This document shows positions 1-64,000 of a stretch of 64,000 bases of DNA, in pieces. Below the pieces are notes generated by a model, which worked only from the letters and a program-made list of their open reading frames with translations, did not search any database and had not been told where the DNA came from. A program made the position numbers and the translations under genes. This stretch comes from a bacterium (GTDB lineage Bacteria > Cyanobacteriota > Vampirovibrionia > Gastranaerophilales > Gastranaerophilaceae): contig JAAVBM010000123.1 of assembly GCA_014803505.1 (NCBI GenBank), positions 1 to 64,000 on the forward strand, given 5' to 3'. How positions within the stretch are numbered: the first letter of the stretch is position 1; each line of letters begins with the position of its first letter.

Positions 1-300
1 ACTTGGTTGTTCGCACTAAACGGGACTACAGTCAAAAGCTCAACGCTTTCGCCTTGCGCCCTCTGCTCACAATCCGCTTTATTGCGAGTAGAAGAGAAAG
101 AAACATAAGCAAAGAGTGCGGTAGCCGGAGTGAGCCGGTGTCGGCTTGCGGTAGCCAAGACGAGCAGGGCGGAACTTAATATCTGCGACGTAAGAGCGAA
201 GCTCAACAGGAGCGAAAGAGAAAAACGCTGACCAATTGATACGAGTTATCAGAAACTACGTTTCCGAACCTTCCTTGGATTCGCAAATGCAAATAATATA
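1..300. other. GC-richer non-coding stretch, possibly structured RNA
   Basis: No convincing gene is seen here; every frame is short or made of low-quality sequence. Base composition is clearly richer in G and C than the surrounding AT-rich DNA, especially at 110-180. The 10-mer TGCGGTAGCC occurs twice (117-126 and 147-156). Two small perfect hairpins stand in tandem: TGATA/TATCA (237-241 with 247-251) and GAAAC/GTTTC (252-256 with 260-264). GC-rich islands in AT-rich genomes often mark RNA genes, but no known family is recognised and the left part may belong to something outside the window. Confidence 0.35.
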
Positions 301-307
301 GTTTATG

Positions 308-342
308 AAAAAGTTGAGAGATGAATATTCATCTCTCAACTT
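308..342 (-). terminator. Terminator of groESL
   Basis: A perfect palindrome of 16-bp arms (311-326 with 327-342) lies just downstream of groEL on the minus strand. On that strand it is followed by a short T-run, which fits an intrinsic terminator. Confidence 0.75.
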
Positions 343-375
343 CCGATTTATAAAATTATATTTTATATATTTTTA

Positions 376-2040
<1,665 letters not shown>

Positions 2041-2060
2041 TTATTATATTTATTATTTAA

Positions 2061-2345
2061 TTATTCAATCACTGCTAATGCATCTTTGATTGATAAAATT
2101 TTATATTCAACACCATCAACTTTTACATCTGTACCAGAATATTTAGCATAAAGAATAACATCACCAACTTTAACATCCATTGGTTCTCTTTCGCCTTTAT
2201 CATTCATTTTTCCTAAACCTACAGCAACTACTTCACCTCTTTGAGGTTTTTCTTTTGCGCTATCAGGAATAAATATTCCACCTGAAGTTTGTTCAGTTTC
2301 TTCTACAACTTTAATAACAATTCTTTCACCTAAAGGTTTAATCAT
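2061..2345 (-). CDS. groES: Co-chaperonin GroES (10 kDa)
   Basis: Seven-subunit lid of the GroEL chamber. The 94-aa protein has the family's usual length. It carries the mobile loop that contacts GroEL (EETEQTSGGIFIPD, about residues 15-28) and the GDVILYAKYSGT strand near the C-terminus. First gene of the groESL operon, with a strong AGAGGAGG site a few bases before the ATG. Confidence 0.97.
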   Translation of the reverse strand: MIKPLGERIVIKVVEETEQTSGGIFIPDSAKEKPQRGEVVAVGLGKMNDKGEREPMDVKVGDVILYAKYSGTDVKVDGVEYKILSIKDALAVIE

Positions 2346-2741
2346 AATAGCCTCCTCTTTAACATCTACATTATTATTTATATAACAAATTTAATCAAAA
2401 TTTGAGAAAATTAAGGAAAATTTAATAATTCAAAATGTAAATAATTTGTAATACGAATTTAATCATTATTTCAGATTATCAATCAAAAATTTTAACGGTT
2501 TAGCCAAGATAATTTTTTTATTTTTTTTGCATTTTTAAAAATGAAAAGTGTTGATTTTACACGTTTTAAGACTAATTTAAAGTGTAAAGTTTTGTAAAAA
2601 TTACTACAAAAATAGTAAATAATTAGCGAAAAACATCCGATACATGTGGTATAATATATAGTAAAGATATATTTAATAATAAATCGCATTTAATAGCCAG
2701 TAAATATTTTGTTATAATCAAAATAGAAAGGCAGCGAATAT
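2346..2741. other. 396-bp AT-rich divergent intergenic region
   Basis: This region separates groES (minus) from the Ycf45-like gene (plus) and should hold both promoters. TATAAT at 2713-2718 lies about 23 nt upstream of the plus-strand ATG at 2742 and is a fair -10 for that gene. A second TATAAT-like sequence is at about 2650. No CIRCE, riboswitch or credible small gene is seen. Confidence 0.5.
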
Positions 2742-4361
2742 ATGAGCAACTTACAATTTCAAAATGATTTAGACAAATTAGTGGAGATTTTACCCGATAG
2801 AATCAGACAACATGTTTCATACGGTCGTATGGAAGACGTGATAGAAATTGTTTTAGACATCGGTCGCCCTCCGGAAATAAGACATGCTGACGGCAAAATA
2901 GAATATCTTGATACTGCCGATGTAACTTATAATGACATCTCATATATCACATCAAGAGTTCAAGAATTCACCTCAGATAATCGTTCAGGAATCCCCGGAA
3001 CCTTACACAGAATCAGTGCCATTCGTAACAGACAAGGTAAAGTTGTCGGATTAACCTGCAGAATCGGTAGAGTTGTTACAGGAACTATTTCCTGCATTCG
3101 AGACATCTGTTTACAAAATAAAAGTATATTATTCCTTGGCAGACCCGGTGTTGGTAAAACAACAAAATTAAGAGAAATATCTAGACTTGTTGCTGATGAT
3201 CTTGGCAAAAGAGTTGTTATAGTTGATACATCAAATGAAATTGCCGGTGATGGAGATACTCCGCATCCTGCAGTCGGACATGCCAGAAGAATGCAAGTTA
3301 GACAACCTGAATATCAAAAAGATATTATGATTGAAGCTGTTGAAAACCACACTCCTGAAGTCATTGTTGTTGACGAAATTGGTACCGAAGCAGAAGCTCA
3401 AGCCGCAAGAACAATTGCTGAAAGAGGTGTAATGCTTATTGCAACTGCACACGGAAACAGCCTCGAAAGCTTAATAAAGAATCCAACGTTATCAGATTTA
3501 GTCGGCGGTATTCAATCCGTAACTTTGGGAGACGACGAAGCCAAACGTCGCTCTTCACAGAAAACTGTATTGGAAAGAGAGAAACAGCCGACTTTCGATA
3601 TCGTTATTGAAATTTTAGACAGAAATACATTGGCAGTATACAAAGATACAACAGAAGCGGTTGATTATATCTTACGTGGCTGGCCTATCAGACCTGAAAT
3701 ACGTAAAGTAGATAAAACTTACGATTTCGCACCACCTCAAGAACCTGTTCCATCAAGAGTTCCTAATGTTATTGACAAAATCAATGCTCTTGATAGCAAA
3801 ATTGAGCACCCTGAAAGTTTAAAATTCAGCTTCTCAAGACAAAAATATGTTGAAGATATCAAAAAATTCAAAAAGATTTATCTTTATGCAGTATCAAGAA
3901 GTATTGCAGAAAAAGTTATTGAACGTCTCGATTTAAATGCTGAAATAACAAGAAATCTTGATGATGCTGATATCGTAATTGCTCACAAAAACTTTGTTAA
4001 AGGTGGAGCCAAAGTATTGAGTACAGCAGAAGAAAGTCATATACAAATATTTTACGTTAAAACAAATTCAATGGCACAAATCCAAAAAGTTATAAAAGAA
4101 GCACTGGATATTGCCGAACTTAATGAAAAACAAACATTTTATGACATTACAGAAAAAGCTCTAGACGAAGCAAAATCTGCAATTGATAAAATTCTTGCAG
4201 GAGCAAAAGACATAGAACTAAAACCGCAAAACCAGCATATTAGAAAACTTCAACACGAACTTGTTGAACAGCATAATCTTGAAAGTACATCCATAGGCGA
4301 AGGCGATGAACGTCATTTACGAATCGTTGGTGGTATGGATTACGAAGAAAAACTCGGTTAA
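2742..4361 (+). CDS. Ycf45-like AAA ATPase with R3H domain
   Basis: Single-stranded nucleic-acid-binding ATPase of the cyanobacterial/plastid Ycf45 type; the cellular role is not settled. The ATPase core has Walker A GRPGVGKTT near residue 133 and Walker B VIVVDEIGTEAEA near residue 208, and resembles the SpoIIIAA-type fold. The C-terminal 40 residues have an R3H pattern (H, then S-x-S-x-G and DERHLRI), which binds single-stranded nucleic acid. A linker of about 200 residues separates the two. Translation starts after GAAAGG. It stands alone between groESL and a minus-strand operon. The family is typical of Cyanobacteria and relatives, so it is one of the best lineage markers in the window. 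Confidence 0.85.
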   Translation: MSNLQFQNDLDKLVEILPDRIRQHVSYGRMEDVIEIVLDIGRPPEIRHADGKIEYLDTADVTYNDISYITSRVQEFTSDNRSGIPGTLHRISAIRNRQGKVVGLTCRIGRVVTGTISCIRDICLQNKSILFLGRPGVGKTTKLREISRLVADDLGKRVVIVDTSNEIAGDGDTPHPAVGHARRMQVRQPEYQKDIMIEAVENHTPEVIVVDEIGTEAEAQAARTIAERGVMLIATAHGNSLESLIKNPTLSDLVGGIQSVTLGDDEAKRRSSQKTVLEREKQPTFDIVIEILDRNTLAVYKDTTEAVDYILRGWPIRPEIRKVDKTYDFAPPQEPVPSRVPNVIDKINALDSKIEHPESLKFSFSRQKYVEDIKKFKKIYLYAVSRSIAEKVIERLDLNAEITRNLDDADIVIAHKNFVKGGAKVLSTAEESHIQIFYVKTNSMAQIQKVIKEALDIAELNEKQTFYDITEKALDEAKSAIDKILAGAKDIELKPQNQHIRKLQHELVEQHNLESTSIGEGDERHLRIVGGMDYEEKLG

Positions 4362-4466
4362 TCCCCTAAATCAAAAGTGTAATTCTGCCCAAATTTTACA
4401 AAACACATACCCCAATGCCAAGGATATAGATATAAAAGGATTATGTAGTAAAACAAAGGCAGAAAT

Positions 4467-4525
4467 GAATCCCTTCTCAAGACGCGCGGAAATTACGTCA
4501 TTCCAACAACGTTGAGAAGGGATTC
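4467..4525. repeat. 14-bp inverted repeat with nested stem
   Basis: GAATCCCTTCTCAA at 4467-4480 pairs perfectly with TTGAGAAGGGATTC at 4512-4525. Inside the 31-nt loop, GACG (4481-4484) can pair with CGTC (4496-4499) directly above the main stem. It lies between two convergent genes but has no T-run on either side, so a simple Rho-independent terminator is not a full explanation. Confidence 0.6.
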
Positions 4526-4546
4526 TCGTATCTTAACCTAGTAAAA

Positions 4547-7504
4547 CTAAAGCGCTAAACCATTCATTTCACAATAAGTCGACAAAATCTTACGCTTATC
4601 TTCTATTTTTTCCTTAAGATAAGGATTTTTTGTTGAACCTACAACAAGTTCCATAGATTTATCGTACATCTTAACCGCACCCTTTAAGTATTCAATCTGA
4701 GTTTGAGACTGAACAGTCCCTAATTCTTGATAATAGGTACCGTAGATATAATAAAGTTTTGATAATAAATCATTCATACTATATTTTTTAGCAAGAATCA
4801 TTGCTGATTCAATATTTATTTTGGCAGTTTCAAAATCAGAAATTTCCATATAAGCTTTAGCCAAAAGCATCTTTAATAATACTATAAAATAAGTGTTATT
4901 AATTTTAGGATTTTGTGCAATCTCCAATGCTTGAGTCGCAATATCTATAGCATTTTTAGGCGATTCAGTAATGATAGTTGCTTCAGCTATCAAGTACCAA
5001 CATAGCAAAGCTCCTATTGCAATTTTTTCTTTTGCAAAATAAGATACTTGCTCATTATATATTTCAACAGCACGTTTTGCTTGCTGTGAATCTTTAAATA
5101 TTTTACCTAAAAGCGCTTTTAATATATTTTTTGTGAAATTATCGCCTGTATTATTTGCAAATGTAACAGCATCAAATAAGAACTCACGTAATTCACCATA
5201 ATCTTTACACAAGAATTTATTAACTACATAAGTAAGATTCCAGCGAGATAAAGTTTCAGCATCCATTACATCTGCTCTATAAACCCTATCAATCTCGGAT
5301 AATAATTCCTCCGAAGTCTTAAAATTACCTTTCATCGTATTTGCATAAGCTAAAACCAATTTCGTCTTGCAGACTAACAATGGATCATTTATTTTATGCT
5401 TTTCCAACAAATTAAACAATTGAGTTAAAACTTCAAAACTTCTGTCATTTCCCTGAAGTGCAAGAGCTGTTGCAAGAATCAGATATACTCTAAACCAAGT
5501 ATCATACAAAAATTCCAATGGTATTGATTTATTCATTTTAGGTCGTGAAATATACGAATCTAAAACTGGAAGAATATCGTTATCCACAAGATTAACAATC
5601 TCGCCACAATTACCAATATCTAACAAAGACAACAGTTTTGTACTTTTAACCATAGCACATTCTAGCTCTTGTCCTTCTTTCATTTTTTTCAAAACATTAT
5701 CAACACATTCAGCATTACCATAAGAATTACCTGTTTTTTTACAACATAAAGCCAAATATCCTAAAAGTTCAATTTCTTTTTCTTCATTATTTTCTGATTT
5801 AGCATTCGCAATAGCATCTGGTAAATATTCCAAAGCTTCTTCTGCATCATACTCCGTTAGTAATTTACCTAATCTCTCGCTTATATTATATCTGATATTT
5901 AAGGTTTCATTTTCATTAAACTCATTTAATAAAGCCAAACATTGTTTTTGAGAAATTACATAAAGATTTATGTCTCCAATATAAGAAGCCAATCGTGTTG
6001 TTTTTGTCCATATATCAAATGCCATACGATTTTCTTTAAGATTATGAGCAATCATTGCCATTGTTGCATTCGTATTTAGAGTAAAAATACTTAAAGCTTT
6101 ACCTATTTTGACATTTATATCTTCAAAAGAAAGATCTCGAGTTATATTTTTCAAAATAGTTTCCCACAACAACAAGTTATTAAATTCATAATAACTTTCA
6201 TTATACGGTCTAACAAAATTACTTTTTACAAGATACGAAACTAATTCATTAAATTCCGTAGTCTTATACCCAAAAACCTCTTTCAGCAAAGCTAAATTTA
6301 ACTTATTACCCAAAATTGCAGCACCGCAAAGAAGCTTATGAGCATCAGGATTAATTTTTTTTAGCGTTAAAAGTCTTTCTTTAATTAAGGTTGAAAAATC
6401 ATACGTGATAAGAAAAGCTTTATCTGCTATTTGACAATCAAAACAATAACTGACTGCCTGCTCTACAAATGCAGGATTGCCCTGACTTTTTTCAAGGATA
6501 ACCTCTTTTTCTCGATTAGTAACATAAGTTCCGGCATCACCTTTAAGCTTAAGATTTTTTTCAAGCTCTGAAACAGTAGAAGCAGCCAAACATATATCCT
6601 GATAACATTTAATATCCCTATTTTCGAATCCAAAAATACTGTTAACAGGTCTAGGCTTATTATACAAAATAATAAACTTCAAATTTTTCCAATTTGAATC
6701 CTTTTGCATGAAATTTGTAAAAAATTCAATTGAAAATCCATCAATAAAATCAAAATTATCAACTACAAAAATAAAACGTCCGGTATTAGCAAATGCATCA
6801 AAAATTTTACCTAAAATACTAAAAGTTCGTCTTTTATTAATAATTATATCTTCATAATTACCATCTTTTGAGTTATAGATAAAATTCAAAAAATCACTTA
6901 CTTCACTTGCATCTAAAAACTTAAATTCATTAGCAAAAAATTTCAAAGCATCATTCTGTAAGTCTTCAGAATTTATACAATAATTAGGTAGCTTAAACAA
7001 ATCAAGAAACATATCTTGAATAACACCACCTGGAGTAAGTTGTGTTAGCGGAGTACATTTTCCAATACACCATTGCAATTTTTCATTAGAAAAATGATTT
7101 ATAACAACTTTTAATAATGTAGATTTTCCAATACCTTTATCCCCTGAAATTGAAATAATCTTTTTATCTTTTAAATGAATTCCTTCAACTAAAGTATCAA
7201 AGGCTTGTTTAAAAGAATACTTTTCAGGAGAAAATTTCAACATCGAAGTTTTCGAATCAGCATCATTTTTAACCACTTTACTTAAAGAAGAGCCGCATTT
7301 TCTACATTTAGTTGCCCCTGGAAAATTCACCCCCTTACAATGAGAACAAATTTTCAATAATTGCTGCCCGCAAGATTTGCATTCTAAAGCACCGACAGGA
7401 TTAACTGTATTGCAATGAGAGCATAACAACCCTGTTCGAGTTTTACAATAAGGACATTTTAAAGTCTTCTCTGAAATATTTTTTTTACATACCGGACATT
7501 TCAT
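4547..7504 (-). CDS. Zinc-ribbon / P-loop NTPase / TPR signalling protein
   Basis: Not recognised as a named protein. The first 71 residues carry four CxxC pairs typical of double zinc ribbons (starting MKCPVCKKN). A P-loop NTPase follows, with Walker A GDKGIGKST at 121-129 and Walker B FIFVVDNFDF near residue 240. The remaining roughly 550 residues are helical and TPR-like. This layout resembles the zinc ribbon-AAA-TPR part of some bacterial adenylate cyclases and STAND regulators, but no cyclase or DNA-binding domain is seen. At 985 aa it is the last gene of a minus-strand unit, 8 nt after the sigma-like gene. A role as a cytoplasmic sensor or scaffold working with that factor is inference. 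Confidence 0.7.
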   Translation of the reverse strand: MKCPVCKKNISEKTLKCPYCKTRTGLLCSHCNTVNPVGALECKSCGQQLLKICSHCKGVNFPGATKCRKCGSSLSKVVKNDADSKTSMLKFSPEKYSFKQAFDTLVEGIHLKDKKIISISGDKGIGKSTLLKVVINHFSNEKLQWCIGKCTPLTQLTPGGVIQDMFLDLFKLPNYCINSEDLQNDALKFFANEFKFLDASEVSDFLNFIYNSKDGNYEDIIINKRRTFSILGKIFDAFANTGRFIFVVDNFDFIDGFSIEFFTNFMQKDSNWKNLKFIILYNKPRPVNSIFGFENRDIKCYQDICLAASTVSELEKNLKLKGDAGTYVTNREKEVILEKSQGNPAFVEQAVSYCFDCQIADKAFLITYDFSTLIKERLLTLKKINPDAHKLLCGAAILGNKLNLALLKEVFGYKTTEFNELVSYLVKSNFVRPYNESYYEFNNLLLWETILKNITRDLSFEDINVKIGKALSIFTLNTNATMAMIAHNLKENRMAFDIWTKTTRLASYIGDINLYVISQKQCLALLNEFNENETLNIRYNISERLGKLLTEYDAEEALEYLPDAIANAKSENNEEKEIELLGYLALCCKKTGNSYGNAECVDNVLKKMKEGQELECAMVKSTKLLSLLDIGNCGEIVNLVDNDILPVLDSYISRPKMNKSIPLEFLYDTWFRVYLILATALALQGNDRSFEVLTQLFNLLEKHKINDPLLVCKTKLVLAYANTMKGNFKTSEELLSEIDRVYRADVMDAETLSRWNLTYVVNKFLCKDYGELREFLFDAVTFANNTGDNFTKNILKALLGKIFKDSQQAKRAVEIYNEQVSYFAKEKIAIGALLCWYLIAEATIITESPKNAIDIATQALEIAQNPKINNTYFIVLLKMLLAKAYMEISDFETAKINIESAMILAKKYSMNDLLSKLYYIYGTYYQELGTVQSQTQIEYLKGAVKMYDKSMELVVGSTKNPYLKEKIEDKRKILSTYCEMNGLAL

Positions 7505-7512
7505 CTTAAAAG

Positions 7513-8073
7513 TTATTCTATGATATTTTTGACTTTATCCATCAATTTAAAAAGTCTTTTAGAAACTTCGGATTGAGAAATCCCCAACTCTTCAGAAATT
7601 TCTTTTTGAGTCATTCCCTTATCATAGCGCAATGTATAAATATTCAGATAATCTTTATCAGGTTCTTCTCTGTCAAGCTTAATCACTGTATCTGCAACAA
7701 ACTCAAGAACTTGTTTCTGAATAACAATATCTTCCGGAGTTTGAGGAATAGAAACAGATGAATAGTCAACACTTATCTCTGAATAATCAATCGAAGTTTT
7801 GTTATCAACAAGAACTTCTTTAGTTGACATGTAACCTGAACGGGTTCTTCTCAATCTACCCGAATCCTTAAGGACATTGATAATTGAAGTCGTAACAACT
7901 CTTTTTAAATAAGTTTCTAATGTAGCTTCAGCGTCAATAGAATTCAATATAACTACTGAACGTTTACATGTTTCATTAAAAAAGTCATCGTACAAATCTT
8001 CATTATTCGGATATTTACGGTCATTTTTTATTATCTTATCTATTAAATTAATTTTATCTTGTGTTAATTCCAC
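7513..8073 (-). CDS. Small sigma-70-like transcription factor
   Basis: A 186-aa protein whose C-terminus (about 150-186) is a clear sigma region-4 helix-turn-helix, with KEISEELGISQSEVSKRLF. An upstream stretch with TYLKRVVTTSIINVLKD looks like part of region 2. The size fits ECF-type or other small sigma factors, which direct RNA polymerase to a limited promoter set. The start codon is GTG, preceded by GAGGAAG. It sits between the TonB-like acidic protein (38 nt upstream) and the NTPase (8 nt downstream), so all three are probably co-transcribed. No classical anti-sigma factor is adjacent; one of the two neighbours may fill that role, which is inference. Confidence 0.75.
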   Translation of the reverse strand: MELTQDKINLIDKIIKNDRKYPNNEDLYDDFFNETCKRSVVILNSIDAEATLETYLKRVVTTSIINVLKDSGRLRRTRSGYMSTKEVLVDNKTSIDYSEISVDYSSVSIPQTPEDIVIQKQVLEFVADTVIKLDREEPDKDYLNIYTLRYDKGMTQKEISEELGISQSEVSKRLFKLMDKVKNIIE

Positions 8074-8111
8074 AATCTGGCTTCCTCTACTATAAGGATA
8101 TTATATCATAT

Positions 8112-11100
8112 TTAAAAATAAATTTTAAGTATAACTGTTGTACTTTCGTCATTTCCCACACTATGAGGGGCTTTAAGCACCTTTAGGTTTTGGTTAACAG
8201 TTTGTAACACAATATTATCAATTTGGGTAGAACCACTTGATGATAAGACTTTTGCAGTTTTAAATGTTCCATCTTTATCATACAAAATAGAAACCTTCAA
8301 TTGATTAGAATAAGCATACTCTGTAGCAAGCAATAAATCACTAGATAGTGATAATTTTAAAGATTTACCTACTGTTTGCAAGTATTGCTTAAATTGTGGA
8401 TTATATGAAACATAATCAGGCACTTCCCATGTTAACTTACTAACTTCAATAAATGGAGTTGAAGCCTGAGTTTTAGCTGAAGTAGCTGAATTTGCACCTG
8501 CTTGAACTGTTTGTGTTTGCTGCTTAACTTGAGGAGCAGGAGTCACAGGAGTATTTTGTTCCATATTGACAACATTTGCCTGCTCAACATCCAAAGTGTT
8601 AGCCTCTGTAACACCATAATCAGGACTTGTTGGAATAGGTTCATCTGAAATCGGTTGAGGAACATCATCGGTAGATTGTTTCATAAATTTAGAAACAGAA
8701 AAACCAATTACACCAACAACAATCAAAGATAAAATAACCCCAAGGATACCCAATCCTACAGCTTTTGAACCTTTTGAACCGGTACCAAGCCTACCAGGAG
8801 TTTGCAATAATGCAGCTCCAGGAACAGCATCTTGATTATATAAATTTTCTAACTGTTCATTACCTTCAACTTCAGGCATATCCGGATAATTTATATCAAT
8901 TGGAATTTCACCAACTTGAAACGCATTATTACTAATAACTCTTGAATTATCAACTGCAGCATATACTTTTTCTTCCGGTTCAGAAATAATATCTTCTTCT
9001 TGCTCTGTTAGAGCTTCTTCGGATTCAATCGCAACATTAGCTTCAGGAAATTCAACATCTTCAAGATTTTCATAATCAGTATCTTCCAGCCAATCCTGCT
9101 CTTGAAGTTGACCTGCATTATCTTCAGGAGTTTCAGAAACAACTGAATCTTCACTTGCAGATTCTAAAACTAACTCGTCAAAATCTTCTACAGAATTCTG
9201 CTCAAAACTTTCAGAAACAGCTACATCTTCAATTTTTTCTTCTTCTTCCTCTAAGACATCTCCATTAGCAGTTTTATTTTCTTCTTGAGTTGATGAAAAA
9301 TCTTCACTATCTAAAAATGCGGCAATATCTTCTACATCACTAGATAGCTCTACATCATCAGTCTCTAAAGATGTTTCATACTCTGAAGATAATATATCTT
9401 CATTTTCATCCTCAGTTATTGTTTCAAATATTTCTTCAGATTCAGTATTATCTATATTTTCTTCAATTGAAACGTTTTCTGATTCCAACAGAACATCATC
9501 TTCCATCAATTGCACTGATTCCAATACCTCAAGAGTTGCTTCACTATCTTCAGCATCATCGATTTCAGCATCATTATATAAATCAGCTTCAGAGTGATTT
9601 TCTTCAGATAAATCATCACTATCAATAGTTAAATCATCAGCAACAACAAGTTTATCTTCCAAATCAACAGAATCGAAACTCAAATCAGGAAGAGTTTCCG
9701 TATTATCAATGTCAAACTCTTCTACAGTAGAAATAATATCTTGTTGAACATCAGATTCTATTACATCTTGAACATCAGATTCCACATCCATATCAAGAAG
9801 CTCTTCCATCTGAATAGTATCCTCCAGAGCCATTGGTTCAGTCTCAATATGAAACACTTCTTTTTCTTCATCAGATTCTTGAGGAATAATCAAAGACTCA
9901 TCAACCATGTCAAAATCAAGAGAAGCTGGATCAGGTAAATCCATCAAATCTTCATTAGCGCCATGCTTAGATGTCAAATGTTCTAATTCTTTATCAATCA
10001 TCATATCGTTTGGAGTCATGTCTAACTCAACCAAATGCTCTTCTGAATTATCAAGATGCATATCAATATTCAAATTATCAATAGAAGATGTTCCATCATC
10101 GTTAATGTTAATAACAGATACATCAGGTAAGTCCATTCCCGGATGTTCTTCAACTTCATCTTGAAGATTAATTTCAATGCTACCATTAGCCTGAACCTGA
10201 GCATCTAAATCTGATAAATGATCCAAGTTCTCAATAAGATCTGATTCTTTTGGTGAGAATTCATTTTCAACAGTATCCATATTACTCAAATCAATTGTTT
10301 CATGTTCAATTTGCCCATATCCGATATCGTCAGAAATATCAACTTTTTGAAGCTCAGACAAATCTTTAGGCGACTCAAATTTACCGGATTCTTCAGCCTG
10401 AATATCTGCCTGTCTTTTAACTCCACTCAAATCATAAGCCGTAATATGTTCAGGTAAATTAGTTGCATCAACTTTTACTTTTTCATAATCTTTTTTATCT
10501 AAATTTTCTTGTTGGCTTTCAATATTTTTATCTATAATTTCACTAACCAAATCTCCGGAAACTGCAGCCAATTTAATAACTTCAGCAGATGCGGCACCTG
10601 CAACAGCCGTTTCGCTAACTATAGCAGCACCAGCCGCAGCAATCGTACCTGCCGCAGCAATTTCGGCAGAACCGACTAAAGCATCACCAACCATTTTACC
10701 TGAACCAGAATCAATATTATTTTCTTTTGAAGAATCCGGTTCGATATTATCATTTTGATCATCATCTACCATAAAATCATCATCAAAACCATCGAACACA
10801 GTAGACAAATCTACATCTTCGCTAGAATCAGAATCTTGAATATCAAACTCATCAAAATCAGATAACGAAGATTCAATTTCATCTTGCGCAACATCTTCTT
10901 CATTTTCCTGAACAACAAACTCAACCTCAGATTCAGAAATATCTTCTGCTACATCGAAACTTTCCTCAGCTTCTTCTACAAAATCAGAATCATAATTTTC
11001 AGAATTTTCTTCTTCTTGTTCTTCTTCACTTTTCTCTGAAGAATCTTCATCAAGTACAATATCTTCATCTTGAAGAATATCAGCAATACCTGCAGCCGGA

Positions 11101-11816
11101 ACATTTAACTTAATTCTATCAGTCAATATATGACCTACACTATTTGATAAAGTTTCAAAATTATCAAATTCCAAAACACTTTCACGTAGTGAATCACTTT
11201 GCAATAAAAGATGTAATAATTCATTAAATTCTTTTTCCGAAATATTATGATCTGCCATAGAAACAGATAATTCTCTGCCACGATACATTTCATCTTCAGT
11301 AATACCTAATGAAGTATTACCAGCAAAATTCTGCACAAATTTAATAAATTCAGAAGGAGAAACCAATTGATCTTTTTCAACAAAATAATAATCTTTGTTA
11401 GCATTAGCTTTATTGATATTTCGAGATTCAACAAACCCTAGAAATTCAGCATGTTTAAAATCTCCAGACAACTTCAAGATCATATAAACATCAGGAACAA
11501 TATTTAATTCAAAATGACTTTTTGGAATAAAAATTTGAGATTCATCAAATATAACTCTTGCATCGATATGAATATTTGGCAATAAAACATCAGCAATATC
11601 AACTTTTTCAAGAATTTTTGATATTGAATGCAAATTATGAATTTCAGAAACATCAACACCCTCAGAAGCCAAATATTTAAGCCCTAATTCAGCACCAAGT
11701 GCATTTACATACGCACGTTTTTTCAACATATCTTGAACAAAACTTCTAGACATGAATTCCGCTTCTGAAATATTGTCCTTATCAATATAAATCAATGTTC
11801 CTTGCTTATTAGTCAT
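8112..11816 (-). CDS. Giant acidic membrane protein with TonB-like C-terminus
   Basis: The start is set at 11816, not at the longer in-frame start at 11912, because a strong GGGAGGA site lies just before this ATG. The product has 1234 aa. Residues 1-190 form an unrecognised ordered domain. About 190-990 is strongly acidic (Asp, Glu and Ser rich) with an Ala-rich hydrophobic patch near 375-430. One clear membrane helix lies at about 1020-1042. A Pro/Gln/Thr linker follows, then a TonB-type C-terminal domain (DGTFKTAKVLSSSGSTQID). In ordinary TonB the membrane helix is near the N-terminus; here nearly 1000 residues precede it and, if N-in, would be cytoplasmic. It leads the operon with the sigma-like factor. 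The function is unknown; an envelope-to-cytoplasm link is inferred. Confidence 0.65.
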   Translation of the reverse strand: MTNKQGTLIYIDKDNISEAEFMSRSFVQDMLKKRAYVNALGAELGLKYLASEGVDVSEIHNLHSISKILEKVDIADVLLPNIHIDARVIFDESQIFIPKSHFELNIVPDVYMILKLSGDFKHAEFLGFVESRNINKANANKDYYFVEKDQLVSPSEFIKFVQNFAGNTSLGITEDEMYRGRELSVSMADHNISEKEFNELLHLLLQSDSLRESVLEFDNFETLSNSVGHILTDRIKLNVPAAGIADILQDEDIVLDEDSSEKSEEEQEEENSENYDSDFVEEAEESFDVAEDISESEVEFVVQENEEDVAQDEIESSLSDFDEFDIQDSDSSEDVDLSTVFDGFDDDFMVDDDQNDNIEPDSSKENNIDSGSGKMVGDALVGSAEIAAAGTIAAAGAAIVSETAVAGAASAEVIKLAAVSGDLVSEIIDKNIESQQENLDKKDYEKVKVDATNLPEHITAYDLSGVKRQADIQAEESGKFESPKDLSELQKVDISDDIGYGQIEHETIDLSNMDTVENEFSPKESDLIENLDHLSDLDAQVQANGSIEINLQDEVEEHPGMDLPDVSVININDDGTSSIDNLNIDMHLDNSEEHLVELDMTPNDMMIDKELEHLTSKHGANEDLMDLPDPASLDFDMVDESLIIPQESDEEKEVFHIETEPMALEDTIQMEELLDMDVESDVQDVIESDVQQDIISTVEEFDIDNTETLPDLSFDSVDLEDKLVVADDLTIDSDDLSEENHSEADLYNDAEIDDAEDSEATLEVLESVQLMEDDVLLESENVSIEENIDNTESEEIFETITEDENEDILSSEYETSLETDDVELSSDVEDIAAFLDSEDFSSTQEENKTANGDVLEEEEEKIEDVAVSESFEQNSVEDFDELVLESASEDSVVSETPEDNAGQLQEQDWLEDTDYENLEDVEFPEANVAIESEEALTEQEEDIISEPEEKVYAAVDNSRVISNNAFQVGEIPIDINYPDMPEVEGNEQLENLYNQDAVPGAALLQTPGRLGTGSKGSKAVGLGILGVILSLIVVGVIGFSVSKFMKQSTDDVPQPISDEPIPTSPDYGVTEANTLDVEQANVVNMEQNTPVTPAPQVKQQTQTVQAGANSATSAKTQASTPFIEVSKLTWEVPDYVSYNPQFKQYLQTVGKSLKLSLSSDLLLATEYAYSNQLKVSILYDKDGTFKTAKVLSSSGSTQIDNIVLQTVNQNLKVLKAPHSVGNDESTTVILKIYF

Positions 11817-11983
11817 TTTAAAAATCCTCCCTCTACACTTATATAGATGACACAATATAAAAAAATATTCCAAAATATTTGTAAATTTTTGTAACGATAG
11901 TTTGCAAATCAATAATAATAAGTCAAAATTGAAGCATTAGGAGTTTTATATCAAATGTGTTAAATGTGTAAGGAGGTTTTCTC

Positions 11984-12343
11984 ATGTTATCGGTCAACCC
12001 AATGTCAAGCGTTAATTTTAGAGGTGGTATTGATCTTGCAAAACCGGGTAGATTTACAAGACCCGATACCGCACAAGATCAAAATATCACAGCAGCTCAA
12101 CCTACAAAAAAGAAAAAAAGTAAAGTTTTACCTACAATATTAGGATTAGCAACAATTGCAGCGGCACTGATAGCACTACCAAAACTACTTCCAAATGCAA
12201 TTAAATCACTACCAAAAGAAAATCTTGCAAATGCAGGCATCCTGGAAAAAGCTGGACACTATACAGCTGTTGCAGGTGAATTTCTTGCAAAATACACCAT
12301 CGATCCACTAATGAATCTTTTCAAAGGCAGCAAAGCAGCCTAA
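11984..12343 (+). CDS. Small membrane protein with N-terminal VNFRG motif
   Basis: Unrecognised 119-aa protein. It opens with SSVNFRGG, a short motif also seen in variant form at the N-termini of the proteins at 18594 and 50650. A lysine-rich stretch (KKKKSK) then leads into a hydrophobic helix (about residues 46-68), and an amphipathic tail follows. A strong AAGGAGG site precedes the ATG. It is transcribed away from the acidic TonB-like gene and is followed at once by a terminator, so it is a single-gene unit. Confidence 0.65.
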   Translation: MLSVNPMSSVNFRGGIDLAKPGRFTRPDTAQDQNITAAQPTKKKKSKVLPTILGLATIAAALIALPKLLPNAIKSLPKENLANAGILEKAGHYTAVAGEFLAKYTIDPLMNLFKGSKAA

Positions 12344-12366
12344 GCTAAAAAAATATATAAAAAGAC

Positions 12367-12404
12367 AAGAAGGTGCTCATAATATAATGAGCACCTTCTT
12401 TCTT
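12367..12404 (+). terminator. Terminator after the 119-aa gene
   Basis: AAGAAGGTGCTCAT (12367-12380) pairs perfectly with ATGAGCACCTTCTT (12387-12400) over a 6-nt loop and runs into TCTT. Confidence 0.85.
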
Positions 12405-12432
12405 GACGAAAACCAATAAAATATGGTATAAT
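12403..12432 (+). promoter_or_regulatory. Strong promoter of the tail-like cassette
   Basis: TTGACG at 12403-12408, an 18-nt spacer and TATAAT at 12427-12432, with an extended -10 TG at 12424-12425. It directly follows the previous terminator, so the two downstream genes have independent transcription. Confidence 0.65.
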
Positions 12433-12493
12433 TGGTTGTTAATTTCTAAAAATTTAGCCTGAAAGAGTCTTTGGAATTGTCAGAAAGGATATT

Positions 12494-13090
12494 ATGACAT
12501 TAAGTGTTCCATACTCTTTTGTTCCGGGAACAAAAGCAAAAGCAGATGAAGTAAATGCTAACTTTATTGCGATTTTGGATAAGATTGAAAAATCAAATTC
12601 AGATATCGAAGAACTAAATACGACAAACCAAACAAAATTAAACAATGATTTATCAAACTTAAGCGAAGAAGGTCAGGAAATTATAGACTCAAAAGCTGAT
12701 AAGTCAGAAATTGATGGCAAGTGGGTCGCAAAAAGTGCATACATAGCTCAAGCAATAACAATAACCGAAAATTACGATGTAACCTTTAACTTATCATCAA
12801 TACTTCCTGATGATGAAAACGTATACGAAGTAATAATAAGTGTAATCATCAGAACGGGAACCAGCACAAATAACTGTACTGCAGTATTTGCAACCAGTGC
12901 ATTATGCGGAACAATGTGTTTATGCAGAGCTGTCACCAGAACAAATTCAAACCAAGCTGCTGCAGGTTCAAATATTATTCCTGTCGGAAAAGATCGAAAA
13001 ATAAGATTTTTCTCGGGGTCGGAAACAAACTCTGATAGTACAGCCGCAAGCTGTAATTTTAGGGTTGCAGCATATAGAAAAGTTAGTTAA
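12494..13090 (+). CDS. Phage tail-fibre-like protein
   Basis: A 198-aa protein. The N-terminus PYSFVPGTKAKADEVNANF matches a pattern common at the start of phage tail or structural proteins ('F-pGt-AkA-eVNaNF'). A coiled-coil-like stretch (about 28-75) and a beta-rich C-terminal half with several cysteines follow, as in short fibre proteins. The SD is AAAGGA. The next gene is 18 nt downstream and also looks phage-related; together they have their own promoter and terminator and no capsid, portal or integrase nearby. It could be a phage remnant, a domesticated surface fibre or a spare fibre module. Confidence 0.55.
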   Translation: MTLSVPYSFVPGTKAKADEVNANFIAILDKIEKSNSDIEELNTTNQTKLNNDLSNLSEEGQEIIDSKADKSEIDGKWVAKSAYIAQAITITENYDVTFNLSSILPDDENVYEVIISVIIRTGTSTNNCTAVFATSALCGTMCLCRAVTRTNSNQAAAGSNIIPVGKDRKIRFFSGSETNSDSTAASCNFRVAAYRKVS

Positions 13091-13108
13091 TTTAATGGAG
13101 AACAACAC

Positions 13109-13483
13109 ATGAAATATATTTTTATAAAAAACGGGAAACTTGATGGTGCAGGAGAATGCATAATCGTAAATGATGAAATAACAAACTGCAGTGTCTCAGA
13201 GAAATTATACGAGGATTATTGCAAAAATCCTTCTAAATACATATATTCGAAAGGTGAAATTGTTGAAGATCCGAAGTTCGCAGATATTGAAGCTCAAAAT
13301 AAACTAAACAAAGAAATAGAAACTCTTGAACTTCAATTAAAAGAACTTGATGATAAAAGAATTCGAGCCGTCTGTGAAAATTCAACAAAAAATGAGTCTA
13401 CAGGTGAAACTTGGCTTGACTATTACAATCAACAAATAAAAGAAGCGAGAGAACAATTACAATTGTTAAAATCTCAATTATAA
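13109..13483 (+). CDS. Small phage-like protein with C-terminal coiled coil
   Basis: A 124-aa protein. The first 70 residues look like a small beta domain (KYIFIKNGKLDGAG). The second half is charged and helical (about 72-124), with a break at GETWLDYYNQQ, a layout often found in small phage tail or fibre-accessory proteins that carry two helices near the end. A GGAGAAC site precedes the ATG. It follows the fibre-like gene by 18 nt and ends just before a strong terminator, so the two very likely act together. No named family is recognised. Confidence 0.5.
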   Translation: MKYIFIKNGKLDGAGECIIVNDEITNCSVSEKLYEDYCKNPSKYIYSKGEIVEDPKFADIEAQNKLNKEIETLELQLKELDDKRIRAVCENSTKNESTGETWLDYYNQQIKEAREQLQLLKSQL

Positions 13484-13496
13484 TTCCTATTAAATG

Positions 13497-13542
13497 GGCG
13501 GAAACAGTAATTCTGTTTCCGCCTTCAATTTTTATTTTTTTT
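13497..13542 (+). terminator. Terminator of the tail-like cassette
   Basis: GGCGGAAACAG (13497-13507) pairs perfectly with CTGTTTCCGCC (13513-13523), followed by a T-rich run. Confidence 0.9.
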
Positions 13543-13660
13543 GATATAATAAAAAATAATGGCAAGAAATCATTAACCTGTCTTATATATTTTCATTTAA
13601 AGACAATATAGTATTACTAGCAGATAGACACAAATTTGTAAAATCAGTAAGGTAAAAATA

Positions 13661-14305
13661 ATGCTAAATGTAATAAAACGAGGAATATTAAAAGTTCACG
13701 AAGATATAAAAGTAATTTACGATAATGATCCTGCAGCAAAAAATATTCTAGAAGTAGTACTTTGCTATCCCGGCTTGCATGCACTTATAGCATATAGATT
13801 TGCTCACCGACTATACAAGTGGAACATACCGCTACTTCCAAGAATAATATCTTACATAACCCGTATTATCACAGGTATAGAAATTCATCCCGGCGCAAAA
13901 ATCGGTAGAAGATTTTTTATCGACCACGGGGAAGGAGTTGTAATTGGAGAAACAACAGTTGTTGGCGATGATGTTTTAATCTATCAGCAAGTTACACTTG
14001 GCGGAACAGGTAAAGAATCAGGGAAACGCCATCCAACTCTTGGGAACAACGTAATTGTCGGAGCTGGAGCTAAAGTTCTCGGTAATATCACCATCTCTAA
14101 TAATGTAAGAATCGGAGCAGGCTCCGTTGTCATAGAAAATGTACCTGAAGACTCAACTGTTGTGGGTATTCCTGGCAGAGTTGTGCATAGAGCAGAAACA
14201 GATTGTAAGTGTAATCTTATGCATAATAGAATTCCTGACCCTATACGATGTGAACTTAACAAACTCAAAGCAGAAATCGAAATTTTAAAGGAAAACAAAG
14301 AGTAA
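13661..14305 (+). CDS. cysE: Serine O-acetyltransferase
   Basis: Transfers acetyl from acetyl-CoA to L-serine, the first step of cysteine synthesis. The 214-aa protein is the short form usual outside enterobacteria. It has the N-terminal helical part (residues 1-70) and the left-handed beta-helix of hexapeptide repeats with [20 protein letters not shown], which holds the catalytic His-Asp region, and [15 protein letters not shown]. The C-terminus ends in a charged helix. AAGG lies ahead of the ATG. It is a stand-alone unit following the phage-like cassette; cysK is not in the window. Confidence 0.93.
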
Positions 14306-14354
14306 ACTTCTATGTAAATCTTTCGTTATTTTTCTATGAATCTATTTCAAAATA

Positions 14355-14363
14355 TGATAGACT
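14355..14363 (+). promoter_or_regulatory. Extended -10 set for leaderless ribE transcript
   Basis: TGATAGACTAAAACTATG: TG at 14355-14356, -10 TAGACT at 14358-14363, then exactly 6 nt to the ribE ATG at 14370. There is no Shine-Dalgarno site. The spacing would place the transcript start on or next to the start codon. Confidence 0.5.
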
Positions 14364-14369
14364 AAAACT

Positions 14370-15014
14370 ATGTTTACAGGAATTGTAGAAGAATTAGGTT
14401 TTATTGAAGATTTTAACAGATGCACTAATGGCGCAACTGTTAAAGTTAAATGCCAAAAAGTTCTTCAAGACACACAAATCGGTGACAGCATAGCAATAAA
14501 TGGAGTTTGCCAAACAGTTACAAACATTGACAGCAATACATTTACTGCAAAAATCAGCGATGAAACACTTGCAGTTACAACATTCAATCTTCTAAAAAAT
14601 GGAGATTCCGTAAACCTTGAAAGAGCTCTAACTCTAAATTCAAGACTTGGAGGTCATATTGTTTCAGGACACGTTGATTGTTGCGGAAAACTAATTTCTA
14701 AAGAAAAGCTAACAGACTTTTATAACTTACATTTTGAAATTCCTGTAAATCAACAAAAATATATCGTTCGAAAAGGTTCGGTAACAATAAATGGTATCAG
14801 CTTAACAATTGCAGAAGAGAATGCAAACACGTTTAACGTTGCCGTTATTCCCCACACCTTCGACAACACAAACCTAAAATATTTAAATATTGGAGATGCT
14901 GTAAACATTGAAACTGATATATTAGGTAAATATGTTGAAAAAATTTTATCTGCGAAAGATAATAGTAACAGCAACATAAGTATGAATTTTTTACAAGAGA
15001 ATGGATTTTTATAA
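14370..15014 (+). CDS. ribE: Riboflavin synthase alpha subunit
   Basis: Converts two 6,7-dimethyl-8-ribityllumazine molecules to riboflavin. It has the two lumazine-binding repeats of the family: the first starts MFTGIVEELG with GDSIAINGVCQT, the second has GGHIVSGHVDC and VTINGISLTIA. The 214 aa length is normal. Its stop shares one base with the ATG of ribBA (TAATG), so the two are translationally coupled. No FMN riboswitch is seen upstream; the gene has no SD and probably a leaderless start. Confidence 0.96.
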   Translation: MFTGIVEELGFIEDFNRCTNGATVKVKCQKVLQDTQIGDSIAINGVCQTVTNIDSNTFTAKISDETLAVTTFNLLKNGDSVNLERALTLNSRLGGHIVSGHVDCCGKLISKEKLTDFYNLHFEIPVNQQKYIVRKGSVTINGISLTIAEENANTFNVAVIPHTFDNTNLKYLNIGDAVNIETDILGKYVEKILSAKDNSNSNISMNFLQENGFL

Positions 15015-16228
15015 TGAAAGATAACCGATTCAAATTTGATAGCATAGAAGAAGCACTAAAAGACTTTGCAGAAGGCAAACCTATTATTGTTGCGGATGAT
15101 GAAGATAGAGAAAATGAAGGGGATGTAATAATTTCAGCAGAAAAAGTTACACCTGAACTTATAAACTTTTTAGCTTCAGATGTTAAAGGTCTTATTTGTT
15201 TAGCTATTTCACAAGAAATCGCCGACCAATTAGAATTACCTCAAATGGTAGAACAAAATAGTGAAGGAATGAAAACAGCTTTCACAATAAGCATAGATGC
15301 TGCTGAAAAATATGGAGTTACAACAGGAATTTCAGCATTTGACAGAGCCAAAACAGTCGAAGTTGCAACAGCAAGAGATGCGCAACCGTCTGATTTAAGA
15401 CGTCCCGGACATTTGTTCCCTTGTGTAGCAAGACGCGGCGGGGTTTTAGAAAGAACAGGACACACAGAAGCTGTAGTTGATTTGGCAAAACTTTGCGGAC
15501 ACAGACCGGCTGGCGTAATGTGCGAAGTTATGGCGCCGGATGGACATATGGCAAGAAGAGATTATTTGCGAGAATTCGCAGATAAGCACGGAATGAAATT
15601 CATTTCTGTCGCAGAACTTATTGCTTACAGATTAAAAGCTGAAAAACTTGTAACAAGGGAAGCTGAAACTACATTACCAACACCTTACGGAGAATTCACA
15701 CTATATGCATACAAAAACCAAATCAATGGAACTGAACACGTTGCATTAGTAAAAGATGACGGCTCTGATAAAATCCCTGCAGTGCGAGTTCACAGTATGT
15801 GCCTTACAGGAGATATTTTCCACTCATTGAAATGTGATTGCAACTCGCAACTTTTCAATGCGTTAAAATATTTAAACCAATATGGAAAAGGAGCTGTAGT
15901 ATATTTAACAGACCACGAGGGCAGAGGAATAGGCTTGTGTAACAAAATTAAAGCTTACAAACTACAAGAAGAAGGGCAGGACACAATTGAAGCTAATATT
16001 TCATTAGGCTTCCAATCCGATCTGAGAGATTACGGAACAGGAGCTCAAATTCTTGTTGACTTGGGTTATACAAACTTTAATCTAATGACAAATAACCCGA
16101 AAAAAATTATTGGATTGGAAGGTTACGGACTTAAAGTTAATGACATTATTAAATTATCGTCTGAAATAACACCTTACAATCAAAGATACCTAGATACAAA
16201 AAAAGAAAAAATGCACCACTTTTTATAA
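15014..16228 (+). CDS. ribBA: Bifunctional DHBP synthase / GTP cyclohydrolase II
   Basis: Supplies both precursors of riboflavin. The N-terminal RibB half (about 1-205) has DDEDRENEGDV and the RRPGHLFP and RTGHTEA motifs. The C-terminal RibA half (about 206-404) has the zinc site CLTGDIFHSLKCDC and the catalytic DHEGRGIGL stretch, then TNNPKKI. Both halves look intact and the length (404 aa) is usual for the fusion. Coupled to ribE by the overlapping TAATG. ribD and ribH are not in the window. Confidence 0.97.
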   Translation: MKDNRFKFDSIEEALKDFAEGKPIIVADDEDRENEGDVIISAEKVTPELINFLASDVKGLICLAISQEIADQLELPQMVEQNSEGMKTAFTISIDAAEKYGVTTGISAFDRAKTVEVATARDAQPSDLRRPGHLFPCVARRGGVLERTGHTEAVVDLAKLCGHRPAGVMCEVMAPDGHMARRDYLREFADKHGMKFISVAELIAYRLKAEKLVTREAETTLPTPYGEFTLYAYKNQINGTEHVALVKDDGSDKIPAVRVHSMCLTGDIFHSLKCDCNSQLFNALKYLNQYGKGAVVYLTDHEGRGIGLCNKIKAYKLQEEGQDTIEANISLGFQSDLRDYGTGAQILVDLGYTNFNLMTNNPKKIIGLEGYGLKVNDIIKLSSEITPYNQRYLDTKKEKMHHFL

Positions 16229-16240
16229 GGAAAACATCTA

Positions 16241-17221
16241 ATGTATAATGCAAGAATTTTAACAGCAAATAATTATGAAAAATTTGAAAGTTTATATGAA
16301 GACTTTAGAAACCGAGCAGTTACAGAGTACAACTTTGAACTTGAACCATTGGATTTCAAGGGATTTCTTGAAGCTATTGATAAAGACTTAATCAAATGTA
16401 TTGTTTTATTTGATGAAAATGAAAAACCTGAAGGTTTTCTGGTTTATACAACTGCAATTTCAGAAGCTATAGAACTAAACATTATACACTGCAGGGACAA
16501 AAATAATCTGCAAGAAGGAGCACAAGAATTATTAGCAAAATTCTTAGATGTAACCCAAAACTTAAGACGCGAAAAAATTGTTTGTTATCCTATGCTTGGT
16601 GAACAAAAATCTTTAATCAGCGTAATTGCAAAACTTGGCTTCAAGTTTGTTGGAATTGAGGTTCTAAGATTTATGACACAAGGAACTTCATCCAGAGAAA
16701 TTTTCTCAAGAGCCAGAGTTGTAAAACTTCCTGAAGATTATGAACTTACAAGATGGAGCGATCAATATTTTGAAGATGCTGTAAGCGTTATACAAGAATC
16801 CTTCAATGACAGTTCTGACGCATTATTTGACCCTAGATTCAAATCAATGGCAGGAACCAGAGATATCATAACAAAGATAGTAAAAGATGTTTATGCAAAA
16901 TTTTTACCAAAAGCAACAAGTGTTTTATTATACGAAGGCAAACCTGTAGGTTTTTCATTCATGAACATAACCGGAGGTTCGATAGTTAATATTCCGTTAG
17001 TCGGAATTAAACAAGAACATCAGGGAAAAGGTTTATCAACAATTATGTTAAAACATTCAATGGATGTAATATTTAAAGAGATTGACACTTATAATGTACC
17101 AATAACAGAAATCAATACAACAACTGAAACAAATAATTTGCAAGCATTAAGATTATATAAAAATCTAGGATTTTTAGAAGATTATAACTATCCGCAATCA
17201 TATTTACCGCTTGCAAACTAG
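16241..17221 (+). CDS. GNAT-family acetyltransferase, two-domain
   Basis: A 326-aa protein. The C-terminal domain (about 170-326) is a normal GNAT fold with the acetyl-CoA loop VGIKQEHQGKGLSTIMLK and a late ALRLYKNLGF motif. The N-terminal half looks like a second, degenerate GNAT copy with a KLGFKFVG strand but no clear CoA-binding loop. The substrate is unknown. It starts 12 nt after ribBA with an AAGGA site, so it is probably the last gene of the riboflavin operon, but nothing ties its activity to flavins. Confidence 0.75.
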   Translation: MYNARILTANNYEKFESLYEDFRNRAVTEYNFELEPLDFKGFLEAIDKDLIKCIVLFDENEKPEGFLVYTTAISEAIELNIIHCRDKNNLQEGAQELLAKFLDVTQNLRREKIVCYPMLGEQKSLISVIAKLGFKFVGIEVLRFMTQGTSSREIFSRARVVKLPEDYELTRWSDQYFEDAVSVIQESFNDSSDALFDPRFKSMAGTRDIITKIVKDVYAKFLPKATSVLLYEGKPVGFSFMNITGGSIVNIPLVGIKQEHQGKGLSTIMLKHSMDVIFKEIDTYNVPITEINTTTETNNLQALRLYKNLGFLEDYNYPQSYLPLAN

Positions 17222-17253
17222 ACTTTTATAAAAAAATCAGTTAAATTAGTTGT

Positions 17254-18393
17254 ATGTCAGGCATTGATATAAGACGATTTTTAAACAATTTCAATCAAAA
17301 CAATTACAAATCTCCAATGATGCAATCATCAGGAGCCAGTAATAGTTTTGTATCTCAAACTACTCAAAATACAAAACCTGCAGAAGTTATTCAAAACTCA
17401 ACAACATTAACACCAACACCCACTGGGCAAATCCAACAAAACGTTCAACTTAATACATTACAAAGCCTTGACCGCTCTATATATGCAAAAGATTTACTCC
17501 AAATGCCAAGAAATATGAATGAATTCATATACATGCTTCAACGAGGATTAACTCAAAGTCAGTTCAATCAAATGTTTGCAAATCAGCTTGCAGCACAAAG
17601 AAATTCCTTGTCACAACTTCAAGCTCAGATACTTGCACAATTACAAGGCTTAGATACATCAATATCAAAAGAAATGGTAAATGTTCAACTTGCAGGACAA
17701 CTTCAAGCATCATTAAAAAATCTTGAGATTCTATCAGGTGGAATGATAAACCTTGCCGATATTTCTATACTGTTACAAAAAAATGGTAAAGAAGCGCTAA
17801 CTAAACTGATAATGACAATGACTGAAGCCTCAAAATCAGGAGTAACAGACTTAAGCCAGATGAAAGAAATGGCAAAATTAATAAACGCAAGCATTTCAAT
17901 TGCTGCAGAAAACAATCCTCAAAAAACATTAAAACTGCTGCTAATGCTATATTTACCTTGGCTGCCTCTGGAAGACGGTGTGGGATTTGATCTTGAAATA
18001 GAGTCCTCATCTCCGGAACATGAAGAAAGTGACAGTATATTAACGATAACAATAACAACTGTAAACTTTGGCGCCGTTATTGCAACACTGATATTAGAAA
18101 CCTCTAATTCTGTTCAAACTTCAATAGAATGTAATGAAAAATTTCCAATCAATGAACTACAACTTAGAATTGATAAGGATAAAAAACATTACGCCGTTGA
18201 TACAGTCACAACATTCAACGTTAATAAAGATATAAAACCACAAACTCAAAAAGCAAGTGCCAATATAAATATGGCTCAAACTACAGAAATAAATCCATAT
18301 TTACTTCTAACAGCGCACTCCATAATAAAACACGTAATCGATATCGATAATAATAAAACTCTTGGAATCACATCTCATACAGATATTTTATAA
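17254..18393 (+). CDS. Unrecognised Gln/Asn-rich protein, FliK-like features
   Basis: A 379-aa protein with no signal peptide. Residues 1-85 are low complexity (Asn, Gln, Thr). A helical centre (about 85-235) is rich in Gln and Leu. The C-terminal part (about 240-320) has beta strands (ILTITITTVNFGAVIATLIL) that loosely recall hook-length-control C-terminal domains, but no flagellar genes are in the window. The ATG has no SD; TAAATT lies 6 nt upstream as a weak possible -10. It heads a group of three unrecognised plus-strand genes. Confidence 0.5.
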   Translation: MSGIDIRRFLNNFNQNNYKSPMMQSSGASNSFVSQTTQNTKPAEVIQNSTTLTPTPTGQIQQNVQLNTLQSLDRSIYAKDLLQMPRNMNEFIYMLQRGLTQSQFNQMFANQLAAQRNSLSQLQAQILAQLQGLDTSISKEMVNVQLAGQLQASLKNLEILSGGMINLADISILLQKNGKEALTKLIMTMTEASKSGVTDLSQMKEMAKLINASISIAAENNPQKTLKLLLMLYLPWLPLEDGVGFDLEIESSSPEHEESDSILTITITTVNFGAVIATLILETSNSVQTSIECNEKFPINELQLRIDKDKKHYAVDTVTTFNVNKDIKPQTQKASANINMAQTTEINPYLLLTAHSIIKHVIDIDNNKTLGITSHTDIL

Positions 18394-18489
18394 TATTTCT
18401 ATTTACATTTTTTAAAAATAGCACTCAAAATAGCAAAATTTATTCTTTTCTACTTTTAAAACATAAAACCTGATTTGTAAAACAAAAAC

Positions 18490-18560
18490 TTTACAAAACC
18501 CTGAACGATTGATATAATTGTATACAAGGTTAATGTGACTATGGATTAAGGGGTTAATCC
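18490..18560 (+). promoter_or_regulatory. Promoter and leader hairpin of the 250-aa gene
   Basis: TTTACA at 18490-18495, a 17-nt spacer and TATAAT at 18513-18518. In the transcribed leader, GGATTAA (18543-18549) pairs with TTAATCC (18554-18560) over a GGGG loop. The ATG is at 18594 after AAAGGAG. Confidence 0.6.
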
Positions 18561-18593
18561 AAATAAAAATTAAATAGATAAAGGAGTGTTAAT

Positions 18594-19346
18594 ATGGCAG
18601 TATTACCAGTTAGCAGTATTAGTGTAAGGAATAATGGAATAGCTTTTCAAGGAAAGAAAGAAAACAAAAAGGAATTAAGACAAGAAAACGTAGCAAATAA
18701 AATGGTTACAGTACCGGTAGCAGTATTGATGGCGCTTGCAACAACATCTTTGAACGCAAAAGAACCAACTGCAAGAGATTACGACAGAAACATTGATCAA
18801 ACTGAGCTGATGGCATATGTTTCAGCTAGTGAAGGAAGACCTGTTTCACAAAGTAGTATTATTACATCTCCAAAGACAAATATTTTAGATGAAAAATTTA
18901 TTTATAAACAAATGAACTTCAATTCTGGCGGAAAACAATATACAATGTATTTCTCTGATATGAAATCTTCAACTAAAATCAGAAAAAATGTCATCTCAAG
19001 TATATACGTCATTCCTAAAGACCATAAAGCTGTAAGAAATGAAGACTCAGAAATTGAATATAACCGCCCACCACTATTCAAAAAACTGATCGTTCATATG
19101 GATGGAAATCCAGATAAGGCTTTTGGTGGAGCTTTAGTTGAAGAAATAACTTGCGACTCACAAGGTAAAAATAGAAAGATTATCCAAAAAGAAATAAAAT
19201 TACCTGATGATGTTACAAACTATTTACTTGACTTATTAGCAGGCGATACAGAATATAAATTATTAAACAGCTTACAAAATGTTTATGAAAAAGTTTCTAA
19301 CATGAACATTCAACAACCAAAAGTTATAGAATCATTTAAAGACTGA
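18594..19346 (+). CDS. Unrecognised protein with N-terminal IAFQG motif
   Basis: A 250-aa protein. It starts with about 35 polar residues that contain NNGIAFQGKK, then a hydrophobic segment (about 43-58) that could be a signal anchor or a late signal peptide ending near LNAKEP. The rest looks like a soluble mixed alpha/beta domain. The IAFQG motif resembles VNFRG at 11984 and INFNG at 50650. A strong AAAGGAG site and a good promoter precede it. Surface or periplasmic location is plausible; the function is unknown. Confidence 0.55.
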   Translation: MAVLPVSSISVRNNGIAFQGKKENKKELRQENVANKMVTVPVAVLMALATTSLNAKEPTARDYDRNIDQTELMAYVSASEGRPVSQSSIITSPKTNILDEKFIYKQMNFNSGGKQYTMYFSDMKSSTKIRKNVISSIYVIPKDHKAVRNEDSEIEYNRPPLFKKLIVHMDGNPDKAFGGALVEEITCDSQGKNRKIIQKEIKLPDDVTNYLLDLLAGDTEYKLLNSLQNVYEKVSNMNIQQPKVIESFKD

Positions 19347-19441
19347 TCGATGTAAAAAAATGTAACAGAATCCAAACTTATTGAATTTGACTAAAATTTC
19401 ATGTTTTTTAATCATTATAATTAGAAAATTCAGAGAAAGAT

Positions 19442-22400
19442 ATGGCTTTAAATTTAGATAAAGACAGCAAAATAGAAAAACAAATAGTAGCACAAAACAG
19501 CCCAACAACGCAGGCTGCAGCTCCTACTGAAACAAAACCTCAATCTAAGCCTGTCGATATGAATATGGGAACTCAGGATACTAAGAAGAATCCTGTTGTA
19601 CAAACTATTTTGGATCCTGATTTTCAAAAATTATCAGCAAAAGAAAAACTTAAAGTTTTAAAAGAACAATATCCGAATATTGATCCTAAAACTTTGTCTG
19701 AAACACTAAATCAAGTTGAAACAACAATACTTAAAGACAAAACAGAAAATTCCCCTTCTGCGAAAAATTTACCTGAAGAAGAATCGTTGTTAAATCAATA
19801 TGCGAAAAATTTGGAAGCTGAAACAGGAAAGCCTCAAACAATTGATGATGTTATTAAATCATTAAAATCAATTCCTGAAAATAAACTGACTGATAGTGAT
19901 AAGAAAATCCTTAATATAATCCAAAAATATCAAGCAAGAAAAGATCAACCATTAACAACTAAAGAAATTACAAATTTCCTTAATGAAAACAGTGAAGAAA
20001 TTTCCAATTTAATTCCGAAAGAAGTTGTAGAATCAGCAGAATGGAAACAAAAAACACCACAAGAAAAAGCTGATATAAGAGTTGATGCAATTCTTAATAA
20101 GATGATCCCTGGATATGAAAATTTTTCAAACAAAGAAAAAGCAGGAATGCGTCAAAACTTCTATGAAAAAATCGGTCAAATATTAGTTAAAGACTGGAAT
20201 TCACTTGATCACATAGATAAAAAATATAAAATATCAAATTTCGTAATAATGATGGAAGCTATGGAAGAATCCGGCAAGCCATTAAATGAATTATTGAACT
20301 TAAAGGAAGCTGACCGAAAGGAATTAGCATTCAACTACATTACAAATCACGCTTTGGATGCAACAAGTATTGATCGTGTTCAAAGCAGAGAGTGGATACA
20401 CCTATCCGGAACAGCACAAATCAATGAAATTATTGATAATTATTTAATATCACAAAATCCTGAATTCAAAAATTTTCCTCCTGAAAAACAAAAACAATAT
20501 AAAGATGAAATTTTAAATAAATTCGGAAAAACTTTTTGTGGGGATAAATGGGAACAAATGTCTTCTGCAGCTAAAGATTTAAAATTTCAACAAATAGCAG
20601 TAGAATTTAGTGTAATAAAATATTCAGGTCATACACTAGAAAGCTATACATCGCTTCCCGTAAGTGAACAATTTAAATATCAAAATGAATACGCAAAAGA
20701 CGTACTAGGGCACACTCCAAGTGACCTAGAACTTGCTCGCCAAGAATATGAAATACAAATAGGACATGCACCTAATAAGGCAGAGCTTAAAGATTATTTA
20801 TCAAAGAAACAAAATCCAACTGAAGAAGAAAGACATATATTACACCGACTCAAAATCGAAGAAGAGCTTGGGCAAGATTTATCATCAACTCAGGTGCCAA
20901 TCGAAAATGAAACTGTTGATTTTACAATAGAAACTAAATACAACAACGATATAATGGCATATTTAGAAAACGAATTTGGATTATCCAAATTAGGACTAAC
21001 ACCACAAGAATATGCCAAACAACATTCTGAGGAAATCGAGGAAATAATAAAACATACTGAAGATCCACAATTACTACAACAATTCAAAACTCTATTTGGT
21101 TTAAGTAATAAGAAAATAAAAAAAATTAAAAATATAAACCAAGCTATTATTGCTAAAATGTCAGAAGTAGATGCAAACCTAAAAAATTCCAAAAATTCTG
21201 TTGAAGCTGATAAAAATATAGATGAAAAAGACAAAATGCGAAAAATGGCTATTGACTTTGAATGTAATGATTTAGCTCATAAAGATATTGAAATTGCAGC
21301 AGAGACAATTGCATCATTAGCTACAAGATTTGGTAAGGAGTTAGCTATCGACCTTCAAAAAAAAGACACTAAAAATTCAATGGCCCTTGGTAAGGAATAT
21401 AGTGTAACCGCTGCAAAAAGTATCAACAAAAACTATGATACTAAAGATGGTGAAGCTATAGCAGCAGCTGCTGTGACTTCATCAGAAGTTCCACCAGCTG
21501 CACAAGCAGTATTCGCTCAAGCATTCATTGAAACTGCCGAAAATGATGATATCAGAACCCAACACAGTGAAGCACTTTCAAGCTTAGGTAACGTTAATGT
21601 TCTTGAAGGTCTAGCTGCTGCATCTAATTCTGTAGGCGCAAAATCAAGAGCTAAATACAATTCTCATATCGATAATGCTATGCAGAGTTTACCTCCTGCT
21701 CAACAAGCAACAATAAGAGCGGCAAGAGAATCAGGACAAATTTCTGAACAAACTTTATCTCAAACAACTCCGGTAAGTTCAACAAGCAAAACACAAGCTA
21801 CTCAAAACACTAAAAATACAAATAATAGCGGGTCACAAACTCAAGCTCAAACTCCACAAGTTCAACCGCAAACCCAAACCGGAATACCAAATGCATTAAA
21901 TATTCAAAATACAATAACAACACCAAAACAAACTATTGTTCAATCTCCTGTAACTTCAATAGACAACAAAGCTTTAATAAACAGCACCCCAAGTACTAAA
22001 AATTCAAACAAAACTTCTGTTAAAAATAAATCTGCAGGTAACTCTAGCAACGAAACTTCAACAAAATTATCCGCAAAAGAAACTAAAGAACTTACCAGAA
22101 AAGCTGACGAATTACTCGATAAAATAGAAACATTTAGAGAAACTCAAGCTGAAAGTATTAAAGAATGGGAAAAAACCCACAATGAACAAAAAATAAAAGA
22201 AGCTGCATCAGGTCTGGCTATTGATAAATCTAAAGACCTTGTAGCAAATCTAATTTCAGAAAGTGAAAATACGCTTCCTGCAGGAACTAAAGAAGAAGTA
22301 AAAGTATTCCTTGAAACTCTATATGAAAAACAAGGTATAAATGCAATTTACTCAATATTACCGGAAGGCAAGAAGATTAAATTCATAGAAATGATTGCAC

Positions 22401-22960
22401 TATCCGGCAGCTCTGATTCAATCAATGCACTTGCAAACGCAAACAAAGATAATAAGCAGGTAATTTTAACCTTATTCCAATACAGTCAAGATACCAATCT
22501 TATTAAATATATGAGAACCGAAGATATCTTAGATCTTTACTTAAAAGGTAAAATTACAGATGTGAATTTAATTAAAGATAATTCTGAAGTTTTAGCCAAA
22601 ATTATGGAAATAAGACTTAAAAACGGTACTCAACCAAGAGAACTAAAAGGTCTGTTTGTAATGCTAAAAGCTGAAGATCAAGGAGTTATACTGAACCAAT
22701 ATCCTGAAATGGCAGCAGAAATTCCAGGTTCGGACCAATGGAAAAATCAAAACAACACTCAAAAAACATCTCTTCAAAATCCGCAAGTTCAAACTCTAAG
22801 CCAAACAGAGATTAATAAAGAACTTACAAACAAAGCTGTGCAAAATGAAGAGTTTAAATATAATGATTTTGACTTTGGCTATCCTGAAGGCGCACCAATG
22901 GAATCTTCAACAGTTTCTAATTGGAAACTTAATAAACGTTTTAAGCCTTTCAGAGCCTAA
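19442..22960 (+). CDS. Very large unrecognised helical protein
   Basis: A 1172-aa protein without signal peptide or membrane helix. The N-terminal 750 residues are mostly helical and charged, with repeated segments of the type 'x-P-x-E-K-Q-K-Y'. A low-complexity Gln/Thr/Asn linker (about 760-860) leads to a second helical region (about 870-1090), which has TPR- or HEAT-like spacing, and a basic end (NKRFKPFRA). Gln-rich linkers between helical blocks occur in cytoskeletal and secreted effector-like proteins, but no family is recognised. TATAAT is found shortly upstream and the SD is weak. Confidence 0.5.
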   Translation: MALNLDKDSKIEKQIVAQNSPTTQAAAPTETKPQSKPVDMNMGTQDTKKNPVVQTILDPDFQKLSAKEKLKVLKEQYPNIDPKTLSETLNQVETTILKDKTENSPSAKNLPEEESLLNQYAKNLEAETGKPQTIDDVIKSLKSIPENKLTDSDKKILNIIQKYQARKDQPLTTKEITNFLNENSEEISNLIPKEVVESAEWKQKTPQEKADIRVDAILNKMIPGYENFSNKEKAGMRQNFYEKIGQILVKDWNSLDHIDKKYKISNFVIMMEAMEESGKPLNELLNLKEADRKELAFNYITNHALDATSIDRVQSREWIHLSGTAQINEIIDNYLISQNPEFKNFPPEKQKQYKDEILNKFGKTFCGDKWEQMSSAAKDLKFQQIAVEFSVIKYSGHTLESYTSLPVSEQFKYQNEYAKDVLGHTPSDLELARQEYEIQIGHAPNKAELKDYLSKKQNPTEEERHILHRLKIEEELGQDLSSTQVPIENETVDFTIETKYNNDIMAYLENEFGLSKLGLTPQEYAKQHSEEIEEIIKHTEDPQLLQQFKTLFGLSNKKIKKIKNINQAIIAKMSEVDANLKNSKNSVEADKNIDEKDKMRKMAIDFECNDLAHKDIEIAAETIASLATRFGKELAIDLQKKDTKNSMALGKEYSVTAAKSINKNYDTKDGEAIAAAAVTSSEVPPAAQAVFAQAFIETAENDDIRTQHSEALSSLGNVNVLEGLAAASNSVGAKSRAKYNSHIDNAMQSLPPAQQATIRAARESGQISEQTLSQTTPVSSTSKTQATQNTKNTNNSGSQTQAQTPQVQPQTQTGIPNALNIQNTITTPKQTIVQSPVTSIDNKALINSTPSTKNSNKTSVKNKSAGNSSNETSTKLSAKETKELTRKADELLDKIETFRETQAESIKEWEKTHNEQKIKEAASGLAIDKSKDLVANLISESENTLPAGTKEEVKVFLETLYEKQGINAIYSILPEGKKIKFIEMIALSGSSDSINALANANKDNKQVILTLFQYSQDTNLIKYMRTEDILDLYLKGKITDVNLIKDNSEVLAKIMEIRLKNGTQPRELKGLFVMLKAEDQGVILNQYPEMAAEIPGSDQWKNQNNTQKTSLQNPQVQTLSQTEINKELTNKAVQNEEFKYNDFDFGYPEGAPMESSTVSNWKLNKRFKPFRA

Positions 22961-23058
22961 ATTTTAACGCTTAAGCTTGATTTTCAAAAATTTTTATGGT
23001 GTAATCTTCTTACAGCAAGATTTTCTTGCGAGTTCTATGGAAAGAAGACAATTTAAAA

Positions 23059-23940
23059 TTGCCGAAAGAAATTAAATTAGCTAAGTTTGCAGGTTTTTGC
23101 TACGGTGTAAAAAGAGCCGTTGAAACCGTTAAAAAATTAAAAGCCGAAAACCCTGAACGTAACATTTGCGTGTTAGGCGAACTTATACATAATACGCAAG
23201 TTATTGAAGAATTAAACAATCTTGGTATAAAGTCTCTTCAAACATTACCCGAAAAAGGTGATGGAATTTGTGTTGTCAGAAGCCATGGAGAAAGCCCTGA
23301 AGTTTTTGAAAACATAACAAAAGCAGGTTTTGAAGTTTATGACCTTACCTGTCCGGATGTGAAAAAAGTTCAACAAAAAGCCATAGAACTGATTCAAGCA
23401 GGATATTATCTTGTTATAGTAGGAAAATCAGAACATCCTGAAGTTATTGCAATTAAAGCCAATGCAAACAGATTTGGAACTGATATCGTAGTAGCCACAG
23501 ATGTTGAACAACTTAAACTTGTTGAAGAAGAGTTAAAAAAACATAAAAAAATTGGAGTCGTTGTGCAAACAACCCAAATGATTTCAACCCTAAATAACAT
23601 TGTTGAATACTTAACTTCGATTGCAAAAGAATTAAATATCGCAAATACAATTTGCCAAAGTACTTCAATGCGTCAATCTGAAGCTAAAGAACTTGCAAAA
23701 GAAAGCGATTTGATGATTGTTGTAGGCTCAAAAAAGAGTGCAAACACTACTCACCTTGCAGAAATCTTAAAAGAGATAACTCCAACAATTCATATTGAAA
23801 CAGAAAAAGAATTAGATAATTACACAGATTTAATTGAAAAATCTAATAATATTTCGATCACAGCAGGAGCATCAACTCCACAGTGCATAATAGATAAAGT
23901 TATAAATCACATAAATACCCAATCAAATGAATCACACTGA
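23059..23940 (+). CDS. ispH: HMB-PP reductase IspH
   Basis: Last step of the MEP isoprenoid pathway, reducing HMB-PP to IPP and DMAPP with a 4Fe-4S cluster. The three cluster cysteines are in GFCYGVKRA, DLTCPDVKK and NTICQSTSMRQ. The reading frame also allows TTG at 23026, but TTG at 23059 is preferred: it follows GGAAAGAAG and puts the first family motif (KLAKFAGFCYGV) at the usual distance from the N-terminus. The start remains uncertain since both are TTG. About 293 aa from this start, normal for the family. Confidence 0.93.
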   Translation: MPKEIKLAKFAGFCYGVKRAVETVKKLKAENPERNICVLGELIHNTQVIEELNNLGIKSLQTLPEKGDGICVVRSHGESPEVFENITKAGFEVYDLTCPDVKKVQQKAIELIQAGYYLVIVGKSEHPEVIAIKANANRFGTDIVVATDVEQLKLVEEELKKHKKIGVVVQTTQMISTLNNIVEYLTSIAKELNIANTICQSTSMRQSEAKELAKESDLMIVVGSKKSANTTHLAEILKEITPTIHIETEKELDNYTDLIEKSNNISITAGASTPQCIIDKVINHINTQSNESH

Positions 23941-23952
23941 ATTTAATTCAGA

Positions 23953-23996
23953 GTCTATCAATAAAATTATAGATTTTGAATCAAGTTCAGAATAAC
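23953..23996 (+). repeat. Degenerate copy of the 86-bp repeat
   Basis: Between ispH and rpsA, the segment GAATCAAGTTCAGAATAACG closely matches GAATCAAGTTCAGGGTGACG of the array at 55984-56230. The preceding AGTCTATCAAT also resembles the array's AATCTATCAAT. It is probably a decayed single copy of the same element. Confidence 0.45.
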
Positions 23997-24029
23997 GAAC
24001 TAAAACCAAAGAAAAGGAGAAAATAAAAA

Positions 24030-25097
24030 ATGACACAAGTATTAGACGAATTCGAAAAACTATTAGAAGAAAGTTTTTCAACCAGCCATTCAGTAGCTGA
24101 CATCGTAGAAGGAACAGTTCTTAGAAAAGAACAAGACGGTTATTTAGTAAGCGTTCGCGGCGCTAAAACTGAAGCTTTCTTACCTAACAGAGAAATCTCT
24201 TCAGCTGAAGATGCAACTCCTGTTGAATTAGGCGATGTTAAAGAATTCTATGTATTAAAAGAAGAAAATGATGAAGATGGTATGCTATTATCATTGAAAA
24301 GACTTGCATTTGCTCAAGCTTGGGCTCAACTTAATGATGCAAAAGTTCAAGGCGATACAATCCTTGCTAAAGTTGTTTCAGTTGTTAAAGGCGGTGTATT
24401 AGTTGACGTTGCAGACCTTAAAGGTTTCATCCCATCATCTCAACTTAGAACAGGCACTCCATTTGATGGTCTATTAGATCAAAAAATCGAAGTTAAAGTT
24501 CTTGAAGCTGATCCTAAGAAAAACAAACTTATCTTATCTCAAAGACAAGCTGTTGCTGAACAACGTGACCAAGTTGTTGACAACATTCTAGCTACTTTAG
24601 AAGAAGATTCAATCGTTAAAGGTGAAGTTGTAAGAATAGCAGATTTCGGTGCTTTCGTTGACATCAACGGAATCGATGGTTTGCTTCCTATTTCTGAAAT
24701 TTCTTGGCAAAGAATTAAACATCCTTCAGATGTTATTTCTTTAGGCGAAACTTTAGAAGTTAAAATCATTAAAATCGATACAGAACTTAAGAGAATTTCA
24801 TTGTCATTAAAAAGAATGGGCGAAGATCCATGGCAACAAATCGAAGGTCAATTCTCAGAAGGTCAAGTAATCACAGGTACTGTAAATAAAGTTACAGGAT
24901 TTGGTGCATTCATCAACATCTTCCCAGGCGTTGAAGCATTGTTACCTGTTTCTGAAATGGCTGAAGAAAACGTTAATCCATTCAACAAATTCAAAGTTGG
25001 AGATAGCGTAGAAGTTCTTATCAAAAAATTCACTCCGCAAGAACACAGAATTGCGTTGAGCATTAAAGATATGAACAGCGACGAAGCTGCTGAATAG
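24030..25097 (+). CDS. rpsA: 30S ribosomal protein S1
   Basis: RNA-binding protein that helps the small subunit hold mRNA. Four S1 (OB-fold) domains are visible in order: VEGTVLRKEQDGYLVSVRG (from about 25), ILAKVVSVVKGGVLVDV (about 110), VKGEVVRIADFGAFVDING (about 197) and ITGTVNKVTGFGAFINIFPG (about 283). At 355 aa it is the shorter form seen in Cyanobacteria and Gram-positives, not the six-domain proteobacterial one. A strong AAAGGAG site precedes the ATG, and a terminator follows. Confidence 0.93.
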   Translation: MTQVLDEFEKLLEESFSTSHSVADIVEGTVLRKEQDGYLVSVRGAKTEAFLPNREISSAEDATPVELGDVKEFYVLKEENDEDGMLLSLKRLAFAQAWAQLNDAKVQGDTILAKVVSVVKGGVLVDVADLKGFIPSSQLRTGTPFDGLLDQKIEVKVLEADPKKNKLILSQRQAVAEQRDQVVDNILATLEEDSIVKGEVVRIADFGAFVDINGIDGLLPISEISWQRIKHPSDVISLGETLEVKIIKIDTELKRISLSLKRMGEDPWQQIEGQFSEGQVITGTVNKVTGFGAFINIFPGVEALLPVSEMAEENVNPFNKFKVGDSVEVLIKKFTPQEHRIALSIKDMNSDEAAE

Positions 25098-25118
25098 TTT
25101 TTAACAAATAATTCGTAC

Positions 25119-25156
25119 AGCACAAAAAGCCATACTTATTGTATGGCTTTTTGCTG
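25119..25156 (+). terminator. Terminator of rpsA
   Basis: AAAAAGCCATAC (25124-25135) pairs with GTATGGCTTTTT (25141-25152); outer CAGCA/TGCTG extends the stem. Confidence 0.85.
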
Positions 25157-25192
25157 TAAATTATGATAAATTAAAAAACAAAAGGAATTTAT

Positions 25193-25699
25193 ATGAAAAA
25201 ATTTATAATAACAAGCTTAATTTTATTTAGCTTTGCAACTTTAAGCTCATTTTCGGCTAACTCAGTCAATACTTCTGTGCAAATTCACCCTATATATAAA
25301 TGTAAAGATGGCAACACTTTATACACGGTTAGTGATTTTAGCTTGCAACTCGATAAATGTAAAAATTTTAAAGCACGTAATAATCAAACAGCATATCAAC
25401 ATTGCATGGCGGAATATAATAAACATCTAAGTTTATACAAATCTGGCAAATGTAAAATTTCAGCCTCACAGCTTATAACTAATTATAATGATACTATTTG
25501 CTCTATGACATATTCCAAAACAGAGAATTCAATCAATGGCGTATTACATAGATGTACATCGCAAAAAGCATGTGATTCTTGTTTCATGAAACTGGCTAAA
25601 TTTGTAAAAGCTAAACATCCTGATGTTCATTCATCTAATGAAGATTTAATAAAATATGGTATCAAATATATTCCAATTACAACAAACATAATTCCTTAA
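25193..25699 (+). CDS. Secreted cysteine-containing protein, unknown
   Basis: A 168-aa protein with a clear Sec signal peptide (MKKFIITSLILFSFATLSSF, cleavage probably near SFSAN-S). The mature part has about nine cysteines, including CKDGNTLY, CKISAS and the cluster CTSQKACDSC, which suggests disulfides in the periplasm or outside. AAAGGAA precedes the ATG. It follows the rpsA terminator. No family is recognised. Confidence 0.65.
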   Translation: MKKFIITSLILFSFATLSSFSANSVNTSVQIHPIYKCKDGNTLYTVSDFSLQLDKCKNFKARNNQTAYQHCMAEYNKHLSLYKSGKCKISASQLITNYNDTICSMTYSKTENSINGVLHRCTSQKACDSCFMKLAKFVKAKHPDVHSSNEDLIKYGIKYIPITTNIIP

Positions 25700-25740
25700 G
25701 TATAATAAAGTGGAATATTTTTTATCCCGCAAAAAATATC

Positions 25741-26343
25741 ATGTTTATCTTTATTATGAATATGATGAAAATAACAAACTTAAAAACTTATTTTACAAAA
25801 CCTTCAAAATGTTTTATACCAAAATGCAAATCACATTGCTGTATAAATGCCCCGCTTCCTGAAGATTTTTTACCAAAACATACCGATAAAATCCAAAGAC
25901 AAATTTGGGGCGGATTTAATATGGGACAAAATGATCTGTTAGATAGTTATAATTCAGTAATCTACAGTACGAGACCTGTAATATTCATGGGATATGATCA
26001 AAATGGCAACATGTTGGCAACCATTAACCCTAAAGTTATGGCAGAATTACAACTAAAAAACATGGACGACGTTCACAACTTTATTAAGGATTTAGACTCA
26101 AGAAAAATTCTCAACTATTGTCCTTTTATCAAATCAGATGCAAGTTGTAGCGTATACTCAGAACGACCGCCAATTTGTCGCGAATTTGGAACTGCTCCCG
26201 GCAAAAAAAATGAATGCCCTGATAAATCTTCACGACTGGAAATTATAAAATTTAAATTGAAAGACTTTTACTCATTTCAAAAAGATGTATTTAAAACAAT
26301 GTGGAGCCTTGTTCGTGGAAAAAATCCTATAAAATTTGAATAA
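25741..26343 (+). CDS. YkgJ-type cysteine-cluster protein
   Basis: A 200-aa protein with the two cysteine groups of the YkgJ (zinc/iron-chelating) family: CFIPKCKSHCC near residue 21 and CPFIKSDASCSVYSERPPICREFG near residue 125. The family probably binds a metal or an iron-sulfur cluster; its role is not established. The start is uncertain: ATGs at codons 1, 6, 8 and 9 are all in frame and none has a good SD. It lies between a secreted-protein gene and nusB. Confidence 0.75.
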   Translation: MFIFIMNMMKITNLKTYFTKPSKCFIPKCKSHCCINAPLPEDFLPKHTDKIQRQIWGGFNMGQNDLLDSYNSVIYSTRPVIFMGYDQNGNMLATINPKVMAELQLKNMDDVHNFIKDLDSRKILNYCPFIKSDASCSVYSERPPICREFGTAPGKKNECPDKSSRLEIIKFKLKDFYSFQKDVFKTMWSLVRGKNPIKFE

Positions 26344-26416
26344 TCTTTACGCAAAAAATTTTTCATGATAGCATAGCTTCAGAAGTAAAATATGAAAAAA
26401 ATTAAGAGGTAAAAAT

Positions 26417-27076
26417 ATGCAAGCCCGCAGAGCATCTAGAGAACTGGCATTCATCCTGTTTTCGCAATTTGACAAGAAAATCTCAAACTATTCAAAAGAA
26501 AATTTAGACGATATTATTCTTAAATCAGTAAGAATTCTATCAAGTACAGCAAGCGACACACTAAAATTATCATTAGGTTCGCTGGTTGATATGAAAAACA
26601 AAATCGATGACTATGAAGCAGAACATGAAATCAATTTAAACAGACCAATGGAAGCTTCTAATATACCTGTACCTCTACCATTAACATCTGATATGACAGG
26701 TAGAATTGATGAAATGATTGACGTTGCAGAAAAAGCATTGCTCGCGTTAGAAATCGCAGAATTTGCAACACTTGAATCAGAAGGTGAAGTAAAAAATTAT
26801 GCAATCAAAATTGCAGAAACTTTCCAACAACACAATGAAGAAATCGACGAAATGATTAAAAACTATTCTACAGGATGGGACTTTGACAGACTTGTAAAAA
26901 TGGACAAAGACATTTTGAGAATCGCAATTGCTGAACTTTTATATATAAAAGAAGCACCAATGAAAGTTGTAGTAGATGAAGCATTAGAACTTGCGAAAAA
27001 ATATTCAACAGATGATAGCTCATCATTCATTAACGGCGTACTTGGAAAAGTGATTGTTGAAAATGGTGTAGCATAA
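26417..27076 (+). CDS. nusB: Transcription antitermination factor NusB
   Basis: Binds boxA RNA with NusE(S10) in antitermination complexes on rRNA operons. The C-terminal half matches the family well (LVKMDKDILRIAIAELLY and then VVVDEALELAKKY, with SFINGVLGKV at the end). At 219 aa it is longer than the 139-aa E. coli form because of an insert at about 30-110, as in cyanobacterial NusB. AGAGG precedes the ATG. A terminator follows at 27100. Confidence 0.92.
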   Translation: MQARRASRELAFILFSQFDKKISNYSKENLDDIILKSVRILSSTASDTLKLSLGSLVDMKNKIDDYEAEHEINLNRPMEASNIPVPLPLTSDMTGRIDEMIDVAEKALLALEIAEFATLESEGEVKNYAIKIAETFQQHNEEIDEMIKNYSTGWDFDRLVKMDKDILRIAIAELLYIKEAPMKVVVDEALELAKKYSTDDSSSFINGVLGKVIVENGVA

Positions 27077-27099
27077 AAGTTTATAAACGAATAAATAGA

Positions 27100-27130
27100 A
27101 AAGACCTTGAGGATTTCAAGGTCTTTTTTT
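27100..27130 (+). terminator. Terminator of nusB
   Basis: AAAGACCTTGA (27100-27110) pairs with TCAAGGTCTTT (27116-27126), then a T-run. It lies against the 3' end of the minus-strand gene at 27129 and could serve both strands. Confidence 0.9.
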
Positions 27131-27344
27131 ATTTTTGTTTTTCTCTTATAACCAACTCATAACCGAGGTAATCTAAAATTTCCTGAACCGTTTGAAACTT
27201 AACTCGTTTCTTATTAAAAGAATTAGAAAGTCCACCTTTTACTGGAACATCATAACCAAGTTCCAATAACTTTACTGCCAATTTCCTCATAGACAGCCCT
27301 TTGCGAAATAATAGTATTCTAATCTCTTCATAAATATTTAACAT
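27129..27344 (-). CDS. Small HTH-like DNA-binding protein
   Basis: A 71-aa protein. The residues FRKGLSMRKLAVKLLELGY followed by GGLSNSFNKKRVKFQTVQEI look like a short helix-turn-helix of the XRE-like kind, with the second helix around 17-25 and a C-terminal LDYLGYEL strand. No SD is seen; TAAACT lies 6 nt before the ATG on this strand. The near-perfect inverted repeat at 27389-27415, just upstream, is a natural candidate operator, so autoregulation is plausible. Confidence 0.6.
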   Translation of the reverse strand: MLNIYEEIRILLFRKGLSMRKLAVKLLELGYDVPVKGGLSNSFNKKRVKFQTVQEILDYLGYELVIREKQK

Positions 27345-27388
27345 AAGAACAGTTTATTGTCATTTTGGTTAATTGACAAAATTATAAA

Positions 27389-27415
27389 TTACTGTCATTA
27401 TATAAATGACAGTAA
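27389..27415. promoter_or_regulatory. 11-bp inverted repeat, probable operator
   Basis: TTACTGTCATT (27389-27399) and AATGACAGTAA (27405-27415) are perfect inverted copies around a 5-bp spacer. TTGACA at 27373-27378 lies just upstream on the plus strand. A partial copy (TGTCATT) occurs at about 27358-27364. It stands between the divergent small genes at 27344 and 27459. Confidence 0.6.
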
Positions 27416-27458
27416 CATAATTTAGATAACATATATTACAATAAACAATTATTTCACT

Positions 27459-27659
27459 ATGAACAAAACAAAAACACCCCCTATAGAATATTTTAATGAA
27501 GAAGATGATATTATTTTACCGGACACTATATTCGGCGAAATTTACTACATAAAATGCATTTTAACAGATATAATTAAAAACCCCGATAATACTAGACATA
27601 AATTACAACTTCTGCGAAGGCAAATAGGTTTCTTTATCCGATGGCAAAAAACTAAATAA
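27459..27659 (+). CDS. Small unrecognised protein, 66 aa
   Basis: Short acidic N-terminal half (YFNEEDDIILPDTIFGE) and a basic C-terminal helix (HKLQLLRRQIGFFIRW). No SD, but TACAAT at 27437-27442 could be its -10 and the palindrome at 27389-27415 is upstream. It is transcribed away from the HTH-like gene and is followed at once by a strong terminator, which argues for a real transcript. Function unknown. Confidence 0.45.
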   Translation: MNKTKTPPIEYFNEEDDIILPDTIFGEIYYIKCILTDIIKNPDNTRHKLQLLRRQIGFFIRWQKTK

Positions 27660-27669
27660 CAGAACAAAA

Positions 27670-27700
27670 AAGGCGGGCTTGTTTTCAACAAGCCCGCCTT
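27670..27700. terminator. Bidirectional terminator
   Basis: AAGGCGGGCTTGTT (27670-27683) pairs perfectly with AACAAGCCCGCCTT (27687-27700) over a 3-nt loop, with an A-run before and T-rich sequence after. It sits between two convergent genes. Confidence 0.9.
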
Positions 27701-27712
27701 CAATATTCAACT

Positions 27713-28915
27713 TTATTTCAAAGAATCTTCATAAATTTTACGAACCACATCACGAGAATTTCCGCAAGGTCCAATATTTATTAAACCGTCTAAAGATGGT
27801 GTATTAAAAGCCAAATCTGTCAATTTTTCAACATCATCGGCACTAAAGCCCATATCGTTTAGTTTTTCAGGAACATCAACTGATTTTAACCAAGCATAAA
27901 CACCATCTGCAGCCTTTTGAGCTTCAGATTCATCACCTGTTAAACCGGAAACAATCGGAGCTAAAATATCTGCAAGGGTTGCAGCTTTTTTAGGATAGAT
28001 TGACTTAACAACCGCAGGTAATAAAATTGCCAAACCTAACCCGTGCGCTAATTCAGGCTTAACAGCGCTCAACGGATGCTCAAGTGCATGAGTATAATGT
28101 AATAAACCGTTATCAAAACTTACACCACCCATCATAGCCACATATGCAAGGAAATATCTTGCTTCTAAATCGTCAGGATTTGCAATCGCTTTTGGCAAAT
28201 ATTTTGCTACAAGTTCAATCACCTGCTTAGCCAAAGAAATTGAATAAGGAGATGCAACAGCAGAAGTTGCAGCCTCTATAACGTGATTAACTGCATCAAT
28301 TGATACATATCTTGTTTGTTTTGGTGACAATTTTGTCATCAATTGAGGATCATCAATTGCATACATAGGATAAATACAATCATAAGCAATTGCAGGTTTA
28401 AAATTCTTTTCCAAATTTGTAACAACCGCAAATCTGTTAGTTTCGGTACCTGTACCGTGAGTCAAATTTATAGAAATAATCGGCGCAGCTTTTGTAGGCG
28501 CAAAGGTGAAATCATAAATATCTTCTGCAGTTTTATCAGGATATTCCAATAAAATAGCAACTGATTTACCTGCATCAGTCGGAGAACCTCCACCAATAGC
28601 AATAACAGCCTTTGCTCCGAAATCTTTTGCTAATTTAGCAGCAGAATTAACATGTTCTGTTGTAGGATTTGGAGTAACTTGGTCATAATTAACATAACCG
28701 ATCCCATTATCTTTCAAAGCTTTTTCTACAACATCCCAGGCGCCTGTTGCTTTATATGCGTTTCTACCTGACATAACAACAACTTTATCAATTCCTTTTG
28801 ACTTAATATCTTTTGCTATATCATGAATTTTTTGAATTGCTCCAACTCCAAAATATACATTGGTTCGAGTTCTAATCTCTCTTACTTCATTGATATTAAT
28901 GTCCTTTTCCCACAT
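27713..28915 (-). CDS. Iron-containing alcohol dehydrogenase
   Basis: NAD(P)-dependent reduction or oxidation of small alcohols and aldehydes. The 400-aa protein has the nucleotide-binding GGGSPTDAGK near residue 98, HGTGTETNRFAVV near residue 148, and the metal-binding region with SIDAVNHVIEAA, THALEHPLS and HGLGLAI (Asp and three His ligands). The substrate cannot be told from sequence; the best resemblance is to methanol/butanol dehydrogenase-like members. A good GGAGAG site precedes the ATG. It is a single-gene unit. Confidence 0.9.
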   Translation of the reverse strand: MWEKDININEVREIRTRTNVYFGVGAIQKIHDIAKDIKSKGIDKVVVMSGRNAYKATGAWDVVEKALKDNGIGYVNYDQVTPNPTTEHVNSAAKLAKDFGAKAVIAIGGGSPTDAGKSVAILLEYPDKTAEDIYDFTFAPTKAAPIISINLTHGTGTETNRFAVVTNLEKNFKPAIAYDCIYPMYAIDDPQLMTKLSPKQTRYVSIDAVNHVIEAATSAVASPYSISLAKQVIELVAKYLPKAIANPDDLEARYFLAYVAMMGGVSFDNGLLHYTHALEHPLSAVKPELAHGLGLAILLPAVVKSIYPKKAATLADILAPIVSGLTGDESEAQKAADGVYAWLKSVDVPEKLNDMGFSADDVEKLTDLAFNTPSLDGLINIGPCGNSRDVVRKIYEDSLK

Positions 28916-29088
28916 AATAAACTCTCCTTTCTATAAACCATTAAATAAACCACAAGAATTATAAAGTGGATAAAAGATTTTTTCAAGCAATTCTAACACC
29001 AAAAATAAACTTTATAAAATTTTACAAAATATAGCCCAACTGTACAAGGTTTGGCATGTTTGTTCTATAATCAAGTAAGAGGTTAGAT

Positions 29089-30390
29089 TTGAAACATTCA
29101 AAACTTACATTATTAATATTTATAGCACTGATTTTAGGTGTATTATTCGGTCATTTTTGCCCCCACATTGCGGTTAAGATGCGAACTTTTGCCGTTATCT
29201 TTTTAAGAATGGTAAAAATGATTATTGCACCGTTGTTGTTTGCAACCTTGGTAACAGGTATTGCAGGACACGGAGATACTAAAAAACTTGGAAAAATCGG
29301 AATTAAAACGATTGTTTATTTTGAAATTGTCACAACACTTGCCTTAATAATAGGGCTGACAATGGGTAATATATTTAATCCGGGAAAAGGTTTTGTTTCT
29401 GGAACTGTTGCAAACCCTGAACTTCTAAAAGAAGCCGGTTTGATGGCCGTAACAACTCCGCACACTTCGATATCAGAAATGATTATGAATATCTTTCCAA
29501 CCAGTATTGTTGAATCAATGGCGGAAGGCAACTTATTGCAAATCGTTGTATTCTCAATATTTATGGCAATAGCAATTTGTGCGGTAGGTAAAAAAGCAAA
29601 ACCGGTTATGGATTTACTTAATTCCGTTTCACAAATAATGTTTAAATTTACCGAATATGTTATGTATTTCGCACCACTTGGTATTTTTGGCGCAATAGCT
29701 TCAACTGTTGGTATGAACGGTTTATCTATCCTCAAAAACTATGCAAAAATTATTTTTTCACTATATACAGCACTTGCAGTATTTGTACTTTTGGTTCTTT
29801 TTATTGCCTGCAAATACGCAAGAATCTCATTAAGAAACCTTTTAAAAGCTATTCAAGAACCTGCATTGCTAGCTTTCTCAACAGCCAGTTCAGAAGCAGC
29901 ATTTCCAAAAGCTATTGAAATAATGGAAAGATTTGGGGTTCCGCAAAATATCGTAAGTTTTGTTATGCCTACAGGATATACATTCAACCTTGATGGAAGT
30001 ACGTTATACCTTGCAATGGCGGTTATTTTCTCTTCTCAAATATGCGGAATAAACCTTGATATTAACCAACAAATCTTAATGATGTTAGCACTTATGCTTA
30101 CAAGTAAAGGGATTGCTGGAGTTCCAAGAGTATCTCTGGTTGTTTTGGCTGGAACACTCGCAAGTTTCAACATACCGCTAATCGGTGTAGCAATATTACT
30201 TGGTATTGATCAGGTTCTGGATATGGGCAGAACTACAGTTAACTTAGTTGGTAATTGTGTTGCTACAGTAGTTATCGCTCGTTGGGAAAACGCTTTTGAT
30301 TATGATAAAATGAAATTATTTATAAAAGATTTTGATGCTGAACCAAAATTAATTACAGAAAATGTTACTAACGAAATAGAGGGACAATAA
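29089..30390 (+). CDS. Dicarboxylate/amino acid:cation symporter
   Basis: Sodium- or proton-coupled inner-membrane importer of the DctA/GltP (glutamate transporter) family. At 433 aa with about eight membrane segments and two re-entrant loops, it has the family's Ser-rich loop (AFSTASSEAAFPKAIE), MPTGYTFNLDGST and the second loop SKGIAGVPRVSLVVLAGTL. The start is TTG with AGAGG 7 nt upstream. TATAAT at 29066-29071 is the likely -10. The stop is separated from ileS by one base, so both are co-transcribed. Substrate (glutamate, aspartate or C4-dicarboxylate) not resolved. Confidence 0.9.
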   Translation: MKHSKLTLLIFIALILGVLFGHFCPHIAVKMRTFAVIFLRMVKMIIAPLLFATLVTGIAGHGDTKKLGKIGIKTIVYFEIVTTLALIIGLTMGNIFNPGKGFVSGTVANPELLKEAGLMAVTTPHTSISEMIMNIFPTSIVESMAEGNLLQIVVFSIFMAIAICAVGKKAKPVMDLLNSVSQIMFKFTEYVMYFAPLGIFGAIASTVGMNGLSILKNYAKIIFSLYTALAVFVLLVLFIACKYARISLRNLLKAIQEPALLAFSTASSEAAFPKAIEIMERFGVPQNIVSFVMPTGYTFNLDGSTLYLAMAVIFSSQICGINLDINQQILMMLALMLTSKGIAGVPRVSLVVLAGTLASFNIPLIGVAILLGIDQVLDMGRTTVNLVGNCVATVVIARWENAFDYDKMKLFIKDFDAEPKLITENVTNEIEGQ

Positions 30391-30391
30391 A

Positions 30392-33199
30392 ATGGCAGAA
30401 AGTACTAAAACCGAGTATAAAAATACTCTTAATTTGCCTCAAACAACTTTAGCTATGAGAGCAAATGCTACTGTTAGAGAATTAGAAATCCAGAAGTTCT
30501 GGGAAGAAAATAATATTTATGAAAAAATGATTTCAAATCGTGATAAAACAAATGCTTTCGTTCTTCACGACGGACCTCCATATTTGAGTTCTGAAAAAAT
30601 CCACGTTGGAACAGCTTTAAACAAAATTTTAAAAGATATTTTGATTAAATATAAATCTCAAAAAGGCTTCTATGCTCCTTACGTTCCAGGCTATGACGGA
30701 CACGGATTGCCAATTGAAAACGCAGTTGTAAAAAATATCAAAGGCGGTCGTCACTCTATTACTGAAACCGAATTGAGAGCAAAATGCAGAGAATTTGCTC
30801 ATAAAAACCTTAAAGGACAAGAATCTGAGTTCAAACGTCTTGGCGTTCTTGGAAACTGGGAAAACCCTTATTTAACTATCAATGGCGAATATGAAGCTGA
30901 ACAAGTTAGAGTTTTCGGTGAAATGTATAAAAAAGGTTATATCGAAAAAGGTTTAAAACCTGTTTACTGGTGTGCATCTTGCGAAACAGCATTAGCAGAA
31001 GCCGAAGTTGAATACGCAGATCACACGTCAACTTCAATTTATGTAAGATTTAAATTCGAAGATGAAGCCTTAAATACAATTAAAAACTTTGCAGATATTG
31101 AAGGAAAAGATGTTTACGCAATCATCTGGACAACAACTCCTTGGACAATTCCTTCTAATATGGCAATTTCTATGCACCCAAGATTTGAATATACATTCTT
31201 TGATTACAAAGGTGATGTGTATGTTACAGCTACAGAACTTTTATCTTCATTCCTAAAAGACGTTGAATGGGAAGAAGCTGATATTAAAGTCCTTGGAACT
31301 TGCAAAGGTCAAGATTTAGAATTATTGAATACAAAACATCCACTTGTGGATAGAAAATCACCTATTATTTTAGGCGAACACGTAACACTTGATGCAGGTA
31401 CAGGTTCTGTACACACTGCTCCTGGACACGGTCTTGAAGACTATGAAGTAGGTTGCAGATACAACATTGAAGTATTTTCACCACTTGATGGTGCAGGCGT
31501 TTGGACTGATGTTGTAGGAATTTCAGAACTTGTTGGAATTCCTTATTATAAAGGAAATTCTATGGTTATCGAAATGCTTCAAAACTGTGGAGCGTTATTA
31601 ACTCAACAAGATATTCAACACAGCTATCCGCACTGCTGGAGATGTAAAAAACCTGTAATTTACAGAGCAACTCCTCAATGGTTTGTTAAAGTTGATAAAT
31701 TTAGAAAAGAAACACTTGAAGCTATTCATGGTGTAAAATGGATCCCTGCAAGCGGTGAAAACCGAATCGGTAACATGGTTGAAAGCCGTACAGATTGGTG
31801 TATTTCACGTCAACGTGCTTGGGGGGTTCCAATTCCTATTTTCTATTGCGAAGACTGTGGAGAAGTTATTTGCACAGATGAAACAATTGAAAATGTAGCA
31901 AAAATGTTTGATAAAGAAACTTCTGATGCTTGGGTAAAATACTCAGCAGAAGAATTATTACCGCAAGGCTTTATATGTCCTAAATGCGGTAAAAACCACT
32001 TCCGTAAAGAAAAAGATATTATGGATGTTTGGTTTGATTCCGGAGTATCTTGGAGAGCCGTTGTTGAAAAGCGTGCTGACGAATTAGGACACACTCCTGT
32101 TGATATGTATCTTGAAGGTTCTGACCAACATAGAGGTTGGTTCCAATCTTCATTATTAACATCAATTGCAACCCAAGGCAAAGCTCCTTATAAAGAAGTT
32201 TTAACCCACGGATTTGTATTTGGTGAAGACGGCAGAAAAATGTCTAAATCTTTAGGCAACTACATTAGACCTGATGATATTATTAAAAACTACGGTGCTG
32301 ATATCCTAAGATTATGGGCAGCTTCCGTTGACTACAGAAACGATATTAAAATCGGCAATAACATTATTGGACAATTAACAGAAATCTTTAAGAAAACAAG
32401 AAATACTGCAAGATTCTTAAGCGGTAACTTATTTGATTTCGATCCTGCTGTTGACTATGTTCAATATGATGAACTAAAAAATATCGATAAATTTGCACTT
32501 CATAAATTAAACAAATTAATTGCAGAAGTAACAGAAGCATTTGAAAATTACGAATTCTACAAATATTTCCAATGCTTACAAAACTTTGCCGCAGTTGATT
32601 TAAGTTCATTCTACTTAGATATCGTAAAAGACAGATTATACACAGCAGGCAAAAAATCATTGTCACGTAGAGCTTGCCAAACTGTTTTATTTGAAAACTT
32701 GATGGCACTTGTAAGAATTCTTGCACCAGTAATGCCTCACCAAGCAGAAGATATTTGGCAAAACATTCCTGAAATGCAACGTGGCGGATTAATTAGTATA
32801 CTTCTTTCTAATTGGCCTGAAGTTAAATCTGAATGGAACAATCCAGAACTTGAAGAAGAATTTGGTAAAATTCTAAAATCTCGTGAAGTTGTTTCACGTG
32901 CAATTGAACCTTTAAGAGCTGACAAAAAAGTTGGAAGTTCTTTAGAAGTGGCAGTTTGGATTAAAGCTGAAGATTCATCAATACTAAAAGCAAATGAATC
33001 AGACTTAGCTGATATCTATATCGTATCTCAAGCAAATCTAACAGAATCTGCTCCTGCGGATGTTCTTAATGAATATTCAGAAGAAGGTTACACTGTTTGG
33101 GTTACAAAAGCTCAAGGCGAAAAATGTGTTCGCTGCTGGAAATACCGTTCATTAAATGATGATGGTATTTGCCAAGATTGCTTAGATGCAGTTAAATAA
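30392..33199 (+). CDS. ileS: Isoleucyl-tRNA synthetase
   Basis: Charges tRNA-Ile, with an editing domain. The 935-aa length is normal for the bacterial type. KMSKS is intact at 616-620, the editing-domain stretch (TTPWTIPSNMAIS) is present, and a zinc finger closes the protein (CVRCW and CQDC). The HIGH signature is unusual: the region reads KIHVGTALNKILKD, so His-x-Gly-His becomes HVGT (71-74), and the preceding usual PYANG is PYLSSEK. The frame is clean around it, so this is not a sequencing slip at protein level. It is translated right after the symporter gene, with GAGGGAC as SD. Confidence 0.95.
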   Translation: MAESTKTEYKNTLNLPQTTLAMRANATVRELEIQKFWEENNIYEKMISNRDKTNAFVLHDGPPYLSSEKIHVGTALNKILKDILIKYKSQKGFYAPYVPGYDGHGLPIENAVVKNIKGGRHSITETELRAKCREFAHKNLKGQESEFKRLGVLGNWENPYLTINGEYEAEQVRVFGEMYKKGYIEKGLKPVYWCASCETALAEAEVEYADHTSTSIYVRFKFEDEALNTIKNFADIEGKDVYAIIWTTTPWTIPSNMAISMHPRFEYTFFDYKGDVYVTATELLSSFLKDVEWEEADIKVLGTCKGQDLELLNTKHPLVDRKSPIILGEHVTLDAGTGSVHTAPGHGLEDYEVGCRYNIEVFSPLDGAGVWTDVVGISELVGIPYYKGNSMVIEMLQNCGALLTQQDIQHSYPHCWRCKKPVIYRATPQWFVKVDKFRKETLEAIHGVKWIPASGENRIGNMVESRTDWCISRQRAWGVPIPIFYCEDCGEVICTDETIENVAKMFDKETSDAWVKYSAEELLPQGFICPKCGKNHFRKEKDIMDVWFDSGVSWRAVVEKRADELGHTPVDMYLEGSDQHRGWFQSSLLTSIATQGKAPYKEVLTHGFVFGEDGRKMSKSLGNYIRPDDIIKNYGADILRLWAASVDYRNDIKIGNNIIGQLTEIFKKTRNTARFLSGNLFDFDPAVDYVQYDELKNIDKFALHKLNKLIAEVTEAFENYEFYKYFQCLQNFAAVDLSSFYLDIVKDRLYTAGKKSLSRRACQTVLFENLMALVRILAPVMPHQAEDIWQNIPEMQRGGLISILLSNWPEVKSEWNNPELEEEFGKILKSREVVSRAIEPLRADKKVGSSLEVAVWIKAEDSSILKANESDLADIYIVSQANLTESAPADVLNEYSEEGYTVWVTKAQGEKCVRCWKYRSLNDDGICQDCLDAVK

Positions 33200-33215
33200 T
33201 ATAATTAAACTCTAA

Positions 33216-33253
33216 AAAAGCGCCGGATATTCAATCGAATATCCGGCGCTTTT
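33216..33253 (+). terminator. Terminator of ileS
   Basis: AAAAGCGCCGGATATTC (33216-33232) pairs perfectly with its complement at 33237-33253 over a 4-nt loop. Confidence 0.9.
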
Positions 33254-33315
33254 ATTCATAAATATTAACAATTAGGCAATTTATATTTTCACAGCCTTTT
33301 TCATAAAAAAGGTTA

Positions 33316-34020
33316 ATGAAAATGGCTCAAATTATTCAAAGATTACTCCCTCAATATACAACATTACCAAGTTTCGACAGATTTACAGGTTTTGTTTTAG
33401 GAAACCAAGCTCAAATTTCCCCTCAAATCTTTGCAGAAGAATTTGGAAAAATACAGAAAACATATCTTATTAGTAAACAAAGAGATTTATTTTGCTCAGA
33501 AGCAGATATGCTTGCAACTAAACTGGTAGAAAATAAAAACAATGATTTTGCAGGTATAGTAATGAGTACTCTTTGTAAATTAACTCAATTCTTTCCTAAC
33601 AAACAAGAACCGTTTGCAATAAAAGGCTATAACATTGCAAAATCTAATGGTGACTATGTTCATATGATGGCCAGACTTAATGATTTACGCAAAATTTATT
33701 ACCGCCGTCCTGATAAATTATATAATTATGTTCAAGTTTTATATAAACAAGAAAAATGTCTAAAAGAATTAACGAATAAATACGAAAGTGCAGTAGGAAC
33801 ATTTCAAACCGTCAAACGTAAAGCTGCAACAAAAAAAGATTACGAGCAAATGCTTGCCCATGTTCAAACAGAAATAGGTAAAATTACTAAAAGAAAACAC
33901 CCCCACGATGCTAAAGCAAAACTAATTTCGGCAAGAGAAATATTTGCACAAAGAGGTAATAAAAAAAATGTTGAATATATAAATATGTTGTTATCAGAAA
34001 TTGAAGCAATGATTTCTTAG
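33316..34020 (+). CDS. Unrecognised 234-aa helical protein
   Basis: No signal peptide or membrane helix is visible. The sequence is mostly helical and basic towards the C-terminus, with spacing that could be TPR-like (around ARLNDLRKIYYRRPDKLYNY and KLISAREIFAQRG). AAAGG lies before the first ATG at 33316; a second ATG two codons on is also possible. It lies between ileS and dnaB on the same strand after a terminator. Function unknown. Confidence 0.6.
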   Translation: MKMAQIIQRLLPQYTTLPSFDRFTGFVLGNQAQISPQIFAEEFGKIQKTYLISKQRDLFCSEADMLATKLVENKNNDFAGIVMSTLCKLTQFFPNKQEPFAIKGYNIAKSNGDYVHMMARLNDLRKIYYRRPDKLYNYVQVLYKQEKCLKELTNKYESAVGTFQTVKRKAATKKDYEQMLAHVQTEIGKITKRKHPHDAKAKLISAREIFAQRGNKKNVEYINMLLSEIEAMIS

Positions 34021-34103
34021 TTAAATTTAAAATAAGTTTACAAGAGGAAGAAAATAAATCATTTATGTAATATGATTTAGTTATACATAGAAAAGGAATA
34101 CAT

Positions 34104-35498
34104 ATGCCGGTAACATCAAAAGAAACAAGAAGAAAAGTAGATGAGAATTTAATCCCACAAAATGTAGAAGCAGAAGAAGCTGTACTAGGAGCAATTCTGG
34201 TTAATCCAGAAACCTTGGCTAAGGTTTCTGATTCATTATTACCTGCAAGCTTTTATAAACCTGCTCACAGATCAATCTACGAAGCAATGCTTCAACTGTT
34301 CAATAATAATGATAATATTGATATCGTATCTGTTTCTGATGTCTTAAGCTATAGCGGTAAATTAGAAACTGTTGGTGGTCGCGCATATATAAATGACCTT
34401 GCAGAAAATACAATTACAACTTCAAACATTGCTTACTATGCTAAGATAATTCAAGAAAAAGCAGTTAAACGTGCATTGATAAATGCGGGTTCTGAAATCG
34501 TAAGTAAAGGTTATGATTTAGAACCAAGCGACAGATCTTTGGAACAAGCAGAAAAACTGATTTTTGAAATAGGTTCAAGTAAAGCAACTGCCGATTTAAA
34601 ACACGTTAAAGACCTTGTTCTTGATACTTGGGACAGTATCGAATACAGATACAATCATAAAGATGAATTATCAGGACTAAGAACCGATTTCTACGAACTA
34701 GATTCAATGATGAGCGGTTTACACAGATCGGATTTAATAATTCTTGCAGCCCGTCCTGCAATGGGGAAAACAGCTTTCGCACTAAACATTGCACAGAACG
34801 TTGCTATTAAGGAACAAGTTCCTGTTTGTATATTCTCTCTCGAAATGTCAGCCTCTCAGCTGGTACAGAGAATGTTGTGTTCTTATGCAGAAGTTGATGC
34901 ACAAAGATTAAAAACCGGTAATATGCTTCAACAAGACTTAGATAAGCTTGCAATGGCGATGAATGACTTTAGCCAAGCACCTATATATATTGATGATACA
35001 AGTGGTTGTACATTAACTGATATTCGTACAAAATGCCGAAGACTAAAAACTCAACAAAAAGACTTAGGCTTAATCGTAATCGACTACTTACAACTTATGG
35101 AAGGCGGCGGAAAAGATGACCGCTTACAACAAATTTCTGCTATTTCCAGAGGTTTAAAAATTTTAGCAAAAGAACTTGATGTTCCAATTATTACACTATC
35201 TCAGTTGTCACGTGCAGTTGAAGGTCGTAACGATAAACGCCCTATGCTTTCAGACTTGAGAGAATCAGGTTCAATCGAACAAGACGCAGATATCGTAATG
35301 TTTATTTATCGTGAAGATTACTATAATAAAGGAGAATCTGAAGAAGAAGAAAATGTAAAAGCATCTTCGAAGGGCTTATCAGAAGTTATTATTGCAAAAC
35401 ACAGAAACGGTCCTGTTGGCACTGTTAAATTGTTATTCCAAGGCAATATAACTAAATTCAAAAACCCTATTAAAGATGATTCTTTTGACGCATTCTAA
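34104..35498 (+). CDS. dnaB: Replicative DNA helicase DnaB
   Basis: Hexameric 5'-3' helicase of the replication fork. The N-terminal DnaG-interacting domain (PQNVEAEEAVLGAIL, then FYKPAHRSIYEAM) is followed by the RecA-like motor with Walker A ARPAMGKTAFALN near residue 214, LIVIDYLQLM near 325 and DLRESGSIEQDADIVMFIYRE. At 464 aa it has no intein or insertion. AAAGGAA precedes the ATG. Its end overlaps the end of the convergent secreted-protein gene by 4 nt. Confidence 0.97.
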   Translation: MPVTSKETRRKVDENLIPQNVEAEEAVLGAILVNPETLAKVSDSLLPASFYKPAHRSIYEAMLQLFNNNDNIDIVSVSDVLSYSGKLETVGGRAYINDLAENTITTSNIAYYAKIIQEKAVKRALINAGSEIVSKGYDLEPSDRSLEQAEKLIFEIGSSKATADLKHVKDLVLDTWDSIEYRYNHKDELSGLRTDFYELDSMMSGLHRSDLIILAARPAMGKTAFALNIAQNVAIKEQVPVCIFSLEMSASQLVQRMLCSYAEVDAQRLKTGNMLQQDLDKLAMAMNDFSQAPIYIDDTSGCTLTDIRTKCRRLKTQQKDLGLIVIDYLQLMEGGGKDDRLQQISAISRGLKILAKELDVPIITLSQLSRAVEGRNDKRPMLSDLRESGSIEQDADIVMFIYREDYYNKGESEEEENVKASSKGLSEVIIAKHRNGPVGTVKLLFQGNITKFKNPIKDDSFDAF

Positions 35499-35923
35499 TC
35501 TTCTTTTAATAAGTTGTTAACTTGACAGGTTGCACTATCTTGAGCATATCCTGTTAGTTCTTCTTGCAAATTTTTTGCAGCTTTATCATCACCTTTATTC
35601 GCAGCATTTGTCTTTTTAACAATAGAATCAACTTGATTTTTTGAAAATGCACATTTTGTTTCAATGATATTTTGGTTTAAATCTTCACTAAAAACCATAC
35701 TTTTTGTAACACATTTACCTTCTCTCCAACCCATAATAGTTTCAGTAGACTGAAGATGAAGAACCGGAGTGTTAGGATCTTCTGTAGGAATTTGTACTTT
35801 AAATTTTTCTATATACGGATTACATTTTTCTAAATTTTGGGAATAAGTATTGGAATAAGTTGCGGCAGTAACAACGCCAACTGCACAACTAAAAACAAAT
35901 GCTGTTAATAATATTTTTTTCAT
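35495..35923 (-). CDS. Small secreted protein, unknown
   Basis: A 142-aa protein with a Sec signal peptide (KKILLTAFVFSCAVGVVTA, cleavage near TAA-TYSN). The mature part is polar with five cysteines (for example EKCNPYIEKF and TCQVNNLL), possibly disulfide-bonded. The SD is AAAGG. It is convergent with dnaB and overlaps its end by 4 nt. No family recognised. Confidence 0.6.
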   Translation of the reverse strand: MKKILLTAFVFSCAVGVVTAATYSNTYSQNLEKCNPYIEKFKVQIPTEDPNTPVLHLQSTETIMGWREGKCVTKSMVFSEDLNQNIIETKCAFSKNQVDSIVKKTNAANKGDDKAAKNLQEELTGYAQDSATCQVNNLLKED

Positions 35924-36046
35924 TTAACTAACCTTTCATATGTATAAATTTCATTTTAAACAATAGAAAAGTAATTACAATAGAAAAAAGGGTTATCTAT
36001 TAAACCAGATAGGCTAATTCTATCAAATCAAACACTAATAGAACAT

Positions 36047-36379
36047 CTAGCCACGATATGGATGTAAAATCTTTGGATTATGTTTATCCCTAATATAATA
36101 GGGTTTACGCTTAGTTGTTTTTTGAACATTTCGTCTTCTGATTTTATATTTTTTATAATAATCTTGCGGAGTTAATTGATAAGAATTTGGAGCTCCGCCA
36201 TTTTCTACATAATCAGCATAATTATATGCTTGATCAACATGTTCTTGAGGTTTATTTTTAGCAGCATGATAAGCATCCATATATGATTTTTGATACTTAC
36301 CAACAGGAACCCAAGCTAACATTCCAAAAATCATAAATGCAAAAAGCACTACCCAAATTTTATGAATAAAACCTTCCAT
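36047..36379 (-). CDS. Small single-span membrane protein
   Basis: A 110-aa protein with one hydrophobic segment (about 8-26, VVLFAFMIFGMLAWVPVG) and a strongly basic, Tyr-rich tail (KKYKIRRRNVQ and TKRKPYYIRDK). The function is unknown. There is no SD; TATATT (36386-36391 on the plus-strand numbering) stands exactly 6 nt before the ATG, so a leaderless transcript is possible. Confidence 0.5.
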   Translation of the reverse strand: MEGFIHKIWVVLFAFMIFGMLAWVPVGKYQKSYMDAYHAAKNKPQEHVDQAYNYADYVENGGAPNSYQLTPQDYYKKYKIRRRNVQKTTKRKPYYIRDKHNPKILHPYRG

Positions 36380-36427
36380 ACAATTAATATAATAACAAAT
36401 TACCTAACATATGTAAACAAACCCAAA

Positions 36428-37870
36428 TTATAAATCTATTATTTTAAAACTCGGATAGTCTGAAGTTTCTTTATACATTTTTTCAGCATTTTTAATCGAA
36501 TTACAGAACAATTCATTTATTTTAACTTCCTCACCATCAACAATTATTTTAGATTTTGGAATATTTTTTAGTATCTCAAATCCCTGTTCTCCGGCACCTA
36601 TATATGGATCAATTGTACAAGAGAACTTTCTTTCTGAATCTATAGGATTTTGCTCATTATCAAGCAAATCTTCTCCATTAATATTTATTTGAAGAAGTTT
36701 ATAAGTTTTGTTTTCAACATCCGATTTTCCGGTGATAGTAATATTTTGAGAGCATTGTATAAACCTTGAATTTCCTCTATCTCTATACATTCTGTTCTTT
36801 GTTGCATTCTCAAATACACTCTTAAGCTCAGAAACTGTAATTTCTATCTTTTCAATAGGCGAAGATGCACACATTACCTTATATAAGTCATATTTTGTTA
36901 TAATATCACTATCTTCCAATCTTAACGGATACATCGTAAATCCAGTAGAATGAAACGCAATATCAGTATTTCCAACTTTTTTCATGTTATCAGAAATAAA
37001 TGTTCCTAACGGACAAGGATCAGAATAACATTTAGTAAGATTTAATACTCTCTTGGCAACTTTCTTTTTCAATTGCGTCTTATCTTCATATTCAATAATA
37101 GGTTGTTCCAATTCAGATATAAAACTCAATTCCGAAACAGGAACCTCTTGAATTTCCGTAATCATATCTGATAACTTCATTTTATAAAGCGTTCTGGCAA
37201 AAGCTAACGGATAAAAAATATTATTTTCGTAATCCGGCGCAATCGGAGAATGTTCATGCCCGCCAATAATCAAATCAATAGTTATACCGTTATTTTTTGC
37301 AAAATTATATAAACTCTTACTATATGTATACCAATGATGATTCAGAACAATAATTTTATCATACGGCTCTTTAATATTTTGAATTAAATCAACAAAACAT
37401 TCTTCAGGATTAGTCAATTCATATCCAAATTTTTTAGCACAAGAATTATTCAAACAAAAACCGGTTATCAAAATTTTTTTATTATTAATTTCAATAATTT
37501 TATATCTTGCAAGCCAATTAGCATAATCATTTAACTTACAATCAAAAAGATTTGCACTGATAATATGTATCCCTGCATCTTGAAACTTTTCTATGGTATT
37601 TTGTAAATATTCGAAATCACTTTTTTTAAAACCAAAATCATTATTACCCAAAGTAATAAAGATTTCAGAGTGAGGACGTAGCTCCTTCATTTTTAAATAG
37701 GCATTAACAGACAAGTCCTTATCATAAATCCCCTTAAACAAATCTCCGGAATCTAAAATTAGAAAAGGTAAATTATTGTTTTTTTCAAAATTATAAATAC
37801 CGCTGAGTAATCGGCTCAAGTTACGACTTTCTTGATGAGAATCTGTTATTGCATAAATATTTATATTCAC
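36428..37870 (-). CDS. 5'-nucleotidase-like metallophosphoesterase
   Basis: A two-domain 480-aa protein of the UshA/5'-nucleotidase type, splitting phosphate from nucleotides or related esters. The metal-binding motifs are all present: ITDSHQE, LDSGDLFKG, LGNNDFG, LNHHWYTY and IGGHEHSP. The C-terminal substrate domain shows GTFISDNMKK and the FHSTG stretch. Unlike UshA it has no signal peptide, as it starts straight in the first beta strand (NINIYAITDSH), so it is probably cytoplasmic. The start is GTG with GAGGGA upstream. Divergent from uvrC. Confidence 0.8.
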   Translation of the reverse strand: MNINIYAITDSHQESRNLSRLLSGIYNFEKNNNLPFLILDSGDLFKGIYDKDLSVNAYLKMKELRPHSEIFITLGNNDFGFKKSDFEYLQNTIEKFQDAGIHIISANLFDCKLNDYANWLARYKIIEINNKKILITGFCLNNSCAKKFGYELTNPEECFVDLIQNIKEPYDKIIVLNHHWYTYSKSLYNFAKNNGITIDLIIGGHEHSPIAPDYENNIFYPLAFARTLYKMKLSDMITEIQEVPVSELSFISELEQPIIEYEDKTQLKKKVAKRVLNLTKCYSDPCPLGTFISDNMKKVGNTDIAFHSTGFTMYPLRLEDSDIITKYDLYKVMCASSPIEKIEITVSELKSVFENATKNRMYRDRGNSRFIQCSQNITITGKSDVENKTYKLLQININGEDLLDNEQNPIDSERKFSCTIDPYIGAGEQGFEILKNIPKSKIIVDGEEVKINELFCNSIKNAEKMYKETSDYPSFKIIDL

Positions 37871-37956
37871 AATATCCCTCTTTTATTAGTTATAAAATAA
37901 CAAAAACCCTTACCACTTGCAACTAAATTTATTACTGGAATGAAATCCAACACCTG

Positions 37957-37965
37957 TGATATAAT
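37957..37965 (+). promoter_or_regulatory. Extended -10 set for leaderless uvrC transcript
   Basis: TGATATAATCAAAGTATG: TG at 37957-37958, TATAAT at 37960-37965, then 6 nt to the uvrC ATG at 37972. No SD and no good -35. Confidence 0.65.
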
Positions 37966-37971
37966 CAAAGT

Positions 37972-39627
37972 ATGAATGAAAAACTGAAAGAAAGTCTAAA
38001 ACTTTTACCATCATTACCAGGATGCTATATTTATTATAATTCCGATAATGAGATAATTTACGTTGGAAAAGCTAAAATATTAAAACGAAGAGCTAAATCA
38101 TATTTCAACCGCAAACACGACAGCGTAAAAGTAAATGTTCTAGTATCTCAAATAGACAGACTTGAATACATAATTACCAATACAGAAGTTGAAGCACTAA
38201 TTTTAGAAAGTCATCTAATAAAAAAACATAAACCTCGTTATAATATTCTACTAAAAGATGATAAAAAATACCCATACTTTTTAATTACAAACGAGGATTT
38301 TCCAAGAATATCAATTGTTCGCAAACGTAATATGAACCCCGAAAAAGGAAGATATTACGGACCTTATACAAACATTAGAGCAATGCATTCTACATTAGAT
38401 TTTTTAAAAAAAATTTTTCCGTTAAGACAATGTAAAACACCTAAATTTACAAGTCGTCCTTGCCTTTATTACCACATAGGAAAATGTCTTGCACCATGTC
38501 AAAACATGGTCACAAGCGAAGAGTACAAAACCATTGTTCATCAAGCAGAATTATTCTTATCCGGCAAGCAATCTGAATTAATGAAACAACTAATGGCACA
38601 AATTCAAAAATACTCAGATGCACAACAATATGAAAAAGCTGCGAGATTAAGAGACAGCTACTTCGACTTGCAAAAAACACTCGAAAAACAAAAAGTTGTA
38701 TACGAAAATACTAAACTGAACGAAGATGTAATATCTCTACAACACGAAGATGGTATTCTGGCTATCGTAATTATGATGATTCGTGAAGGTCGATTAATTG
38801 ACAAAAAAGATTTCACTTATGATGTCGAAGAAGAAGATAAAACCGAATTTTTTGCAACATTCTTTAAAGAATACTATAATACTTTATCACTTGAATTTCC
38901 TGATAAAATTGTATCTAATGAACTCGAATCCATAGGAGATAAAAATTTATATGAAGAATGGCTAAAAATTATCTCAGGCAAAAAAGTAAAAATAAGCTAC
39001 GGAAAATCAGCTCAAGGTAAAGAACTACAAATGCTGGCAGATAAAAATGCAAAAGTAATTCTAGATAATGCTAAACTATCTAAAATGTCAAAAATTAGAG
39101 ATGACTTCAATAATATTGGATCTTATCTGAAAGAAAAATTAAAGCTTAATAACTTTCCATACCGAATTGAATGTTATGATATTTCCCATATTCAAGGTAC
39201 AAATACGGTTGCTTCAATGGTAACATTTATCAATGGATTAAGCAAAAAATCAGAATATAAAAAATTTAAAATTAAATCTACAGAAGGGAAACCTGATGAC
39301 TTTTTATCAATGAAAGAAGTTTTAACCAGACGACTATCCCGATTGGGCGAAAAAGGTTGGGATAAACCTGATTTGATAATTATTGATGGTGGTAAAGGTC
39401 AACTATCAAGTGTTATGCAAATTGTCAAAGAAATGGGCATAACAGGAATTGATTTTGTCAGCTTAGCAAAAAGACAGGAAGAAGTCTTCCTGCCTAATAA
39501 CTCGAAATCTATACTTTTACCTAGAGAATCAAGTGCGCTTTTCTTAATTCAAAGAATCAGAGATGAAGCGCACAGATTTGCAATAACTTATCATAGAAAA
39601 CTCAGATCAAAAAAAAGTATTCAATAA
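37972..39627 (+). CDS. uvrC: Excinuclease ABC subunit C, lacking HhH domain
   Basis: Makes both incisions around UvrB-bound lesions in nucleotide excision repair. The N-terminal GIY-YIG nuclease (LPGCYIYYN then IIYVGKAKILKRRAKSYF), the Cys cluster (RQCKTPKFTSRPCLYYHIG), the UVR motif (about 205-235) and the RNase H-like C-nuclease (ECYDISHIQGTNTVASMV, IIIDGGKGQLS) are present. It ends at HRKLRSKKSIQ, where other UvrC proteins continue into a tandem helix-hairpin-helix domain. The DNA beyond is the next, convergent gene, so no frameshift hides the domain. 551 aa against about 600 usual. Confidence 0.93.
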   Translation: MNEKLKESLKLLPSLPGCYIYYNSDNEIIYVGKAKILKRRAKSYFNRKHDSVKVNVLVSQIDRLEYIITNTEVEALILESHLIKKHKPRYNILLKDDKKYPYFLITNEDFPRISIVRKRNMNPEKGRYYGPYTNIRAMHSTLDFLKKIFPLRQCKTPKFTSRPCLYYHIGKCLAPCQNMVTSEEYKTIVHQAELFLSGKQSELMKQLMAQIQKYSDAQQYEKAARLRDSYFDLQKTLEKQKVVYENTKLNEDVISLQHEDGILAIVIMMIREGRLIDKKDFTYDVEEEDKTEFFATFFKEYYNTLSLEFPDKIVSNELESIGDKNLYEEWLKIISGKKVKISYGKSAQGKELQMLADKNAKVILDNAKLSKMSKIRDDFNNIGSYLKEKLKLNNFPYRIECYDISHIQGTNTVASMVTFINGLSKKSEYKKFKIKSTEGKPDDFLSMKEVLTRRLSRLGEKGWDKPDLIIIDGGKGQLSSVMQIVKEMGITGIDFVSLAKRQEEVFLPNNSKSILLPRESSALFLIQRIRDEAHRFAITYHRKLRSKKSIQ

Positions 39628-39634
39628 GTTAAAT

Positions 39635-40180
39635 TTATACATTGCTATCCGAGTCAGTATCTAAATCAGTATCAGTATCAACATTTTTAGCATCTTCAAA
39701 TCTAGACAAATCAACACGTCTTCTTCTTTGTTCTGCTTTTGTTTTGTCGATACCAGTAGATGTCATATCTACGCTTAGATCATCATCAGCACTTTCAGCT
39801 CTACGTAATTTAACAGTAGCAACAGATTTTTTGCTTTCGTCTTCCTCTTGTTCTGCTGCAATAGCTTCTTTAAGGATTTTCCAGTGTGCTTCTAACTCTT
39901 TATGGATGTTAGTTCTATCTGCCCATCTTTTTACGTATCCATCTTCATTTCCTAAACCGCCTTCAATTTTTTTACCATCATTGATAGAAAAACAAGCTTC
40001 AGAAATACCAATACATACAAAAAAGTGAGGTTCACCAACAGCTTTAGGATCCATATACACTTTTAAATTGTTATATCTGTAAGCATATGATTTTGCATCA
40101 CCATACTTATCGGACATAACATTGATTAGGAATTCAGTTAATGAATTACTAAATTTTGAAATAGAATTTGCCTTTGCCAT
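39635..40180 (-). CDS. Unrecognised protein with acidic Asp/Thr tail
   Basis: A 181-aa protein. Residues 1-110 look like a compact domain (YAYRYNNLKVYMDPKAVGEP and HFFVCIGISEACFSI). The C-terminus is highly charged and ends in a Thr-Asp repeat (DTDTDLDTDSDSN). AAGGAG lies before the ATG. It is the last gene of the minus-strand run, 20 nt after the UPF0210 gene. No family recognised. Confidence 0.6.
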   Translation of the reverse strand: MAKANSISKFSNSLTEFLINVMSDKYGDAKSYAYRYNNLKVYMDPKAVGEPHFFVCIGISEACFSINDGKKIEGGLGNEDGYVKRWADRTNIHKELEAHWKILKEAIAAEQEEDESKKSVATVKLRRAESADDDLSVDMTSTGIDKTKAEQRRRRVDLSRFEDAKNVDTDTDLDTDSDSNV

Positions 40181-40200
40181 TAATATATTCTCCTTGTTTA

Positions 40201-41562
40201 TTAATTGTTCAAACTATGAATCGGAGCCGGAATTCGTCCACCTCTTTTAACGAAATCGGTAGAAGAAAGTTCATTTATTGGAATAATAGGTGCTTCACCT
40301 AACAATCCGCCATATGAAATATTATCACCAATAGTCTTTCCGGCTGCCGGAATTATTCTTACTGCTGTAGTTTTTTTATTTATCATACCAATTGCCATTT
40401 CATCAGCAATAATACCTGCAATTGTATCTGTCGGAGTATCTCCGGGAATAGCAATCATATCAAGACCAACAGAACAAACTGAGGTCATTGCTTCTAACTT
40501 ATTAAAAGTTAAATAACCTTTGGTTGCAGCCTCAATCATTCCTGCATCTTCCGAAACCGGAATAAATGCCCCAGATAAACCACCAACATGCGAACTTGCC
40601 ATAATTCCGCCTTTTTTAACAGCGTCATTAAGCATTGCCAAAGCAGCAGTTGTGCCATGTGCTCCAGCATGTTCTAAACCCATTGCCTGAAAAATCCCTG
40701 CAACACTATCTCCTGGAGCAGGCGTAGGAGCAAGTGAAAGATCAATAACCCCAAATGGGATATCTAACCTTTTTGCCAATTTTCTACCAACAAGCTCACC
40801 TGTTGAAGTAATTTTATATGCAATTTCTTTAATTTTATTAGCTAGCTCACTCATATCAGCATCTTTTGGAAGTGCTTCAACAGCAGCTCTCACAACACCT
40901 GGTCCAGAAACCCCGACATTTAAAGCACATTCAGGTTCTCCAATACCACAAAAAGCACCCGCCATAAATGGATTATCACCCGGAACATTACAGAAAACAA
41001 CAAGCTTTGCAGCACCAATACTATCTTGGTCTTTTGTCATTTCTGCTGATTTTTTAATAATCTCAGACATCTTCAAAACAGCATCCATATTGATACCGGC
41101 CTTTGAAGATGCAACATTTACAGAAGAGCAAACTCTTTCTGTTTTAGCCAAAGCTTCAGGGATACTTTCGATTAAAAGTTTATCGCCTTTTGTACAACCC
41201 TTCTCTACAAGAGCAGAGAAACCGCCGACGAAGTTAACTCCAACTTCTTTTGCTGCCTTATCAAGAGTTTGAGCTATTCTAACATAATCAGGATTAGTGC
41301 AAGCTTCCCCAATTAATGAAATTGGAGTCACAGCAATCCTTTTGTTTATAATAGGAATAGAATACTCATCTGCAAGCTCATCTGCATATACTACAAGATT
41401 CTTGGCATATTTTTTAATTTTATTATAGATATTATCGCAAACCTTATCAATATCTTCTGAAATACAATCTCTCAAGCTCAGAGCCAATGTCACAGTCCTG
41501 ATATCAAGATTGTGTAATCTAATCATATTTATAGTTTCTAATATATTTTGTTCGTTAATCAT
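40201..41562 (-). CDS. UPF0210 / DUF711 family protein
   Basis: A 453-aa protein matching the UPF0210 (DUF711, PFL) family along its length, for example [13 protein letters not shown] near the start, [14 protein letters not shown] near 235, and the Gly-rich end ([20 protein letters not shown]). The biochemical role of the family is not established. Its start is only 3 nt after the end of the OmpA-domain gene, so it is very likely co-transcribed with the proton-channel pair. Confidence 0.85.
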
Positions 41563-41565
41563 ATT

Positions 41566-42255
41566 TTATTTCCGTAATCCTAATGCTGACGATACATTCC
41601 AATCTTTTACTTTTATCTTTAACTCAACTCTTCTGCTTTTGGTATAATCTTCTTGTCCGTTAACAAGAATCGGTTCGTTAAAACTTTTACCTTCAACAAC
41701 AAGTTTTTTTCGAAAATCTTCTGCGAATCTTCTATTATAATTTGTTGTGAAAATATATTCTGCAACAGCATTTGCTCTTTTTAAACTCAAATCCATATTG
41801 CGTAAAAATTGTTCATCTTTTGAATTCACACCTGCAAACATTTGCGAATCCGTATGACCTTGCACAGTAATCTCTTCAATTTGACTAGCAAGTTCTTTAT
41901 CAGTAAAAATTGTATCTATGTATATAGGTGCCAATTTATCCAATAATTTTTTACCTTTATCTGATAGAATATAGCTGTTCAATTCAAAAAGTTCTACATC
42001 AGAAATTTTTAAATCACCTGTCATTTTATCTATATCGGCATCAATATCAGATTTCTTTAATCCTTCTGTTATTTTCTCAGAAACTTCCATTTGCACTTGC
42101 TGCTGTTGAATATCTTGTTGTGAAAAACCAGTCATAGCAAGAACAAATAACGTAATAAAGATAATAGCCAAACCTAGCAAAAGGTCAGCCATTGTAACCC
42201 AAAAAATATTTCCGTTATCTTCTTCTTTATTTTGTTTTCTGTAAAATATTGCCAT
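41566..42255 (-). CDS. MotB/ZorB-like protein with OmpA domain
   Basis: A 229-aa protein with one N-terminal membrane helix (about 18-40) that carries a conserved-looking Asp24 (FWVTMADLLLGLAI), as in MotB, ExbD and ZorB, where this residue carries protons. A linker is followed by an OmpA/MotB peptidoglycan-binding domain (VQGHTDSQMF, NMDLSLKRANAVAEYI, SRRVELKIK). It is 15 nt downstream of the channel-like partner, so the two should form a stator-type complex anchored to the cell wall. No flagellar, gliding or TonB partner genes are beside it. Confidence 0.75.
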   Translation of the reverse strand: MAIFYRKQNKEEDNGNIFWVTMADLLLGLAIIFITLFVLAMTGFSQQDIQQQQVQMEVSEKITEGLKKSDIDADIDKMTGDLKISDVELFELNSYILSDKGKKLLDKLAPIYIDTIFTDKELASQIEEITVQGHTDSQMFAGVNSKDEQFLRNMDLSLKRANAVAEYIFTTNYNRRFAEDFRKKLVVEGKSFNEPILVNGQEDYTKSRRVELKIKVKDWNVSSALGLRK

Positions 42256-42270
42256 TTAACTTTCCATTTA

Positions 42271-43182
42271 TTAGAATAATTCATCAACTACATCAGACTT
42301 AGTTGTAGAATTCAATGAAGCTTCCTTCAATTGTTTATTTAATTGATTCAATCCAAAAATCAAATTCTCAAGATAAGGCACCAAATTAGTTGCCATACTT
42401 GCGTTAAATGCTGTTTTAAACTGATTTGGCATTGAATTCATAAGATTTTCAGATGAATTATTTTGAATTTTAGTTTCTCTTAATAACTCATACAAGAATT
42501 TCTCTGCAGAAATACTTGCAAACAAAGAACCCATTATCTCTTGAATATAATTCAAAGGAGTTTTACACATTTTGTTATATAAAATTCTTTCAATCAAAAG
42601 ATAAATAAGAGATGAACCTACTGCAATAACTGACACTAAAGCTGCAGTTTGCATACTTGTCATAAAACTTGATACAGAAGCAATAGTTTTTTCTTGAGTA
42701 GAAAAATCAATTCGCCCAAACGCAACAGCAATATTTAAAAAAGTAAATAACGGACCAAAACCTGTCAATACAGTCGGAATTGTCTGTATCATTTTAAAAT
42801 TAAACTTAGAAGTAACTAAAGTTTCTTCATTGAAAAAATACAAAGGATCAACAGTTGTTTGAACACTCTGAACTGTAGATGAAACATCCTTATATTGATA
42901 ATTTGCATCTTCAGTTTTTAATGCAACAGATTCAGAAAAAACCAAAGTGTTTTTAAACTCAGCCCAGACGGACGCAACATAGGGATTAGAACTCATCCAA
43001 TTATCAATTTCTTTAAACCTGAAGTTTAAATCGTTTCTTTTAAATTTTGCCATAAAAGCAATCAAAACATTCAAATTTTTACTTGCAGACAAATAATTAG
43101 AGAAACAATAAATAGTCGACGCAATAAATACAGTCAAAACTATCAGTATTGGAATATCTGTTATAATCTTCAAAAAATCCAT
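42271..43182 (-). CDS. MotA/ExbB/ZorA-like proton-channel subunit
   Basis: A 303-aa protein with three hydrophobic segments at about 8-28, 131-157 and 179-202, the topology of ExbB, TolQ and ZorA. The block TIPTVLTGFGPLFTFLNIAVAF followed by MTSMQTAALVSVIAVGSSLI resembles the ZorA/ExbB channel core (Pro-x-x-LTG-x-G ... T-F and S-M-x-TA). A helical C-terminus of about 100 residues follows, much shorter than the long tail of Zorya ZorA. Partner of the OmpA-domain protein just downstream. Substrate process unknown. Confidence 0.65.
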   Translation of the reverse strand: MDFLKIITDIPILIVLTVFIASTIYCFSNYLSASKNLNVLIAFMAKFKRNDLNFRFKEIDNWMSSNPYVASVWAEFKNTLVFSESVALKTEDANYQYKDVSSTVQSVQTTVDPLYFFNEETLVTSKFNFKMIQTIPTVLTGFGPLFTFLNIAVAFGRIDFSTQEKTIASVSSFMTSMQTAALVSVIAVGSSLIYLLIERILYNKMCKTPLNYIQEIMGSLFASISAEKFLYELLRETKIQNNSSENLMNSMPNQFKTAFNASMATNLVPYLENLIFGLNQLNKQLKEASLNSTTKSDVVDELF

Positions 43183-43234
43183 AATCCACCATCCTTAACT
43201 TACAGTATACCATAATACAAGGATTAGGGCAAAT

Positions 43235-43900
43235 TTACTCAGAAATAAACTTCACTACAGCGTAAATATACTTACCAATAAGCATCAATACAAAACTTAT
43301 AATTATATCATAGACAACCTTCAATCCACTTTGAGCCTGAATCCACCCTAAGATAAATGTACCACCCAACTGTTTAACAAGCGCAATAAAAGTCATATAA
43401 ACGATTCCACAAAAATGAATAACCAAAACACCCAAAATTGCAGCAAATATCATATTCAAAAAAGAATATTTTTTTCGTAAAAGATTTCCAACAACTATAG
43501 TAGCCGGAACATACGCAAGAATATAACCCAACCCAGGCTCTGCTAAATAATGAATCCCTCCACCTAAGGCAAAAACAGGAATAATAAACAAACCGGCTAT
43601 AATATAAAGCAACACACTGGTTAAAGCCATTCTCTTACCCAGCACAGAAGAAACAAACATAACAATTGGTATTTGAGGAATTATACTAAACCCAAAAATA
43701 AAATCTTCCGTAGTCAAAGATTTATTAGTAAAAACATCCAACGGAATTATATAATGCCTAAAACTCAAATTAACAAAAGTCGCACCGACTAATAGAAGAG
43801 AACAAAACAGGATTAACACAAAATTAACCAGCGGAATCCTTATCTTCCTCTGCTTTTTATCAAGTCTCTTCATTTTTGGAATCAATACTTCTTGCTTCAT
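43235..43900 (-). CDS. bioY: BioY-type biotin uptake substrate-binding subunit
   Basis: A 221-aa integral membrane protein with about six helices; LGGGIHYLAEPGLGYILAYV is the family's typical substrate-side motif. BioY is the S component of an energy-coupling-factor transporter and can also work with low activity alone. A basic extension of about 25 residues precedes the first helix. No EcfA/EcfT genes are adjacent, so it would need a shared module elsewhere. Its start overlaps the end of rimI by 4 nt. Confidence 0.85.
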   Translation of the reverse strand: MKQEVLIPKMKRLDKKQRKIRIPLVNFVLILFCSLLLVGATFVNLSFRHYIIPLDVFTNKSLTTEDFIFGFSIIPQIPIVMFVSSVLGKRMALTSVLLYIIAGLFIIPVFALGGGIHYLAEPGLGYILAYVPATIVVGNLLRKKYSFLNMIFAAILGVLVIHFCGIVYMTFIALVKQLGGTFILGWIQAQSGLKVVYDIIISFVLMLIGKYIYAVVKFISE

Positions 43901-44430
43901 TTTATATCAATTTTACCATCTAAATCTTTTATAACTCTCTCGTATGGAACTTTAAACTCATCAAAAAATATATTTTTTGTCCACATAATCAATGCATCTT
44001 CATTGTTATCCTGATAATACCCCTTACGAGTTCCAAAAGACGAAAACCCGTATTTTGTATATAACCCAATTGCCGGATTATTACTAACCCTCACCTCTAA
44101 AGTAATGTATTTAATCATTTCAGTGTAACAATCATCAATAATTTTTCTCAAAAGAGCTTCACCATATTTTTTTCTTCGATGATCAGCACTAATAGCAATA
44201 TTAGTTATATGAGCTTCGTCTAAAATATGCCAACAACCGGCATAGCCGACCAACTCATTGTTTGAATTAAAAAGCGAATAGTACCGCGCCAATTCATTAT
44301 TTATTTCATTAAGAAAAGATTCCTTAGACCAATGATGATCGCCATAAGCGGATTCTTCAATTTTAATAACTCCGTCAACATCTTCCGGAGCCATTCTTTT
44401 TATAACAACAGTTTCCAATTCAGCTTGCAT
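43897..44430 (-). CDS. rimI: Ribosomal protein alanine N-acetyltransferase-like GNAT
   Basis: A 177-aa GNAT protein with the acetyl-CoA loop ISADHRRKKYGEALLRK near residue 80 and the RimI-like ending EVRVSNNPAIGLYTKYGF. RimI acetylates the N-terminal Ala of S18; related enzymes have other targets, so the exact substrate is inferred. There is no SD: TAGAAT preceded by TGA stands exactly 6 nt before the ATG, suggesting a leaderless mRNA. First gene of the run with bioY and the proton-channel pair. Confidence 0.82.
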   Translation of the reverse strand: MQAELETVVIKRMAPEDVDGVIKIEESAYGDHHWSKESFLNEINNELARYYSLFNSNNELVGYAGCWHILDEAHITNIAISADHRRKKYGEALLRKIIDDCYTEMIKYITLEVRVSNNPAIGLYTKYGFSSFGTRKGYYQDNNEDALIMWTKNIFFDEFKVPYERVIKDLDGKIDIK

Positions 44431-44436
44431 ACCTAA

Positions 44437-44445
44437 ATTCTATCA
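44437..44445 (-). promoter_or_regulatory. Extended -10 set for leaderless rimI transcript
   Basis: Read on the minus strand: TGATAGAATTTAGGTATG, with TGA, -10 TAGAAT, 6 nt and the rimI ATG at 44430. The same geometry is seen at ribE, uvrC and ftsY. Confidence 0.6.
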
Positions 44446-44662
44446 CGAGGAATTCTAAGGTGCAAATTTTTAAATTTAACTTAAAATCAAACAAATATTT
44501 AAATAAAAATACACACATTAAAACATTTACAAAAATTTACAAAAGAATAAAAACTTTTGATTCTAATGGAGTTTTAGCATGTATCAGTAATTAGGAGTTG
44601 TGTGGCTATTTTATAAAAACATTCGACAAAAACATTGTTAAGATACGGTAAAAAACCCAATA

Positions 44663-44728
44663 AAACTGCTTGCAAACAAATATTTAGCAAGTACGATAGA
44701 AAATGACCGCATGTGTTTGCGGCAGTTT
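44663..44728 (+). promoter_or_regulatory. Three-way-junction-like leader of infA
   Basis: AAACTG (44663-44668) pairs with CAGTTT (44723-44728) and encloses two hairpins: CTTGC/GCAAG (44669-44673 with 44687-44691) and CCGCA/TGCGG (44707-44711 with 44718-44722). Both hairpins abut the closing stem without gaps, joined by a 15-nt linker. The infA ATG is 24 nt downstream. The rest of the 320-nt intergenic stretch 44431-44751 is AT-rich and holds no gene. Confidence 0.5.
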
Positions 44729-44751
44729 ACCAAGCCGAAAAAGAGGAATAT

Positions 44752-44967
44752 ATGGCAAAAGACGTAATAGAACTAGAAGGTACAATCATTGAATCAATGC
44801 CAAATGCAATGTTCAGAGTAAAACTCGAAAACGATCATGAAATTTTGGCTCACATATCAGGTAAAATCAGAAAAAACTTCATCAGAATTTTACCGGGTGA
44901 TAAAGTAAAAGTGGAAATGACTCCATATGATTTATCAAGAGGTCGCATTACATTCAGACTAAAATAA
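44752..44967 (+). CDS. infA: Translation initiation factor IF-1
   Basis: Binds the A site of the small subunit during initiation. At 71 aa it has the standard sequence: [29 protein letters not shown] and RGRITFR. The start is placed at 44752, after AAGAGG, rather than the in-frame GTG at 44713, which would add 13 residues not found in the family and would lie inside the leader structure. First gene of the ribosomal/rpoA operon. Confidence 0.97.
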
Positions 44968-45032
44968 TCCGAATTGTATGGCTTCATAGCAAAAAATCTC
45001 ACGTACAAACATTATATAAAAAGGAAAAGAAA

Positions 45033-45146
45033 ATGAAAGTTAGATCATCAGTAAAAAAAATGTGTGAAAAATGCAAATGTATCAAAAGAAAAGGCAGAAT
45101 TGCCGTAATTTGCGAAAACCCTAAACACAAACAAAGACAAGGTTAA
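45033..45146 (+). CDS. rpmJ: 50S ribosomal protein L36
   Basis: A 37-aa zinc-type L36 with ligands Cys11, Cys14, Cys27 and His32 (MCEKCKC ... [13 protein letters not shown]). AAGGAAAAG precedes the ATG. It has the usual position between infA and rpsM. The Cys-containing form needs zinc. Confidence 0.97.
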
Positions 45147-45271
45147 TATAACCAAACTAACTGTGGAACCTGCGCACAAAGTCGGCAGGTGGTGAGGAAG
45201 GATTTATGCCTCATACACAAAAAAATCTAACACCCGGTGCAAATAAGGAAACTAAATCTCCGAAGTTGCAC
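45141..45271 (+). promoter_or_regulatory. Tandem hairpins between rpmJ and rpsM
   Basis: Four perfect short stems follow one another: GGTTA/TAACC (45141-45153), ACCTGC/GCAGGT (45168-45190), TGAGG/CCTCA (45193-45213) and GTGCAA/TTGCAC (45237-45271). The stretch is 150 nt long, unusual within a ribosomal operon, and is a candidate regulatory leader of rpsM. Confidence 0.35.
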
Positions 45272-45298
45272 AAAAGCCAAGAAAAGGAGAAAATTAAA

Positions 45299-45664
45299 AT
45301 GGCAAGATTAGTAGGGGTAGATTTACCTCGTAACAAAAGAATGGAAGTAGCATTAACTTACATCTACGGTATCGGACCTGCTAGAAGTAAAAAAATCCTT
45401 GAAGCTACAGGTATTTCACCAGACTTAAGAACAGACGATTTGACAGATGAAGATATTAAATTATTACGTAACGAACTATCAAATTACCACATCGAAGGTG
45501 ACTTGAGACGTGAAATTACAATGAATATCAAACGTTTACAAGAAATTGGTTCATTCAGAGGAATGCGTCACAAACGTAAACTTCCATGCCGCGGTCAAAG
45601 AACAAAAACAAACGCTAGAACTCAACGCGGTAAAAAAACCGGTCCTGTTTCTAAAAAGAAATAA
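45299..45664 (+). CDS. rpsM: 30S ribosomal protein S13
   Basis: A head protein of the small subunit that contacts the P-site tRNA. 121 aa, with [20 protein letters not shown] at the start and the basic C-terminal [13 protein letters not shown]. The in-frame ATG at 45206 would add 31 residues; 45299 is chosen because AAAAGGAG precedes it and the product then has the family's N-terminus. Confidence 0.97.
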
Positions 45665-45730
45665 GGTTAACAAACCCGGATAATTATTAAAAACAATTAA
45701 TTAATAAGTAACAAAATAAAGGATAAAGAA

Positions 45731-46117
45731 ATGGCAAGACCACAAAAAACTAAGAAAAAAGAAAAGAAAAATGTATTGCAAGGGGTTGTACATATTCAAT
45801 CAACTTTCAACAATACAATTGTAACTTCTACTGATACTCAAGGTAATGCTATTGCTTGGGCAACAGCAGGTGCTTCAGGGTTCAAAGGAGCAAGAAAAGG
45901 TACTCCGTTCGCAGCTCAATCAGCTGCTGAAATGGTTGCTAAAAAATCAATCGATCAAGGTATGAAAAAAGTTGAAGTTCATATCAAAGGACCTGGTTCA
46001 GGTAGAGAAACTGCTATCAGAGCAATTCAAGCTGCAGGTTTAGAAATTACATTAATTAAAGATGTAACTCCTATCCCTCACAATGGATGCCGTCCTCCTA
46101 AAAAACGTAGAGTATAA
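45731..46117 (+). CDS. rpsK: 30S ribosomal protein S11
   Basis: Platform protein of the 30S subunit near the Shine-Dalgarno site. 128 aa with the typical [31 protein letters not shown]-type centre and C-terminal [24 protein letters not shown] precedes the ATG. Third ribosomal gene of the operon. Confidence 0.97.
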
Positions 46118-46173
46118 TCTACATAAATTTTAGGATTTAAAGGTAATCCGAATTATAATAAATGATAATAACC

Positions 46174-46219
46174 GCGGGGGCTTGCGAATTAGTCCAAACG
46201 CAAACCATAGATGCCCCGC
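46174..46219 (+). promoter_or_regulatory. GC-rich hairpin leader of rpsD
   Basis: GCGGGG (46174-46179) pairs with CCCCGC (46214-46219); C46181 can add a pair with G46213. Inside, TTGCG (46182-46186) pairs with CGCAA (46199-46203). It stands 25 nt ahead of rpsD, whose product S4 is a known translational autoregulator in several bacteria, so a role in autogenous control is a reasonable inference. Confidence 0.5.
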
Positions 46220-46243
46220 ACAAGAAAAGGAGAAAATTAAAAA

Positions 46244-46846
46244 ATGTCAAGATATACAGGACCAACCAATAAATTATTTAGAAATAAAAAAGTTAAAGAC
46301 TTGTCAAATAGAAAATTAACTTCATCTATGAGACAAACAGCTTCAGGTCAACACGGCGCAGTTAGAAAAAAACTTTCTGAATACGCTCTTCACCTTGCTG
46401 AAAAACAAAAAATCAGATTTACTTACCTAGTAAGTGAAAAACAATTCGTAAGATACTACAACGAAGCAACTAGAAGAAAAGGGGTTACAGGTACTATCTT
46501 GTTACAACTTTTAGAATCAAGATTAGACAACATCTTATTCAGAGCTGGTTTTGGTATCACTCGTAAACAAACAAGACAAATCGTTAACCACGGTCACGTT
46601 CTTGTTAATGGTAAAAAAGTTGACATCCCTTCTTACTTAGTTAAAGCAGGTGATGTTGTTACAGTTAAATCAAAAAGTGCAAAATACTTGAATGATGTAA
46701 TTGGAATGATCGATATGGCTTGTGCTCCAGCTTGGATGACAATCAATAAAGATGAATTGAAAATTACATTTGACAGAATTCCTGAAAGAGAAGAATTAGA
46801 TCCTGAAATCAAAGAACAACTTGTAATTGAGTTCTATTCTAAATAG
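46244..46846 (+). CDS. rpsD: 30S ribosomal protein S4
   Basis: Primary 16S rRNA-binding protein that starts 30S assembly. At 200 aa it has the S4 RNA-binding domain in the middle (LESRLDNILFRAGFGITRKQ, VNHGHVLVNGKKVDIPSY). The N-terminus (SRYTGPTNKLFRN) lacks the zinc cysteines found in some S4 forms. AAAAGGAG precedes the ATG. It lies between rpsK and rpoA. Confidence 0.97.
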   Translation: MSRYTGPTNKLFRNKKVKDLSNRKLTSSMRQTASGQHGAVRKKLSEYALHLAEKQKIRFTYLVSEKQFVRYYNEATRRKGVTGTILLQLLESRLDNILFRAGFGITRKQTRQIVNHGHVLVNGKKVDIPSYLVKAGDVVTVKSKSAKYLNDVIGMIDMACAPAWMTINKDELKITFDRIPEREELDPEIKEQLVIEFYSK

Positions 46847-46916
46847 GAATTGTAAGTAAATAAGCATTAGCTTAAATAACTAGCAATAAAGTAGATTTTA
46901 ACTAGGAGAAAAAATA

Positions 46917-47888
46917 ATGGAATTAAAAATTAAATGTGTTAATACAGCAACCAGTTCTGACGGTTCACAATATGGTAAATTTGTAATAGAACCGTTAGAA
47001 AGAGGATTCGGTACAACTATCGGTAATTCTTTAAGACGCGTATTATTATCAAGTCTTGAAGGTACAGCTGTAACCAGTGCAAGAATCGAAGGTATTACTC
47101 ACGAATATACAGCAATTCCTGGTGTTTTGGAAGACGTAATCGATGTTATGTTAAATCTAAAAGGATTAGTTGTTAAAACTGATTCTAAAGAATCTCAACA
47201 CTTAAGAATTGATGTAGATAAACCAGGTCCTGTATTAGCAAGCGATATTCAATTACCTGCAGGTGTTAAAGTTGTTAACCCTGATTGGTTAATTTGTACA
47301 GTAGCTGATGGTGGTTCATTCCATGCTGACGTTATTGTTGACTCAGGTAAAGGATATGTTCCGCACGATGTTCCAAGAGATGCTAAAGATGCATCAATTG
47401 ACGTTCTACCTATCGATGCAACATTCATGCCTATCAAACGTGTAAGCTATAATGTTGAAAATGCTCGTGTTGGTGACGCATTAGACTTCGATAAATTAAC
47501 TCTTGAAATCTGGTCAAATGGTTCAATTGATGTTCAAAATGCTTTAAGCCAAGCTTCAAACTTACTTATCGAACACTTTATGCAAATAGCTTCAATTACA
47601 GGTCAACCTGCAATTGCTCCTACTGTACAAATTGAAGAAACAGTAAGCGAAGTTGAAGAAACTCCTACAATGACAATCGAAGAACTAGAATTGTCAGTAA
47701 GAGCTTACAACTGCTTGAAAAGAGCAAGCATTAACTCAATGGCTGAATTATTGAAAAAATCAGAACATGATTTATTAAATATTAAAAACTTCGGCAAAAA
47801 ATCATCTGACGAAGTTATCGAAAGACTTCATCACTTCGGTTTAGACCTAGCTCCAAGCCCAGTTGAAGAAGAAGATTTAATCGGATAA
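46917..47888 (+). CDS. rpoA: RNA polymerase alpha subunit
   Basis: Scaffold of RNA polymerase. The 323-aa protein has the dimerising N-terminal domain (EPLERGFGTTIGNSLRRVLL, IEGITHEYTAIPGV) and the C-terminal domain that contacts activators and UP elements (LSVRAYNCLKRASINSMAEL, NFGKKSSDEVIERL). The length is normal. An AGGAG site precedes the ATG. Confidence 0.98.
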   Translation: MELKIKCVNTATSSDGSQYGKFVIEPLERGFGTTIGNSLRRVLLSSLEGTAVTSARIEGITHEYTAIPGVLEDVIDVMLNLKGLVVKTDSKESQHLRIDVDKPGPVLASDIQLPAGVKVVNPDWLICTVADGGSFHADVIVDSGKGYVPHDVPRDAKDASIDVLPIDATFMPIKRVSYNVENARVGDALDFDKLTLEIWSNGSIDVQNALSQASNLLIEHFMQIASITGQPAIAPTVQIEETVSEVEETPTMTIEELELSVRAYNCLKRASINSMAELLKKSEHDLLNIKNFGKKSSDEVIERLHHFGLDLAPSPVEEEDLIG

Positions 47889-47920
47889 TACAAATTAATT
47901 AAGTAAAGGATACTAAAAAA

Positions 47921-48349
47921 ATGAGACACCAAACAAAAAAACATACGCTTGGTAAGGCGCAAGACCAAAGAAAGGCTTTGCTTCGTTCTTTAGCTACCGA
48001 ACTTTTTGTACACGGTGAAATCACTACAACATTGGCTCGTGCAAAAGCATTGAAACCATATGCTGAAAAGATTATCACTCTTGCAAAAAAAGGTGACTTG
48101 AACTCAATCCGCCAAGCTGCAAGATATATCTATAATAAAGAAACCGGTAAATATATGGATTTAGCTTCAGGTGAAGTATTTGAAGCACCACAAGCTGATA
48201 AAAAATTAGCTTCTCAAACAGTTTTAAGAAAATTGTTCGTAGTTATCGGTAAAAAATACTCAGATAAAAAAGGTGGATACACTAGAATCTACCACTTACC
48301 ACCAAGACGTGGTGACGCTTCTGAAATGGCACTTATTCAATTGGTGTAA
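47921..48349 (+). CDS. rplQ: 50S ribosomal protein L17
   Basis: Lies near the peptide exit tunnel. 142 aa, with MRHQTKKHTLGKAQDQRKAL at the start and GGYTRIYHLPPRRGDASEMA at the end. There is a moderate insert (about 75-100) compared with the shortest forms. AAAGGA precedes the ATG. Directly after rpoA, as usual. Confidence 0.97.
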   Translation: MRHQTKKHTLGKAQDQRKALLRSLATELFVHGEITTTLARAKALKPYAEKIITLAKKGDLNSIRQAARYIYNKETGKYMDLASGEVFEAPQADKKLASQTVLRKLFVVIGKKYSDKKGGYTRIYHLPPRRGDASEMALIQLV

Positions 48350-48355
48350 TTTCGG

Positions 48356-49147
48356 ATGCGATACGCAATTTCGGTTCAGTATATCGGAAAAAATTATGCA
48401 GGGAGCCAAATTCAATTTGAAAATGGCAAACAGATAAAAGCCCCGACAATACAAGGAGAACTGGAAAAAGCACTCAGTACATTGATATTAAGCGGGCGTA
48501 AAGCTCAAAGCAATATGCCCGCAAAATATAATAATCGACCGATTAAAGCAATTTTCTCCGGAAGAACAGATAAAGGTGTGAACGCACTCGGTCAGGAAGT
48601 TCATTTTGACGCAGATGAAATGATTGTTGCTTCAAAGTTTCTCTACTCAATAAATGAAATTCTACCTGATGATATCTCTGTTACAAACTTGAGAAAAGTT
48701 GATGAATCATTTCATGCTCAAAAATCAGCTAAAAAGCGTCATTACAGGTTTGAATTTATAAACAGACGTTGTAAAAATGCTTTTGACAGAGATTTGTTGA
48801 GAGTAAAATATCCAACAGATGAAAATAGAATGCAAAAATCACTAAATTATCTGCTTGGAGAACACGATTTTTCAAGTTTCAAAAGTACCGGAACGCTTAA
48901 CCCAAGCACTATTTGCATTATATATGAAGCGAAAGTTTCAAAGGTCGAAGATAAAGTGATTATCGATATTATCGGAAACAGATTTTTGTATAATATGGTA
49001 AGAACGATTGTTGGAACTCTTCTGGAAATAGAAGGGCACAACTTAGCTCCGGAACATATGAAAGAAGTTTTGGAAGCTAAAAACCGTACAAAAGCGGGAA
49101 GAACAGTTAGTCCATATGGATTAACACTAATGAAAGTAATGTATTAA
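48356..49147 (+). CDS. truA: tRNA pseudouridine(38-40) synthase
   Basis: Makes pseudouridine at positions 38-40 of the anticodon arm. The catalytic Asp is in FSGRTDKGVNALGQ near residue 70. Other family features are FHAQKSAKKRHYRFEF, LLGEHDFSSF and the C-terminal GLTLMKV. 263 aa, normal. It begins 6 nt after rplQ, with no clear SD, so translational coupling is likely. The order rplQ-truA-rplM-rpsI is shared with Cyanobacteria and Gram-positives. Confidence 0.96.
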   Translation: MRYAISVQYIGKNYAGSQIQFENGKQIKAPTIQGELEKALSTLILSGRKAQSNMPAKYNNRPIKAIFSGRTDKGVNALGQEVHFDADEMIVASKFLYSINEILPDDISVTNLRKVDESFHAQKSAKKRHYRFEFINRRCKNAFDRDLLRVKYPTDENRMQKSLNYLLGEHDFSSFKSTGTLNPSTICIIYEAKVSKVEDKVIIDIIGNRFLYNMVRTIVGTLLEIEGHNLAPEHMKEVLEAKNRTKAGRTVSPYGLTLMKVMY

Positions 49148-49168
49148 AACAATATATGGAGAAATGCA

Positions 49169-49606
49169 ATGAAAACATATTCAGCAAAACCTCTTGAAGT
49201 TGAAAGAAAATGGTATGTAATCGATGCAGAAGGCGAAGTATTAGGTCGCTTGGCTGTTAGAATTGCTAACATTTTAAGAGGAAAAAACAAACCTGAATAC
49301 ACTCCTAACGTTGACACAGGCGATTTCGTAATCGTTATCAACGCTGAAAAAGTGAAAGTTACAGGTAAAAAAGAAACTGACAAAATTTATTTACATCACA
49401 CAGGTTATCCTGGTGGATTAAAATCAGCAAGCTTTAAAGAATTGATGGAAAAAGATCCTAGAGTTATTATTGAACATGCTGTTCGTGGTATGTTACAACA
49501 CAATACTTTGGGTGCTGAACAATTCAACAAATTAAAAGTTTATGTTGGACCAGAACATCCACATGCAGCACAAAAACCTGTTACCTTGGAAAAGGAGGCT
49601 AAATAA
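49169..49606 (+). CDS. rplM: 50S ribosomal protein L13
   Basis: Early-assembly protein of the large subunit. 145 aa with [37 protein letters not shown] and [12 protein letters not shown]. The last codons contain an AAGGAGG that serves as the SD for rpsI, whose ATG shares one base with the rplM stop. Confidence 0.97.
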
Positions 49607-50001
49607 TGGCAGATAAAGATATTATGGCAACAGGCCGTAGAAAAACATCTATTGCAGTTGTTAAATTAGTTAAAGGAAGCGGTAGAATTTTCGTTAACGG
49701 CAAAAAGTTAACTGATTACATTGGTAACAGACCTGCTATTGAAATGTTAGTTTACAGACCTTTAGTTTTAACAGAAACTCAAGACAGATATGATGTTAGA
49801 GTTAAAGCTGTAGGTGGCGGTGTTGTTTCTCAATGCGGCGCTATCAGACACGGTATTTCAAGAGCATTGGTTAAATCTAATGAAGAATTCAAAAATGTTC
49901 TTAAACTTGAAGGTTTATTAACAAGAGACCCACGTGTTAAAGAACGTAAAAAATACGGTAGAAAAAGAGCTCGTAAGAGATTCCAATTCTCAAAACGTTA
50001 A
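49606..50001 (+). CDS. rpsI: 30S ribosomal protein S9
   Basis: Head protein of the 30S subunit whose C-terminal tail reaches the P-site tRNA. 131 aa with TGRRKTSIAVVKLVKGSG, GGGVVSQCGAIRHGISRAL and the end KKYGRKRARKRFQFSKR. Overlaps rplM by one base. Last gene of the operon, followed by a strong terminator. Confidence 0.97.
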   Translation: MADKDIMATGRRKTSIAVVKLVKGSGRIFVNGKKLTDYIGNRPAIEMLVYRPLVLTETQDRYDVRVKAVGGGVVSQCGAIRHGISRALVKSNEEFKNVLKLEGLLTRDPRVKERKKYGRKRARKRFQFSKR

Positions 50002-50037
50002 TTCGTATACTTGTTTATCAAGTTATCAAGAATATCG

Positions 50038-50068
50038 AAAAAAGCGGTTCCAATGGAACCGCTTTTTT
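50038..50068 (+). terminator. Terminator of the ribosomal/rpoA operon
   Basis: AAAAAAGCGGTTCC pairs with GGAACCGCTTTTTT over a short loop (50052-50054) and ends in a T-run. It may also act for the convergent minus-strand gene at 50075. Confidence 0.92.
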
Positions 50069-50074
50069 CATCCT

Positions 50075-50650
50075 TTAACTAATAACATTTTTAAGCTTGT
50101 TATCTTTCACATTGAAATCATATTGAGCTTCTGTAAATCCTGCAACATCGTCTTTTATAGTAATACTTCCTTTTATAAGATTACCATCTTTATCATAATA
50201 CATTTCTTGAATAAATCTACCATTACGATATTCAATTTTCTTTTGTCCGTCTTTCAAAGGGTTACCGGCTTTATCACAGCCTTCATACACTGATATATGT
50301 CCACCATCTGAAGATCTAAAATTATATGGAGAACCTTGATGATATTCTATCAAACAACCATAGCCCATGTCTTCAATTTGATCCAAACTCGGCATTTGTG
50401 TTAATCCTATTGGACTTTTTTCCAATAAGCCTTTTACAGCTTTTGCAGGATGCGGTTCATTTAAAGCAGTTTCGATGTTTTGATTTGAGATTTTTTTTGT
50501 TGCAGATGAAAGGTCACTTAAAGCCTTAGCAATACCACCTTTCTGTGCCACTGCGATCTCAATACCTTGTAGTTGCCCGAGCTCTGATTTTGTAGTTTTA
50601 GTAGTTGCAGTAGTTTGTGTTAAATCACCATTAAAATTAATTCCATTCAT
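50075..50650 (-). CDS. Unrecognised protein with N-terminal INFNG motif
   Basis: A 191-aa protein. It starts MNGINFNGDLTQTT, resembling VNFRG at 11984 and IAFQG at 18594. A Thr-rich stretch and a helical part (about 20-75) follow. The C-terminal half is made of short beta strands with Tyr/Asp/Gly turns (VYEGCDKAGNPLKDG, MYYDKDGNLIKG), a pattern like MORN or YD-type repeats. AGGAGG lies before the ATG. The 215 nt upstream separate it from a divergent XRE regulator. Function unknown. Confidence 0.55.
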   Translation of the reverse strand: MNGINFNGDLTQTTATTKTTKSELGQLQGIEIAVAQKGGIAKALSDLSSATKKISNQNIETALNEPHPAKAVKGLLEKSPIGLTQMPSLDQIEDMGYGCLIEYHQGSPYNFRSSDGGHISVYEGCDKAGNPLKDGQKKIEYRNGRFIQEMYYDKDGNLIKGSITIKDDVAGFTEAQYDFNVKDNKLKNVIS

Positions 50651-50865
50651 AATTTCGAATCCTCCGTTTCTTAATTTATGTATTTGAACTTCACTCGTAT
50701 ATTTACATAAAAAAATATTCCTTTATAAAATTGCTAAAGTTTTTAGAATTTAAAATACTAAACGATAATGTATCAGTATTAACAATACATTCCAGCTTAA
50801 TAAAAGTTAATATATAATACCTTTAAATACTAAATATACCAAATAAAGAATTATAAATTGTAATT

Positions 50866-51192
50866 ATGAGTATAAAAAAAGAATTAGGCAAAAAAATAAA
50901 AACTATCAGAATAAACAAAGGATACACTCAGGAAAAACTTTCTGAAATGGCCGGAATATCACAAAGAGCCCTAAGCAGCATTGAATTAGGTGAAAACTTT
51001 GTAACAGCTGAAACGTTAGATAAAATATTAATTGCTTTTGACATAACAGCAGAAGAACTCTTTGCAACTAATCAATTTAAAGAGCCACATGAGCTTTTGA
51101 CTTTAATAAATAAAAATATTGCATTGATTGGTAACAATTCTCAAAAATTAGAAATCATTTACAACCTAACTAAGAGCTTAATTTCTAAGTAA
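50866..51192 (+). CDS. XRE-family transcriptional regulator
   Basis: A 108-aa protein with an N-terminal HTH_3 domain (KKIKTIRINKGYTQEKLSEM, AGISQRALSSIELGENF) and a short helical C-terminus. The targets are unknown. There is no SD, and TATAAA/TAAATT stand 6-8 nt before the ATG, so the mRNA may be leaderless. It ends 5 nt from the convergent gene at 51198 with no terminator between them. Confidence 0.85.
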   Translation: MSIKKELGKKIKTIRINKGYTQEKLSEMAGISQRALSSIELGENFVTAETLDKILIAFDITAEELFATNQFKEPHELLTLINKNIALIGNNSQKLEIIYNLTKSLISK

Positions 51193-51197
51193 TATCT

Positions 51198-52403
51198 TTA
51201 CACTTTAGATTTATGAATAGCTTTCAATAAGTTTCGAGTATTAAGAGCATCCAAAATTCTAAAATTCAACAAGTTTCTAAAATCGAACATTGCAGGTGTA
51301 AATGATGAAAGAGTTTTTTCATGAGAATCTCTAAGTTGTTTAACCAACTTTTTCGCTTTATCAAAATCTTTAATCAAACCTGTTTTAATATGGTCAGGTT
51401 TATATATTGTCCAAGCTTCATGAGGATAATATGTTGAACGACATTCATTAGTATTTTGGTTCACAAGCATTTCTTTAAACATACTATAATCCATATCATG
51501 GAATTCTTGAGTAATTTTATAAGTCCAAAGTCCTTGTTTTTCATAAGGGATCATTCTCTCAGGCATTGTTACTTTTGGAGTTGGTTCATAATCCAGCTTT
51601 AATCTTTCTTCCGTATATTTACGAGAACCAATACCTACAATGTGTATTGAATTACAAAATTCTTCCAGAATACCTAAATCCTCGGCATATTTTGACATTA
51701 CATCTAAAAATGATGTAACACCTTTTCCTGTATCAATATAATCAGTAATAACCGTTTTCTTTCCGGTTTCTTTCATATGATCAACAATTGTTTGAGGATC
51801 GGCTTTAATTCTTTTCAAATATTTTCTATATGCAGCTTCTTCTTTAGGTGTTGGAGCTAACTTATCTTTTCTTGATATTTCTCGCGTAAAAATATCAGGC
51901 GCATACCAATTTTTTGAAAACGCAACAAATTTATAATCATCAATTCCGTCTTTCATCCAAAGGGCTGCATTTAAAAACCATTTTGGACTTCTACCAAGAC
52001 AAATAATAGGATTGTCTTTGTATTTTGAATATATTTTGGAAGTTTTTAAAAATTCATCCATCAAAGTCTCAGATTGAAGGGGCATACTTAAAAATCTATT
52101 ATCAATCATTTCTTCTTTTTTAAATTGTTTATTTTTGAAAAAGGTTGCATATCTTTTTCTAAATCTTCTTTTAGTATTATCACTCATAGTAATATACTCT
52201 TCATAATCAATATGCGGAACAGTTCTATTAGGATCAAAGAACTCACCAAAATGAATATTCGCATTGTATTTAAATGTACAAGGAATTTTACTATTTTGAA
52301 CAGCATTTGTATTATTATTACTTATAGAATTTGTTTGATTATTTACAACAGGTAATTTTTGATAATTAGTAAACTGATTAGCGTAAATTCTTTGAATATG
52401 CAT
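51198..52403 (-). CDS. Unrecognised protein with PRTase-like motif
   Basis: The start is set at 52403, where AAAAGGAGC precedes the ATG; the in-frame start at 52451 adds 16 residues without SD. 401 aa. The N-terminal 50 residues are Asn-rich and low complexity and end in NANIHFGEFF, a possible variant of the F-x-G motif. Further on, IICLGRSPKWF near residue 134 and VITDYIDTGKGVTSF near 216 have the look of phosphoribosyltransferase loops (hydrophobic-D-x-x-x-TG). Enzymatic activity is not established. Confidence 0.5.
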   Translation of the reverse strand: MHIQRIYANQFTNYQKLPVVNNQTNSISNNNTNAVQNSKIPCTFKYNANIHFGEFFDPNRTVPHIDYEEYITMSDNTKRRFRKRYATFFKNKQFKKEEMIDNRFLSMPLQSETLMDEFLKTSKIYSKYKDNPIICLGRSPKWFLNAALWMKDGIDDYKFVAFSKNWYAPDIFTREISRKDKLAPTPKEEAAYRKYLKRIKADPQTIVDHMKETGKKTVITDYIDTGKGVTSFLDVMSKYAEDLGILEEFCNSIHIVGIGSRKYTEERLKLDYEPTPKVTMPERMIPYEKQGLWTYKITQEFHDMDYSMFKEMLVNQNTNECRSTYYPHEAWTIYKPDHIKTGLIKDFDKAKKLVKQLRDSHEKTLSSFTPAMFDFRNLLNFRILDALNTRNLLKAIHKSKV

Positions 52404-52443
52404 TTTTGCTCCTTTTGGATAATAAATTGTTACTATAATAAAA

Positions 52444-52479
52444 CTGCACAAAACTTTTTTTGCTAAAAGTTTTGTGCAG
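52444..52479 (-). terminator. Hairpin after the M29 aminopeptidase gene
   Basis: CTGCACAAAACTTTT (52444-52458) pairs perfectly with AAAAGTTTTGTGCAG (52465-52479). On the minus strand it follows the aminopeptidase gene and runs into TTTATT, which fits a terminator. Confidence 0.75.
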
Positions 52480-52510
52480 AACTAAATCAAACTTAATATT
52501 TGAGTAGAAT

Positions 52511-53617
52511 TTAAATAATCATTTTACCATTTTCATAAATAAGCTTACCATCGGCAAAGATTTTACCACCATTTTTCATATTCTTAATCAAATCCCAATG
52601 CAAACCTGAAACATTCTTACCACCGGTTTCAGGATAAGAAGCTCCGACAGCCATATGAATAGCACCACCGATTTTTTCATCAAAAAGAATATTACCTGTG
52701 ATTTCCTGAATTTCATCGTTAGTACCAATAGCAATTTCGCCAATACCACGAGAACCCTCATCCATATTAAGCATAGCATTCAAAAATTCTTCACCTTTAT
52801 CGGCTTCAGCTTTTACAACTTTGCCGTTTTCAATCCACAAATGCACCCCCTGTGCAGAATTGCCACGGTAATTTTGTGGATAGTCAAAATAGATTTCTCC
52901 ATTGATACCGTCCTCAACCGGAGATGTGAAAACTTCGCCATCAGGATAATTATTAACCCCTGAACAACTAATCCATTTTCGACCTTCTACATTAAAAGTA
53001 ATATCAGTTTTTTCACCTGTAATTCTAACTTCTTTAACATTATTAAGATAATTAGCCCATTCTGTTTGTTTTTTATCCAATTCTTTCAATTTTGCAACAG
53101 GATCATCCAAATCTAGATAACAAGATTTGAATAGAAATTCTGAATACTCATCGAAAGACATTTTGGCTTCTTGAGCAAGTGCATGTGTTGGAACATCTGC
53201 AATAACCCATTTTGCAGTACCATCAGCCGAACGTTTCATAAGCATTTCTGAAAGTGGTTTTGTAGCCTTACCACGACGAGCAAGCTTAGTTAAATCAGCT
53301 CTTGCCATATTTTTAGTATTAAGAGGAGCACCAATTGAAATATATTTATCTACAGTTTCATATTCTAATTTTGTAATCGGATCTACATAATCAAGCTGAT
53401 CATCTGAAGCATATTTTAAAAACACTTCGGCTAAATCCCCAAATGATGTTCTAACCATTGGATTTCCGCCTTTTTCCAAAACTCTTTTATAAACAGCTTT
53501 AATTAAGTCTTTGGCATAAATTGATTCAGCACGAATCATAACTAAATCACCTTTTTGTACATCAGTTGAATAGTCGACAAGTACCTCAGCGTATTTGTCC
53601 CAAATTGTTTTTTGCAT
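52511..53617 (-). CDS. M29-family aminopeptidase
   Basis: Metal-dependent cytoplasmic aminopeptidase of the AmpS/PepS/aminopeptidase T kind. 368 aa with ITGEKTDITFNVEGRKW, FTSPVEDGINGEI, AEADKGEEFL, GSRGIGEIAIGTND and the metal-site region GGAIHMAVGASYPETGGKN. A GAGAGG site precedes the ATG. Single-gene unit with its own terminator. Likely role in peptide turnover. Confidence 0.88.
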   Translation of the reverse strand: MQKTIWDKYAEVLVDYSTDVQKGDLVMIRAESIYAKDLIKAVYKRVLEKGGNPMVRTSFGDLAEVFLKYASDDQLDYVDPITKLEYETVDKYISIGAPLNTKNMARADLTKLARRGKATKPLSEMLMKRSADGTAKWVIADVPTHALAQEAKMSFDEYSEFLFKSCYLDLDDPVAKLKELDKKQTEWANYLNNVKEVRITGEKTDITFNVEGRKWISCSGVNNYPDGEVFTSPVEDGINGEIYFDYPQNYRGNSAQGVHLWIENGKVVKAEADKGEEFLNAMLNMDEGSRGIGEIAIGTNDEIQEITGNILFDEKIGGAIHMAVGASYPETGGKNVSGLHWDLIKNMKNGGKIFADGKLIYENGKMII

Positions 53618-53698
53618 AAAAATTACCTCTCTTCAGGTAAATTTTATACTATTTTTCAACCAATGTAAATACACCGAAAGAAGAGTTCGATGTAAAAT

Positions 53699-54022
53699 TT
53701 AAAAATCTTTTGTTGCCATTATCAGTTTGTAATATAACTCTAACTCTTTTCTTGAGGAATTTTTAATAATTTCTATAAGTTCATCTTGTAATGATGAAAG
53801 AGACTTCATATGTCCAAAATCAAATAAATCTTTGATATTAACCTTTAAAGCTTTGGCAAGTCTTTCTATATTTTCTTCTTTTGGGAGTTGTCCGCCATTT
53901 TCAAGCTTACACAGATTAGTAGTTTCCATACCAATAATCTCAGCTAAAGCAGCTTGTGTCAAGCTATTGCGTTTACGAAGTTCTTTTATTCTTTGCCCGA
54001 GTAATTTACTTAAAATTGCCAT
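53699..54022 (-). CDS. XRE-family transcriptional regulator
   Basis: A 107-aa protein with an N-terminal HTH_3 domain (RIKELRKRNSLTQAALAEII, GMETTNLCKLENGG) and a short helical C-terminal part. AAAGGG precedes the ATG. It is divergent from the pilin-like gene at 54207 across 184 nt, so control of that gene is possible, but nothing shows it directly. Confidence 0.85.
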   Translation of the reverse strand: MAILSKLLGQRIKELRKRNSLTQAALAEIIGMETTNLCKLENGGQLPKEENIERLAKALKVNIKDLFDFGHMKSLSSLQDELIEIIKNSSRKELELYYKLIMATKDF

Positions 54023-54206
54023 ATCGCCCTTTCTGTTAATAGAATACTCTCAACCAAATGAATTAAATATATCTTTTTACGACAATTACACTTGACAAAC
54101 TTGGCATAATATGACAACATGTAAATAGGAAGTTGGTACTAATCCATAAGTATTAGTCAAAAACTTGGGTTAATACAATATAGTTAACTAAGAAAGGTGA
54201 AAAATT

Positions 54207-54983
54207 ATGACAAAAAGATTCGGTTTTACTTTGGCAGAAGTATTGATCACTTTAGGTATTATTGGCGTAGTTGCAGCTATGACTATTCCTACATTGATTG
54301 CAAATACCAATGGTGCAAAATTTAGATCTCAATTCAAAAAAACATTATCTACATTGAACCAAGCTGGTTTAATGGGTCAAGCTCAATATGACTTCGATTA
54401 TTCTGGCGCAACTGATGCTTGCGGCAGTTCTACAGCTTCAGATTATGCAGCAGAAAACCCGGAAGGAACAATGTCATTCTGTGCATTGCTTAATGGTACA
54501 TTAACAGGTCAAACTGCAATGGGTACGGTTTCTGGAATCACAATGAAAACAACTGCTTCAGGCTCAACAGAAACTGCATCTTCATATGGTGATAATATCA
54601 CAGCTCATTCTCCACATGTTTTAACTAGTGTTAGTGATTGGTTAACTTATGCATTGGCTGATGGTTCTATTGTTGCGTTTAATAATGCTTCTAAGAGCGA
54701 GGCAGGTCAAGACTGTGCACTACCTCTAGGTACAAGAATGGATAGTACTTGGATTACTAATCACCCTCAATGTATGGGCTTTATCGATGTAAACGGTACA
54801 ACATTACCAAATAAAGAAGTTTCTTGTACAACTGATTCTGATACAAATACAAATGTTGAGACTCCTTGTATCGTTAAAAATGATGCAAAACACATGACAG
54901 ATATTTTCCCTGTTATTTTCCACGATGCAACTGTTGAACCTGCATCTAACGCAGCTAAATATGTATTAACAACTTCTAAATAG
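54207..54983 (+). CDS. Type IV pilin-like prepilin
   Basis: A 258-aa protein with the class III signal of type IV pilins and pseudopilins: a short basic leader (MTKRFG), then FTLAEVLITLGIIGVVAAMT, with cleavage by prepilin peptidase expected between Gly6 and Phe7. The conserved Glu of the mature N-terminus (FTLAE) is at position 5, as normal. The globular part is rich in Thr, Ser and Ala with several cysteines likely in disulfides. AAAGGTG precedes the ATG. No assembly genes (pilB, pilC, pilD) are in the window; it is a lone gene, as often in this bacterial group. Confidence 0.85.
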   Translation: MTKRFGFTLAEVLITLGIIGVVAAMTIPTLIANTNGAKFRSQFKKTLSTLNQAGLMGQAQYDFDYSGATDACGSSTASDYAAENPEGTMSFCALLNGTLTGQTAMGTVSGITMKTTASGSTETASSYGDNITAHSPHVLTSVSDWLTYALADGSIVAFNNASKSEAGQDCALPLGTRMDSTWITNHPQCMGFIDVNGTTLPNKEVSCTTDSDTNTNVETPCIVKNDAKHMTDIFPVIFHDATVEPASNAAKYVLTTSK

Positions 54984-54993
54984 GCTTAATATG

Positions 54994-55060
54994 TCAAAGT
55001 GATCGGATCGCTTTGATACGCTTTACATAACTAGAGGCAGAAATAATCTTTCTGCCTCTT
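54994..55060 (+). terminator. Double hairpin terminator of the pilin-like gene
   Basis: First stem TCAAAGTGA/TCGCTTTGA (54994-55016, one G-T wobble). Second stem AGAGGCAGAAA (55033-55043) with TTTCTGCCTCT (55049-55059), followed by TTTTT. Confidence 0.85.
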
Positions 55061-55087
55061 TTTCCTTATAAAAATATTCTTTAAAAA

Positions 55088-55891
55088 CTAATCTTCCAAT
55101 GATTCGTGTCCGGATTTATGAGATTTAAGAAGAACACCTCTTTTTGAAGTTTGAATAAAATCAATCATTTTTTCGATATATTCATTCATAGGAATTTCAG
55201 CTTTAATTTTTTCAATAGCTTGAGAAGTGTTATACTCTGGAGAAATCAGAAGTTTAAACGCTTCATTTGTAGCTGTTCTAACTTCTAGAGGAACACCTCT
55301 GCGTTTTAGTGCAATAACGTTGATTCCACGTGGAACTGGAGGTCTGCCTTCACCTTTTGAATAAGGTAAAATATCTTGACGGGAAGCAGAGAATCCGCTA
55401 ACGATTGCCATATCACCGATTCTGATATTTTGGTGGAATACGCTCATTCCGCCAACAAATGCTCCAAACCCAACATGAACATGACCGCCCAAAGTTACAA
55501 GGTTTGCCAAAATAACTTGATCATCAAGAACACAGTTATGGGCAACGTGAGAACCAACCATCAATAAACATTTGTTACCAATTCTTGTTGTAAAATCACC
55601 ACAAGCGGCACCTCTGTGAACAGTTACGTTTTCTTTGATAATAGTTTCATCACCAATAATAACTTTTGTGTCTTCACCTTTATAACCTAAGTCTTGAGGT
55701 TCAGAACCGATTGTTGCAAATGGAGAAATTGTACAATTTTTACCAATTTCAGCATGCTCAATATGAGCATTAGAGATAACTCTTGTTCCACTACCAATCT
55801 TAACACCTTCACCAATTACAACGTAAGGTCCTATAATTGCATCTTCTGCGATTTGTGCTGAAGGATGAATTATTGCTGTTTTATCAATCAT
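55088..55891 (-). CDS. lpxA: UDP-N-acetylglucosamine acyltransferase LpxA
   Basis: First step of lipid A synthesis, so it implies an outer membrane with lipopolysaccharide. 267 aa: left-handed beta-helix of hexapeptide repeats (IHPSAQIAEDAIIGPYVVIG), the catalytic-region VTVHRGA and LLMVGSHVAHNC, and a helical C-terminus (NEAFKLLI). GAGGG precedes the ATG. The other lpx genes are not adjacent. It is flanked upstream by the repeat array. Confidence 0.92.
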   Translation of the reverse strand: MIDKTAIIHPSAQIAEDAIIGPYVVIGEGVKIGSGTRVISNAHIEHAEIGKNCTISPFATIGSEPQDLGYKGEDTKVIIGDETIIKENVTVHRGAACGDFTTRIGNKCLLMVGSHVAHNCVLDDQVILANLVTLGGHVHVGFGAFVGGMSVFHQNIRIGDMAIVSGFSASRQDILPYSKGEGRPPVPRGINVIALKRRGVPLEVRTATNEAFKLLISPEYNTSQAIEKIKAEIPMNEYIEKMIDFIQTSKRGVLLKSHKSGHESLED

Positions 55892-55983
55892 TTTATACCC
55901 TCTTTCTTATACTACCCATTATGTCAATTATAGTACAAACCTCAACAATATTGAAATCCTTTATATTATTTTAATATCCGATT

Positions 55984-56070
55984 CAGGATGACAAGATTAT
56001 TTGTTGTCGTTCCAGACTTGAGCCAAAATCTATTACTCTGAAGATGCTAGACCAGACCCTGAATCAAGTT
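55984..56070. repeat. Tandem repeat unit 1 (87 bp)
   Basis: First unit of a three-copy array. Starts CAGGATGACAAGATTATTTG and ends in CCTGAATCAAGTT. It lacks the perfect CCGGA dyad of the other two units. Confidence 0.85.
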
Positions 56071-56156
56071 CAGGGTGACGAGATTATTTGCAATCATTCC
56101 AGACTTGATCCGGAATCCATTACTTTGGAACACCAGACTAGACCCTGAATCTAGTT
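56071..56156. repeat. Tandem repeat unit 2 (86 bp)
   Basis: Second unit, starting CAGGGTGACGAGATTATTTG. It contains the imperfect dyad TTCCAGACTTGATCCGGAA. At its borders CCTGAA/TTCAGG form a second dyad across the unit junction. Confidence 0.85.
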
Positions 56157-56229
56157 CAGGGTGACAAGATTATTTGTAGTCATTCCGGACTTGATCCGGA
56201 ATCTATCAATTTGATAATAAAAACCAGAC
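56157..56229. repeat. Tandem repeat unit 3 (partial)
   Basis: Third unit, starting CAGGGTGACAAGATTATTTG, with the perfect dyad ATTCCGGA-CTTGA-TCCGGAAT, truncated after ACCAGAC. The 387-nt gap between lpxA and ftsY (55892-56278) holds this array and the ftsY promoter, and no gene. Confidence 0.8.
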
Positions 56230-56263
56230 AAAAAATACCAAAATAGATAAAAAAGCACTTTTA

Positions 56264-56272
56264 TGATATTAT
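56264..56272 (+). promoter_or_regulatory. Extended -10 set for leaderless ftsY transcript
   Basis: TGATATTATGCAGCTATG: TG at 56264-56265, TATTAT at 56267-56272, 6 nt, then the ftsY ATG at 56279. No SD and no good -35. Confidence 0.6.
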
Positions 56273-56278
56273 GCAGCT

Positions 56279-57196
56279 ATGTTCGGATTTTTTAAAAATA
56301 AAATTGATGATTTAAAACAAACTGTTTCCAACACAGCTCGTTCGCTCGTTGGAAATGTTCTGTCCAATATTGATGAAAACGAAGAAGAATACTCTGAATT
56401 TGCTCTTGATGATATCGAAGATACATTGATTAGTGCAGATTTAGGTGTAGGATATGCTGCGGAACTTGTAGATAATTTAAGAGCTAAGAAAAATGCAAAA
56501 CCTTCTGAACTCAAAAATTATCTGAAAGAAGAATTCAATAAAACTCTTCTTGCAGCAGGAAATCCTACTCTAAATTACAATGAAAATGAACTAAATATAT
56601 ATTTTATTACAGGCGTAAACGGAGCAGGCAAAACAACTCTTATAGCTAAATTGGCATATCAATTTAAGCAAGAAGGTAAAAAAGTCCTTATTGCAGCAGG
56701 AGATACCTTCCGAGCAGCTGCAGAAGAACAACTAAATATTTGGTCAGAAAGAGCAGGTGCTGATATTGTTCGACGAGACAAAGCCGATCCAGCATCAGTG
56801 GTTTACGAAGCAATTCAAAAAGCCAAATCCGAAAATTATGATATTATTCTTGTGGATACAGCAGGACGACTTCAGAATAAATTCAACCTTATGGAAGAAT
56901 TGAAAAAAATTAAAACTGTTATTGATAAACAAGCTCCTGAATCGTTACGTGAAAGTATCCTTGTAATTGATGCAAATACAGGTCAAAACGGTTTACAACA
57001 GGCAAAAGTATTTTCCGAAGCCGTTAATCTTACATCCGTTGCATTAACAAAGCTTGATGGAAGTGCAAAAGGTGCAATAATTATTGCTATCGCTAAAGAA
57101 ATGAATTTACCTGTTAAACTTGTCGGAGTTGGCGAAAAAATGGAAGATTTAAAAGCGTTTAACCCTGAAGATTTTATTAACGCACTCTTTGACTAA
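56279..57196 (+). CDS. ftsY: Signal recognition particle receptor FtsY
   Basis: GTPase that docks SRP-ribosome complexes at the membrane. 305 aa: a short acidic N-terminal part and the NG domain with G1 GVNGAGKTTLIAKL near residue 112, DTFRAAAEEQL, G3 ILVDTAGRLQNK and G4 TKLDGSAKGA. The long acidic A domain of the E. coli protein is missing, as in many bacteria. No SD; the promoter geometry points to a leaderless message. Confidence 0.96.
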   Translation: MFGFFKNKIDDLKQTVSNTARSLVGNVLSNIDENEEEYSEFALDDIEDTLISADLGVGYAAELVDNLRAKKNAKPSELKNYLKEEFNKTLLAAGNPTLNYNENELNIYFITGVNGAGKTTLIAKLAYQFKQEGKKVLIAAGDTFRAAAEEQLNIWSERAGADIVRRDKADPASVVYEAIQKAKSENYDIILVDTAGRLQNKFNLMEELKKIKTVIDKQAPESLRESILVIDANTGQNGLQQAKVFSEAVNLTSVALTKLDGSAKGAIIIAIAKEMNLPVKLVGVGEKMEDLKAFNPEDFINALFD

Positions 57197-57205
57197 GGAG
57201 GAAAT

Positions 57206-57856
57206 TTGAGAAAAGTTTTAGAATCAGCTGAAACCGCACTTGGAAATAAAATAGAGTTAATCGGAAATAACCAAAAAGATTGTCCGTTAATTATTGGAGT
57301 CTTTCACGGTGACGAGCCTCAGGGAAAATATTTGATTGATAAATATTTGGACGAAGCAGGTGATTTTAATAACTTGCTTTTTATTCCCTGCCTGAATCCT
57401 GACGGTATGAAATCCAATACCAGATGCAATTCTAACAATGTTGACCTGAACAGAAACTTTCCAACCGAAAACTGGGGCAGAAATGAGGGAGAAAACGCAA
57501 CTTGCGACGACGAAACAACCGCTTACTACGGCGGAAAATCTCCGGCAAGCGAAATCGAAACACAATTTGTTATAAATATAATAAAAAAATATGCTCCAAG
57601 CATAATTATAACCTTGCATGCACCGTACAAAGTTGTTAACTACGACGGTCCGGCGGAAAATATAGCAGAACAAATTGCCGAAATTATAAACTATCCTGCA
57701 GAAGGAAGTATCGGCTACCCTACTCCCGGAAGTTTCGGGACATATTGCGGAGTTGAGAGAAATATTCCTACAATTACCCTTGAACTTGACGAAGAAATTC
57801 CTGTTTCCGACTTGTATCCGCCAATAAAAAAAATATTCACCCTATTAAACAATTAA
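57206..57856 (+). CDS. M14 / MpaA-like zinc carboxypeptidase
   Basis: A 216-aa enzyme. Zinc ligands and neighbours of the M14/MpaA and succinylglutamate desuccinylase superfamily are visible: GVFHGDEPQG (His and Glu), VDLNRNFPTENW, TLHAPYKVVNYDG (His) and TLELDEEIP (catalytic Glu). MpaA-like members cut the gamma-D-Glu-meso-DAP bond of murein peptides, so a role in peptidoglycan recycling is likely but the substrate is inferred. The start is TTG with a strong AAGGAGG, 9 nt after ftsY. Confidence 0.78.
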   Translation: MRKVLESAETALGNKIELIGNNQKDCPLIIGVFHGDEPQGKYLIDKYLDEAGDFNNLLFIPCLNPDGMKSNTRCNSNNVDLNRNFPTENWGRNEGENATCDDETTAYYGGKSPASEIETQFVINIIKKYAPSIIITLHAPYKVVNYDGPAENIAEQIAEIINYPAEGSIGYPTPGSFGTYCGVERNIPTITLELDEEIPVSDLYPPIKKIFTLLNN

Positions 57857-57913
57857 TATGAATTAAAAATACACTTTTTTTGTGTTAGGATGAAGGAAAA
57901 ATGAGGGATTATT

Positions 57914-59290
57914 ATGAGACTTTTTAACTCTTACACAAACAATGTAGAAGAATTCACACCTATTGACGGTAATAAAGTAAAAATGTATGTTTGCGGACCT
58001 ACTGTATACGATTTTGCACACTTGGGACACGCAAGGTGTTACATTACTTGGGACGTTTTATACAGATATTTGAAATTCAGAGGTTACGATGTAACATACT
58101 GCCGTAACGTAACCGACGTTGATGACAAAATACTAAAAAAAGCAGATAAAGAAGGAAAAACACCAACCGAAGTTTCACAATACTGGTATAAACAATTTGA
58201 AAATTCAATGAAATCATTAAACACACTTAAACCTGACGTTGAGCCTTTTGCAACAAAAACTTTGGGCGAAATGATTTCTATTGTAAAAGACTTAATTACA
58301 AACGGTTATGCCTATGAATCAAATGGTGATGTGTATTTTAGAGTTAAAAAATTCTCAAAATACGGACAACTTTCAAAACAACCGATAGACCAATTGGAAA
58401 GCGGTGCGAGAATCGAAGTTGGTGAACAAAAAGAAGATCCGTTGGATTTCGCATTATGGAAAAAAGATGAAAAATTCGGATACAATTCACCTTGGGGCGT
58501 AGGGCGTCCGGGATGGCACATTGAATGTTCCGCTATGAGCAGAAAATATTTAGGTAAAACTATCGATATCCATGCCGGTGGTGCAGACTTGATATTCCCG
58601 CATCACGAAAACGAAATCGCTCAATCTGAATGTGCAAACGATTGTAAATTCGTAAACTACTGGTTACATAACGGATTCGTAACTATCAACAAAGAAAAAA
58701 TGTCTAAATCTTTAGGAAATTTCTTGACTATAGACGATATGTTAAAAAATTACGATGCAAACACTTTAAGATTATTCATTCTAACTAACCACTACAGAAT
58801 GCCTGTTGAATTCTCTGATGAAGCTCTTACTGCAGCTCAAGCAGGTGCAAAACGTTTAACAAACGCTAAGCAAACTCCAATAAATGAAGATCTCGATATT
58901 ACAACAACAGAAGAATATAAAGCATTTGTTGAAGCAATGGATGAAGATTTGAATACTTCAAAAGCTCTTGCAATCTTGTTTGACCTTGCAACACGCGCAA
59001 ATAAAGATGAAAAAGATGCATATACAATCTTATACAAACTTGGAACTACACTTGGCTTTACATTTGAAAAAGCTTCTGTTTCCGAAGAAGATTTGAAAAA
59101 TGCTGCAGCTCACGTATCAAAAGTTCTGGGACAAGAATTTGCATCAATGGATGAAGTGATTGAACTCCGCAAACAAGCTCGCGCAGAAAAGAATTGGGAT
59201 GTTGCTGATAAAATCAGAATCGCATTAGACGAAGTAGGAATCATTCTAAAAGACACCAAAGAAGGAACTACAATTGAATTAAAAGGATAG
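57914..59290 (+). CDS. cysS: Cysteinyl-tRNA synthetase
   Basis: Charges tRNA-Cys. 458 aa with CGPTVYDFAHLGHARCYITW (HIGH signature HLGH at 36-39 and a zinc Cys), the second zinc region GWHIECSAMS, HHENEIAQSE and KEKMSKSLGN near 263. The C-terminal tRNA-binding helices are present (RKQARAEKNWDVADKIR). Length normal. GAGGGA precedes the ATG; a terminator follows. Confidence 0.97.
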   Translation: MRLFNSYTNNVEEFTPIDGNKVKMYVCGPTVYDFAHLGHARCYITWDVLYRYLKFRGYDVTYCRNVTDVDDKILKKADKEGKTPTEVSQYWYKQFENSMKSLNTLKPDVEPFATKTLGEMISIVKDLITNGYAYESNGDVYFRVKKFSKYGQLSKQPIDQLESGARIEVGEQKEDPLDFALWKKDEKFGYNSPWGVGRPGWHIECSAMSRKYLGKTIDIHAGGADLIFPHHENEIAQSECANDCKFVNYWLHNGFVTINKEKMSKSLGNFLTIDDMLKNYDANTLRLFILTNHYRMPVEFSDEALTAAQAGAKRLTNAKQTPINEDLDITTTEEYKAFVEAMDEDLNTSKALAILFDLATRANKDEKDAYTILYKLGTTLGFTFEKASVSEEDLKNAAAHVSKVLGQEFASMDEVIELRKQARAEKNWDVADKIRIALDEVGIILKDTKEGTTIELKG

Positions 59291-59316
59291 ATTCAAAAAT
59301 TCAAAATATATAAACT

Positions 59317-59350
59317 AAAAAAGAAGAGATATTATTTCTCTTCTTTTTTT
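59317..59350. terminator. Terminator of cysS
   Basis: AAAAAAGAAGAGA (59317-59329) pairs with TCTCTTCTTTTTT (59337-59349), running into T's. It overlaps the end of the minus-strand AbrB-type gene and may serve both. Confidence 0.85.
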
Positions 59351-59493
59351 ACTTTTTTAATTTTAATTCCGTCAGCCTCAATCTCAATGGAAACCTCATC
59401 GCGAACAGGGTTAATGTTCAACCCGTCCAATATAGCTTTTGGAATAATAACTCCCCAACTGGTTCCTATATTTCTTATTTTTTTTATAATCAT
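59332..59493 (-). CDS. AbrB/MazE-type small DNA-binding protein
   Basis: A 53-aa protein with the swapped-hairpin SpoVT-AbrB pattern: IRNIGTSWGVIIPKAILDGL, then DEVSIEIEADGIKI. This is the usual form of MazE-like antitoxins and small AbrB-type regulators. AAGG is present upstream of the ATG. No MazF-like toxin overlaps it. It is divergent from the 63-aa gene at 59598, and the ATTATAAT boxes between them are likely its binding sites. Autoregulation is inference. Confidence 0.75.
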   Translation of the reverse strand: MIIKKIRNIGTSWGVIIPKAILDGLNINPVRDEVSIEIEADGIKIKKVKKEEK

Positions 59494-59506
59494 ATCTATG
59501 CCTTAT

Positions 59507-59571
59507 ATTATAATACACATTATAATTATATAATAGATTCTTGACATTTTATTATAATATATATTATAATA
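59507..59571. promoter_or_regulatory. Four ATTATAAT boxes with promoter
   Basis: ATTATAAT, itself a palindrome, occurs at 59507-59514, 59519-59526, 59551-59558 and 59563-59570. Each pair has a 12-bp pitch. The second pair sits in a perfect 22-bp palindrome (59550-59571). TTGACA at 59541-59546 and TATAAT at 59565-59570 (18-bp spacer) form a plus-strand promoter, so a protein bound at the second pair would block it. Confidence 0.6.
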
Positions 59572-59597
59572 TTTATAATAATAAAGGAAGGCAAATT

Positions 59598-59789
59598 ATG
59601 AAAAGAATAAACTCACTGGATGACAAATTTAACGAAATAACTTTCAGCATAAATAAGCTGTACTGCCTACTTCACGTCGCAAAGATTTACACAGAAGACA
59701 AAGGTGTTTGCAATCAAGAAATATCCAATATCGATACATTAATGGATGTCCTTGTCAAAGAAATAGATACACTTATTTCCTACATTTGA
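59598..59789 (+). CDS. Small unrecognised protein, 63 aa
   Basis: Starts at 59598 after AAAGGAAGG; the upstream in-frame TTG at 59541 is the promoter's -35 and is rejected. The sequence is helical, with KRINSLDDKFNEITFSINKL and a C-terminal ISNIDTLMDVLVKEIDTLI, possibly a helical hairpin. It is divergent from the AbrB-type gene and behind a strong promoter with four boxes. It might be a partner of that regulator, but no toxin family is recognised. Confidence 0.55.
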   Translation: MKRINSLDDKFNEITFSINKLYCLLHVAKIYTEDKGVCNQEISNIDTLMDVLVKEIDTLISYI

Positions 59790-59798
59790 TATTTGTCA

Positions 59799-59804
59799 TA
59801 TAAT
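59799..59804 (+). promoter_or_regulatory. -10 box six nt from the SpoIID-like ATG
   Basis: TATAAT at 59799-59804 is followed by AAACTT and the ATG at 59811. No SD is present. This fits a leaderless start, though without the TG extension. Confidence 0.5.
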
Positions 59805-59810
59805 AAACTT

Positions 59811-61529
59811 ATGAAAAAATTTGCAATTGCTATATTTATAAACATTTTACTACTATCAATGCCTGCGCACTCAGCGTATTACGGAAATATTCCGCAAACA
59901 ACACTACAAATTGCTCGTGATACTCAGGCAAATAGTTATTTACATTCACCACACTCTAAACTTGTCCGTGTTGGTATAGGTAATCAAAACTTTTCTGCCT
60001 ATGACTACCAAAAAGCTTCCATCTACGGAACAGGTGAATTTGAACTCTACAATAATGATAAATATATTGATACCTACGACAGTGAAAATATTATAAATAT
60101 CTCTATGGTAGGCAAAATATTTGTTTTGACTGATATTGAAAATAAAGTTATAGCAAAAGTTTCAGGTCCGATAATCTTTAAATCAGACTATGGATTTTTA
60201 GGTATAAAAGGTTTAAAAAGAGGCGGAAAAGATGCCGTATATCGCGGTGAAATCGAACTTGTACCTTGCATTAAAGACGGAAAATTTCATATAGTAAATG
60301 TTCTGCCATTGGAAGAATATCTAAAAGGCGTTGTTCCAAATGAAATGCCTGTTCGCTTTGGCTTAGAAGCACTAAAAGCTCAGAGCGTTGCAGCAAGAAA
60401 CTACGCACTTTCACCAAGAGTAAAAGCTAATCCTAATTATGATGTAGTTGACTCTGTTGCGAGCCAGGTTTATTTCGGCGCAAATACGGAAAGAGAGTTA
60501 TCTAACCAAGCTGTAATGGAAACATCAGGAATCGTAGCAACTTACGATTGGTCATTGATTCTTGCGCAATACTCATCAACCGCAGGAGGTTACACTGAAT
60601 GTTATCAATACACATTCTCCGACCCTGTAACTAAAGAATTCCCTTCAAAGCCAAAACCTTATCTTGTTGCAAAACCTGATTATGATAGCTTTGAACCTTT
60701 AAACACAGAAGAAGCTGCCGCAAAATTTTATAAATCAAAACCAAAATCATTTGATGTAGATTCCACATATTATCGTTGGGAAAGAGAATGGAACGGACAG
60801 GAAATTCAAGACGCAGTTCAAGCAAATATAGCAGCTCAAAGCGCCACAGGATTTGTTCATCCCGCTGTAAAAAAAGGTGAAACCATCGGTATAATTAAAA
60901 GTCTAAACGTTTTACAAAGAGGGGCTTCCGGTAAAATTATCAAACTCGAAATCAGAACAGATAACGGGAATTATATAGTTGAAAAAGAACTCGTAATCCG
61001 CAGACTTTTTACCAACAAAGGTAAAGCTCTACCAAGTGCAAATTTAGTTTTCGAACAAGAATACAACAAAGACGGTGATTTGATTTATGTAAAAGCCTAC
61101 GGCGGAGGCTTCGGACACGGTGTTGGAATGAGCCAATTCGGAGCAGGATATATGGCAACAACTTTAAAAATGCCTTATGAAAAAATTCTGCAACACTATT
61201 ACACAGGAATAACATTATCAACAGAGCCGTTTATTCTATCTTCAAACTGTGAACAAAACAAAGTTACACAAACATTTTTCACAAAAGACAAGCAAGCTAA
61301 ATTGGTTGTTGATAATAAATATAAAGTAAATTACATTGATGCGGTCATAAACAATCTTGATGAAAAGATTCAACTTGATACATCGCAAAGATTTAATAAA
61401 ATTGATATATCAAAATATTTAAAAAATGGAATGAATACAATAACTTTTTATTATCCGCTTTCAGGAGAAAGTAATAAAGGGTTGAGAATGTATATAGAAG
61501 TGGCGGGGGCAAATGAGTACTGCGATTAA
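59811..61529 (+). CDS. SpoIID/LytB-like protein
   Basis: A 572-aa secreted or anchored protein. The start is put at 59811, giving a Sec signal peptide (KKFAIAIFINILLLSMPAHS); the TTG at 59793 would add six residues. The SpoIID domain is seen as LEEYLKGVVPNEMP, ALKAQSVAARNYAL, YSSTAGGYTE and GHGVGMSQFGAGYMA. Members bind peptidoglycan and some cut glycan strands lacking peptides (SpoIID) or boost amidases (LytB). Here it cannot concern sporulation alone. A C-terminal beta domain of about 110 residues follows. Its end overlaps murJ by 17 nt. Confidence 0.83.
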   Translation: MKKFAIAIFINILLLSMPAHSAYYGNIPQTTLQIARDTQANSYLHSPHSKLVRVGIGNQNFSAYDYQKASIYGTGEFELYNNDKYIDTYDSENIINISMVGKIFVLTDIENKVIAKVSGPIIFKSDYGFLGIKGLKRGGKDAVYRGEIELVPCIKDGKFHIVNVLPLEEYLKGVVPNEMPVRFGLEALKAQSVAARNYALSPRVKANPNYDVVDSVASQVYFGANTERELSNQAVMETSGIVATYDWSLILAQYSSTAGGYTECYQYTFSDPVTKEFPSKPKPYLVAKPDYDSFEPLNTEEAAAKFYKSKPKSFDVDSTYYRWEREWNGQEIQDAVQANIAAQSATGFVHPAVKKGETIGIIKSLNVLQRGASGKIIKLEIRTDNGNYIVEKELVIRRLFTNKGKALPSANLVFEQEYNKDGDLIYVKAYGGGFGHGVGMSQFGAGYMATTLKMPYEKILQHYYTGITLSTEPFILSSNCEQNKVTQTFFTKDKQAKLVVDNKYKVNYIDAVINNLDEKIQLDTSQRFNKIDISKYLKNGMNTITFYYPLSGESNKGLRMYIEVAGANEYCD

Positions 61530-63111
61530 CGAAGATAAAACACCAAGCTTATTAAAAGCTGCTTGGATTATTGCGGTTGTAACAATTGTGAGTAAACTTA
61601 TAGGTTTTATTCGCGATATTATTATTGCAAATTACTACGGAGCATCAATGGTATCAGATGCGTATTATTATGCATATCAAATTCCTTCATTATCTCTTAT
61701 CCTGCTAGGTGGAGTTGGAGGACCGTTTCACAGTGCAACCGTTGCAATCTTCTCAAAGCTAATTCCAAGCTTGAATGAAAAACCATCTGAAGTTGTTAAC
61801 AAATTATATTCAACATTTATGACGGCTACAATAATATTCTTCTTGGCTTTATCCGTCATAATGTATATTTTTCCAAGACAACTTATGGGAATGATTATAT
61901 CTAACGGCTCTGCTGAAATGATAAGCCTTGCAGCCGCACATTTGCAAATAATGACTCCATTGCTCATAATTGGCGGAATTGTAGGGATTTACTACGGAAT
62001 TCTTATAATTTACAAGCAATTTATGCTTCCTAATTTATCGCCAATAATAATGAGTTTAGCCATAATAGGTATAGTTATAGCCGTTCCAAATGATCAAAAG
62101 GGTTATGCACTGGCTTGGGCAACCACAATTGGTGCAATTTTACAACTGATAATTCAATATCCGAATATCAAAAAACTTGGTTATAAATTAAAACCAAACT
62201 TTGAATTTACGCACAATCCGCACTTCAAAGAAATTTGCGAACTGCTTTTCCCTGCAATCTTAAGTTCTACAGTAGGACAAATTCATATATATGTTGATAT
62301 GTTTTTCACATCATCAATATCAGAAGGAGCATGGACTGCTATAGGTTATGCAAACAGAGTTTTTCAATTTCCGGTCGGAATTCTGGTAACCGCATTCTTG
62401 GTACCTTTATTCCCGATATTTGCAAGACTTGTTGCTGACAAAGACTATGACGGGATTAAAAACTATTTCAACAAAGGCGTCGGGGTATTATTCTTTGGTG
62501 CAATCCCAATTATTATAGGAATTTTGGTAGTCGGATATGATGCAATAAGATTGATATTTGAACGCGGATTATTTGACTCTACCGCAACATTTATGGTTAC
62601 AGAAGCCTTATGGTTCTTATCTGTATCTATAATTCCATATGTTTTCAGAGATTCTATAACCAGAGTTTATTATTCTTTCAATGATTCTGCAACTCCTTTC
62701 ATTGTTGCGTTTTCATCTATTGTGTTAAAACTTATTCTTAACTGGATTTTAATATCTAAAATGCATTTTGGTATAGGCGGAATTACGCTTTCAACATCTT
62801 TAGTAACCCTGTTCAATGCATTAGTACTTGGTATTTTAATAACAAAAAAACTAAAAATGGATTACAAATCATTATTTATAAATTTATTTAAAATGACTAT
62901 AGCCGGAATAATTACAGGTGCAATTTGCTTCTTATGTGCAGTTGAATTCAACAATCTTGTAAAACTTCCGCTAATTCCGTTTGAAATATTAAAAATTACT
63001 TTAATAGCAATTGTCTGTCTGGCTATATATATTCCACTAAATTTATTATTTAAAATGGAATATGCAGGCGAATTATTTAATAGATTGTCAGCGAAATTTT
63101 TAAGAAAGTAA
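61513..63111 (+). CDS. murJ: Lipid II flippase MurJ
   Basis: Moves lipid II across the inner membrane for peptidoglycan synthesis. 532 aa with about 14 membrane segments; typical MVF features are GFIRDIIIANYYGASMVSDA, GPFHSATVAIFSKL, PVGILVTAFLVPLFPIFARL and ERGLFDSTAT. The ATG lies inside the end of the SpoIID-like gene, suggesting coupling, and puts two cell-wall genes together. Confidence 0.94.
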   Translation: MSTAINEDKTPSLLKAAWIIAVVTIVSKLIGFIRDIIIANYYGASMVSDAYYYAYQIPSLSLILLGGVGGPFHSATVAIFSKLIPSLNEKPSEVVNKLYSTFMTATIIFFLALSVIMYIFPRQLMGMIISNGSAEMISLAAAHLQIMTPLLIIGGIVGIYYGILIIYKQFMLPNLSPIIMSLAIIGIVIAVPNDQKGYALAWATTIGAILQLIIQYPNIKKLGYKLKPNFEFTHNPHFKEICELLFPAILSSTVGQIHIYVDMFFTSSISEGAWTAIGYANRVFQFPVGILVTAFLVPLFPIFARLVADKDYDGIKNYFNKGVGVLFFGAIPIIIGILVVGYDAIRLIFERGLFDSTATFMVTEALWFLSVSIIPYVFRDSITRVYYSFNDSATPFIVAFSSIVLKLILNWILISKMHFGIGGITLSTSLVTLFNALVLGILITKKLKMDYKSLFINLFKMTIAGIITGAICFLCAVEFNNLVKLPLIPFEILKITLIAIVCLAIYIPLNLLFKMEYAGELFNRLSAKFLRK

Positions 63112-63152
63112 GACAATTTTATTCTGCAAAAAAGAGAGCTAAACTTTATATT

Positions 63153-63524
63153 ATGAAATTGATGATTGGACCAAATATAGATAATAGCAAAGTTCGTCTG
63201 GATTTTAGAAAAAGTCCCGACATGCCAGAAAACACTCCGAGTTATACAATAGAAAACTCTAAAGCAGATGAATTCGTTCTAAAATATAATTCTCAAACTG
63301 AAAAACTAAACAAAATTGCAGCATGGATAATGACAGGGTTTACGCTCGCAAGTTTATTAGCTGCAATAAAAATCAGCCTGTCAAACAGCAAGCATAAACT
63401 AATAAAAATAATTTCGGTTTCTGCCGGCAGCTTGTTATCAGGAGGAATACTTTCTGTTATAATAGCTTCAAATAAAAATAATAAACTTATGGATAAGTAC
63501 AAAGTTTCAACTTACCCAAAATAA
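63153..63524 (+). CDS. Small membrane protein, unknown
   Basis: A 123-aa protein with a polar N-terminus (PDMPENTPSYTIENSKADEF) and two hydrophobic segments (about 52-70 and 83-105) with a short basic loop (SNSKHKLIK). An AGAGAG stretch lies about 14 nt before the ATG. It follows murJ by 41 nt and may be co-transcribed. No family recognised. Confidence 0.5.
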   Translation: MKLMIGPNIDNSKVRLDFRKSPDMPENTPSYTIENSKADEFVLKYNSQTEKLNKIAAWIMTGFTLASLLAAIKISLSNSKHKLIKIISVSAGSLLSGGILSVIIASNKNNKLMDKYKVSTYPK

Positions 63525-63546
63525 GTTCTAATATTGGAGCAGGTGT

Positions 63547-63999
63547 ATGAAAGAATATTTAAAACTTAATACTGAAGAAAATCCAACCCTAATTATTCTG
63601 GGGGTACTCGGGCTTTATTTTCTCATAGCAGGTTTTATATTATATTTATTCTTACTACACAGAATTTCACTATCTGTAACACTTATGTTATGCGGGGTTT
63701 TCACGGCAATCTATTTCCCTCGATTTTTAGTTATCAAAAAAATTATAACTAAAGACGACATAAAAATAATTGATGACTCCATAATTATAAATAATAGAAA
63801 AATAGACTTTGCCGAAATAATAGATTTTAAAGTAAAAATATTCAAACCTCAAGTTATATTCTTTTTTAACAATAAAATGCTAGTATTCCAAGAAGCAAAA
63901 ATGATGCTGCAAACAAATTCAGAACAAATACCATTCTCTGTAATAGGAACAGAAAAAATCCGATTACTTCAAGAATTTCTTTCACATATTATACATTAA
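63547..63999 (+). CDS. Small membrane protein with PH-like C-terminal part
   Basis: A 150-aa protein that ends just before the window's edge. Two hydrophobic segments (about 17-36 and 43-60) are followed by a beta-rich region (DDIKIIDDSIIINNRKIDF) that looks like the bacterial PH-type domain behind paired helices. GGAGCAGG precedes the ATG. It is 22 nt after the previous small membrane-protein gene. Function unknown. Confidence 0.5.
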   Translation: MKEYLKLNTEENPTLIILGVLGLYFLIAGFILYLFLLHRISLSVTLMLCGVFTAIYFPRFLVIKKIITKDDIKIIDDSIIINNRKIDFAEIIDFKVKIFKPQVIFFFNNKMLVFQEAKMMLQTNSEQIPFSVIGTEKIRLLQEFLSHIIH

Positions 64000-64000
64000 A

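Follow-up and report, generated by a model that had tools for sequence, protein, structure and literature searches.

A conserved three-gene locus of Gastranaerophilales encoding a probable ECF sigma/transmembrane anti-sigma pair

What do a giant acidic membrane protein, a sigma factor and a zinc-ribbon ATPase have to do with one another? The three are encoded side by side on the minus strand of the window, by which we mean the whole 64,000-nucleotide stretch of contig JAAVBM010000123.1 (GenBank assembly GCA_014803505.1, Gastranaerophilales) that was analysed. A first-pass annotation of this DNA had proposed that they form a single envelope-to-transcription pathway. Part of that proposal stands, namely that a conserved unit links an envelope protein to a sigma factor. 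Whether the ATPase belongs to the same pathway is a more tentative matter because its gene lies apart from the sigma/anti-sigma pair in several families.

Gene order and the sigma factor

The three open frames were confirmed, as were the gaps of 38 and 8 nt reported between them. All on the minus strand, they encode in order of transcription the giant acidic protein (1234 aa, 8112..11816, start ATG 11816), an ECF-type sigma factor (186 aa, 7513..8073, start GTG 8073) and a zinc-ribbon/P-loop NTPase/TPR protein (985 aa, 4547..7504, start ATG 7504). Conserved order among relatives had been suggested as a check on the unit, and conservation proved to be far beyond chance. The same order is found in 80 of 80 GTDB loci of Gastranaerophilales genomes (six of these are cut upstream by contig ends), in 34 of 40 loci belonging to the other genera in the window's family, and in all uncut loci of the same genus; the set also occurs in two loci of more distant families. 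Homologues of the acidic protein gene adjoin the sigma gene in most loci; in family f6 and genus g34 the sigma gene has no adjoining anti-sigma gene. Since the genes beyond the NTPase gene differ among relatives, the three can be taken as a unit. The strong conservation of their order, together with a conserved promoter before the first gene (see below), suggests that they probably share one transcript.

Residues 21-183 of the sigma factor match TIGR02937 (sigma70-ECF) at 71.5 bits (cut-off 42.9), and the region 4 helix-turn-helix seen at first pass is recovered by PF04545 (Sigma70_r4) at 35.6 bits against a cut-off of 24.1. The protein has region 2 and no region 3, as expected of an ECF factor; PF04542 is matched in only two of 21 relatives and not in the window. 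The profile of the sigma family aligns across SigW (5wuq_A, E 4.4e-4), the alignment covering 23-179.

Architecture of the giant acidic protein

Residues 10-162 of the acidic protein (11331..11789) match DUF1822 (PF08852, 32.4 bits, cut-off 25), the match covering only positions 2-161 of the 370 in the profile. Next comes a putative class I anti-sigma domain that has lost its zinc ligands (residues 174-245, 11082..11297), recognised by a structure match and a family profile. The AlphaFold model of residues 1-245, which spans both domains, has a pLDDT of 92.4 and a pTM of 0.86. An acidic linker of about 30% Asp+Glu and 2-4% Lys+Arg (residues about 250-1010, 8787..11069), presumably disordered, leads to a single transmembrane helix (residues 1019-1037, 8706..8762, Kyte-Doolittle 2.82). 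The protein ends in a TonB_C-like domain (residues 1173-1234, 8115..8300). As the first-pass annotation had claimed, this C-terminus is of TonB type: searched alone it scores 25.7 bits with PF03544 (TonB_C, cut-off 24.6), and it scores 25.0 with TonB_2 (cut-off 22). A TonB_C domain is present in all 80 GTDB loci. Of 147 homologues, 134 have exactly one such transmembrane segment, which in those listed lies some 190-260 aa before the C-terminus. Genus g27 has two genes in place of one, for a soluble DUF1822/anti-sigma half and for a transmembrane/TonB half, and in locus L158 both lie upstream of the sigma gene; the two modules are thus separable, as the model predicts.

A nuclease function is not claimed for the DUF1822 domain. 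VIA-align of residues 36-165 listed Hjc, SPARDA, DpnI and NaeI with Z scores up to 7.8, values under 8 being, by the program's own warning, frequent between unrelated folds. Foldseek returned nothing significant, and no conserved (D/E)xK motif was seen by eye.

Is the domain at residues 174-245 really an anti-sigma domain? Pfam gave no match for the window's own copy. VIA-align of the modelled residues returned RsiW (5wuq_C) at Z 7.1 and MucA at 6.6 and 6.1; a Z of 7.1 is on its own weak for a helical bundle, and the case rests on the relatives. The profile of these, compared with the PDB, had as its best three matches RsiW (E 1.4e-6), then 3hug_B and DdvA. The zf-HC2 domain is found in 14 of 28 relatives, and the Hx3Cx2C zinc motif, retained by relatives and lost in the window's genus (including the window's protein), in 25 of 154 homologues. 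In L080 a single protein has DUF1822, zf-HC2 and TonB_2, all above cut-off. Hx3Cx2C occurs in about half of class I anti-sigma factors (ASDI) and is not required. Members without zinc, such as RseA and RskA, exist (PMC7406223), so that its absence from the window does not bar ASDI membership. The assignment is therefore supported in three ways, by the fold of the window's domain, by the PDB profile matches, and by Hx3Cx2C and zf-HC2 in homologues. The modelled fold and the profile agree on a helical anti-sigma domain, and this is encoded beside its presumed cognate ECF sigma factor in a conserved arrangement. Both partners match one solved complex, the sigma profile pointing to SigW and the anti-sigma profile to RsiW.

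The acidic protein thus likely carries a previously unrecognised class I (RsiW/MucA-like) anti-sigma domain, which would bind the sigma factor. The first-pass statement that no ordinary anti-sigma is present was mistaken, the domain lying within the acidic protein next to DUF1822. The 1234-aa protein is likely a transmembrane anti-sigma factor, and because it carries this domain the core of the operon becomes recognisable as an ECF sigma/transmembrane anti-sigma pair.

Predicted promoter and zinc-ribbon ATPase

An ECF-type promoter, GGAATA-N13-TGTCATCT, is predicted on the minus strand at 11845..11871, with 28 nt between its end and the ATG that starts the anti-sigma gene. Of 144 distinct upstream regions, 120 contain the pattern GGAATA-N13-TGYNNTC with a spacing of exactly 13 nt, and none shows it at any other spacing from 8 to 20 (shuffled control, 0.005). 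The site is nearly unique per genome. The strict pattern has only four sites in the whole genome, that of the operon and three with no evident sign of a promoter around them, and reveals no regulon there beyond the operon; a stricter match occurs in 33 of 59 relatives, nearly always at the operon itself. No such promoter was found before the stand-alone sigma genes of f6 and g34. Positive autoregulation from a GGAA-type promoter is usual for ECF sigma factors, though not universal, and from the predicted promoter the operon may be transcribed by its own sigma factor. Comparison of upstream regions found the strict promoter missing in f3, L067, L068 and several f1 genera, so that autoregulation is not universal here either. 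FecI-like systems are known exceptions (PMC8103513).

The reading of the third protein as zinc ribbon, P-loop and TPR held up. It has six CxxC pairs, a Walker A motif (GDKGIGKS), a Walker B-like motif (VVDNFDFID) and a TPR_MalT match that is weak in the window (E 3e-4) and stronger in L067 (E 1.7e-8). Across 47 aligned sequences, the Cys and P-loop residues show little or no variation. The window's protein falls just below the Pfam cut-offs for AAA_16 (30.6 vs 32.6) and DZR (26.6 vs 27.3), both of which are exceeded by relatives (AAA_16 reaches 44.1 in L068). With Walker A and B motifs and a C-terminal repeat domain, it resembles a STAND NTPase. Other proteins of the same order, in f2, f4, f5, f6 and f7, are homologous to it in zinc ribbon, NTPase and repeats, but have in addition a cyclase-like domain, which is missing from the operon protein in the window's family. 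The cyclase identity is tentative; it is suggested by a single PDB profile match, to CyaB (an adenylyl cyclase) at E 1.3, with no Pfam support.

Does the ATPase act with the pair, or do sigma and anti-sigma work alone, the ATPase being a passenger on their transcript? The pair lacks an adjoining ATPase gene in f2, f3, f4 and parts of f1, and in f2, f3 and f4 a relative of the ATPase is encoded elsewhere. Against this, the ATPase gene follows the sigma gene within about 20 nt in almost all of the family, where later genes vary, and the full set of three recurs in f5 and f7. We consider a mere passenger unlikely, and put the chance that the ATPase is part of the sigma/anti-sigma switch at a little short of even.

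Other explanations and a proposed switch

It is very improbable that the large protein is instead a TonB-type energy transducer, or an envelope-spanning structural protein, with the sigma gene adjoining it for co-regulation only. The TonB_C match above cut-off would fit, as would the two ExbD genes of the genome. However, the long linker comes before the membrane helix, not after it, and the helix, at residues 1019-1037 of 1234, is no N-terminal anchor; ExbD adjoins a different TonB_C gene on another contig; and no Plug-domain receptor was found in the genome assembly (94% complete). ExbD and a second TonB_C gene are absent at the locus, as the first pass had noted for ExbD, and occur elsewhere in the genome. 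A transducer would also leave the anti-sigma domain unexplained.

P-loop/TPR proteins are often invader sensors, and the STAND-like ATPase could have that role if the locus were a switch for conflict or defence that had branched off from the cyanobacterial sigma-DUF1822-caspase/CHAT systems. DUF1822 proteins adjoin sigma-70 family factors in 13 of 20 cyanobacterial loci (L132-L151), as here, some of which have CHASE2-CHAT proteins. ECF sigma factors paired with DUF1822 have been reported from caspase neighbourhoods in cyanobacteria (PMC8195603). In those loci, however, the sigma gene precedes the DUF1822 gene, genes for caspase, CHAT or CHASE2 can lie near, and the DUF1822 protein is without the anti-sigma, membrane and TonB parts of the window's protein; neither the anti-sigma profile nor Hx3Cx2C matched any of the 10 cyanobacterial DUF1822 proteins searched. 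A Pfam scan of the immediate neighbours in the window found no caspase, CHAT or other effector domain, and the PADLOC defence library gave only weak HTH matches, none of them informative. Unlike patchy defence genes, the operon is mostly single copy per genome and is kept through the family. A defence role is thus improbable.

We conclude that the core is quite probably an ECF sigma factor with its transmembrane anti-sigma factor, a pair that regulates its own transcription and has an unusual sensor domain. The order of the genes, the conserved promoter, the domains and the anti-sigma fold rest on sequence, profile or model; from these we infer the rest of the scheme, from topology and the binding of sigma to sensing, release, autoregulation and a role for the ATPase, as follows. 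In the resting state, DUF1822 and the class I anti-sigma domain, both cytoplasmic, would tether the sigma factor to the inner membrane. Across the single helix, the TonB_C-like domain would act as a sensor or binding domain in the periplasm, and a signal there would cause the anti-sigma protein to be weakened or cleaved, freeing the sigma factor to transcribe its own operon, from the predicted GGAATA-N13-TGTCATCT promoter, and other genes. The ATPase may be a second, cytosolic input that promotes release or recapture of the sigma factor.

SigW-RsiW of Bacillus and AlgU/RpoE with MucA/RseA share with this pair an ECF sigma factor, a cytoplasmic anti-sigma domain, one membrane helix, an outer-side domain and neighbouring genes. 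The window's protein differs in having DUF1822 on the N-terminal side of the anti-sigma domain, an acidic stretch of about 760 residues between that domain and the helix, and an outer-side domain that is TonB_C-like. The anti-sigma gene leads the operon and an ATPase gene ends it, whereas in most sigma/anti-sigma pairs the sigma gene is first. FecI-FecR cell-surface signalling likewise has an ECF sigma factor, a membrane sigma regulator and a link to envelope TonB-type domains; here, in contrast, TonB_C is on the regulator itself and the genome lacks the Plug-domain outer-membrane receptor. It is possible, if rather doubtful, that DUF1822 serves as a sigma adaptor throughout the cyanobacterial phylum, and that the non-photosynthetic branch has joined it to an anti-sigma domain and a TonB-like periplasmic sensor and linked it with a zinc-ribbon, STAND-like ATPase. 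The outcome would be an ATP-gated switch of three parts for envelope stress, with no counterpart among described ECF systems.

To our knowledge, signalling has hardly been studied in Gastranaerophilales, a widespread group of uncultured bacteria of the gut. A defined entry point is offered by an ECF sigma/anti-sigma operon that is conserved, mostly present in one copy and preceded by a predicted promoter. A giant protein so far without a function gains a likely one, as an anti-sigma factor whose sensor domain is TonB-like, and DUF1822, known only from its company with sigma factors, gains a testable role. With the soluble/membrane split in g27 easing separate tests of the parts, a so far undescribed envelope-to-gene signalling system becomes directly testable.

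Gene order at the operon and in its relatives

As the first-pass annotation had it, the minus strand carries three open frames, encoding an acidic membrane protein (8112-11816, 1234 aa), a sigma factor (7513-8073) and a zinc-ribbon/P-loop/TPR NTPase (4547-7504, 985 aa), separated by gaps of 38 and 8 nt. That annotation took them as a candidate unit and proposed conserved gene order as a check; the order acidic protein, sigma, NTPase is indeed kept across the loci of relatives. (The window comes from contig C123; the genome assembly has 2.26 Mb in 128 contigs and is 94% complete.) This gene order is found in all same-genus loci that are uncut by contig ends, with varying gene content downstream of the NTPase. 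It is also found in 80 of 80 GTDB loci, which are those of the best 80 sigma factor relatives (Gastranaerophilales/Melainabacteria where informatively named, three being named as other groups); in six of these a contig end cuts off the beginning of the acidic gene, and the two gaps usually measure 33-40 nt and 4-20 nt. In other genera of the window's family (f1) the order holds for 34 of 40 loci, the exceptions being two where the NTPase does not directly follow the acidic protein and sigma (L169, L184) and four with sigma alone (L179, L180, L181, L186). Beyond this family, the acidic/sigma pair is present in families f2, f3, f4, f5 and f7, the full three-gene set in f5 (locus L067) and f7 (L068), and sigma alone in f6.

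Two neighbors are of note. A small divergent gene (11984-12343, plus strand, 119 aa, start MLSVNPMSSVNFRGG), whose product has no Pfam match, adjoins the operon in most same-genus loci. Convergent to the operon is a SpoIIIAA-like ATPase gene with PTPase and R3H domains (2742-4361, plus strand).

The sigma factor and its predicted anti-sigma partner

Judged by its sequence, the operon sigma is an ECF-type factor: it matches TIGR02937 at 71.5 bits over both sigma domains and Sigma70_r4 above cut-off, and the family profile finds SigW in the PDB, again over both domains (E 4.4e-4). Region 2 is divergent, since the Pfam model for it matches only 2 of 21 relatives. Two homologs (L171 and L068; 607 and 296 aa) have very long insertions between the sigma domains.

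The acidic protein begins with a DUF1822 domain (32.4 bits, cut-off 25), which a scan of the whole protein did not detect. In an AlphaFold model of residues 1-245 (pLDDT 92.4, pTM 0.86), residues 174-245 resemble RsiW from its SigW complex (Z 7.1 over 66 residues) and MucA from its AlgU complex (Z 6.6 and 6.1). Because helices can reach Z values of about 6-7 by chance, the segment was tested independently at the sequence level. An order-wide alignment revealed the zinc motif typical of anti-sigma factors, for example as HLATCESCR (L080) and HLSHCDECR (L094); Pfam zf-HC2 matched 14 of 28 members, L080 exceeding the cut-off. The three best PDB matches to the segment profile were RsiW (1.4e-6), 3hug_B (E 0.016) and the anti-sigma DdvA (E 0.045). 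The second, a 'probable conserved membrane protein', we take to be the mycobacterial anti-sigma RslA. Of 154 homologs, 25 keep the whole motif; it is degenerate in the window's protein, a loss in the window's genus like that in non-zinc anti-sigma members. An Asp in helix 1 (D189; column D22 of the segment alignment A4) is near-invariant, and corresponds in place, as matched by eye, to RseA D11, for which a contact with sigma region 4 has been predicted (PMC7406223). Because of the anti-sigma domain, we infer that the N-terminus is cytoplasmic.

Across the phylum, 130 of 194 genomes contain DUF1822. It is encoded immediately downstream of a sigma-like gene in 13 of 20 cyanobacterial loci, and CHASE2-CHAT genes adjoin some of the cyanobacterial DUF1822 genes; one survey reports genes for ECF sigma and for DUF1822 in the vicinity of caspases (PMC8195603). 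The ten cyanobacterial DUF1822 proteins searched have no detectable anti-sigma segment. Besides this survey, DUF1822 is mentioned in just one paper of the literature searched, and the present architecture was not found described there.

The membrane region and the NTPase

A single strong hydrophobic segment lies near the C-terminal end in 134 of 147 homologs of the acidic protein, preceded by an extremely acidic stretch. It is followed in the window's protein by TonB_C (25.7 bits, cut-off 24.6), which our own profile found in all 80 GTDB loci of the best 80 relatives. A classical TonB role is nevertheless unlikely, since another TonB_C gene, followed by two ExbD genes, lies away from the operon (G000:C77:14168-15923) and a search of the genome assembly (94% complete) gave no Plug-domain receptor. 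In genus g27 (L158) the gene is split in two: a DUF1822/anti-sigma protein of 304 aa, which lacks a membrane helix, is followed by a membrane/TonB protein of 644 aa that has a start of its own; open frames are similarly short in the g27 genomes G188, G236 and G298.

The operon NTPase has six conserved CxxC pairs and Walker motifs. In its relatives from f2, f4, f5, f6 and f7, zinc ribbon and P-loop are separated by an additional domain (about 190 residues), which is missing from the f1 operon protein and from f3. This distribution requires three changes on the tree, which would fit early presence and more than one loss. By eye the domain resembles a class III cyclase; the sole profile support is CyaB (E 1.3). 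A paralog of the operon NTPase (L073, L074, L075 and L076), about 1150-1200 aa long in relatives, combines the zinc ribbon with a domain that the cyclase-like profile matches; L073 (G000:C45:1092-1343) lies elsewhere in the window's genome.

A predicted promoter and the proposed switch

Upstream of the acidic gene is the pattern GGAATA-N13-TGYNNTC (11845-11871). Among 144 distinct upstream regions, 120 contain it (shuffled sequences, 0.005), always with 13 nt and no other spacing among 8-20. The regions are from related genomes, so that the agreement is partly shared descent, but the surrounding bases are far more variable than the boxes. The pattern is also present in f2 and f4, and was not found in upstream regions of f3 and some f1 genera. 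Whole-genome matches numbered only four, and a stricter pattern, matched by 33 of 59 relatives as well as by the window's own genome, gave 37 sites, almost all of them at the operon (reversed control, 1). As autoregulation and co-transcription with the anti-sigma are usual for ECF systems (PMC8103513), we infer that the operon is autoregulated from this predicted promoter. Shortly upstream of the latter, a second conserved element, GTTACAAAAnTTTACA (11879-11894, minus strand), is shared by the genus and near genera and is possibly a regulator site.

The sigma/anti-sigma core of the operon is well supported. The acidic protein may sense in the periplasm, a release step would be involved, and the NTPase may take part in the switch. 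The operon probably works like the ECF sigma/transmembrane anti-sigma pairs, with which it shares, apart from the zinc motif, the features that could be checked computationally.
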